Origin: Thaumarchaeota archaeon CSP1-1
GTDB taxonomy: Archaea; Thermoproteota; Nitrososphaeria; Nitrososphaerales; Nitrosopumilaceae
Direction: 5' to 3'
DNA: 33,663 bases
Assembly: GCA_001443365.1 (NCBI GenBank)
Contig: LDXL01000006.1
Coordinates: 53,724 to 87,386, forward strand
The translations under genes and the position numbers were made by a program. Shown here one piece after another: positions 1-33,663 of the stretch; the stretch's first letter is position 1, and every line of letters begins with the position of its first letter. A model generated the notes under the pieces. The model ran no database searches, was not told where the DNA came from, and saw only the letters and a list, made by a program, of their open reading frames with translations.

Positions 1-1
1 T

Positions 2-874
2 GACGATGATGGCGAAGGGAATACGAATGAGTATGAGGAAGAACCAAAATTTGAACCATCACAATTTAAGGGAAGCGGTAATGATTATGCTCCAACTTTA
101 GGAAGTGATAGATATGGAAATAATTATGTAGATAATGGTTTCACATTTAATGATTTTACAGCAGATGTTGAAGAGTTAAAAACACACATGCCGCTTCAAA
201 CACTCAATGTGGGTGAATTAAACACAGCAGTTTTGAAAATCTATGATAATAGAGGAGCTGGAAAAATTGAACATGTTGAATTAGCATTTGGTTTAAACAA
301 TAAACAACATGTTAGTGAAAGTAGCAATACAATTACATGGGAACAAAACTTCAAAGGAACTCAATCCATCATTATGAAAGATCCAGACAATATGCTAATG
401 GATGTTAATGCATTAGGCGAAGCTGATGGCAAAATAATGAAAATTACTTTTAATTTTGCGTTTAGAGAACCGATGGAGCAATCAAAAATAGGAGTTACTA
501 TTTGGGATCAGGATAGGCATAGTAAAACATTTTACTTTAATGATGGGATTGAAGTTGTAGGTAAATCCCTGAATCCACCAAAAATAGTTACAATACTTGA
601 CAATAGAGGATATCCCGTAACACTCACAATGACAGGGAAGAATACAGGTATTGATGAAGAAGGCAATATATGGATCCATAACTCCCCTTGGATGAAACTA
701 AGCCAACCTGCAGAAGATCAACTACCACATGAAAACCTTGATCCAGTTAGCGCCCATGGATTTGATAGAATGAACAGTATGTTTGATTCATACAAAAATG
801 TTCAAGCGCAAGAAGCACAGAAAAAACTAATGGAAATCTTAGGGGGACACAACATTTCCAATTTCAGTGACTAA
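2..874 (+). CDS. C-terminal part of a large secreted-type protein, function unknown (5' partial)
   Basis: The frame is open from the first bases of the window, so the gene starts upstream; the ATG at 188 is internal. The visible part begins with an acidic stretch (DDDGEGNTNEYEEE), followed by a beta-rich segment of about 200 residues with LKIYDNRGAGKIEHVELAF and a second similar strand set around IVTILDNRGYPVTLTMTGKNTG. The repeated 'DNRG' context suggests two related beta-sandwich units, as in thaumarchaeal extracellular proteins. The C-terminus is helical and charged, with no membrane anchor or sorting signal that I recognise. The nearest downstream gene is convergent. I do not recognise a named family. 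The secreted location is inferred from composition only, since any signal peptide lies outside the window. Confidence 0.75.
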   Translation, partial: DDDGEGNTNEYEEEPKFEPSQFKGSGNDYAPTLGSDRYGNNYVDNGFTFNDFTADVEELKTHMPLQTLNVGELNTAVLKIYDNRGAGKIEHVELAFGLNNKQHVSESSNTITWEQNFKGTQSIIMKDPDNMLMDVNALGEADGKIMKITFNFAFREPMEQSKIGVTIWDQDRHSKTFYFNDGIEVVGKSLNPPKIVTILDNRGYPVTLTMTGKNTGIDEEGNIWIHNSPWMKLSQPAEDQLPHENLDPVSAHGFDRMNSMFDSYKNVQAQEAQKKLMEILGGHNISNFSD

Positions 875-909
875 AATTGTTCTTGCAGATTTTTTAAGTT
901 GAAAATGAA

Positions 910-1212
910 TCACAAATCAGAAACAAGTCCCACAATAAAATCAGAAAACTCTTCATCTGAGAATTTGATTAATTCAACTTTGTTCTCTTTTTCAGCCAAG
1001 TTTGCAGATTTGAGATGGTAGCATTCTTGTTTGCCCGCGATGGAGTTGAAATAGAAGCTTTGACATGAACAAAAATTTAGGTCTGGATCAAACCAATATT
1101 CTTTTTCTTTTCCAACTACAGTCCATATTTTCCTCTGACTTGGCTCAAAAATGTGTAGTTTGATGCGTTTTTCAGAAAGAACTGATTCTATTTTACTAGG
1201 ATCTTTCTTCAT
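910..1212 (-). CDS. Small SWIM-type zinc finger protein
   Basis: This 100-residue protein carries the SWIM zinc-finger signature CxC-x(n)-CxH: C48 and C50 in FCSC, then C64 and H66 in ECYH. SWIM domains bind zinc and mediate DNA or protein contacts. In archaea they often occur as short stand-alone proteins near recombination or RNA genes. The preceding part (KIWTVVGKEKEYWFDPDLNFCSC) matches the usual beta-strand lead-in of the domain. The start is the ATG at 1212. The gene is divergent from the metallophosphoesterase at 1247, with only 34 nt between the starts, so the two promoters must overlap. The family call is good; the specific role is unknown. Confidence 0.75.
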   Translation of the reverse strand: MKKDPSKIESVLSEKRIKLHIFEPSQRKIWTVVGKEKEYWFDPDLNFCSCQSFYFNSIAGKQECYHLKSANLAEKENKVELIKFSDEEFSDFIVGLVSDL

Positions 1213-1246
1213 AAGGATTTAATTCAAAAGGTAGGGTATATTTTTG

Positions 1247-1996
1247 ATGGTAGAAACAAAAATTGTTCCTTCTCAACCTGCATTAATTTTAGAAGGAAAG
1301 AAGCGAAGTCTTGTTGTATCAGATTTACATATTGGGTTTGAAAGTAATCTAGTAACAAATAAAATTTTTATTGGAAAAAATACCACTACACAAGAAACAA
1401 TTAATGCGATTGAAGACATTATTGATTTCGTAAAAGCTGATACTTTAATTCTTTTGGGCGATGTAAAATCAAGTATAAAATCTATTACAAAATCCGAATG
1501 GGAGGATGTGCCAAAATTTTTTAAAAAAATAAATGATAAGGTTGACATAATTTTAATACCTGGAAACCATGATGCAAATATTCAAAAACTTGTTCCAGAA
1601 GGGGTGTCACTTATAAGTTCGGCAGGAGTAGTTATTGAAAATATTCTTTTAACTCATGGTCACACTATGCCTACAGAAAATTTCTCACATGTTGATAAAA
1701 TCATTATGGGGCATGTACATCCTGTATTTTTTCAAGAAGATTCTGTTCTTAATGGACAAAGAGTATGGATATCAATAAAAACTGAAAAACAGAACATATT
1801 TCCATCAACTTCAGGAGAATTAGAAATTATAGTTGTTCCTTCTTTTAACAAATATTTCTATGCAACTCATAAAAAGTACTACAAAAAATCTATTTCTCCA
1901 ATTTTAGAAAGGATAAAAATATTTTCTTCAGCAAGGATTGTAACATTAGATGGTATCATAATAGGTGACGAATCAATAATTAATCAAATTCTCTAG
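1247..1996 (+). CDS. Metallophosphoesterase (calcineurin-like, YfcE/Mre11-type fold)
   Basis: All metal-binding motifs of the calcineurin-like superfamily are present in order: DLH (residues 26-28), GD (71-72), GNHD (106-109), THGH (136-139) and GHVH (155-158). The 249-residue length fits the stand-alone archaeal phosphoesterases annotated as ICC-like, which are distinct from Mre11 because no capping domain follows. The substrate cannot be told from sequence. I chose the ATG at 1247 over the TTG just before it at 1244. A TATA-like atttaatt lies near 1217, which would give an almost leaderless transcript. The 3' end overlaps the end of convergent carB by 4 nt. Confidence 0.85.
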   Translation: MVETKIVPSQPALILEGKKRSLVVSDLHIGFESNLVTNKIFIGKNTTTQETINAIEDIIDFVKADTLILLGDVKSSIKSITKSEWEDVPKFFKKINDKVDIILIPGNHDANIQKLVPEGVSLISSAGVVIENILLTHGHTMPTENFSHVDKIIMGHVHPVFFQEDSVLNGQRVWISIKTEKQNIFPSTSGELEIIVVPSFNKYFYATHKKYYKKSISPILERIKIFSSARIVTLDGIIIGDESIINQIL

Positions 1997-4900
1997 CTAA
2001 AGGATTTGTAAGGTTCTAGTGGATGTTTTGTAGGTTCATTTTCTTGTAACCATTCAAGTGTTTTTACAAACGATTCAGCAATTTCTGGGGTAGTAAGAAC
2101 TGGAATTCCTAATTCTAATGATTTTCTTCTAATCTGATATTCATCATAAAGCATTCCTACATATTTTTCCAAAGTAGATGTACTTGGAATATTAATAATG
2201 AAATCAATTTTTCGCTCAAATAATAAATCTGCGATGTTGGGCTTTCTTTCAGGTTCACTAATTTTGTAAACTATGCCCACATCCCCAATCTTTTCTGATA
2301 AGAATTCAGCAGTATGCTCTGTTGCCATTATTTTATAACCAAGATCTTTAAGGGATGCAGCAGTTTGAAGAAGCTTTTCTTTGTTTTCTTCACCTCCAAT
2401 TGTTATTAATGCAGTTCCTTCTTCAGGTAAATTATACCCTACAGAAATTAGAGCTTTTGATAAAGCATCATAAAAGCTCTCGCCAAAACAAGCGGCTTCA
2501 CCGGTAGATTGCATTTCCACACCCAAAACAATGTCTGCACCTTCAAGTTGCATAAATGAAAATTGTGGAACTTTAATTCCATAATTATTTATTTTAGTCC
2601 AGTGATCCTTTGGTATTTCTGGGAGAGATTGACCAAGTACTGCTCTAGATGCGAGATTAATTAGATTTATTCTCACTAATTTAGAAACAAATGGCATTGA
2701 GCGAGATGCCCTGATATTCAATTCTATCACATAGACTTGACCTGCATTAATTAAAAATTGTAAATTGAAAGGACCTTTAATGTTAAACGATCTTGCAATC
2801 TTCTCAGTATAATCGGTAATTGTTTCTATGATTTTATTATTTAAGCGCCATGGGGGGATGCACATCATTGCATCACCTGAATGGACTCCAGCACTTTCGA
2901 TATGTTCTACTAATGCACCAATAACAATATTTTGTCCATCAGAGACACCATCTACGTCGACTTCAAGTGAATTAAGCATGAATTTTGAAATAACAACTGG
3001 ATGATCTGGGGATACTGTGGTTGCTTCGTTAACGTATTTTTTAAGTTCTTCTTGGGACCAGACCACTTTCATTGCAGCACCGCTCAAAACGTACGAAGGT
3101 CTTACTATTACAGGATAACCTACGTCAATTGCAAAGTTTTTTGCTTCAGTAATGTTGGAGAATGCTTGCCATTTTGGTTGTTTAATGTGAAGATTATCAA
3201 GTACTTGGCTAAACTTTGAACGATTTTCAGCTCTATCTACATCGGTGGCGCTTGTTCCCAAAAGTTGAATTCCATGTTTCAATATTTTTGGGGTAAGATT
3301 GTTTGCAATCTGGCCACCAACCGAAGTAACTACACCCTTTGCTTGTTCAAATTCATGTATATCGAGAATTCGTTCAAGTGTAAGCTCCTCAAAATAGAGT
3401 CTTTGACAAATGTCATAGTCTGTAGATACGGTCTCAGGATTGCAATTAACTACGACTACATTTTTTTCTCCATTTTCTTGTAATCCCCATACCATGTTGA
3501 CTGTACCCCAATCAAACTCTACACTGCTTCCTATTCTATAAGGCCCTGCCCCTAAAACTATAATTCCTCTATCATTTTCGGCTATTTCTAAATCATGTTT
3601 GTTACCACCATAAGTAAGATAGAGATAGTTTGTTTTGGCAGGCCATTCAGCTGCTAAAGTATCAATTTGTTTTACGACAGGGACTATTCCTTGACTTTTC
3701 CTAATTTGCCGAATTTCTGATTCCTCTTTTTGTACGGCGCGGCCTATTTGTTTATCTGAAAAACCTAGTTTCTTTGCGTCATGTAATAATCGAAATTCTA
3801 ATTGTGATTCCTGTAATTTTTTTTCTGTGTCAACAATGTTTTTTATTTTTTCTATAAACCAAGGATCTATTGCAGAAAGTTTGTAAATTTTTTCTACAGA
3901 AATTCCTTTTTTTAATGCTGCAGCAACATAGTACAAAATAAAATCATCTGGTTTTAGAAGATGATTCTCAATGTCTTCTTCATCATAGGTTTTACCATTA
4001 AGACGATTTAGAACTAACCCATCATTTCCAATATCTAACATTCTAATAGACTTTTGAAGTGCCTCTTCAAACGTTCTGCCAATTGCCATGACTTCACCTA
4101 CAGACTTCATTGTTGGCCCAAGGGTACGATTAGCAAGTTCAAATTTTTCAAAATCCCAACGTGGATGTTTACAAACGATATAATCAAGAGAGGGCTCAAA
4201 ACATGCCGTAGTAGCTTTTGTGATACTGTTAACAAGCTCAGATAGTGAATACCCAAGTCCAATTTTTGCAGACATGTAAGCAAGAGGATAACCAGTTGCT
4301 TTACTTGCAAGAGCTGAGGAACGTGATAACCTAGGATTTATTTCAATTGCGGCATATTTGTCTGACTCTGTATCAAGGGCAAATTGTATGTTGCATTCAC
4401 CTACAATCCCAACATGTTTTGTTGCACGCAAGCCAGCAGATCTTAAAAGATGATATTCACGATTATCGATTGTTTGAGAAGGTGCCACAACTATATTGTC
4501 GCCTGTATGAACTCTCATGGAAAGAACATTTTCCATATTACAGACAATTACGTTATTTCCTCCATAGTCCAGCATTACTTCGTATTCAATCTGCTTCCAG
4601 TTTCCCACATACTCTTCTATGAGAATTTGGCCAACCATGCTAGCAGTAAGTCCTCGGTCTACAATTTCGTGGAGTTCTATCTCGTTGTGTGCAACTCCAC
4701 CGCCTTTACCTCCTAGAGTGTATGCCACTCTCACAATTACTGGGTACCCAAGATCCTTTGCTGCTTTTTTTGCTTCATTGAAGGTACGAACCGTATAACT
4801 ATTGAGCACGGGAACGTCACATTGTTTCATCGAATCCTTAAACTTCTGTCTATCCTCTGTAGCCATTATACCAGAAATTTGAGTTCCAAGTACCTTGGTT

Positions 4901-5256
4901 CCATATTTTTCAAATACTCCAAGTTCGTCAAGTCTTACGCCACAGTTCAATGCAGTCTGGCCACCAAATCCTAGCATCACGCCATCAGGTCTTTCAGACT
5001 CGATGATTGATTCAACATATTTTGGATTAACTGGTAACAAGTACACTCTATCGGCGAATCTAGTATCGGTTTGAATTGTTGCGATGTTTGGATTGATTAG
5101 AATACTTTTCAGTCCATCTTCGCGAATTGCTTTGAGGCATTGGCTTCCGGAGTAGTCAAATTGACGGTCGTTTTAACGACTTTCGCCGGCTTCTCCGATT
5201 TTAATTGCCCCACTACCTAAAACTAGAATCTTTTTTAACGATTCATTTTTTGGCAG
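1993..5256 (-). CDS. carB: Carbamoyl-phosphate synthase large subunit, interrupted by a 21-nt intron-like insert
   Basis: This is the large subunit of carbamoyl-phosphate synthetase, which makes carbamoyl phosphate for pyrimidines and arginine from bicarbonate, ATP and ammonia supplied by CarA. Two ATP-grasp halves are visible (RVAYTLGGKGGG and RPSYVLSGAAM), followed by the C-terminal MGS-like domain. The continuous frame begins only at a GTG at 5046 and lacks the start of the first pre-ATP-grasp domain. Translation upstream recovers it: from CTG at 5256 comes MPKNESLKKILVLGSG and then AIKIGEAGE, next 7 foreign codons including TAA (5173-5175), then FDYSGSQCLKAIRE. Joining 5256-5182 to 5160-1993 gives 1,080 residues, normal for the family. 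No ATG, GTG or TTG lies between the upstream TAA and the conserved block, so CTG is preferred. It sits 6 nt after GGAGGAGG and overlaps carA by 14 nt. A pseudogene is unlikely, because the remaining kilobases are intact. Confidence 0.93.
5161..5181 (-). other. Candidate bulge-helix-bulge mini-intron in carB mRNA (21 nt)
   Basis: In mRNA sense the folded segment reads, in order: exon GGCG (5187-5184); bulge AAA (5183-5181); stem GUCGU (5180-5176); loop UAAA (5175-5172); stem ACGAC (5171-5167); CGUC (5166-5163), pairing with GGCG; and bulge AAU (5162-5160). This is a canonical 3-4-3 bulge-helix-bulge. Cutting after the second base of each bulge removes exactly 5181-5161 and joins GAA to UUU, restoring GEAGE-FDYSG between codons. 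Flanking exons can also pair: UCGGAG (5198-5193) with CUCCGG (5152-5147), plus a short AGC/GCU-like extension with one bulged A. That known archaeal BHB introns are removed by the tRNA-splicing endonuclease is established; that this one is spliced is inference. Confidence 0.85.
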
Positions 5257-6415
5257 GTTTTTCCTCCTCCATTAAGGTTTTCAGCTTTTCAAAAACGAAT
5301 TTACAATCATAAGGTCCCGGTGATGCTTCAGGATGAAATTGAACTGCGATACACCTTTGTTTTTTATGTATTATTCCTTCAACAGTTTTGTCATCTGCAT
5401 TAGTAAACCACAAATCAAAATCAGAATCCTTGAGAGTATCTGGATTTATGCAGTAACCATGATTTTGACTTGTGACATAAACATGATCATCTTCTAAATT
5501 TATACAGGGTTTGTTTTGCCCACGATGCCCATACTTTAGTTTGTATGTGTCTGCATTGCCTGCAAGTCCTAGAATTTGTGCACCAAGACATATGCCTAAT
5601 GTCGGAATATTTTTTTCAATAAGTGATTTTGCAGTATCTATAGTATCTTGACATTTTTGAGGATCTCCTGGGCCATTGCTAATAACAACACCCTTTGGGT
5701 TGTAGGATAGAATTTTTTCAATAGATGTATTCCAGGGGACTTTAATTACTTTATAACCAATATTCCGTAAATTTCGTATAATTGCATTTTTTACACCTGT
5801 ATCAATTACAACTACAGTTTGTTTTTCATTTCCAAATACTTGGTCCTCTTTTGTTGATACCACATCCATGAATGTTTCAGAGGCGTAATCTTGCGCAGAT
5901 GATAGTTGTTTTTTTATCTCTTCCTCATCAATTTCCTTAGAAGAGACTACAAGTGCGGCCATCATAACACCACTGTTTCTCAGTTTTTTTGTTAACTCTC
6001 TAGTATCAATTCCAGATATTCCAGGAATATTTTCTTTATTCAACCATTCATCCAGAGTCATCACCATCCTCCAGTGACTTGCCACCATTGAAAGATCATG
6101 GACAACCAAGCCCCGAGCCTGAATTCTGTCAGATTCAAAGAATTTTGGTATACCGTCATGATCCTTTAAGGAAGGATCAGGAACTCCATAATTTCCAATT
6201 AGAGGGTATGTCAAGGTGAGAATTTGACCACTATAGGAGGGATCAGTGAGAGTCTCAGCATAACCAACCATTCCTGTATTGAACACTAGTTCGCCAAAAA
6301 CTCTAGTAGAATAACCAAACCCCATTCCATTAAGAACTGTGCCATCAGAAAGGATCAGTTTTCCAAACTTGTTTACGTGTTTGGCTTTTTTAGTGTTAAT
6401 AGTGACCCTCGACAA
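5243..6415 (-). CDS. carA: Carbamoyl-phosphate synthase small subunit (glutaminase)
   Basis: This subunit hydrolyses glutamine and passes ammonia to CarB. The N-terminal CPSase small-chain domain (KLILSDGTVLNGMGFG to about residue 190) is followed by a class I glutamine amidotransferase domain. That domain has nucleophile C276 in GICLGAQ and the catalytic pair H361 and E363 in FHPEASPGP. The 390-residue length is usual. The listed start is a TTG; the ATG at 6420 is in another frame. A TATA-like cttaaatt at 6431-6438 would put the transcript start close to the TTG, so the message may be leaderless. The 3' end overlaps carB by 14 nt, implying translational coupling. The upstream cdvC gene ends only 72 nt away on the same strand. 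Confidence 0.95.
   Translation of the reverse strand: MSRVTINTKKAKHVNKFGKLILSDGTVLNGMGFGYSTRVFGELVFNTGMVGYAETLTDPSYSGQILTLTYPLIGNYGVPDPSLKDHDGIPKFFESDRIQARGLVVHDLSMVASHWRMVMTLDEWLNKENIPGISGIDTRELTKKLRNSGVMMAALVVSSKEIDEEEIKKQLSSAQDYASETFMDVVSTKEDQVFGNEKQTVVVIDTGVKNAIIRNLRNIGYKVIKVPWNTSIEKILSYNPKGVVISNGPGDPQKCQDTIDTAKSLIEKNIPTLGICLGAQILGLAGNADTYKLKYGHRGQNKPCINLEDDHVYVTSQNHGYCINPDTLKDSDFDLWFTNADDKTVEGIIHKKQRCIAVQFHPEASPGPYDCKFVFEKLKTLMEEEKPAKK
5263..5270 (-). promoter_or_regulatory. Ribosome-binding site for carB (supports a CTG start)
   Basis: GGAGGAGG in mRNA sense lies inside the last codons of carA (two Glu codons and neighbours) and ends 6 nt before the CTG at 5256. It contains the GGAGG core complementary to the 16S rRNA 3' end. 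Because these bases also encode Glu-Glu in CarA, part of the match could be coincidental. Even so, its spacing to the only plausible start codon in the frame is ideal. Confidence 0.6.
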
Positions 6416-6430
6416 GTCATCTAGATTAGA

Positions 6431-6438
6431 AATTTAAG
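6431..6438 (-). promoter_or_regulatory. Putative TATA box for carAB
   Basis: The minus-strand sequence cttaaatt lies about 20-25 nt before the TTG start of carA, the usual archaeal TATA-to-start distance for a leaderless gene. The match to the consensus is moderate. Confidence 0.35.
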
Positions 6439-6487
6439 TTTTGTGAAGTGTGATCGCAGGAAAATTTTGATAGTATTTTATCCGAGA

Positions 6488-7696
6488 TTATAGAGCCTTG
6501 AACTCTTCGCTCCATTTGTAATAAGCACGGATCATTTCCATTGAAACGCTAGGAGTTCTTTGAGTTTTTATCAGTCTAAAATCTGCCATTGTGAGACTTT
6601 TTGGTTGAAGTGGAGCTCTTCCTTCAACTGGTTCTCTATACTCTGGGGAGTCAAATAATTCATGAACTACTTTGAGTTGACCTGCTTGACATATGTCTTT
6701 AATGTCACTTGCACTATATCCCTCAAAAAGTTTTGCAAGTTCGTTTGTTTTTACTCGGATATCTTTTTTGAGTGGTGCAGTATACAAATTAAATAAATTC
6801 TCTCTTGCTTCCAAAGTAGGGAGTGACACGTAGATTCTCTTTTGGAATCTTCGCAAAAATGGCCAATCAAGACTCCATGGTTTATTAGTTGCACCAATTA
6901 CATATAATTTAATATCTTTTCCTTTCCCATTTACGCCATCCATCTCAGAGAGGAATTGATTTTTGGTTCTAATTTCGCCACCAACTTCGCTGTTTCTAGT
7001 ACCCAAAAGTGAATCAACTTCATCAATAAATAAAATTACAGGTTTTCCTTCTCTTTCATTAAGACTGTGTGCCATTTTGAATAGCTTTGCAACATTTTGT
7101 TCTGCTTCACCAAGCCATTTGCTCATCATAGATGCAGCATCCACGTTTACAAAATAACCATCTATTTCACTTGCAGTAGCAGCTGCCAAAATTGTTTTGC
7201 CACATCCTGGGGGACCATACAGAAGTAAACCTCTTGGCCAGCCTAATGGAAAAAGGTCTGGTCTTTTTGTTGGATAAACAATAGATTCACGTAATGCACC
7301 TTTAGCATCATCTAATCCTATAACTTCTTTCCAGCTAATGTTAGGTTTTTCTTTCATTACCAATTCTTCAAACTTGCCATCATCTTGTTCTTGTTCATGC
7401 CTCCTCATTGATTCTTTACGTTCTTCAGGACTAGCGTTAGGATCAACTACGGGTTCCACATGAACACCGTGAGTAGCTTGTAATGCTATGATTCTTTTTT
7501 GATAGGAACTCATCCTTTCGGTGTAAATTTTGTTAAGTTTGTTGTTTGGATAAAGTTGTATCAATTTTACTAAGGAATCTATGGCTTTTTGGTAATTCGC
7601 AATTGCCATTCCTCTAGCCCCCTGAGAATCACATTTGATTGCCTCAGAAGCATATCTGCTTGCGCTATTCTCTAGTTCCTGTGGTGCTAAACTCAA
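6488..7696 (-). CDS. cdvC: CdvC, Vps4-like AAA+ ATPase of the Cdv (ESCRT-III) division system
   Basis: CdvC remodels ESCRT-III-like CdvB filaments during cell division in thaumarchaea and Sulfolobales. An N-terminal MIT-like helical domain (residues 1-75; ENSASRYASEAIKCDSQG, AIANYQKAIDSLVKLIQLYP) is followed by a linker and one AAA+ module. The module has Walker A GPPGCGKT (161-168), Walker B ILFIDE (221-226), sensor-1 GATN (268-271) and the arginine pair R282-R283. The 402-residue length and MIT-AAA architecture separate it from proteasomal or Cdc48 ATPases. The start is TTG; no ATG or GTG lies in frame between it and the upstream gene. It follows the 7738-8199 gene by 41 nt on the same strand, probably in one operon. 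No cdvA or cdvB is present in the window. Confidence 0.88.
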   Translation of the reverse strand: MSLAPQELENSASRYASEAIKCDSQGARGMAIANYQKAIDSLVKLIQLYPNNKLNKIYTERMSSYQKRIIALQATHGVHVEPVVDPNASPEERKESMRRHEQEQDDGKFEELVMKEKPNISWKEVIGLDDAKGALRESIVYPTKRPDLFPLGWPRGLLLYGPPGCGKTILAAATASEIDGYFVNVDAASMMSKWLGEAEQNVAKLFKMAHSLNEREGKPVILFIDEVDSLLGTRNSEVGGEIRTKNQFLSEMDGVNGKGKDIKLYVIGATNKPWSLDWPFLRRFQKRIYVSLPTLEARENLFNLYTAPLKKDIRVKTNELAKLFEGYSASDIKDICQAGQLKVVHELFDSPEYREPVEGRAPLQPKSLTMADFRLIKTQRTPSVSMEMIRAYYKWSEEFKAL

Positions 7697-7737
7697 ATTA
7701 TCTAATCGACTTTCACTTCAGATTTGCTTAGGTATTC

Positions 7738-8199
7738 TTAGGTGTAAACTGCTGTAGCAGATTTGGTTAAATTATTTGTACTTGTTTTAGGCGTGATATC
7801 GGATTCTTTTTCTGAGCCTATCTTATTTGTGGATATTAAAGAGAAATCCTCAGATACCTCACCTTGAATGCTTTTAATTCTAGAAATTGCGCTTTCCGCT
7901 GATACTACTAATTCACTAATTTTGTCATTTAAAATGTCCATAGATGCCGTAGAATTATTAATCATCTCCACAAAATCCTTTAACAGAGAATAAACTTCCT
8001 TATTGTCTTCATATTTTGTTAAAATATAATCAGCTGCATGAACGAGTTGATTTAAATCCTGTAATTGTTCGAATGAAAGCTTTTCAATCTTGGATTCCTC
8101 TTTTTTATCAAGTTGACCAAGTTTTTTCTCTACTATGTAGGAGAATATTCGTATTTTCTTTAGATCTTTTTTAATGTTCCATGAATTTAATGTGGTCAT
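7738..8199 (-). CDS. Helical protein of unknown function upstream of cdvC
   Basis: This protein of about 153 residues is predicted almost entirely helical. It has a basic N-terminal helix (SWNIKKDLKKIRIFSYIVEKKL), an acidic heptad-like middle (FEQLQDLNQLVHAADYILTKYED) and a coiled-coil-like segment (MDILNDKISELVVSAESAI). The C-terminal tail is Ser/Thr/Lys-rich and probably disordered. I chose the ATG at 8199 over the TTG at 8229 because a TATA-like ggttatag is centred about 25 nt upstream of it. I do not recognise the family. The length and helical pattern recall small ESCRT-III-like or adaptor proteins, but I see no clear ESCRT-III core or MIT-interacting motif. Its position in front of cdvC is the only functional hint. 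Confidence 0.7.
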   Translation of the reverse strand: MTTLNSWNIKKDLKKIRIFSYIVEKKLGQLDKKEESKIEKLSFEQLQDLNQLVHAADYILTKYEDNKEVYSLLKDFVEMINNSTASMDILNDKISELVVSAESAISRIKSIQGEVSEDFSLISTNKIGSEKESDITPKTSTNNLTKSATAVYT

Positions 8200-8293
8200 T
8201 TTATTTTTATCAAGGTTTGCTATAACCAAATCTTGATTAGTTCGCTACGTGCTTAATTTAGAGTCTACAATCAATTTTGCTTAATCTAAAATG

Positions 8294-8397
8294 AGGATGC
8301 TTCAAGCCGCCAATCGAAATAGCAAACGAGGCATCATTGGCCTTAAAATAGCGATTTGCGGGAGGCGTCGAATTTAGCTGACTTGGTAGCCATCCTT
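8294..8397. ncRNA. Candidate structured RNA or leader element, class unassigned
   Basis: Within the 350-nt gene-free stretch between the divergent genes at 8199 and 8555, this segment is about 47% G+C by hand count, against roughly one third around it. GAGGATG (8294-8300) can pair with CATCCTT (8391-8397). Inside, CGCCAATCG (8309-8317 region) pairs with CGATTTGCG (8352-8360 region) with one mismatch. That stem is capped by a GAGGC/GCCTT hairpin. A weaker GCT/AGC stem lies on the 3' side. ACA follows the closing stem on the plus strand, so an H/ACA-like RNA is possible, but the pocket does not look standard. Strand is undetermined. A 28-codon ORF on the plus strand (8291-8377) is the main alternative. 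Confidence 0.35.
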
Positions 8398-8503
8398 CTA
8401 CATCAGTTTATGATATTTCTATTTGAGCACCTTGTCACGGTTTAGGTTTTAACCACAGTGACATCAATCCGAAGATACAATTTTGAACTTTTTTGAGTAA
8501 TTG

Positions 8504-8509
8504 TATAAA
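8504..8509 (+). promoter_or_regulatory. Putative TATA box of the TrmB gene
   Basis: TATAAA in the context attgtataaagga lies about 50 nt before the ATG at 8555. Transcription would begin near 8533, leaving a leader of roughly 20 nt. Confidence 0.45.
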
Positions 8510-8554
8510 GGAATTTAGCTCTTCGTCTTACCTAAGTATCAATCATTACAGACT

Positions 8555-9715
8555 ATGGTAAAGGAACACAGTATTACTGTTAGTCTTGAGGAATTTGGGC
8601 TAAGCAGTTATGAAGCGCGTGCTTATGTTACTATGATTACAAAAGGAACGATTTCCGCAAGTGAAGTTGCATATTATGCTGAGCTCCCACGGACTAAGGT
8701 TTATCCAGTTTTACTAAAACTTGAAAAAAAGAAACTTGCAATCATTTCAAAAAGTAAACCAATCATGTGTACAGCTATTGCACCAGAAGATGCTTTTGAT
8801 GAAATTATTCATGAGCAGATAGACAAAGTAAATGCCATGAATTCTCTTGTAACTAATCTGAAGAAAGTTAGTGAGGATACTAAAAAGTCTCTAGGTTCTG
8901 AGGAGAAAAGATACTTTCACTTAAACGCAAATAATGTTTTAAATCAGATTCGTCAAATGATTGAAGGCTCAAAGACATCAATCCACATTATGGCAGACCC
9001 ATGGGGATTAAATCTTCTAGCTGAATGCAAAGAACAGATCATAGGAGTACTTAGACGAGAGCTTGATGTTAAAATTATTACTGCGCCTTCTCAGATTGGT
9101 TCAGAAGCTTTTCGCATAATCCCAGATGGCGCAAAAATAAGAATTGCTGACATAGGCCAGAATTGTTTTGTGTTTGATAAGACTGAATTATTAATTATTG
9201 ATAGCGAGAATGGTAAAGGTGCGTTATTTTCCTCAACTGAGGTATTGGGCAATAATCAATCTTCTATGTTTATGCATGTTTGGAAACATGCATTAAAAAC
9301 TGAAAGTATTGCTGATATGACTAAAAATGATGCTCAAGAAGTTTACCGCGTAATTAACTTAATTGAGAATAATGGTCTTGGGCATATTCTAAGTTCAGCA
9401 TTGGTTTCAAAAAATTATGAGATAGATTTGCTCATGCTTCTTGAAAAAAATGGAATCAATATCAAATCTAAAAGTTTAGAAGACATAATTGAATTGATAG
9501 ATTCTGCATTACAAATTACATGTTCAGGTCATGCAAATTTTAATCCCAACAGTAAAAACATAACAATAGAATCCAAAATTAATAGTGGTCATTCATTACC
9601 TTGGGCATCAATCCTGGACGGATATTTACATAAACAGGGATACAAGACTAGATTGGTTTTACAAAATAATCCCCAAAAGGGTGAAAAAGTCTACATTAAG
9701 ATTAATCCCAGATAG
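8555..9715 (+). CDS. TrmB-family transcriptional regulator
   Basis: The N-terminal winged helix-turn-helix of the TrmB family is clear (GLSSYEARAYVTMITKGTIS, then AYYAELPRTKVYPVLLKLEKKKL, residues about 10-60). A helical linker follows (DEIIHEQIDKVNAMNSLVTNL). The middle part (residues about 130-240) resembles the PLD-like TrmB effector domain, with IHIMADPWGLNLLAECKEQI. The C-terminal 110 residues are not familiar. TrmB proteins repress or activate transport and metabolic genes in response to small molecules; the ligand here is unknown. ridA begins 36 nt downstream and may be co-transcribed. Confidence 0.8.
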   Translation: MVKEHSITVSLEEFGLSSYEARAYVTMITKGTISASEVAYYAELPRTKVYPVLLKLEKKKLAIISKSKPIMCTAIAPEDAFDEIIHEQIDKVNAMNSLVTNLKKVSEDTKKSLGSEEKRYFHLNANNVLNQIRQMIEGSKTSIHIMADPWGLNLLAECKEQIIGVLRRELDVKIITAPSQIGSEAFRIIPDGAKIRIADIGQNCFVFDKTELLIIDSENGKGALFSSTEVLGNNQSSMFMHVWKHALKTESIADMTKNDAQEVYRVINLIENNGLGHILSSALVSKNYEIDLLMLLEKNGINIKSKSLEDIIELIDSALQITCSGHANFNPNSKNITIESKINSGHSLPWASILDGYLHKQGYKTRLVLQNNPQKGEKVYIKINPR

Positions 9716-9751
9716 ACAAAACTAAAAACTAGACAATCATGATATAGTTTT

Positions 9752-10207
9752 ATGATTGATGAAAAACTCAAATCACTAAACATTACACTTCCTACTCCTC
9801 CTAAACCTGCAGGAGCATACATTCCAGTTGTTATTTCAGATCAAATTGTGTATGTTTCTGGTCAAATTCCAATAGAAGATGGAAAAGTAGCATACAAAGG
9901 AAAGGTCCCAACAGAACAATCTTTAGAACAAGCACAAATGGCAGCAAAATTATGTATCATCAACGCACTAGCCCAACTAAAATCAGAACTTGGAAATCTG
10001 GATAGAATTTCAAAAATTATAAGAGTATCAGGGTTTGTAAATTCTTCTCCAGATTTTACAGAACAACCTAAAGTGATCAATGCAGCATCCAATTTGTTAT
10101 TTGAAATATTTGGTCAAAAAGGCCAACATTCAAGAATTGCAGTTGGAGTCGCCAGTCTCCCATTGGGGGCTACTGTCGAAATAGATATGATAGTAGAAAT
10201 CAATTAG
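9752..10207 (+). CDS. RidA/YjgF/UK114-family protein (enamine/imine deaminase)
   Basis: RidA proteins hydrolyse reactive enamine/imine intermediates such as 2-aminoacrylate. The 151-residue protein has the long-form N-terminus (PTPPKPAGAYIPVVISDQIVYVSGQIP). The conserved Arg and Glu of the active site are R128 in HSRIAVGV and E143 in GATVEID, 15 residues apart as in classical RidA (R105/E120). Deaminase activity is therefore plausible. It follows the TrmB gene by 36 nt on the same strand. Confidence 0.88.
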   Translation: MIDEKLKSLNITLPTPPKPAGAYIPVVISDQIVYVSGQIPIEDGKVAYKGKVPTEQSLEQAQMAAKLCIINALAQLKSELGNLDRISKIIRVSGFVNSSPDFTEQPKVINAASNLLFEIFGQKGQHSRIAVGVASLPLGATVEIDMIVEIN

Positions 10208-10213
10208 CTGCTG

Positions 10214-10702
10214 TTAGCAGTTTTGAACACAAATTATTCCAATGTCGTTTGAGGATTGTTCTTTAGTTGGTAATATGCCAATTCTATATCTCGATTTTTC
10301 ATCATATGAGATATCAAATTGGGTAGTTCTTGTAATTGGAACATTTGGTTTAAGATTATCATTGTAAAGATCTTCTTCACTAAATTTCCCATAAACTGCG
10401 CTGTATTTTTTGTCACTTTCATCTAGAAGATAAAATTGTCCACCACTTAGGAGTGTAGTTTCAGAACCAACATTTTCAGCACTTATTTTAATTTGAAAAA
10501 AAATATTTTCTGGTTTAATGTCCTCGTCTCCTTTATGTTCCCCAATATGCTCAACTGTGTATACTACTGGACCAACTTGAACTGGTTGGCCTGCTTGGAC
10601 TATGATAAAATTTGGTTGATATTCTGCATACATGTAAGTTCCAAAAGCAATTGAAGATACAATACCTGCAATAATTATTCCAATCATAGCATAGCTTGTC
10701 AT
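10214..10702 (-). CDS. Membrane-anchored DUF4352-like protein
   Basis: One N-terminal hydrophobic helix (YAMIGIIIAGIVSSIAFGTYMYA) is followed by an extracytoplasmic beta-sandwich of about 130 residues. The sandwich has QPVQVGPVVYTVEHIG, then FFQIKISAENVGSETTLLSGGQFYLLDES, the pattern of DUF4352 or telokin-like domains. These domains are usually lipoprotein-like or anchored outside the membrane; function is unknown. The two C-terminal Cys (ICVQNC) could form a disulfide. I chose the ATG at 10702 rather than the GTG at 10711, because a TATA-like aataaatct lies about 28 nt upstream. It is convergent with ridA, with a 6-nt gap. Confidence 0.7.
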   Translation of the reverse strand: MTSYAMIGIIIAGIVSSIAFGTYMYAEYQPNFIIVQAGQPVQVGPVVYTVEHIGEHKGDEDIKPENIFFQIKISAENVGSETTLLSGGQFYLLDESDKKYSAVYGKFSEEDLYNDNLKPNVPITRTTQFDISYDEKSRYRIGILPTKEQSSNDIGIICVQNC

Positions 10703-10768
10703 TTTATACACACCGCATAGAAATCAGATTTATTGGTTCTGTAATTAAATCAAGTGACTGATTCTAAA

Positions 10769-10936
10769 TCATTGGCCTTTTCTCAGGATAAACTGCATTA
10801 TACTTTCTTTAGAGTATTCAATACCATGTTCTTCTTCAGTATGTTTACCAAAATCATTAATTATTTTAGATAAGTCATTTCCTTCAACGGAAAAATTACA
10901 CTCAAAACCATAGTCTTTACACTGAAGTTTTACCAT
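10769..10936 (-). CDS. Small DUF1059-like protein
   Basis: A 55-residue frame runs from ATG at 10936 to TGA at 10769: MVKLQCKDYGFECNFSVEGN, then DLSKIINDFGKHTEEEHGIE, then YSKESIMQFILRKGQ. The CxxxGxxCxF start and the following helix with an HxxxxHG-like pattern match the DUF1059 family of small archaeal and bacterial proteins. C6 and C13 and the two His could bind metal. It lies between two larger minus-strand genes with its own upstream A/T-rich stretch, so it is probably transcribed alone. Function is unknown. Confidence 0.7.
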   Translation of the reverse strand: MVKLQCKDYGFECNFSVEGNDLSKIINDFGKHTEEEHGIEYSKESIMQFILRKGQ

Positions 10937-10992
10937 ATTCTACAAATCTAATTTGGGTTTAATAATAATATGCCTAAATTGCAAATTTGATA

Positions 10993-12000
10993 TTATGAAA
11001 TTGTTGCATTAAACTCTTTTAGAAATTGTTTGATCTTGGGCTTTGGAATTACAGCACCACATGCTCGGTCATGGCCTCCTCCCGATCCCCCAAGTTTAGT
11101 TGCTAGGGGATTAACAATTCTTCCAAGATGAATCTTACATGCTTTTGAGCCTCTTACTGAGACAGCGTATATTCCATGGTCAACACGTTCTTTGTAGGCT
11201 ACTCCAACATCTTTTCCCGAAAGACCCAAGACAAAATTTACTGCACCACTTGCCCCAGCATCTAGAACCTCCATGTACGCTAAATTCTTCATCATTTTCA
11301 TTGATTTTTTTACTTTACCTACCATAGAAGCAAGCTTTTCGACTTGAATTTGAGCAAATTCAAAGGTGTTTGGAATTTCATGCGGGTATTTTGATTCAGA
11401 TATCTCTTCTACAAGATATAAGAGATAATCAGGATCCTTTTGATGTCCTACGATGTTAAACGTCAAAACTGTGGCATTAATTAAAGCAAATTGTCTGTCG
11501 TAAATTTGTAAAAGTTTAGCACCTAGTGGCCTATCTTCCATGTAATCTGTAATAGCAGCACATGCTGCCACAAATGATGCATGCTCGGATAGTTTTGATT
11601 TATATGCATTATAAACTTGAACGGTTGTACATTCGTTAATGTCATGAATTAGTTTCACTTTGAGTTTTTCGAGTTGTTTTATAATTTTGGCATCCAAGTC
11701 ATGATGATCAATATATGTAATTGAGACTTTGTTTTTTCTCAGTTCGCTTAGAACTTGTACAAATTCATCCTGGTTTTTATTACTTAAACCAAGATCACAA
11801 ATAAACAGTTGTTTTATTTTTTCATCATTTTTTATCTTCTCTAAGGCATCCATCAAACCTGGATAGTCTTCAAGAATGGTATCACCCCCAAAAGCCTCCC
11901 TGATTAATGCAGCAGAGCTTATTCCATCGGCATCTTCCTTATGAGATAAGCAGACAACTTTAGTTCGTTGTGTTTTTACTTTAGGTTTTTTAGATACCAT
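10993..12000 (-). CDS. DHH-family phosphoesterase (RecJ/GAN/NrnA-like)
   Basis: The DHH domain contains the metal ligands in SHKEDADGIS (D23, D25) and DHH at 98-100 (YIDHHD). A C-terminal DHHA1 domain ends in GGSGGGHDRACGA. Such two-domain archaeal proteins hydrolyse phosphodiester bonds in single-stranded nucleic acid or oligonucleotides; RecJ-like GAN in the CMG replisome and NrnA-like nanoRNases are the known branches. The 335-residue length fits both. The N-terminus is lysine-rich. A small gene lies 48 nt upstream on the same strand and is probably in the same transcript. The exact substrate cannot be assigned. Confidence 0.85.
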   Translation of the reverse strand: MVSKKPKVKTQRTKVVCLSHKEDADGISSAALIREAFGGDTILEDYPGLMDALEKIKNDEKIKQLFICDLGLSNKNQDEFVQVLSELRKNKVSITYIDHHDLDAKIIKQLEKLKVKLIHDINECTTVQVYNAYKSKLSEHASFVAACAAITDYMEDRPLGAKLLQIYDRQFALINATVLTFNIVGHQKDPDYLLYLVEEISESKYPHEIPNTFEFAQIQVEKLASMVGKVKKSMKMMKNLAYMEVLDAGASGAVNFVLGLSGKDVGVAYKERVDHGIYAVSVRGSKACKIHLGRIVNPLATKLGGSGGGHDRACGAVIPKPKIKQFLKEFNATIS

Positions 12001-12048
12001 ACGGTCGAATCATTTACTGGCCCTCATTTAAACCAAGAAATTTCATTT

Positions 12049-12252
12049 TTATTTATTTTTACGAGGAGTGTGGGTAGTAGAAGGAGCGTTTTCTTTTTTA
12101 TGTTCTTTGTGGGTTGCATATACATCATAAAACGTATTTGAATGAAGTTGGGTTTGAATGTCTAATTCCTGTAGTTTCTTGAGTGTTTTTCCTGATGCCT
12201 TAAGGATTGTATCATCAACACTCTTGATATATTCACGCTCAACTTCGGACAT
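12049..12252 (-). CDS. Small charged protein, unknown function
   Basis: This 67-residue protein has an amphipathic helical N-terminal half (EREYIKSVDDTILKASGKTLKKLQ) and a Lys/Thr/Pro-rich basic tail (KEHKKENAPSTTHTPRKNK) that looks disordered. It has a clear ATG start and precedes the DHH phosphoesterase by 48 nt on the same strand, so an operon and a nucleic-acid-related role are possible. I do not recognise the family. Confidence 0.6.
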   Translation of the reverse strand: MSEVEREYIKSVDDTILKASGKTLKKLQELDIQTQLHSNTFYDVYATHKEHKKENAPSTTHTPRKNK

Positions 12253-12361
12253 TAATTATTAATTAAAAATTACTCTATATGACAAAGATTTGATAGATTA
12301 GACTAATTGCTAAATTGAAAAAAACAAGAGTGATGATTCTAGAGACAAATGAGGTTAAAGA

Positions 12362-12369
12362 GTTAAAAA
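12362..12369 (+). promoter_or_regulatory. Putative TATA box for citrate synthase
   Basis: ttaaaaag is centred about 26 nt before the ATG at 12391, consistent with a leaderless transcript. The match to the TATA consensus is moderate. Confidence 0.35.
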
Positions 12370-12390
12370 GACTTTTTAGGAATTAATTAT

Positions 12391-13572
12391 ATGGATACCA
12401 AAAATATTGGTCTACGAGACATTCCTGTAGCAGATACACGAATTTCCAACATTGATGGGGAAAGAGGAAAACTGATTTATCGTGGCTATGACATTTTAGA
12501 CCTTACAAAAAAATCCAATTTTGAGGAAGTTTGTTATCTTTTACTTCATGATGATCTTCCTTCCAAATTTGAATACGAGGATTTTGTTTCTAAATTAAAG
12601 GGGGCTCGATTTATTCCAAAACAAATGCAGATTAACATGGGGAATTGGCGAAAGGACGCAGATCCGATGGATATGCTACAGGCGTTTGTAGCTGCACTAG
12701 CAGGTTATTATGATGAAGAGTTTTCAGATAAAGAATCAAGTTATGAAAGAGCCGCTAGTCTTATTGCTAAACTTCCAACTATCGTAGCTAGTTGGCAGAG
12801 GGTTAGAAATGGAAAAGGGATAGTAGATCCTAACCCTAACCTTAGTCATGCAGCTAATTTCCTTTACATGCTAAATAACGAAATACCAGATGCTGAAATA
12901 GAAAAAATTTTTGATATTTGTTTGATTTTACATGCAGATCATACATTTAATGCATCAACATTTGCTGCAAGGCAAGTTGCATCAACACGAGCTCATATGT
13001 ATTCAGCAGTAAGTGCGGCAATAGGTGCCCTTAGTGGAGAGCTTCATGGAGGTGCAAATTATGAGGTAATGAGAATGTTACTTGATATTAAAACAGAAGA
13101 CAGAGTGGAATCTTGGATTAAAGAAAAAATGGACAAAGGAGAAAGAATAATGGGAATGGGGCATGCAGTATACAAAACTTATGACCCAAGAGCACTTGTT
13201 CTAAAAGAATTATCAAAAAAACTAGCCGAAAAAACGAATGAACCTTGGTTTAACATTACACAAAAAGTAGAACAAATAACGGTGGAGGAGATAAAAAAAA
13301 GAAAAGGTGTAGACATTTATCCAAACGTTGACCTCTATAGCGCTTCAGTATATTATATGCTAAAGATTCCAATGGATCTTAATACACCAATTTTTGCAAT
13401 ATCAAGAGTTGCGGGGTGGGCAGCACATATAATCGAAGAAAAATTTGCAGAGGCTGCACCAAAGCCTGCATTGTATAGACCACAAGCAGTCTATGTTGGA
13501 AAATATTGTGGGCCTCAAGGTTGTGAGTATATGCCTCTTGATTTAAGGTCTGAAACAAAACAAACTAACTAA
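12391..13572 (+). CDS. gltA: Citrate synthase
   Basis: Citrate synthase condenses acetyl-CoA and oxaloacetate, the entry step of the oxidative TCA branch. The catalytic triad is visible: H219 in GELHGGAN, H258 in GMGHAVYK and D314 in PNVDLYSA. Other signatures include HADHTFNASTFAAR (181-194) and the C-terminal CoA-site Arg in RPQAVYVG. At 393 residues it fits the short archaeal/Gram-positive form, without the NADH-binding N-terminus. In autotrophic thaumarchaea it serves an incomplete, biosynthetic TCA pathway. The tail overlaps the convergent small gene at 13569 by 4 nt. Confidence 0.95.
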   Translation: MDTKNIGLRDIPVADTRISNIDGERGKLIYRGYDILDLTKKSNFEEVCYLLLHDDLPSKFEYEDFVSKLKGARFIPKQMQINMGNWRKDADPMDMLQAFVAALAGYYDEEFSDKESSYERAASLIAKLPTIVASWQRVRNGKGIVDPNPNLSHAANFLYMLNNEIPDAEIEKIFDICLILHADHTFNASTFAARQVASTRAHMYSAVSAAIGALSGELHGGANYEVMRMLLDIKTEDRVESWIKEKMDKGERIMGMGHAVYKTYDPRALVLKELSKKLAEKTNEPWFNITQKVEQITVEEIKKRKGVDIYPNVDLYSASVYYMLKIPMDLNTPIFAISRVAGWAAHIIEEKFAEAAPKPALYRPQAVYVGKYCGPQGCEYMPLDLRSETKQTN

Positions 13573-13778
13573 TTTCTAGAATTTAGCCACTGTTTAGCTT
13601 TGGAGGTTACATCATGTTTGTATAACACTTCAAAAACCATATCGTAAAACGAAACACCCTTCTTTTGTGCTTGCTCATCTAACCATTTGATACCGTCAGC
13701 AAGTTCTGGATCATATTCAGAGAACTCGACTAGCTCATCAACCATCTTAGTGAAGAAGGAATGTGATTCAAGCATCAT
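13569..13778 (-). CDS. Small acidic helical protein, unknown function
   Basis: This 69-residue, mostly helical protein (FFTKMVDELVEFSEYDPELADGI, then DEQAQKKGVSFYDMVFEVLYKH) ends with KAKQWLNSRN. There are two adjacent ATGs; I kept the first. It is divergent from the 13853 gene and convergent with citrate synthase, overlapping that gene's stop by 4 nt. No family was recognised. The compact helical pattern is typical of conserved thaumarchaeal small proteins. Confidence 0.6.
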   Translation of the reverse strand: MMLESHSFFTKMVDELVEFSEYDPELADGIKWLDEQAQKKGVSFYDMVFEVLYKHDVTSKAKQWLNSRN

Positions 13779-13852
13779 TGGAGGCTTTCAATTTAAGATC
13801 ATAAGTTGAGAATTCAAAATATATAGACAATTGACGCCTTTTTGATTGACAT

Positions 13853-14233
13853 ATGGAACACAATTTATTTTCTGATGGAAATCAAAAAAGAATTTCATGG
13901 ATTATTCAGTCAGGAGAATCTACAGATGAACAAGAAAGAGATCATGCAGACAGATACTTGGATAAAGTGACAGATGAACAATCAAAGTATATCACATTAC
14001 ATGTTGGAATATTCTGGGGTATTGGGAGATTCATAATAAAAAATGAAGATACAGTAAATGTTATGCTTGATTCAAAATCAATGTATGATCATCTAAAAGG
14101 TAATACTGAGACGTCGGATATATTTATTGAAAATAGAACTTGGTTCCTCAATCAATTAATTGAACAACGAAAACTAAACATTAGATATCATCTAATAGAT
14201 CCAAAAGAAAATTTGGCGTCTAAATTACTTTAG
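13853..14233 (+). CDS. Conserved-type protein of unknown function (126 aa)
   Basis: The protein starts MEHNLFSDGNQKRISWIIQSGE and has a mixed alpha/beta pattern: ITLHVGIFWGIGRFIIKNEDTVNVMLDSKSM, then a helical acidic segment and a final strand NIRYHLIDPKEN. There is no signal peptide or recognised catalytic motif. A TATA-like aaatatata lies about 30 nt upstream of the ATG. The tail overlaps the convergent glycerate kinase by 9 nt. I do not assign a function. Confidence 0.65.
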   Translation: MEHNLFSDGNQKRISWIIQSGESTDEQERDHADRYLDKVTDEQSKYITLHVGIFWGIGRFIIKNEDTVNVMLDSKSMYDHLKGNTETSDIFIENRTWFLNQLIEQRKLNIRYHLIDPKENLASKLL

Positions 14234-15514
14234 GTTAGTAAGAATTAGACCAATATCCATTAGATTTGTGTGAGTGTAACCTGTTTTTATTAATCCACCG
14301 TACTTTTTAAAAAAGGAGTTAGAATCATTTGCAGTCAAATATGATTTTATTTCTTTTTGATGGATTAGAATATTTTTTGTAATAGCTCCCGCATACTTTG
14401 TGTTACCATCAATTCCATCAGTTCCTAATGATGCAATAGTTACATCCTGTTTAGTTTTTTGAATTTTTTCTAAGATACGTAACACCAGCTCTTGATTTCT
14501 TCCCCCTTTACCGCTTCCTTTTACTTTTACTGTAGTTTCTCCACCAAAAATAATACAAGAATTTTTTTTCTTTGGAATGAGTGAAACAAGTTTTGATGTT
14601 GCTTTTGCAATGTCTCCAGAAATACTGATGGTTTTAAAAGATACTCCCAATTGTTTTGATTTTTTCTGCATTGCTTGAAGACAGTCACGGTTTGTTAAGA
14701 CAATATGATGAGGTATTTTTGATTTTTTTGGAGTTTCTGGGATTTTATCTGATGCACCTAGTCTTAATCGCCGTATTACAGAGTTAGGGATTTTGTTTTC
14801 TAATCGATATTTTTTTAAAATTTTTAATGCATCGGCAAATTTTGTTTTATCAAAATATGTGGTCCCTGAAGCAATTGAGGAAAGATCATCTCCCATAACA
14901 TCTGATATTACTAGAGAAACAGCATCACATTTCATTCCTTCAATTAGCCTGCCTCCCTTAATTTTGGATAAATGCTTGCGAACACAATTGAGTTCTTGAA
15001 TGGTGGCTCCTGATACAAGTAATTCTTTTGTAACCCTGATTTTATCATTGAGAGTTATTCCATCTGGCAATGCCAATAATGCAGATGAACCACCAGATAC
15101 TAGAAAAATTACAAGTTCGTCCTTGTTTCTTTGGTGTAAAAATTTTAGAATGCTTCTTGCTGCACGAACACTAGTTTTATCTGGAGTAGGATGACCAGCT
15201 TGAAAGATTTGAAATCTATGATTTTTAATTTCAGGCATTAGGCCTTTTGGAATAACAACTATACCCTTTTTGATATTTATAATTGCGCTAACTGCGTTAG
15301 CCATTGAATCTGCTGCTTTTCCAAATGCCACCAAATAGATTGAATCGTAATTTGTTAGATTGATTGTTTTTTTGCCACATCGTATTTGTTTTGAATTAAT
15401 AATTTTTTGTAATTGTTTTTGAGGCATTGCAGATTCAAGTCCAGCTGTAAGTATTTTGAGGGCATTAATTTTTCCTCGATCTTTAGCTAAATCCGAATAA
15501 TTCTGAATAATCAT
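14225..15514 (-). CDS. Glycerate kinase, MOFRL family (GckA/TtuD-like)
   Basis: This protein phosphorylates D-glycerate, usually to 2-phosphoglycerate in archaea. The N-terminal DUF4147 domain contains YLVAFGKAADSMA, VIPKGL, GHPTPD, FLVSGGSSALLALP and LNCVRKHLSKIKGGRL, all characteristic of the family. The C-terminal MOFRL domain shows IIFGGETTVKVKGSGKGGRNQ and ASLGTDGIDGNTKYAGAI. Length, about 429 residues, is normal. The ATG at 15514 is chosen over the TTG at 15520. It is divergent from the alcohol dehydrogenase gene, with about 58 nt shared between the promoters. Confidence 0.9.
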   Translation of the reverse strand: MIIQNYSDLAKDRGKINALKILTAGLESAMPQKQLQKIINSKQIRCGKKTINLTNYDSIYLVAFGKAADSMANAVSAIINIKKGIVVIPKGLMPEIKNHRFQIFQAGHPTPDKTSVRAARSILKFLHQRNKDELVIFLVSGGSSALLALPDGITLNDKIRVTKELLVSGATIQELNCVRKHLSKIKGGRLIEGMKCDAVSLVISDVMGDDLSSIASGTTYFDKTKFADALKILKKYRLENKIPNSVIRRLRLGASDKIPETPKKSKIPHHIVLTNRDCLQAMQKKSKQLGVSFKTISISGDIAKATSKLVSLIPKKKNSCIIFGGETTVKVKGSGKGGRNQELVLRILEKIQKTKQDVTIASLGTDGIDGNTKYAGAITKNILIHQKEIKSYLTANDSNSFFKKYGGLIKTGYTHTNLMDIGLILTNLK

Positions 15515-15572
15515 TTTCAATTTCTATGAAAGATTTGTAAGATATAATAATACTCAAAGTTTCAAATTCTAT

Positions 15573-16517
15573 ATGCATACAGTAAGAATTCCAAAAGTTA
15601 TCAATTTTGGAAAAAATGCACTTTCTGAAACTGAATATCCAAAAAATGCTCTAGTTGTAACTACCGCACCACCAGATCTTTCTGGAAAATGGCTTGATAA
15701 AATGGGCATACAGGATTATATGGTATTTGACAAAGTTACACCAGAACCATCAATAGATGACGTAAAGTCATTAATTTCCGACTTTAAAGACAAAAAACCA
15801 TCTGCACTAATTGGTTTGGGAGGGGGAAGCTCGATGGATGTTGTAAAGTATGCAGCACAAGATTTTGGTGTAGAAAAAATTCTTATTCCAACTACATTTG
15901 GCACGGGGGCAGAAATGACAACCTATTGTGTACTAAAGTTTGATGGAAAAAAGAAATTATTGCATGAAAACCGATTCTTAGCTGATATGGCAGTAGTTGA
16001 CTCGTATTTTATGGATGGCACACCTAAGCAGATAATCAATAACTCTGTTTGTGATGCTTGTGCACAAGCTACAGAAGGATATGATAGTAAACTTGGAAAT
16101 GATTTGACAAGAACTTTGTGCAAACAAGCATTTGATGTGCTATATGACGCAATAATAAATGACAAGCCTGAAAACTATCCTTATGGCTCTATGTTATCTG
16201 GCATGGGCTTTGGAAACTGTTCTACAACACTTGGCCATGCATTGTCATATGTATTCTCAAATGAGGGAGTTCCACATGGTTATTCTCTTTCATCGTGCAC
16301 AACAGTTGCACACAAATTCAATAAATCAATATTCTATGGAAGATTCAAAGAGGCCATGGAAAAGCTTGGATTTGAAAAGCTTAAACTAAAAGCAGATGTT
16401 TCTGAAGCTGCCGATACAGTAATGACTGACAAAGGGCATCTTGATCCAAATCCTATTCCAATCAAAAAAGAAGATGTAATAAAATGCCTAGAAGATATCA
16501 AGGCAGGCAATTTATAA
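15573..16517 (+). CDS. Short iron-type (group III) alcohol dehydrogenase, likely semialdehyde reductase
   Basis: The Rossmann-like nucleotide site is present (GLGGGSSMDVVKYAA, residues 81-95; IPTTFGTGAE, 105-114), followed by the metal region. In group III alcohol dehydrogenases the ligands are Asp, His, His, His. Here they align as D161 (DACAQATEGY), Q165, H222 (LGHALSYV) and H235 (VPHGYSLS), so the second ligand is Gln. At 314 residues it is about 70 shorter than typical, mainly in the C-terminal helical domain. In Nitrosopumilus maritimus an iron-type alcohol dehydrogenase reduces malonic and succinic semialdehyde in the 3-hydroxypropionate/4-hydroxybutyrate cycle. Orthology of this gene to that enzyme is my inference. 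A glycerol-1-phosphate dehydrogenase is less likely. Confidence 0.8.
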   Translation: MHTVRIPKVINFGKNALSETEYPKNALVVTTAPPDLSGKWLDKMGIQDYMVFDKVTPEPSIDDVKSLISDFKDKKPSALIGLGGGSSMDVVKYAAQDFGVEKILIPTTFGTGAEMTTYCVLKFDGKKKLLHENRFLADMAVVDSYFMDGTPKQIINNSVCDACAQATEGYDSKLGNDLTRTLCKQAFDVLYDAIINDKPENYPYGSMLSGMGFGNCSTTLGHALSYVFSNEGVPHGYSLSSCTTVAHKFNKSIFYGRFKEAMEKLGFEKLKLKADVSEAADTVMTDKGHLDPNPIPIKKEDVIKCLEDIKAGNL

Positions 16518-16530
16518 AAAAATTCTAAAA

Positions 16531-16545
16531 TTTTTTACTTTTTTT
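16531..16545 (+). terminator. T-rich transcription termination region
   Basis: A run of T interrupted by 'ac' begins 14 nt after the alcohol dehydrogenase stop codon. Oligo-T tracts without an obligatory hairpin are the usual archaeal termination signal. Confidence 0.4.
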
Positions 16546-16632
16546 AGCCTATTTTGAAAATGTACGAATTTCATCAAATGATCTAAACTTAATTAGCTTA
16601 GATCTATACCATATTGTCATAAAGGATTCAAG

Positions 16633-17751
16633 TTGGGCAGAATAAAGTTTGGAATTCAAAATGGTCTAAATGTGGCACGAGCAGGATACACTGAGGATCA
16701 AATCATAACTGCATGTATTTTGGCTGACAAGACTGGATATGATTCAGTTTGGTATATGGACCACACAAATGTTCCTCAATGGAAAAAAGCAATTGTTTTG
16801 GATCCTTGGGTTATGTTATCTGCCATTGCATCAGTTACTCATAAAGTTGAATTAGGAACCTGTGTTACTGATGCAATTAGACGTCATCCATCAAATATTG
16901 CTCTAGCAGCAATTACGCTAGATAGAGTCTCAAATGGTAGAGCGTGTTTAGGGATAGGCGCAGGCGAGGCACAAAATCTAAAAGAATTTTGTATTCCATT
17001 TGAAAATCCAGTTTCTAAATGGGAAGAACAAATACAAGTGATTAAAAAATTGTATAGTTCAAGTCCTGACCATACAGTAAATTATGAAGGCAAGTATTAC
17101 AAACTAGAAGGAGCATGCCTTCAAGCACCGCCAATTAGAAAACCACATCCTCCAACATACATGGCATCTGGCGGCACACGTACTTTGATGCTTACAGGAA
17201 AATATGGAGACGGTTGGCTTCCAATAGGATATACCCCAGAATTATTTGAAGATCATGCAGCACAGATTAAAAAATCGATGGATGAAAATGGAAGAACAGA
17301 CGTTGAAATTGATAATTTTCAATTTGCGTTGGATATTGATGTATACTTTTCTGAAGACGCAGAAGCGTCTTGGGCCAAAATGAAAGAAGCTGTCAAAGTA
17401 AGCTTGTTCAAACCAGAAGTATTGAGAGTTCATGGCCTCAAAGAGATTGAAGGTTTTGATTTTAGAAAATACTTTACAGAGTATTCAATGTCAAATCAGG
17501 ATTGGATAGTTAAGATGCGAGATGCTGCAACTAAAATTCCGGAATCAGTTGCGCGCTCTTCAACTGCAGTTGGTACACCTGAGGATGTAATTCCAACCTT
17601 TGAGAGATTCATAAAGGCTGGTGTAAATCATTTTGTAATTAGATTCTGGGGCAAAAACTACTTTGGCAGTATAGATAAATTTGCATCAGATGTAATGCCA
17701 CACCTTAAACAAAAAGATGAAACTTCGGCAACCTTCTTAGGCGGCCTGTAA
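16633..17751 (+). CDS. LLM-class (Mer-like) flavin/F420-dependent oxidoreductase
   Basis: This is a TIM-barrel protein of the luciferase-like monooxygenase family. Visible signatures are the N-terminal strand KFGIQNGL, YDSVWYMDH, VELGTCVTDAIRRHPSNIALAAITLD and GRACLGIGAGEAQNL. The substrate-side TYMASGGTRTLMLTGKYGDG and the C-terminal GTPEDVIPTFERFIKAG are also present. This layout fits the F420-dependent branch that includes methylene-H4MPT reductase and F420-dependent dehydrogenases, but the substrate is unknown. The start is TTG (GRIKFG follows). The next gene begins 20 nt downstream on the same strand, suggesting an operon of two flavin-type proteins. Confidence 0.82.
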   Translation: MGRIKFGIQNGLNVARAGYTEDQIITACILADKTGYDSVWYMDHTNVPQWKKAIVLDPWVMLSAIASVTHKVELGTCVTDAIRRHPSNIALAAITLDRVSNGRACLGIGAGEAQNLKEFCIPFENPVSKWEEQIQVIKKLYSSSPDHTVNYEGKYYKLEGACLQAPPIRKPHPPTYMASGGTRTLMLTGKYGDGWLPIGYTPELFEDHAAQIKKSMDENGRTDVEIDNFQFALDIDVYFSEDAEASWAKMKEAVKVSLFKPEVLRVHGLKEIEGFDFRKYFTEYSMSNQDWIVKMRDAATKIPESVARSSTAVGTPEDVIPTFERFIKAGVNHFVIRFWGKNYFGSIDKFASDVMPHLKQKDETSATFLGGL

Positions 17752-17771
17752 ATACAAAATAACGTCTAACT

Positions 17772-18404
17772 ATGCAACTTTTAGGACGACTAGAGATTAA
17801 ATCAAAAGAAAAAATCAAAGAGTTTCTTGATAAAGAGCATGTTGGTAGAATAGCAACCATTGATCAAAATGGCTATCCTCAGATTATCCCAATGAATTTT
17901 GTATTTCTTAATGATGCAATCTACATGCATTCTCACACAAAGGGTGAAAAACTAGAAAATGTTACTCGTAATGAAAAGGTTGGCTTTGAGGTAGACAGAG
18001 AGCTTGAATTTTTACCCTCATATTTTGAGGACCCAAAAGATGCTTCCCTTGCAGATACTCTTTACATTTCTGTTGTAATCAAAGGAAAAGGCAAGATTGT
18101 AAATGATAAGCAAGAAAAAACGAATGCTCTTAACGGCCTCATGAAAAAGTATCAGCCTGAAGGCAGATACGAGCCAATTTCTCCAGAAATGCAGGTTTTA
18201 GATGAGGTAGCCATAATCAAAGTCACACCAGATATGATTCGTGGAAAATACAAGATTGGTCAGAATTTGCAAACAGGTGCCAGAAGAGAGCTTGCAGAAA
18301 AAATTCTTGAGAGAAATTCATCTTCTGCAAAAGAAACTCTAAAAATTATGGGGTTTACAATTACAGAGAAAGGTCTTGAAATGACTGATGAGCCTGTCTG
18401 GTAA
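17772..18404 (+). CDS. Pyridoxamine 5'-phosphate oxidase-like FMN-binding split-barrel protein
   Basis: The N-terminal split barrel has FLDKEHVGRIATIDQNGYPQ, IPMNFVFLNDAIYMHSHTKGEKLENV and EKVGFEVD. This is the pattern of the Pyridox_ox_2 (NimA-like) branch, which binds FMN or related cofactors. The domain covers about residues 10-160. The remaining 50 residues are helical and end MTDEPVW. It is 20 nt downstream of the LLM oxidoreductase gene, so the two may act on the same substrate or share a cofactor. The precise reaction is unknown. Confidence 0.78.
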   Translation: MQLLGRLEIKSKEKIKEFLDKEHVGRIATIDQNGYPQIIPMNFVFLNDAIYMHSHTKGEKLENVTRNEKVGFEVDRELEFLPSYFEDPKDASLADTLYISVVIKGKGKIVNDKQEKTNALNGLMKKYQPEGRYEPISPEMQVLDEVAIIKVTPDMIRGKYKIGQNLQTGARRELAEKILERNSSSAKETLKIMGFTITEKGLEMTDEPVW

Positions 18405-18488
18405 ATTACCATTGCTTTAAAATACTATTGAATAGTCATTCTTGCACTATCATTTTTGTATATGTGTCTGTTATGTATGATGACGAAT

Positions 18489-18770
18489 ATGCCTTTAGTA
18501 AATAGAACGGGAGATGTAGATTGGAAAAAATTACTTAAAGAAGGTTTTCTTGGTATACCGGAACCAGAAAAAAAGAAGGCTGAGATAAAAATTTTAGAAG
18601 GCATAAATGAATTAAAAGCAAAATTAGACCTGCAGAATGAGCTGATCATCAAATTAGTTGCAATGATATCAAAAATGTATGAAGATGGAGAGATAAATAA
18701 GGACACTTTCAACAAACTTGATGAATTTTTAAAGCCGTATTATGATAATCCCTATGAAAATAGTTCTTGA
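18489..18770 (+). CDS. Small coiled-coil protein, unknown function
   Basis: From the ATG at 18489 the 93-residue protein begins MPLVNRTGDVDWKKLLKEGF and continues with a strongly helical centre (EINELKAKLDLQNELIIKLVAMISKMYEDG-like pattern) ending in FLKPYYDNPYENSS. The frame extends upstream to ATG and TTG codons between 18456 and 18480, so the start is uncertain. I chose the methionine directly before the compact, well-ordered segment. A TATA-like tttaaaata lies near 18420. The gene stands alone before the uvr operon. No family is recognised. Confidence 0.65.
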   Translation: MPLVNRTGDVDWKKLLKEGFLGIPEPEKKKAEIKILEGINELKAKLDLQNELIIKLVAMISKMYEDGEINKDTFNKLDEFLKPYYDNPYENSS

Positions 18771-18789
18771 GTGGGGTTTTTTAATCAAC

Positions 18790-18822
18790 AATCGTTAGCT
18801 ATAAGTTCAGTTTTTAACGATT
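18790..18822 (+). promoter_or_regulatory. uvrB promoter with a perfect inverted repeat around the TATA box
   Basis: AATCGTTA (18790-18797) and its exact reverse complement TAACGATT (18815-18822) flank the TATA-like CTATAA (18799-18804). The TATA box lies about 27 nt before the GTG start at 18829, so the transcript is probably leaderless and the downstream arm overlaps the expected initiation zone. The arrangement resembles an operator. Confidence 0.45.
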
Positions 18823-18828
18823 AAATCA

Positions 18829-20778
18829 GTGCAACAAATCCAAGGCTTTCAACTAGTATCAGATTATTCTCCTACTGGCGACCAACCTCAGGCAATAGAG
18901 CAACTAGTTAAAGGAGTTAGAAAAAACAAAATTCAAACCTTACTTGGTGTAACGGGTAGTGGAAAAACATTCACAATTGCAAATGTAATTCAGCAAACAG
19001 GCAAAAATACACTCGTTATATCACATAACAAAACACTTGCCGCCCAGCTATACTCTGAGCTAAAGCAGTTTTTCCCAAAAAATAATGTCGGATATTTTGT
19101 GTCATATTATGACTATTATCAACCAGAAAGCTATCTTCCCCAGACAGATACATACATCGAAAAAGATACTCAGATAAATGAAAAGATTGAAAAATTGAGG
19201 CTAGAAGCAACTGCAATGCTTCTATCTGGAGAGCCTACAATTATTGTAGCAACAGTGTCTTGTATTTACTCACTTGGCAATCCCAGAGACTGGGAGGATA
19301 TGTCAATTACTATATCAGATAAAGATGAAATTAATCGTTCTGCAATTATTAAAAAACTACTCAATGCAAGATATGAACGAAATGATGTAGAACTGTCTCC
19401 AGGAAATTTTCGTGTCAAAGGGGACACTCTAGATATCATTCCAGCGTATTCAGAAGATGTAGTTAGAATTTCGTTATTTGGGGATGAAGTTGAAAAGATT
19501 ACTCTGTTAGACCATGTGTCACTCAAAGAAAAACGTAGAGTGTCTTCAATCAAAATTTTTCCTGCTAAACATTATCTTATTGCAAAAGATGTTAGAGAAA
19601 GGGCAGTTAAGTCAATCAAGACTGAGCTAAAACAAAGATTGCCAGAACTCCATGAGCTAGAACGACAAAGATTAGAGATGAGAACAAAATATGATTTGGA
19701 GATGATAGAAGAGTTAGGATATTGTTCAGGAATTGAAAACTATTCACGGCACTTTGATGGCAGAAAACCTGGAGAACAGGCATTTTGCCTTCTTGACTTT
19801 TTTGGAGATGATTATCTGCTTGTAATTGACGAATCACACGTTACTTTACCTCAATTACATGGAATGTACAAGGGGGATCATTCAAGGAAAAATGAGCTTG
19901 TTACTTACGGCTTTAGGCTCCCAAGTGCTTTTGATAACCGTCCACTCAAATTTGAAGAATTTGAAAAATATATCAAAAACACAATCTTTGCATCTGCCAC
20001 ACCATCTGATTATGAAAAAGAAAAATCATTTCAGATTGTTGAACAAGTAGTTAGGCCAACTGGACTGATAGACCCTAGCGTTGAAGTTAGAACTACCAAA
20101 AACCAGATGGATGATCTAATTGAAGAAATTAAAAAAAGAGCAAAAAAAGACCAGAGGATTTTGGTTACTACATTAACAAAAAGGATGGCAGAAGACTTGG
20201 CAGAATATCTTTCAAAAAAAGATGTCAAGGTACGTTATATGCACTCTGAAATTGAAGGTCTGCAGAGAACAGAGCTTATTCGGCAGTTAAGACTAGGGGA
20301 GTTTGATGTACTTGTAGGAATCAATCTTTTACGAGAGGGCCTTGATATTCCAGAAGTATCCCTTGTTGCAATACTTGATGCAGACAAGGAAGGATTTTTG
20401 CGAAATAATACAAGCTTGATTCAAACATTTGGCAGGGCTGCAAGAAACATTGATGGGGCAGTAATCATGTATGCAGATTCTATTACCAAATCAATGAACG
20501 CTGCAATGTCTGAAACCGAACGCCGTCGAGCAAAACAGCTAGAATATAACAAGAAATTAGGCATTACGCCAAAAACAATCATAAAGTCCATTCCTGTTCA
20601 AGAAGCTACACTAGATGACATTAAACACAAATCAACTAGTGATTTGACACGAGACGCAATTGATATTGAAGCCTCTATGAAAAAATATGCAGAGGATCTT
20701 GACTTTGAGCGAGCTATAGAGTGTCGAGAACGATTAAAAAGAATTCAAAAGGAAATTGAAAAGAAAAATGACAAATAA
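18829..20778 (+). CDS. uvrB: Excinuclease ABC subunit B
   Basis: UvrB is the damage-verifying helicase of bacterial-type nucleotide excision repair. The helicase core has Walker A GVTGSGKT (40-47), the beta-hairpin region YYDYYQPESYLPQTDTYIEKD, the DEAD-like box VIDESH, and the C-terminal motifs GINLLREGLDIPEVSLVAILDADK and QTFGRAARN. The C-terminal UVR motif (DLDFERAIECRERLKRI) that contacts UvrC is present. Length 649 is normal. GTG start, probably leaderless. The 3' end overlaps uvrA. The uvr genes were acquired by some mesophilic archaea from bacteria. Confidence 0.97.
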   Translation: MQQIQGFQLVSDYSPTGDQPQAIEQLVKGVRKNKIQTLLGVTGSGKTFTIANVIQQTGKNTLVISHNKTLAAQLYSELKQFFPKNNVGYFVSYYDYYQPESYLPQTDTYIEKDTQINEKIEKLRLEATAMLLSGEPTIIVATVSCIYSLGNPRDWEDMSITISDKDEINRSAIIKKLLNARYERNDVELSPGNFRVKGDTLDIIPAYSEDVVRISLFGDEVEKITLLDHVSLKEKRRVSSIKIFPAKHYLIAKDVRERAVKSIKTELKQRLPELHELERQRLEMRTKYDLEMIEELGYCSGIENYSRHFDGRKPGEQAFCLLDFFGDDYLLVIDESHVTLPQLHGMYKGDHSRKNELVTYGFRLPSAFDNRPLKFEEFEKYIKNTIFASATPSDYEKEKSFQIVEQVVRPTGLIDPSVEVRTTKNQMDDLIEEIKKRAKKDQRILVTTLTKRMAEDLAEYLSKKDVKVRYMHSEIEGLQRTELIRQLRLGEFDVLVGINLLREGLDIPEVSLVAILDADKEGFLRNNTSLIQTFGRAARNIDGAVIMYADSITKSMNAAMSETERRRAKQLEYNKKLGITPKTIIKSIPVQEATLDDIKHKSTSDLTRDAIDIEASMKKYAEDLDFERAIECRERLKRIQKEIEKKNDK

Positions 20779-23584
20779 TATGTTAAAGATTCGTGGAGCA
20801 CGACATCATAATTTAAAAAATATTGATGTAGATATTCCAAAAAATAATCTTGTAGTAATATCTGGATTATCAGGGTCTGGCAAATCAACACTTGCGTTTG
20901 ATACGATTTATGCTGAAGGTCAGCGTAGATATGTAGAGTCACTTTCAGCTTATGCCAGACAGTTTCTTGAGATGATGGATAAACCTGATGTTGATTCAAT
21001 TGAAGGACTCTCACCTGCCATCTCAATTCAGCAAAAAACAACTAGCAAAAACCCACGCTCAACTGTAGGCACTACAACTGAAATCTACGATTATCTTAGG
21101 TTGCTATATGCACGAATAGGCATCCCACACTGCCCAAACTGTAGTAGAAAAATCTCAAACCAATCAGTAGAAACCATATGTGATTCTGTTCTAAAAGACT
21201 TTGATGGTAAAAAAATTCTAGTTTTGGCGCCTATCATTCAGCGAAAAAAAGGAACTTATGAGAAGCTATTTGAGCAGATAAAAAAAGACGGCTATTCTCG
21301 AATTCGTCTAGATAGTGAAGTCATTTCCCTTGATGAGGAGATTCCACCACTGGATAAACAAAAATGGCATTGGATAGAAATTGTAGTAGACAGAATCACT
21401 ACATCAAAAACAGAAAAAAGCAGACTCTTTGAGGCAATTCAAAACGCAATCAAGGCTTCTAAAGGCGAAGTAATGATTGCATCAGAAAAGGAAAATAAAA
21501 TATTTTCACAAAATAATGCTTGTCCACATTGTGGTGTGACAATTGGTGAGCTAGAACCACGTACTTTTTCATTTAATTCACCTTTTGGCTCATGCAAGGC
21601 CTGCAATGGGCTTGGAGTTAAAATGGAGTTTGAACCAGATCTAGTAATTCCTGATAAAACAAAATCTCTTTTAGATGGAGCAATCGTTCCCTGGAGTGGC
21701 AGAGCCTCATCATTTCGTCGTCAAGAACTCAGAGCAGTTGGGAAAAAATTTGGATTTGATTTGATGACTCCAATTAATAAGCTACAACCAAAACAGCTTG
21801 AGGCAATTTTGTATGGCACTGATAAAAAGATCAATTACAAATATGAATCAAAATCAAGTGATTCCTATTGGGAGTATTCTGATAGTTTTGAAGGAGTACT
21901 AGCAAATTTACATCGTATCTTTATGGAAACTGAATCTGAGTCAAAACGAGAATGGCTTAAACAATTCATGCTAGATATACCATGTAATTCATGTCATGGA
22001 AAGAAGCTAAAACCAGAAGCCTTGTCAGTAAAAGTAAACGATAGAGGGATAATGGATGTGTGTGATTTATCAATTGATAATTGTTATGACTTTTTCCAAA
22101 ATCTCAAGCTGACTGAAACTGAAGCTTACATTGCACGTGATGTGTTAAAAGAGATCAAAGAGCGCTTGGAGTTTCTAAAAAATGTTGGCTTGACATATCT
22201 TACGCTGAACAGATCAAGTGCAACTCTTTCTGGTGGAGAGTCACAAAGAATAAGACTCGCAACTCAGATTGGCTCAAACCTGACAGGTGTTTTGTATGTT
22301 TTAGATGAACCGACAATTGGCTTACACCAAAGGGATAATGCACGATTAATAAAAACGCTAACAAAGCTGCGAGATCTGGGAAATACAGTCATTGTAGTAG
22401 AGCATGACGAAGAAGTTATACGAAATTCGGATTGGATACTTGACCTAGGACCTGGTGCAGGAGTAAATGGAGGAAATGTGGTATTTGAAGGAACAGTGGA
22501 TCAGATCCTCAATGGTCACAAATCAATTACAGGTGATTATCTTAAGGATAAATCCCTCATTAAGCTTAAAGACAAAAAACGAGAAGACAAAGGTAAACTA
22601 ATTCTCAAAGGTGCAAAAGAAAATAATCTTAAAAATATAACTGCAGAATTTCCTTTAGGAAAATTTATTTCAGTAACTGGAGTTTCAGGCTCTGGAAAAT
22701 CAACTTTGATTAATGAAACACTGCTAAAAGCACTTGAATCTAATTTTTTCAAAACTACTAAACGCGCTGGAGAACATAAAGAGCTAATCGGATTAGACAA
22801 AATAGACAATGTAATAGCAATTGATCAGGCACCTATTGGAAGGACTCCAAGATCAAATCCAGCTACTTACATTGGAGCATTTACAGCAATTCGTGATCTT
22901 TATTCAAACACAGAGATATCAAAAGAGCGAGGATATGCCCCAGGTCAATTTTCGTTTAATGTTCCAGATGGAAGATGCTTTGCCTGTGAAGGAGATGGTG
23001 TAAAACAAATAGAGATGCAGTTTCTCTCAGATGTTTTTGTAAAGTGTGATGAGTGTAAAGGAAAACGCTACAACTCCGAAACACTATCTATTCATTACAA
23101 GGGCAAAAACATTGCAGAAATACTTGATATGACAGTATTTGAGGCGCTAAAGTTTTTTGAAAATATTCCTGCAATTAAACGAAAACTTCAAACAATTTAT
23201 GACGTAGGTTTAGGATACATTAAGCTAGGTCAGTCATCGCCTACCTTATCAGGTGGAGAAGCGCAACGCGTAAAGCTGGCTTCTGAGCTATCAAAAAGAA
23301 CTACAGGAAACACGCTTTACATCTTAGATGAGCCAACAACTGGACTTCATTTTGCTGATGTACAAAAACTTCTTGATGTTTTGAATCGCCTAGTTAATCT
23401 TGGCAATACAGTAATTGTAATTGAACACAATATGGATGTCATAAAAAATTCGGATTGGATAATTGATCTTGGTCCAGAAGGAGGCAATCATGGAGGTCAG
23501 ATCATGGCTACAGGCACACCCACACAGATAGCAGAAACGAGTACCCATACAGGAAAATTCCTTAAAAAATTCATGCAAAGATGA
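20768..23584 (+). CDS. uvrA: Excinuclease ABC subunit A
   Basis: UvrA is the dimeric ABC-type damage sensor. It has two ATPase modules: Walker A SGLSGSGKST (32-41) and a second TGVSGSGKST, with signatures LSGGESQRIRLA and LSGGEAQRVKLA and Walker B regions VLDEPTIGLH and ILDEPTTGLH. Zinc-finger Cys pairs are visible in HCPNCSRK, ACPHCG, SCKACNG and FACEGDG/KCDECKG. I chose the ATG at 20768 (MTNNMLKIRG), which overlaps uvrB by 11 nt; the TTG at 20756 and the ATG at 20780 are alternatives. The stop overlaps uvrC as ATGA. Confidence 0.97.
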   Translation: MTNNMLKIRGARHHNLKNIDVDIPKNNLVVISGLSGSGKSTLAFDTIYAEGQRRYVESLSAYARQFLEMMDKPDVDSIEGLSPAISIQQKTTSKNPRSTVGTTTEIYDYLRLLYARIGIPHCPNCSRKISNQSVETICDSVLKDFDGKKILVLAPIIQRKKGTYEKLFEQIKKDGYSRIRLDSEVISLDEEIPPLDKQKWHWIEIVVDRITTSKTEKSRLFEAIQNAIKASKGEVMIASEKENKIFSQNNACPHCGVTIGELEPRTFSFNSPFGSCKACNGLGVKMEFEPDLVIPDKTKSLLDGAIVPWSGRASSFRRQELRAVGKKFGFDLMTPINKLQPKQLEAILYGTDKKINYKYESKSSDSYWEYSDSFEGVLANLHRIFMETESESKREWLKQFMLDIPCNSCHGKKLKPEALSVKVNDRGIMDVCDLSIDNCYDFFQNLKLTETEAYIARDVLKEIKERLEFLKNVGLTYLTLNRSSATLSGGESQRIRLATQIGSNLTGVLYVLDEPTIGLHQRDNARLIKTLTKLRDLGNTVIVVEHDEEVIRNSDWILDLGPGAGVNGGNVVFEGTVDQILNGHKSITGDYLKDKSLIKLKDKKREDKGKLILKGAKENNLKNITAEFPLGKFISVTGVSGSGKSTLINETLLKALESNFFKTTKRAGEHKELIGLDKIDNVIAIDQAPIGRTPRSNPATYIGAFTAIRDLYSNTEISKERGYAPGQFSFNVPDGRCFACEGDGVKQIEMQFLSDVFVKCDECKGKRYNSETLSIHYKGKNIAEILDMTVFEALKFFENIPAIKRKLQTIYDVGLGYIKLGQSSPTLSGGEAQRVKLASELSKRTTGNTLYILDEPTTGLHFADVQKLLDVLNRLVNLGNTVIVIEHNMDVIKNSDWIIDLGPEGGNHGGQIMATGTPTQIAETSTHTGKFLKKFMQR

Positions 23585-25164
23585 CCTTTGATATTTCCAG
23601 CATAAACATTCCAAAACATCCAGGAATATACTTAATGAAAGATGCAAACTATAACATAATCTACATTGGAAAAGCAAAGAATCTAAAAAATCGTGTAAAG
23701 TCATATTTTTTACAAAATCAAAACTACAAAACACAAAAACTAGTTGAGAAAATTTGCGACATTGAATTTGTTCTAACTGATAACGAAGGGGAAGCCTATA
23801 TTCTAGAATCAAACATGATTAAAAGATATAGACCAACCTACAACATAGAGCTTAAAGATCAGCAACGTTACACATATCTGCGTTTAACAGATGAAAAATA
23901 TCCTAGACTTTTAGTTGCAAGACGAATGAGATCTGGAAAATTTTTAGGATCAGGCAAGGTCTTTGGTCCATTTACTTCAGGTAGCTCAAAGCTATTAACA
24001 ATTGGAACTCTTCGTAAAGCATTCAAGATTAGAATTTGTAAAACACTTCCAAAAAAGGCATGTCTTGAATATCATTTGGGAAATTGCGAGGCACCTTGTG
24101 AGTTCAAATATGCTCAAAAAAAATATTCTGATCATGTATCTGATTTAGAATTAATTTTAAAAGGCAAAAAGCAGTTACAAGAGTTTGCACAAAAATTACA
24201 AAATGATATGAAACAAGCTTCTGATTCACTTGATTTTGAACGTGCAAAGGAAATTAGAGATACACTACACAGGCTAGGAAGTTTGCAAACTAGACAAAAA
24301 ATGGAATATGTAGAAAATGCACCAGATGAAGATTACTTTGGAGTTAAGATAGAAGAACATACTGCACTTGTAATGTCACTCAGACAAACTCACGGAGTTA
24401 TTCGAGATAGCAACCGATTCTCATTTGATCTTATAGGCGACAACACCTTTGGGAATTTTCTTTATCAATATTACACAACTAGCCCAATTCCAAAAAATAT
24501 TATCGTAAGTAACATGCCTGAAAACAAGCAAGTTTTAGAAAATGCGCTTTCTGAAAAAGCTGGATTTGAAGTAAAGATTCTCGTTCCAAAAAAAGGAAAA
24601 CGAAAAGAGATGATTAGCCTAGTAATGAAAAATATCAATCTAATTCAATCCAAGGGAATTGAACCAGGAATTTATGAACTTCAAGAACGCTTAGAGCTGG
24701 AAAATGCTCCAAAAATAATAGAATGTTTTGATATCTCAAATCATGGTGCACAGTATGCAGTAGGATCAATGTCTAGGTTTGTTGATGGAAAACCAGACAA
24801 ATCTGGGTATAGAAAATTTAAAATTAAAACAGTTTCGGGCAGGGATGATTATGCTATGATTGCTGAAATTGTAAAGAGGAGATATTATAGATTGTTAGAA
24901 GAAAACTCGGAATTACCCAATCTAGTTTTAATTGATGGTGGAAAAGGCCAGCTAAATGCTGCAGAAAGATCATTGCAAAGCATTAGTGTTAAAGTTCAAT
25001 GTGCATCGTTGGCAAAACAAAACGAAGAAGTGTTTGTACCCAAAAGAAAAAATCCAATAATTATTCCACGAAGTAGCTCGGCATTAAAAATTTTACAACA
25101 TGCAAGAGATGAGGCTCATCGATTCGGAGTTACATATAATCGGAATCTTAGAAAATTGAATTAA
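23581..25164 (+). CDS. uvrC: Excinuclease ABC subunit C, lacking the C-terminal HhH domain
   Basis: UvrC makes both incisions around the lesion. The N-terminal GIY-YIG nuclease (GIY at 15-17, YIG at 28-30), the Cys-rich segment (KACLEYHLGNCEAPC), the UVR motif (SLDFERAKEIRDTL) and the RNase H-like nuclease (IIECFDISNHG, GRDDYAMIAEIVKRRY, LVLIDGGKGQLNAA, RDEAHRFGV) are all present. The protein stops at NRNLRKLN, directly after the RNase H fold. The tandem helix-hairpin-helix domain that ends typical bacterial UvrC (about 600 residues) is therefore missing, and I find no continuation in other frames downstream. The start ATG overlaps the uvrA stop. Confidence 0.95.
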   Translation: MTFDISSINIPKHPGIYLMKDANYNIIYIGKAKNLKNRVKSYFLQNQNYKTQKLVEKICDIEFVLTDNEGEAYILESNMIKRYRPTYNIELKDQQRYTYLRLTDEKYPRLLVARRMRSGKFLGSGKVFGPFTSGSSKLLTIGTLRKAFKIRICKTLPKKACLEYHLGNCEAPCEFKYAQKKYSDHVSDLELILKGKKQLQEFAQKLQNDMKQASDSLDFERAKEIRDTLHRLGSLQTRQKMEYVENAPDEDYFGVKIEEHTALVMSLRQTHGVIRDSNRFSFDLIGDNTFGNFLYQYYTTSPIPKNIIVSNMPENKQVLENALSEKAGFEVKILVPKKGKRKEMISLVMKNINLIQSKGIEPGIYELQERLELENAPKIIECFDISNHGAQYAVGSMSRFVDGKPDKSGYRKFKIKTVSGRDDYAMIAEIVKRRYYRLLEENSELPNLVLIDGGKGQLNAAERSLQSISVKVQCASLAKQNEEVFVPKRKNPIIIPRSSSALKILQHARDEAHRFGVTYNRNLRKLN

Positions 25165-25199
25165 TGCGAAAATAATTTAAAAAGCGATTTTTCTAGATT

Positions 25200-25238
25200 T
25201 ACCCAGTCTTATCCTGCTAAGCATGATTATTTTGGGTA
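25200..25238. repeat. Nested inverted repeat after uvrC
   Basis: TACCCA (25200-25205) and TGGGTA (25233-25238) are exact inverted copies, with CTTA and TAAG paired inside. The repeat lies 36 nt after the uvrC stop. It could be a structured 3' end of the uvr message or a protein-binding site. The region from 25239 to 25324 holds only A/T-rich promoter-like sequence (gatatatgata near 25290) for the next small ORF. Confidence 0.3.
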
Positions 25239-25324
25239 GTTTGAATTCATTGCGATCGTTAGGCATTATATTTCCTTTTTGGATCGGGGATATATGATAC
25301 TTTAACGTATATTTTTAGAGAACT

Positions 25325-25423
25325 ATGCGATCGCTTAGAGAATGCATACATTGTGGTAGAGAATTTGAGAATATGCGAAGTGATTTTTGTTCTGATGCTT
25401 GTGCACACGAAGCATCAAATTAG
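25325..25423 (+). CDS. Tiny zinc-ribbon protein (32 aa)
   Basis: The frame reads MRSLRECIHCGREFENMRSD and then FCSDACAHEASN, giving the CxxC...CxxxC pattern of a small treble-clef or zinc-ribbon peptide (C7, C10, C22, C26). A TATA-like gatatatgata about 30 nt upstream of the ATG supports a leaderless message. Many archaea encode such single-domain zinc proteins, often missed because of their length. Function is unknown. Confidence 0.6.
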   Translation: MRSLRECIHCGREFENMRSDFCSDACAHEASN

Positions 25424-25556
25424 ACAAATCTGAAAACAATCGAGAAAATCTGATGTCATTTAAAGATAACTAGTGCTTTTTACGCAGATCTTGTCCTTTA
25501 CAAAATAATCCGGCCAAGGTAATCGATCAAATATCATGTGTTAAAGAAGATTTTTT

Positions 25557-26588
25557 TTGGAATGTTTTGATCGCACTGATAATTTCTACGTGAACGTTAT
25601 AAGAAAAATCCCAATCTTACCAATTACGCAAGCAAATACCGAAATCAAGCCATTGATAAAGGAAAGCAACAGCGATCCACCAAAACGTTCTTGGTTGGAA
25701 CAAAGAATGTATGTAAATCAATTGAAGATAGAACACGACGAAAAAAATGAGTTAGATTCTATTAGACATATTGATTCTCTCAGTTCTCAACTATCTTCAA
25801 TATTGGGTCTTGAGGAAATGGAGGCACATGTTTACCTAAACCTTCTACGAATAGGCCCAATTTCAGCAAGTGCACTTGCAAAAGAAATTGATGTTGAACG
25901 CACCAAAACATATAGGACAATTGAAAAGCTTCTAAATCAAAACATAGTATCAACAACTTTTTCAAAGCCAAAACTTTGTGTAGCAACTAAACCAGAAGAG
26001 GTTCTAAAGATGATTTTACAGAGAAAAGAAGACGATTTAAAATTACTTAAAGATACGAGAGAAGATGTTGTCAAAAAAATTAAGGAAATGATTCCTAGCA
26101 ATCGTTTAAACAGCATGCCTACATTTCATATTATTCAGGGTAGAACAAATATTTATTCGAACATTAGTAAGTTAATAGAAAATTCTACTGATGATGTCTA
26201 TATCGTTACCACGCTTAAAGATATTTCAAGAATGTATCATACTAGTATCCCCGAAAAAATTAAGATTTGTGAAAAAAATGGTGGACAAGTTTTACTTCTA
26301 ACTGAGTTAAATGATGAGAATTTATTACCGTTTGTAAAACGTTTTGGTGCAACTGAGACAAGAGTCGGTAAAGTTCGCTCCAAAGGAAGAATGATAGTTG
26401 GAAAAAATAAACAAATGATCATGTCAGATGCAACAGCAAAGGACAATGAAAATTCTGGCATGGAATCAGACTTTGCATTCTCAACTAATTCTAATGAAAT
26501 GGTAAACAATATCCATACACTTTGCAACCTCTTGTGGAATAATTCAAAACCATTAACAATGAGTATAAAAAATAAGAAATTAAATTAA
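25557..26588 (+). CDS. TrmB-family transcriptional regulator (second copy)
   Basis: The N-terminal 75 residues are low in structure and the true start is uncertain: TTG at 25557, GTG at 25590 or ATG at 25708 are all possible. The TrmB winged helix-turn-helix follows (ILGLEEMEAHVYLNLLRIGPI, then ALAKEIDVERTKTYRTIEKLLNQNI), then a helical linker. A C-terminal effector-like domain has FHIIQGRTNIYSNISKLIE and VYIVTTLKDISRMY, resembling the PLD-like TrmB ligand domain. It differs from the 8555 regulator in length and in having an extra N-terminal extension. Regulated genes and ligand are unknown. Confidence 0.78.
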   Translation: MECFDRTDNFYVNVIRKIPILPITQANTEIKPLIKESNSDPPKRSWLEQRMYVNQLKIEHDEKNELDSIRHIDSLSSQLSSILGLEEMEAHVYLNLLRIGPISASALAKEIDVERTKTYRTIEKLLNQNIVSTTFSKPKLCVATKPEEVLKMILQRKEDDLKLLKDTREDVVKKIKEMIPSNRLNSMPTFHIIQGRTNIYSNISKLIENSTDDVYIVTTLKDISRMYHTSIPEKIKICEKNGGQVLLLTELNDENLLPFVKRFGATETRVGKVRSKGRMIVGKNKQMIMSDATAKDNENSGMESDFAFSTNSNEMVNNIHTLCNLLWNNSKPLTMSIKNKKLN

Positions 26589-26628
26589 CCAAAGTCAAAA
26601 ACTGACAAATTTATTTGTAATAAAACAA

Positions 26629-26670
26629 CCAAGAACTACGGCAGAGATTTATTCTGTCCGCGTTCTTTGG
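26629..26670. repeat. Imperfect 42-nt hairpin in the gene-free stretch after the TrmB gene
   Basis: CCAAGAAC (26629-26636) pairs with GTTCTTTGG (26662-26670), with one bulged T. Inside, CGG-CAGA (26639-26645) pairs with TCTG-T-CCG (26653-26660) around a 7-nt loop. An inverted TAGAAT/ATTCTA follows immediately (26671-26684). An A/T-rich TATA-like stretch lies just upstream, so a small RNA or the structured 3' end of the TrmB transcript are both possible. Confidence 0.35.
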
Positions 26671-26783
26671 TAGAATGAATTCTAAATTAATTTTATGACT
26701 GGAGATAATAGGTAATTTGTGTGCAATTGAGACACCTTAGCAATTAATTAAAAATCAGTATTTTCTTAGATGTGAATTTTTTT

Positions 26784-26813
26784 GAGAATAGGGTGAAAAA
26801 AGGCCCTATTCTC
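26784..26813. repeat. Perfect 10-bp inverted repeat
   Basis: GAGAATAGGG (26784-26793) and CCCTATTCTC (26804-26813) form a perfect 10-bp stem with a 10-nt loop. On the plus strand the T-run precedes the stem, and on the minus strand the stem is followed by A, so it is not a simple intrinsic terminator in either direction. The rest of 26589-26973 shows no gene that I can support. Confidence 0.45.
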
Positions 26814-26973
26814 CTGACTTATCCTCAAAGAACATAGGAGTGTCTGGTTTGAAACGTGTGGATTAGTTCCTGACATAATATACAATTATTACGATTAAGT
26901 CTGCGTATGATCACTTTGATCAAACATCTAATAAAACGAATTTCTAGATTCCGACAATAGTTTTAAAGTTCAA

Positions 26974-27087
26974 TTAAGTGATTTGGGTAGTGCAATGTTC
27001 GCACCTAACACCTCTTTTTGGCCTATCAGTTTTAAAGTCAAGTGGGATGTCTTTGCCTCTTTTACACATTGGGCATACCATTAACAT
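26974..27087 (-). CDS. Tiny zinc-ribbon protein (37 aa)
   Basis: From ATG at 27087 the frame reads MLMVCPMCKRGKDIPLDFKT, then DRPKRGVRCEHCTTQIT, with two CxxC knuckles (CPMC and CEHC) separated by about 20 residues: a minimal zinc ribbon. A second ATG at 27081 is an alternative start. It lies downstream of the DsbA-like gene on the same strand, with a gap of 67 nt. Function is unknown. Confidence 0.6.
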   Translation of the reverse strand: MLMVCPMCKRGKDIPLDFKTDRPKRGVRCEHCTTQIT

Positions 27088-27154
27088 TATTTTTAAGCAC
27101 CCAAAAATCATTTATTAATTTTAGCTAGCTTTTTCTGTTAAAAATGTAAATTTA

Positions 27155-28129
27155 TTAGCTTAGTGAATTTATGGCGGCATCAAACACAATTGATGGTTGT
27201 GGACCAGCAATTTTTTTAATATCGCCCTCTGGTCCAATTATGAAGAAATATGGGGTTCCTACTACGCCAAGTGAAGCGCCAACCTCGGTGTTATGAGATA
27301 CCCTGTCAGCATATATTCCAGAATCTAAACATTCGTTAAACATTTCGGCATCAAGTTCAAGGTCTGTTGCAAATTGTTTTAGTGCATCCATGTTTGCCCA
27401 ACCATCCTGGATTCCCGCTTGGTTATTGTATAAAGTAGAATGGTACTCGATAAATTTTCCTTGATCATCTGCACAATATGTTGCTTGAGCAGCAGCGATT
27501 GAATCATCACCAAGCCATGCAGAATCTAAAAAGTAAAGCTTTGCAATACCTTTCGTTATGTAATTGGAAGTGATTTTTGATTTTTCGTTTTGGAACCAGC
27601 CTTTACATTTTGGACACTGATAATCTCCAAATTCAATAATTGTTATAGGCGCATCTTCATCACCTTCAACTGGTGCAGCCATAGATAGATCAACACCTCC
27701 AATTGTAAATGATTCTTCTTCCATTGTTTCTTCTGGTAGTCCTTGCTCTTCACCCATCGATAATCCCTCAGATAGTTCTATTATCTTCTCATTAGTTGCG
27801 TTTTCCGTTGTTTCATCTTCTATTGTTTCGTTTTCTATTGTTTCGTCTTCTATTGTTTCATCTTCTTCATCATCAAGAACGATGGATCCCCAACCTGCAT
27901 CAGATAATTTCATAGAAGTGGAAGATTTAACGCATGTAGCAGCCCCGTTTGTTGAGCGAATCATCAAGACCAAACCGGATTTACACACTACATCATCTGC
28001 AGCAACACCAGATGCCATCTGTTGGCGAGGAGACATGATGTCTTGTGCATTTACACTTAACATCGATGGAGATAAGAATAATCCTAGAGCTATAATAGCT
28101 ACAAAAGCGGTATTGGTCACAGAATTCAT
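27155..28129 (-). CDS. Secreted DsbA-like thioredoxin-fold protein with an extra N-terminal Cys/Trp module
   Basis: A signal peptide (residues 1-28; AFVAIIALGLFLSPSMLSVNAQ) is followed by a small module with C49, C66, V67, K68 and a terminal GW (79-80). Next comes an acidic linker built from ETIED-like repeats (91-115), then a thioredoxin-fold domain (about 148-324) of the DsbA/DSBA-oxidoreductase_4 family. It has active-site CPKC at 172-175 and the cis-proline loop GTPYFF (P293). The family forms or isomerises disulfides in secreted proteins. TATA-like ttaagtatc lies about 26 nt before the ATG, so the message is probably leaderless. The N-terminal module reappears at the end of the surface protein at 30188-31423. 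Confidence 0.88.
   Translation of the reverse strand: MNSVTNTAFVAIIALGLFLSPSMLSVNAQDIMSPRQQMASGVAADDVVCKSGLVLMIRSTNGAATCVKSSTSMKLSDAGWGSIVLDDEEDETIEDETIENETIEDETTENATNEKIIELSEGLSMGEEQGLPEETMEEESFTIGGVDLSMAAPVEGDEDAPITIIEFGDYQCPKCKGWFQNEKSKITSNYITKGIAKLYFLDSAWLGDDSIAAAQATYCADDQGKFIEYHSTLYNNQAGIQDGWANMDALKQFATDLELDAEMFNECLDSGIYADRVSHNTEVGASLGVVGTPYFFIIGPEGDIKKIAGPQPSIVFDAAINSLS
27809..27868 (-). repeat. Four tandem 15-nt units in the DsbA-like gene
   Basis: Plus-strand units close to tgtttcatcttctat repeat four times with one to three changes each. They encode the acidic, Thr-rich linker (E-T-I-E-D/N units) between the N-terminal module and the thioredoxin domain. Linkers of this type vary in copy number between relatives. 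Confidence 0.7.
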
Positions 28130-28246
28130 AGTGTAGAATAGGAAAATAGATACTTAAGCTAATCGTTAAGTTCCACTTTGGAACAAATTTACTTATAAAA
28201 TTTCCAGAGTCCTTATTGATTAACTAAACAAAGTGTTTCTGGGCAT

Positions 28247-28291
28247 ATGATGGAGGGGCAATCTCATCAAAAAATGGAGAGGATGAAATGA
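28247..28291 (+). other. Possible 14-codon leader ORF overlapping the next start by ATGA
   Basis: ATG at 28247 opens MMEGQSHQKMERMK and stops at TGA 28289-28291, overlapping the ATG of the next gene in the arrangement ATGA. The mini-ORF also carries the GGAGAGG ribosome-binding sequence of that gene. It may be a coupled leader peptide or simply leader sequence. Confidence 0.3.
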
Positions 28292-28533
28292 TCATTCTCC
28301 CTATTACGCAATTGCAGATGATTTTATCAATGGTAATTGCAGAAGTTTTCCTACTAGGTGATCCTAACTATATTGTAAGGATTGGGTCTGAAAACTACTT
28401 TAGCCTAGCAGTTGGAGCATTTATTGGAGGCATTTTCATTTTTGTCTTAATAGCAATAAAATTTGGAAGTAGAGTGCAATTCAAAGAACTACGTCCTAAA
28501 GAAAAGATTGTAGTTAAAGTAAGACAGAGTTAA
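28288..28533 (+). CDS. Small membrane protein, unknown function
   Basis: This 81-residue protein has two hydrophobic segments (LQMILSMVIAEVFLL and FSLAVGAFIGGIFIFVLIAIKFG) and a basic cytoplasmic tail (ELRPKEKIVVKVRQS). GGAGAGG lies 7 nt before the ATG, a good Shine-Dalgarno site. The gene is convergent with the beta-CASP nuclease and overlaps its stop by 4 nt. No family recognised. Confidence 0.6.
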   Translation: MIILPITQLQMILSMVIAEVFLLGDPNYIVRIGSENYFSLAVGAFIGGIFIFVLIAIKFGSRVQFKELRPKEKIVVKVRQS

Positions 28534-29492
28534 ACATAGTCATCAAGGGATTGCTCACGTAACGGTTGCGCATCAATACCAATTTTTTTAAGGTGGGATG
28601 CAAATTCTTCTACAAAGCCATGAATTGTATACACCTTTTCTGCTCCTGTTTTATGTACTAGTTCTACAAGTTCATTAAAATCACAGTGATCACTGAGGGG
28701 AATAGAATAATCTGACCGTCTTCCAAATGAAAATCGCGAAGATTTAGCCCAGCCGCTAAATCCAATTGTAACTGCATCATATTTTTCCTTCATGTGTTTT
28801 ATGAATTGATTTTTTTGGGACATCATTGGGGCAACCATAACCCATGGTTTTTTATCTAAGAACCCACCAGATTCAGCTTCAGTGTGACCCATGCCTTCTT
28901 CGAGAGTTACACCTAACTTTCGGTGTAGGTCATTCATTTTTTTTACAGAATCGTGATAGTATAGGGGTTTCCAATGTCCAAAGATACTAGAAATTGTTTG
29001 AGCTTTGCCCAACTGATATCCTAGTAAAATTACGGGCTTTCCTTTTGAATAGAGATCAGATATAATTTCGTTTACCGTGATTTTGATTTCATCAATTTTA
29101 GGAAAAATAAATTCAGGAAGTCCAAATGTGCATTCTGTGATTAGCGTTTTACATTTTGGAATTGCCGCCGCTTTTAGAAAAGCTCTTTCCCTGGTGCAAA
29201 TGTCTCCAGTGTAAAATACATCGTCAAACAACAAGCCTTTTGCTCCCAAAATGTGTCCACTGTCAATTAAAGAAAAATCATCCATCGCATCAACGAAATT
29301 TTCCATTCTAAAACCACGAAGACTGGCAATTTCGTTAGTTTCCATTGATGACAGTATTATGCCTCCATTTTGGGAAGGGAGATGATCAGAATGTGCATGA
29401 GAAATAAAATTTATTCCTTCAGAGGCCACATTTTTCGGATCAAGATAGATCTGCATCCCATCTAGTTGGTATACAATCCCATTTTTTGTCAT
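28530..29492 (-). CDS. Metallo-beta-lactamase/beta-CASP-type nuclease (exonuclease-like)
   Basis: The metallo-beta-lactamase motif HAHSDH (32-37) is followed by SGHILGAKG, the metal-bridging Asp in FYTGDIC, and the beta-CASP-type helical part (TFGLPEFIFP, PVILLGYQLGKAQTI). A conserved C-terminal SDHCDFNELVELV and YTIHG follow. This resembles the YSH1-type mRNA 3'-processing exonucleases annotated in archaea and the DNA-ligase-associated exonucleases. Substrate (RNA or DNA) is not decided by sequence. I preferred the ATG at 29492; the TTG at 29510 would add six residues and would make the transcript nearly leaderless. It is divergent from purN. Confidence 0.82.
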   Translation of the reverse strand: MTKNGIVYQLDGMQIYLDPKNVASEGINFISHAHSDHLPSQNGGIILSSMETNEIASLRGFRMENFVDAMDDFSLIDSGHILGAKGLLFDDVFYTGDICTRERAFLKAAAIPKCKTLITECTFGLPEFIFPKIDEIKITVNEIISDLYSKGKPVILLGYQLGKAQTISSIFGHWKPLYYHDSVKKMNDLHRKLGVTLEEGMGHTEAESGGFLDKKPWVMVAPMMSQKNQFIKHMKEKYDAVTIGFSGWAKSSRFSFGRRSDYSIPLSDHCDFNELVELVHKTGAEKVYTIHGFVEEFASHLKKIGIDAQPLREQSLDDYV

Positions 29493-29533
29493 ACGTATAC
29501 TTCGTGGCAAACAAAAACACGATAGTTAGATTT

Positions 29534-29542
29534 GATATAAAT
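29534..29542. promoter_or_regulatory. Shared TATA element between the beta-CASP nuclease and purN
   Basis: gatataaat reads as a TATA box on the plus strand, about 33 nt before the TTG of purN. On the minus strand (atttatatc) it lies about 25-28 nt before the TTG at 29510. A nearly symmetric TATA box in a 78-nt divergent gap could serve both genes. Confidence 0.4.
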
Positions 29543-29570
29543 TGCAGGATTAAACAAGTGTTGACTATAC

Positions 29571-30191
29571 TTGCAAAATCTTGCAATTTTGATTTCTGGA
29601 AGAGGGAGTAATATGGAGGCCATTTTGAAGACCATAAAAATGAAAAAAATTCCAATAAAACCTAAAGTAGTAATATCTAACAAACCGGATGCAAAAGGCC
29701 TTAAAATTGCACAAAGGCTTGGAGTCAATACTGAAGTAGTCGATAGCTCAGGCTTTAATGGAGATAGATGGGAGTATGACAAAAAGATTGTATCTATTCT
29801 TTCAAAATATGGGGTTACACCAAAAAATGGACTAGTTTGTCTTGCAGGGTTTATGAGAATAATTAGTCCACAGTTTATTAGAAAATATAAGAATCACATA
29901 ATGAATATTCATCCTGCTCTGTTACCATCTTTTTCTGGATTGAATGCTCAGAAACAAGCTGTCAAGTATGGAGCAAAATATTCAGGATGTACGGTGCATT
30001 TTGTTGACGAAAGAGTTGATACTGGACCAGTAATTTTACAGGCGGTTGTAAAGGTAAATGATAATGACACAGAAGAAACTCTTTCAAAGAAAATTCTAAT
30101 AAAAGAACATCAAATGTATCCAAAAGCTGTAAAATTATTTGCAGAAAAAAAGATTAGAATTTCAGGTAGACGCACTATAATTAAAGACTAG
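29571..30191 (+). CDS. purN: Phosphoribosylglycinamide formyltransferase
   Basis: PurN transfers the formyl group of 10-formyl-tetrahydrofolate to GAR in purine synthesis. The phosphate-binding GRGSN (10-14) and the catalytic residues N112 and H114 (MNIHPALLPSF) and D150 (ERVDTGPVI) match the N106/H108/D144 set of the E. coli enzyme. Length 206 is normal. The start is TTG; a stop lies in frame just upstream, so no earlier start is possible. The stop overlaps that of the convergent gene by 4 nt. folD, which makes folate one-carbon units, starts about 3 kb downstream. Confidence 0.95.
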   Translation: MQNLAILISGRGSNMEAILKTIKMKKIPIKPKVVISNKPDAKGLKIAQRLGVNTEVVDSSGFNGDRWEYDKKIVSILSKYGVTPKNGLVCLAGFMRIISPQFIRKYKNHIMNIHPALLPSFSGLNAQKQAVKYGAKYSGCTVHFVDERVDTGPVILQAVVKVNDNDTEETLSKKILIKEHQMYPKAVKLFAEKKIRISGRRTIIKD

Positions 30192-31423
30192 GCTCTAACC
30201 CAACCTCTTTCTAGTAGCTTTTCTGCAGTCTTAGGTTTGACGCATGCTGGAGACCCATCATATTTGAAAATTTTCACAAAACCTTCTTTGCATACAATCT
30301 CAACAAGTTGTTTAGAACGCAAGTTTTCTTCATTAAGAGGAAGATTTACAGAATTTTTTGGCATATTAACCATATCAGGAGAAAATGTATCTTGATATAC
30401 AACTAAGAAGGCACCCAGTCCTCTTTGGGTATATTCAAATTCTATTTTCTCATCTACATCAATTCTTTGACCATTAACGGTTCTTGGAATTTCTATTACG
30501 GTATAAAAAATTCCAGTATTATCTCCTGTTTCTCTTAGTGCGGAGGGTTGTGGATTAAACTCATTTTGAACACCGCCAGTTGGTCCCAATGTTGTTCTTA
30601 TATTTTCTGATTCAAATTGGATTAGATCTAAAGTATAGGATTCGGCTCTATCAGAATCTAAATTCAAATTTGAATCATAAAGTAATATTGTTAGAGGATG
30701 GCCAATTCGTACAGTTTTTGAAGTGGCGATTTTTTCTGAACTTGAACCAAGCGATGGAGGTGAATTCAAAACACTAAATGTTGCGGATGCGGTAACTTTT
30801 CTAGAGTTGCCTGATGCATCGGTTGGTTCAGTATATTCAACTAAAAGAACATCACCTTGTAATATACAGTGTCTTGAAGATGCACTAGAGTCATCAAATC
30901 TAATTTGGGCTTCACTTGAAACTTGGCATTTAGAACTTTCTGGACCATCCGTATTTTTTATCGAAACACCAAATTCGAAAATTCCAGATGTGGGGGATGT
31001 TTCTGTGATTGGACCAAATTGTTTTATCTGAGATTTTTCTGAAGGCAAATCAGCAATAGGTTCTGAATCAAGTTGTCCAGAATTAGATGATTTTCCTCCT
31101 GCATATCCTAAAACAACTGACTCACCTCTCATAATTGAAATCTTAACAGGACCTACACCAGATTCTCCAAAAATGTCTTGTGCAATTTGGTCTATACCAG
31201 TTGGAGAGGTGTTAAAATCAGGATCAAAAATTCTAATGCTGATTTTGAGTTCATTTGATTCGACAGGAATTGGATATGTGCTTTTGTCTAGTCCGATCGT
31301 TGCAGAATGTCCTTTTATTTCTGCATCCCCATTAACAATAGGGGTAGATACAAAGAGTGTTAGTGATAATAAAATCACTATGAAAACGCTAGAAAAACTA
31401 TTGATTTTTCCTAACACAGCCAA
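30188..31423 (-). CDS. Secreted Ig-like surface protein with a C-terminal Cys/Trp module
   Basis: An N-terminal signal segment (FSSVFIVILLSLTLFVSTPIVNGD) is followed by beta-sandwich repeats. Each carries a 'DPDFN'/'DSNLN' Asp-Asn motif and a TGIF- or SGIF-type strand (SGIFEFGVSI, TGIFYTVIEI), the pattern of thaumarchaeal and haloarchaeal surface-layer-like domains. The last 34 residues form C378...C394-VKPKT-KL-RGW, which resembles the module in the DsbA-like protein. The 411-residue protein is probably cell-surface or periplasmic. The start is TTG at 31423, about 20 nt after TATA-like ttttataatt. It is divergent from a second protein of the same fold. Confidence 0.75.
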   Translation of the reverse strand: MAVLGKINSFSSVFIVILLSLTLFVSTPIVNGDAEIKGHSATIGLDKSTYPIPVESNELKISIRIFDPDFNTSPTGIDQIAQDIFGESGVGPVKISIMRGESVVLGYAGGKSSNSGQLDSEPIADLPSEKSQIKQFGPITETSPTSGIFEFGVSIKNTDGPESSKCQVSSEAQIRFDDSSASSRHCILQGDVLLVEYTEPTDASGNSRKVTASATFSVLNSPPSLGSSSEKIATSKTVRIGHPLTILLYDSNLNLDSDRAESYTLDLIQFESENIRTTLGPTGGVQNEFNPQPSALRETGDNTGIFYTVIEIPRTVNGQRIDVDEKIEFEYTQRGLGAFLVVYQDTFSPDMVNMPKNSVNLPLNEENLRSKQLVEIVCKEGFVKIFKYDGSPACVKPKTAEKLLERGWVRA

Positions 31424-31437
31424 AAACCTTTGGGATA

Positions 31438-31448
31438 ATTATAAAACA
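31438..31448 (-). promoter_or_regulatory. Putative TATA box of the minus-strand surface protein
   Basis: The minus strand reads gttttataatt about 20 nt before the TTG start at 31423. It is close to the archaeal consensus. Confidence 0.4.
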
Positions 31449-31525
31449 TTACTCTTGTTTTGTTCCTGAGTCTATTATACTGGATATAATTCAATGAATA
31501 AATCAGCCTACTTTCCTATGTAAGA

Positions 31526-32716
31526 ATGAATTTGATAGAACTTGTACTAATTCTTGCTCCATTATTGGTTTTTAATGCATACGCTGAGGATTTACCAGAT
31601 TATTACAACCCATATGCACCTATTTTCACCGATAAAGAGGTGTATACATGGACAGATAAGATTGGTATAACTATAGTTGCGCCAAGTTGGGATGCTAACA
31701 AATATGGTATTGATTCAATTGGAACTCAAGAAGGACATTTGATTAAAATTTCATCCGCTGATATTACATTAGAGCCATACAAATTAACCGAAACTGAAAC
31801 AAGTAGTGGGATATTTACTGGTGAAGTGACTCTTACAGGGTTTTTACATGATGTAGATGGAGATGGTAGACCAGATACAAATCCTATGACTAGTGGTAGC
31901 GGACCAACTAATGGTTTTTTGGAAACTCAACGAGATGGAGGAATTACAATTTCGTTTGAGTTTGCTGATGGAGTAGTCTTAACTAAATCTGTAAAAGTTA
32001 GTTGGAATGTTGGAGAGATAAGATTCATGAAGTCTGATTATTCAATAGATGAAACAGCAATAATACAAGTAATAGATCTTGACATGAATCTCAATCCAGA
32101 AGGAATTGATCAAATTGAAGTGAATATTTCATCAGATTCTGATGCTGCAGGAATTCTTGTTAAGGCTATAGAAACATCTGAGAATTCAGGATTGTTTGAA
32201 GCATCTATTTCATTTACCCAAAGCCAACCTTCTAGCGGCAATAGATTATTTGCAATGCCAGATGATTCACTACAAGCAAAATATGATGACCACACACTTC
32301 CTTCACCTTATAGTATATCAGACAATTTAGAAATTTCAAGTGAGTCAAAATTTGTTTCAAATATTCCACCAATTGAGAGAATTTCAATAGTGAATAGTTT
32401 TATCGCCGATAGTTCTGGAAATTTAATTAGCGCTCCTACGAGGAATGAACAACTTCAAATTGCTGGAACTGTTCATAATAACCAAAATTACGAACAGAAT
32501 TTTGTTTTCATAATACAGATAAAAGAATCTGAAGGAGCTGTTGTATCATTATCCTGGATTGAAGGACAAATGTCTGCAAATCAAAATTTTGAAGTATCAC
32601 AATCATGGAATCCCGTAAAAGCTGGGAACTATACAGTTGAAACATTTGTTTGGACTTCGTTAAGTGAGTCCATTCCACTTTCACCTATTCTGAGGCAATC
32701 ATACTTTATTCAATAA
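31526..32716 (+). CDS. Secreted Ig-like surface protein
   Basis: The signal peptide (LIELVLILAPLLVFNAYAED, residues about 3-22) is followed by at least two beta-sandwich units with the same markers as the divergent neighbour: SGIFTGEVTL with DVDGDGRPDTN, and DLDMNLNPEGIDQIEVNI with SGLFEASISF. A calcium-binding-like DGDGRPD lies near residue 110. The C-terminal 100 residues look like a fibronectin-type or CARDB domain (LQIAGTVHNNQNYEQNFVF, AGNYTVETFVW). There is no C-terminal Cys/Trp module and no membrane anchor. TATA-like gatataat lies about 40 nt before the ATG. Surface role inferred. Confidence 0.75.
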   Translation: MNLIELVLILAPLLVFNAYAEDLPDYYNPYAPIFTDKEVYTWTDKIGITIVAPSWDANKYGIDSIGTQEGHLIKISSADITLEPYKLTETETSSGIFTGEVTLTGFLHDVDGDGRPDTNPMTSGSGPTNGFLETQRDGGITISFEFADGVVLTKSVKVSWNVGEIRFMKSDYSIDETAIIQVIDLDMNLNPEGIDQIEVNISSDSDAAGILVKAIETSENSGLFEASISFTQSQPSSGNRLFAMPDDSLQAKYDDHTLPSPYSISDNLEISSESKFVSNIPPIERISIVNSFIADSSGNLISAPTRNEQLQIAGTVHNNQNYEQNFVFIIQIKESEGAVVSLSWIEGQMSANQNFEVSQSWNPVKAGNYTVETFVWTSLSESIPLSPILRQSYFIQ

Positions 32717-32794
32717 AATTAGGTAAAAACGTTTTATGTCCATAACATGTTATTAGTTAATTAGAAAAAACTTCACAAAAATCAGTAATTGTTT

Positions 32795-33121
32795 CTACGA
32801 ATCTGGACCACCAAAAAAATACAGCACTATAAGATCTTTGGTATTTCCAAAAAAGTTATGCTCTACGTTTTTTGCAACAAAAAAAACCTTACCTTCTGAA
32901 ACTGCATAGTCTTTTTTGTTAATTTTGAGATATCCGTTGCCTCTGATAATATAGTAAATTTCATCACTATCATGTGGTTCTTGTGTATCTTCTCCTCCAG
33001 GTTTTAAAAATAAAATTCCTGCGGCAAGACTGTCTCTGTTAATAAAAGTATGAAAATATTCTTCATTGTTTTTTTTAATTTTATCAAGGTATTCATTAGT
33101 GTCAAATTCTAAATTCATCAA
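32795..33121 (-). CDS. Small cupin-domain protein
   Basis: The single cupin barrel (108 residues) has the two conserved motifs. Motif 1 is PHDSDEIYYIIRGNGYL with metal ligands H50 and E54. Motif 2 is EGKVFFVAKNVEHNFFG with H88. One His of the usual H-x-H pair in motif 1 is replaced (H-D-S-D-E), so the metal site is HxxxE...H. Substrate is unknown; such proteins range from isomerases to sensors. The gene is divergent from folD. Confidence 0.8.
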   Translation of the reverse strand: MMNLEFDTNEYLDKIKKNNEEYFHTFINRDSLAAGILFLKPGGEDTQEPHDSDEIYYIIRGNGYLKINKKDYAVSEGKVFFVAKNVEHNFFGNTKDLIVLYFFGGPDS

Positions 33122-33210
33122 CGATATTGTTAATGCTTTATCTTTAAAGATTGACTCATATTCTTAGATTTAGACCTAGAATTAAATATCAACATCAAGA
33201 CACAAGTATA

Positions 33211-33663
33211 TTGACTGGCAAAAAAATTGATGGGCTTGAAGTTGCAAAATCGGTTAAAGAACGAGTAAAAAAGGCAGTCGATGAGCTAAAAAAACAAGGT
33301 GTAGAACCTTGTCTAGCAACAATACTAGTTGGAGACAATCAAGCTTCTGCAACTTATGTAAAAAATAAACACAAAGCTTGTGCAGAAGTTGGAATACTTA
33401 CTAAAGATCACAAACCTTCAGCCTCAATTTCTCAAGATGAAATGAATGATCTAATTGATTCCTTGAATAATGACCGTGCAGTTCATGGGATACTAGTTCA
33501 GTTACCACTGCCTGAACATCTTGATGAGTTTACCACAACGTCACGAATTTTTCCTATTAAAGATGTAGATGGACTTACACCACACAATGTAGGATTATTA
33601 TCAATGGGAAAAGCAGTTCTAAAAGCTTGCACCCCATCTGGAATTATGGAAATGTTTGATTAT
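33211..33663 (+). CDS. folD: Methylenetetrahydrofolate dehydrogenase/cyclohydrolase (3' partial)
   Basis: The gene starts at TTG 33211 (MTGKKIDGLEVAKSVKERVK) and runs off the window end, so 151 codons are visible. Conserved features are the substrate-site ATYVKNK with catalytic lysine K53, VHGILVQLPLPEH and PIKDVDGLTPHNVG. The NAD(P)-binding C-terminal domain lies mostly outside. The bifunctional enzyme interconverts methylene-, methenyl- and 10-formyl-tetrahydrofolate and would supply PurN. A TATA-like attaaata lies about 30 nt upstream. Confidence 0.93.
   Translation, partial: MTGKKIDGLEVAKSVKERVKKAVDELKKQGVEPCLATILVGDNQASATYVKNKHKACAEVGILTKDHKPSASISQDEMNDLIDSLNNDRAVHGILVQLPLPEHLDEFTTTSRIFPIKDVDGLTPHNVGLLSMGKAVLKACTPSGIMEMFDY

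Follow-up and report, generated by a model that had tools for sequence, protein, structure and literature searches.

In a marine ammonia-oxidising archaeon, two neighbouring secreted proteins share a small domain with two cysteines, WING-49, a member of a family already catalogued by NCBI and functionally unexplained. Both are encoded in the window analysed here, a stretch of DNA of 33,663 nucleotides. On balance, we favour the reading that WING-49 is a small basic domain, probably closed by a disulfide, by which the Nitrosopumilaceae keep secreted proteins on their surface with no need for a membrane anchor. These archaea rank among the most abundant in the ocean. To our knowledge, the S-layer is the only wall described for them, and apart from membrane tails and CTERM signals, little is known of how secreted enzymes are retained rather than lost to seawater. 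Should WING-49 be such a soluble retention tag, a profile search would list a set of surface enzymes for each genome and predict their location.

The first carrier is a DsbA-like secreted protein of 324 amino acids (27155-28129, minus strand), consisting of a signal peptide, WING-49, an acidic linker and a thioredoxin/DsbA domain. WING-49 copy 1 (27887-28030, minus strand) spans residues 34-81, includes C49 and C66, and follows the pattern P..Q...G...C...CV...GW. From its sequence, the linker between WING-49 and the DsbA domain (27692-27880, minus strand) is acidic and rich in Glu, Asp and Thr; counted together with the module, everything between the signal peptide and the DsbA domain has a net charge of -23. 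The Thioredoxin_4/DSBA domain (27233-27673, minus strand) matches both profiles (Thioredoxin_4, 76.6 bits, cut-off 23.2; DSBA, 43.5 bits, cut-off 25.6) and is related to BdbD/DsbA proteins with solved structures. Its C-P-K-C motif, known from the sequence, marks the protein as a putative thiol oxidase.

The second carrier is a secreted protein of 411 amino acids (30188-31423, minus strand) with a signal peptide, two S-layer-protein Ig-like domains, a disordered linker and a C-terminal WING-49. An earlier, sequence-only reading of this DNA had taken it for a substrate-like surface protein, a label better replaced by this domain composition. Its body (30416-31282, minus strand) is homologous to residues 1060-1343 of NmSLP, the S-layer protein of N. 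maritimus (Nmar_1547, PDB 8c8k; E 1e-51 to 8c8k_A). A linker formed by residues 343-371 (30311-30397, minus strand), modelled with very low confidence (pLDDT < 50), leads to WING-49 copy 2 (30197-30301, minus strand; residues 375-409, with C378 and C394). Across a gap of 102 bp (31424-31525) lies a divergently transcribed neighbour of 396 amino acids (31526-32716, plus strand), composed of a signal peptide and the C-terminal S-layer domains. Its homology covers NmSLP residues 1367-1727 (E 2.3e-93 to 8c8k_A), including the last S-layer Ig-like domain, and the protein is without WING-49. In full-length S-layer proteins further Ig-like domains follow the region shared with the 411-residue protein, whereas the latter has WING-49 there. 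As the two homologies span residues 1060-1343 and 1367-1727, WING-49 occupies the position where the membrane-proximal S-layer domains would come next; these are encoded by the adjacent gene.

With 411 and 396 amino acids, the two S-layer-related proteins of the window are not full-length, multi-domain lattice subunits of ~1700 residues. Frames of ~1600-1800 amino acids occur in many other genomes, and in the window's own genome a fragment of another S-layer gene lies at the edge of a contig. Orthologues of the 411-residue protein, each with a C-terminal WING-49, are present in four genomes (G001, G003, G024 and G438). The divergent pair is also seen at L177 and L178, in two other genomes of the genus, and is not seen within the fetched flanks of L179, L180 and L108. 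In the window, S-layer domains appear cut up and recombined with a WING-49 tag.

Both Cys/Trp stretches are copies of one domain, NCBIfam NF058652.1 (WING-49), a catalogue entry of the kind 'domain' whose curated cut-off of 22 bits both exceed by a wide margin. Copy 1 matches positions 1-48 of the 49-position profile (67.1 bits, E 1.1e-18) and copy 2 positions 13-48 only (60.9 bits, E 9.2e-17). In a direct BLASTP comparison of the DsbA-like and the 411-residue protein, the module region aligns with E 3e-6; Pfam has no model at the module in either protein. The shared cysteine layout that the sequence-only reading had proposed, C49/C66 in one protein and C378/C394 in the other, is borne out, and the extent it had assigned in the DsbA-like protein, 27887-27986, turns out to be the second half of the module only. 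The N-terminal part of WING-49, P-[LR]-[KQ]-Q-x3-G-[IV], is present in copy 1 (PRQQMASGV) and not recognisable in copy 2. We found no paper naming WING-49 among open-licence PMC papers. Compared to the catalogue entry, we add architecture rules, the exchange with anchors and the links to the S-layer. As far as we searched, nothing seems to have been published on the exchange with CTERM or membrane anchors, on the spread of the module over unrelated enzymes or on the S-layer fusions.

For a broader view, 185 distinct WING-49 domains were collected from 165 loci. All 185 contain exactly two Cys, both window copies included, and each is the only copy in its open frame, never arranged in tandem. 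In an alignment of 148 domains, three columns are invariant (Q4, C16 and C33) and four nearly so (K/R at position 25, in 97%, and L42, G46 and W47); conservation is biased upward in these columns, as the rows were filtered (148 of 167 qualifying domains, those shorter than 44 residues or with E above 1e-6 being left out). The AlphaFold model of copy 1, built with the 148 sequences, reaches a pLDDT of 92.2 and consists of a helix (2-6), two strands (20-24 and 31-35) and a second helix (36-44), and WING-49 is confidently predicted to be a helix-hairpin-helix. In the full-length model of the 411-residue protein, copy 2 (block pLDDT 75-94) lies behind the low-confidence linker and adopts the same predicted strand-strand-helix layout as copy 1, in agreement with the idea of a common module. 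The invariance of the two Cys, together with their extracytoplasmic setting, suggests that they are joined in a disulfide. A Foldseek search of the PDB with the WING-49 model returned no match at E <= 0.001, a VIA structure comparison no convincing PDB match (best Z 2.6), and a query of PDB chain sequences by the module alignment a best E of 0.37. Weak structural resemblance was seen to follistatin/EGF hairpins (TMq about 0.4-0.46). The absence of a fold match in the PDB does not make the fold of WING-49 new.

The position of WING-49 within its carriers is variable: among the 185 copies, 53 are C-terminal, 60 lie near the N-terminus, 65 are internal and 7 are cut off. C-terminal copies are followed by a tail of 1-11 residues (median 4), and N-terminal copies begin a median of 12 residues behind the hydrophobic segment. 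Such an N-terminal hydrophobic segment is present in 175 of the 181 carriers with an intact start. These many extracytoplasmic carriers support the earlier proposal of a common module outside the cell, and the domains attached to it, at either end or around it, are unrelated enzymes and other domains. In the 135 of 185 carriers scanned with Pfam, we counted 16 dienelactone-hydrolase-like (DLH), 6 MG2, 5 glucose/sorbosone dehydrogenase (GSDH), 4 Kazal, 4 cupredoxin and 3 DsbA/thioredoxin matches. Because the carriers comprise hydrolases, dehydrogenases, cupredoxins, Kazal domains and DsbA, no single chemistry fits WING-49. In the window's own genome, WING-49 is carried by the DsbA-like and S-layer-like proteins, by one DLH-like and one GSDH-like enzyme, and by four further proteins. 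In six carriers (L072, L086, L106, L119, L129 and L139) a Kazal-like stretch, CTLEYxPVCG, directly follows WING-49; some of them match a Kazal model, and L119 also matches DUF4377. Apart from WING-49, three small carriers (L025, L063 and L113) contain hardly anything but a signal peptide and an acidic repeat-like stretch.

A profile search had been named beforehand as one check that could refute a shared module. It returned matches far above chance, with 8 copies in the window's genome (1.36 Mb, 10 contigs) and none in any of 14 control genomes. In a set of 61 genomes comprising this genome and its relatives, 30 have WING-49, namely 29 of the 37 genomes of family f1, evidently the Nitrosopumilaceae, and one genome of another family; the highest copy number is 28 (G030). 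In a phylum sample of 398 genomes, 59 have WING-49, 58 of them among the 63 f1 genomes listed and 1 among the 335 others, the latter being a weak match in another family. All 29 named WING-49 loci of the genome scan are labelled thaumarchaeal, one of them as Nitrososphaeraceae on a 3-kb contig.

Membrane anchors are nearly absent from WING-49 carriers. A C-terminal membrane segment, scored by a hydropathy window and not by a trained predictor, is found in 1 of 178 uncut carriers, compared to 52 of 193 secreted-like ORFs of the same loci (Fisher p 1.5e-15), and in 1 of 165 carriers against 43 of 164 secreted-like ORFs after length matching. Module and tail are not strictly exclusive, as L057 has both WING-49 and a PEFP membrane tail. 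The two window proteins lack a C-terminal hydrophobic segment and do not match TIGR04296 (PEFG-CTERM). This archaeal C-terminal anchor combines a motif, a membrane segment and a basic tail and is confined to the C-terminus, whereas WING-49 is predicted to be a soluble folded domain without membrane segment that occurs at either end or internally. One paper on marine ammonia oxidisers treats PEFG-CTERM proteins as membrane-anchored surface proteins, in passages that do not mention the WING-49 module (PMC6593220).

Among homologous proteins, WING-49 and membrane anchors replace one another. Small Ig-like bodies end in WING-49 at L055, L040, L079 and L064, and in a membrane segment with KKRK-like tails in the homologues L050, L134 and L142; likewise, L097 ends in WING-49 and its homologue L154 in a PEFG tail. 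Relatives of three carriers (GSDH, DsbA and DLH) were sought in 46 f1 genomes each, and for GSDH and DsbA 30 loci each were classified out of longer match lists, the GSDH loci coming from 30 genomes. The GSDH proteins end in WING-49 at 9 loci, in a PEFG or membrane tail at 6 (one in a broken frame) and in a WW/I-rich repeat at 6; the remainder are 2 DsbA fusions, 1 diverged WING-like tail that the NCBIfam WING-49 model does not recognise, 5 bare paralogues and 1 cut locus. In a GSDH tree of 28 rows, leaving out L260 (broken frame) and L261 (cut by a contig end), the end module changes 6 to 7 times. Well-supported (starred) branches force two separate membrane-tail groups and are compatible with a single origin of the WING-49 state.

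The 30 DsbA loci include 4 with WING-49, 2 fusions and 20 with an N-terminal segment only. In other f1 genomes, PEFG-CTERM fills the corresponding role in GSDH and DsbA homologues, with TIGR04296 matches at L269 (GSDH) and L289 (DsbA). The WING-less DsbA orthologue L286 has CFI-box-CTERM (NF041770) in its C-terminal part, which differs from WING-49 in sequence and stands alongside a hydrophobic C-terminal membrane segment. In the DsbA orthologues L287 and L288, the place that WING-49 takes in others, behind the signal peptide, is held by a Lys-rich stretch (26 and 28 Lys in 71 residues). Among DLH proteins, WING-49 is present in all 15 full or nearly full proteins found. The near-absence of membrane anchors and these orthologue swaps support the anchoring or docking role put forward in the sequence-only reading.

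Two side observations concern the GSDH relatives. In the six orthologues with a WW/I-rich end (L263, L264, L265, L267, L268 and L271), a C-terminal repeat of the approximate form IPxWV...WW..G.I.D..F..G..YLI...II takes the place of WING-49; it was matched neither by Pfam (scanned for L265 and L268) nor by NCBIfam (scanned for L265, L268 and L271). In L266 (610-3573) and L270 (793-3561), from genomes G034 and G017, a cyclophilin-type prolyl isomerase, a GSDH-like propeller and a DsbA domain form one secreted chain, and these two genomes have one weak or no WING-49 match.

WING-49 and its carriers differ in charge. The net charge per 100 amino acids is +2.8 for WING-49 and -7.0 for the carrier bodies, and the module is the more basic part in 152 of 157 carriers; since 31% of the domains are neutral or negative overall, the charge argument is weak by itself. 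NmSLP is reported to be highly negatively charged, with Lys (1.7%) and Arg (2.2%) both reduced, and its last Ig-like domain is speculated by the authors to anchor the S-layer (PMC11153153). The S-layer homologue in L143 is less extreme than NmSLP (K+R 7.8%, net -4.1 per 100). Taken together, the charge contrast and the Lys-rich stretch that replaces WING-49 in two DsbA orthologues fit an acidic target, a fit that is suggestive only.

Further ties to the S-layer come from domain architecture. In genome G012, a single protein joins the first S-layer domains of the window's 396-residue neighbour (67% identical over 274 residues) to GSDH and WING-49, and some carriers have S-layer-like domains on either side of WING-49. 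S-layer homology is found in 13 of 185 carriers and 5 of 192 other secreted ORFs, a difference that is not significant (p 0.054). A general rule tying WING-49 to the last S-layer domain (D10) was considered and dropped, the D10 profile matching 1 of 185 carriers and 4 of 193 background ORFs. An S-layer can do without WING-49, as several f1 genomes that lack the module (G007, G014, G017 and G028) have an S-layer protein homologue.

We postulate the following route to surface retention. The signal peptide would export the carrier, and the two Cys would be oxidised by DsbA-like enzymes, one of which is itself a WING-49 carrier, thus locking the helix-hairpin-helix. The folded WING-49 may then bind a common acidic envelope component non-covalently, most likely the negatively charged S-layer or its glycans. 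As recognition would be located in WING-49 itself, it would work at the N-terminus, at the C-terminus or between domains. In the course of evolution, the place of the module could be taken by a fusion or by a tail, either a membrane tail or a PEFG-CTERM sorting tail. If this is true, the 48-residue module offers a ready probe for its receptor.

The main rival is a dockerin-like assembly, in which WING-49 would bind one dedicated receptor protein and gather enzymes into a surface complex, with no bulk envelope target. It would account for diverse enzymes with one WING-49 each and for the fusion of GSDH and DsbA, carriers in several genomes, with a cyclophilin in the WING-poor G017 and G034; Q4, C16 and C33, invariant in the 148 filtered domains, and several near-invariant positions are compatible with a specific interface. 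However, no gene recurs beside WING-49 genes across many different carriers as a receptor candidate, the conserved N-terminal part is missing from copy 2, and the Lys-rich replacement in L287 and L288 argues for a charge-based target, so we regard such an assembly as unlikely.

Still less probable, in our view, is a sorting or folding signal, which would be read by the machinery for export, maturation or quality control and would not serve as the final anchor. The internal location of 65 of the 185 copies, where a terminal signal is not expected to work, speaks against it, as does the prediction of a folded domain that has neither the membrane segment nor the basic tail seen in known CTERM signals, even though many copies closely follow the signal peptide (at a median of 12 residues) or end the protein (median tail of 4 residues) and WING-49 swaps with PEFG-CTERM sorting tails. 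The module might also bind a ligand (ion, metal or glycan) and serve the activity of the carrier, not its location, for which one could cite position 25, almost always basic (K/R in 97% of 148 domains), and the carriers L025, L063 and L113 that are little more than an acidic stretch and WING-49. We judge this highly improbable: there is no conserved metal-ligand set beyond the two Cys, the carriers share no common chemistry, and an orthologue exchange with membrane tails would make no obvious sense.

Surface retention, the reading preferred here, has functional counterparts in bacteria. GW modules and SLH domains are mobile, non-covalent wall-binding modules that retain unrelated secreted proteins via a wall polymer. 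WING-49 is likened to them by function only: it is a single copy per protein, about 48 residues long, two-cysteine and archaeal, and wall-polymer binding would apply to it by analogy. More tentatively, and with considerable doubt, we propose that the S-layer itself is the docking scaffold. The ammonium-concentrating, negatively charged lattice of the Nitrosopumilaceae would then have up to dozens of enzymes and redox or folding factors hung on it via a single basic module closed by a disulfide, and the lattice would be tailored by short proteins derived from the S-layer, among them the divergent pair of the window.

Copy number of WING-49 shows a weak positive correlation with genome size (Spearman 0.46, p 0.01, 30 f1 genomes), which we do not use as evidence. 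Spread by viruses was considered and rejected, with none of 16 pattern matches in viral contigs confirmed as a WING-49 relative, and so was spread by phages, where the only match was at chance level (E 0.5, two records of one phage). Among the best 20 of 1301 plasmid matches to the DsbA-like protein, all begin no earlier than query residue 116 and so leave out the module. Dense clusters of at least about ten WING-49 genes per ~50 kb were observed in G030:C91 (L161-L163) and G011:C1 (~525-575 kb, L075-L077), where they are interleaved with proteins ending in PEFP/PEFG-type membrane tails.
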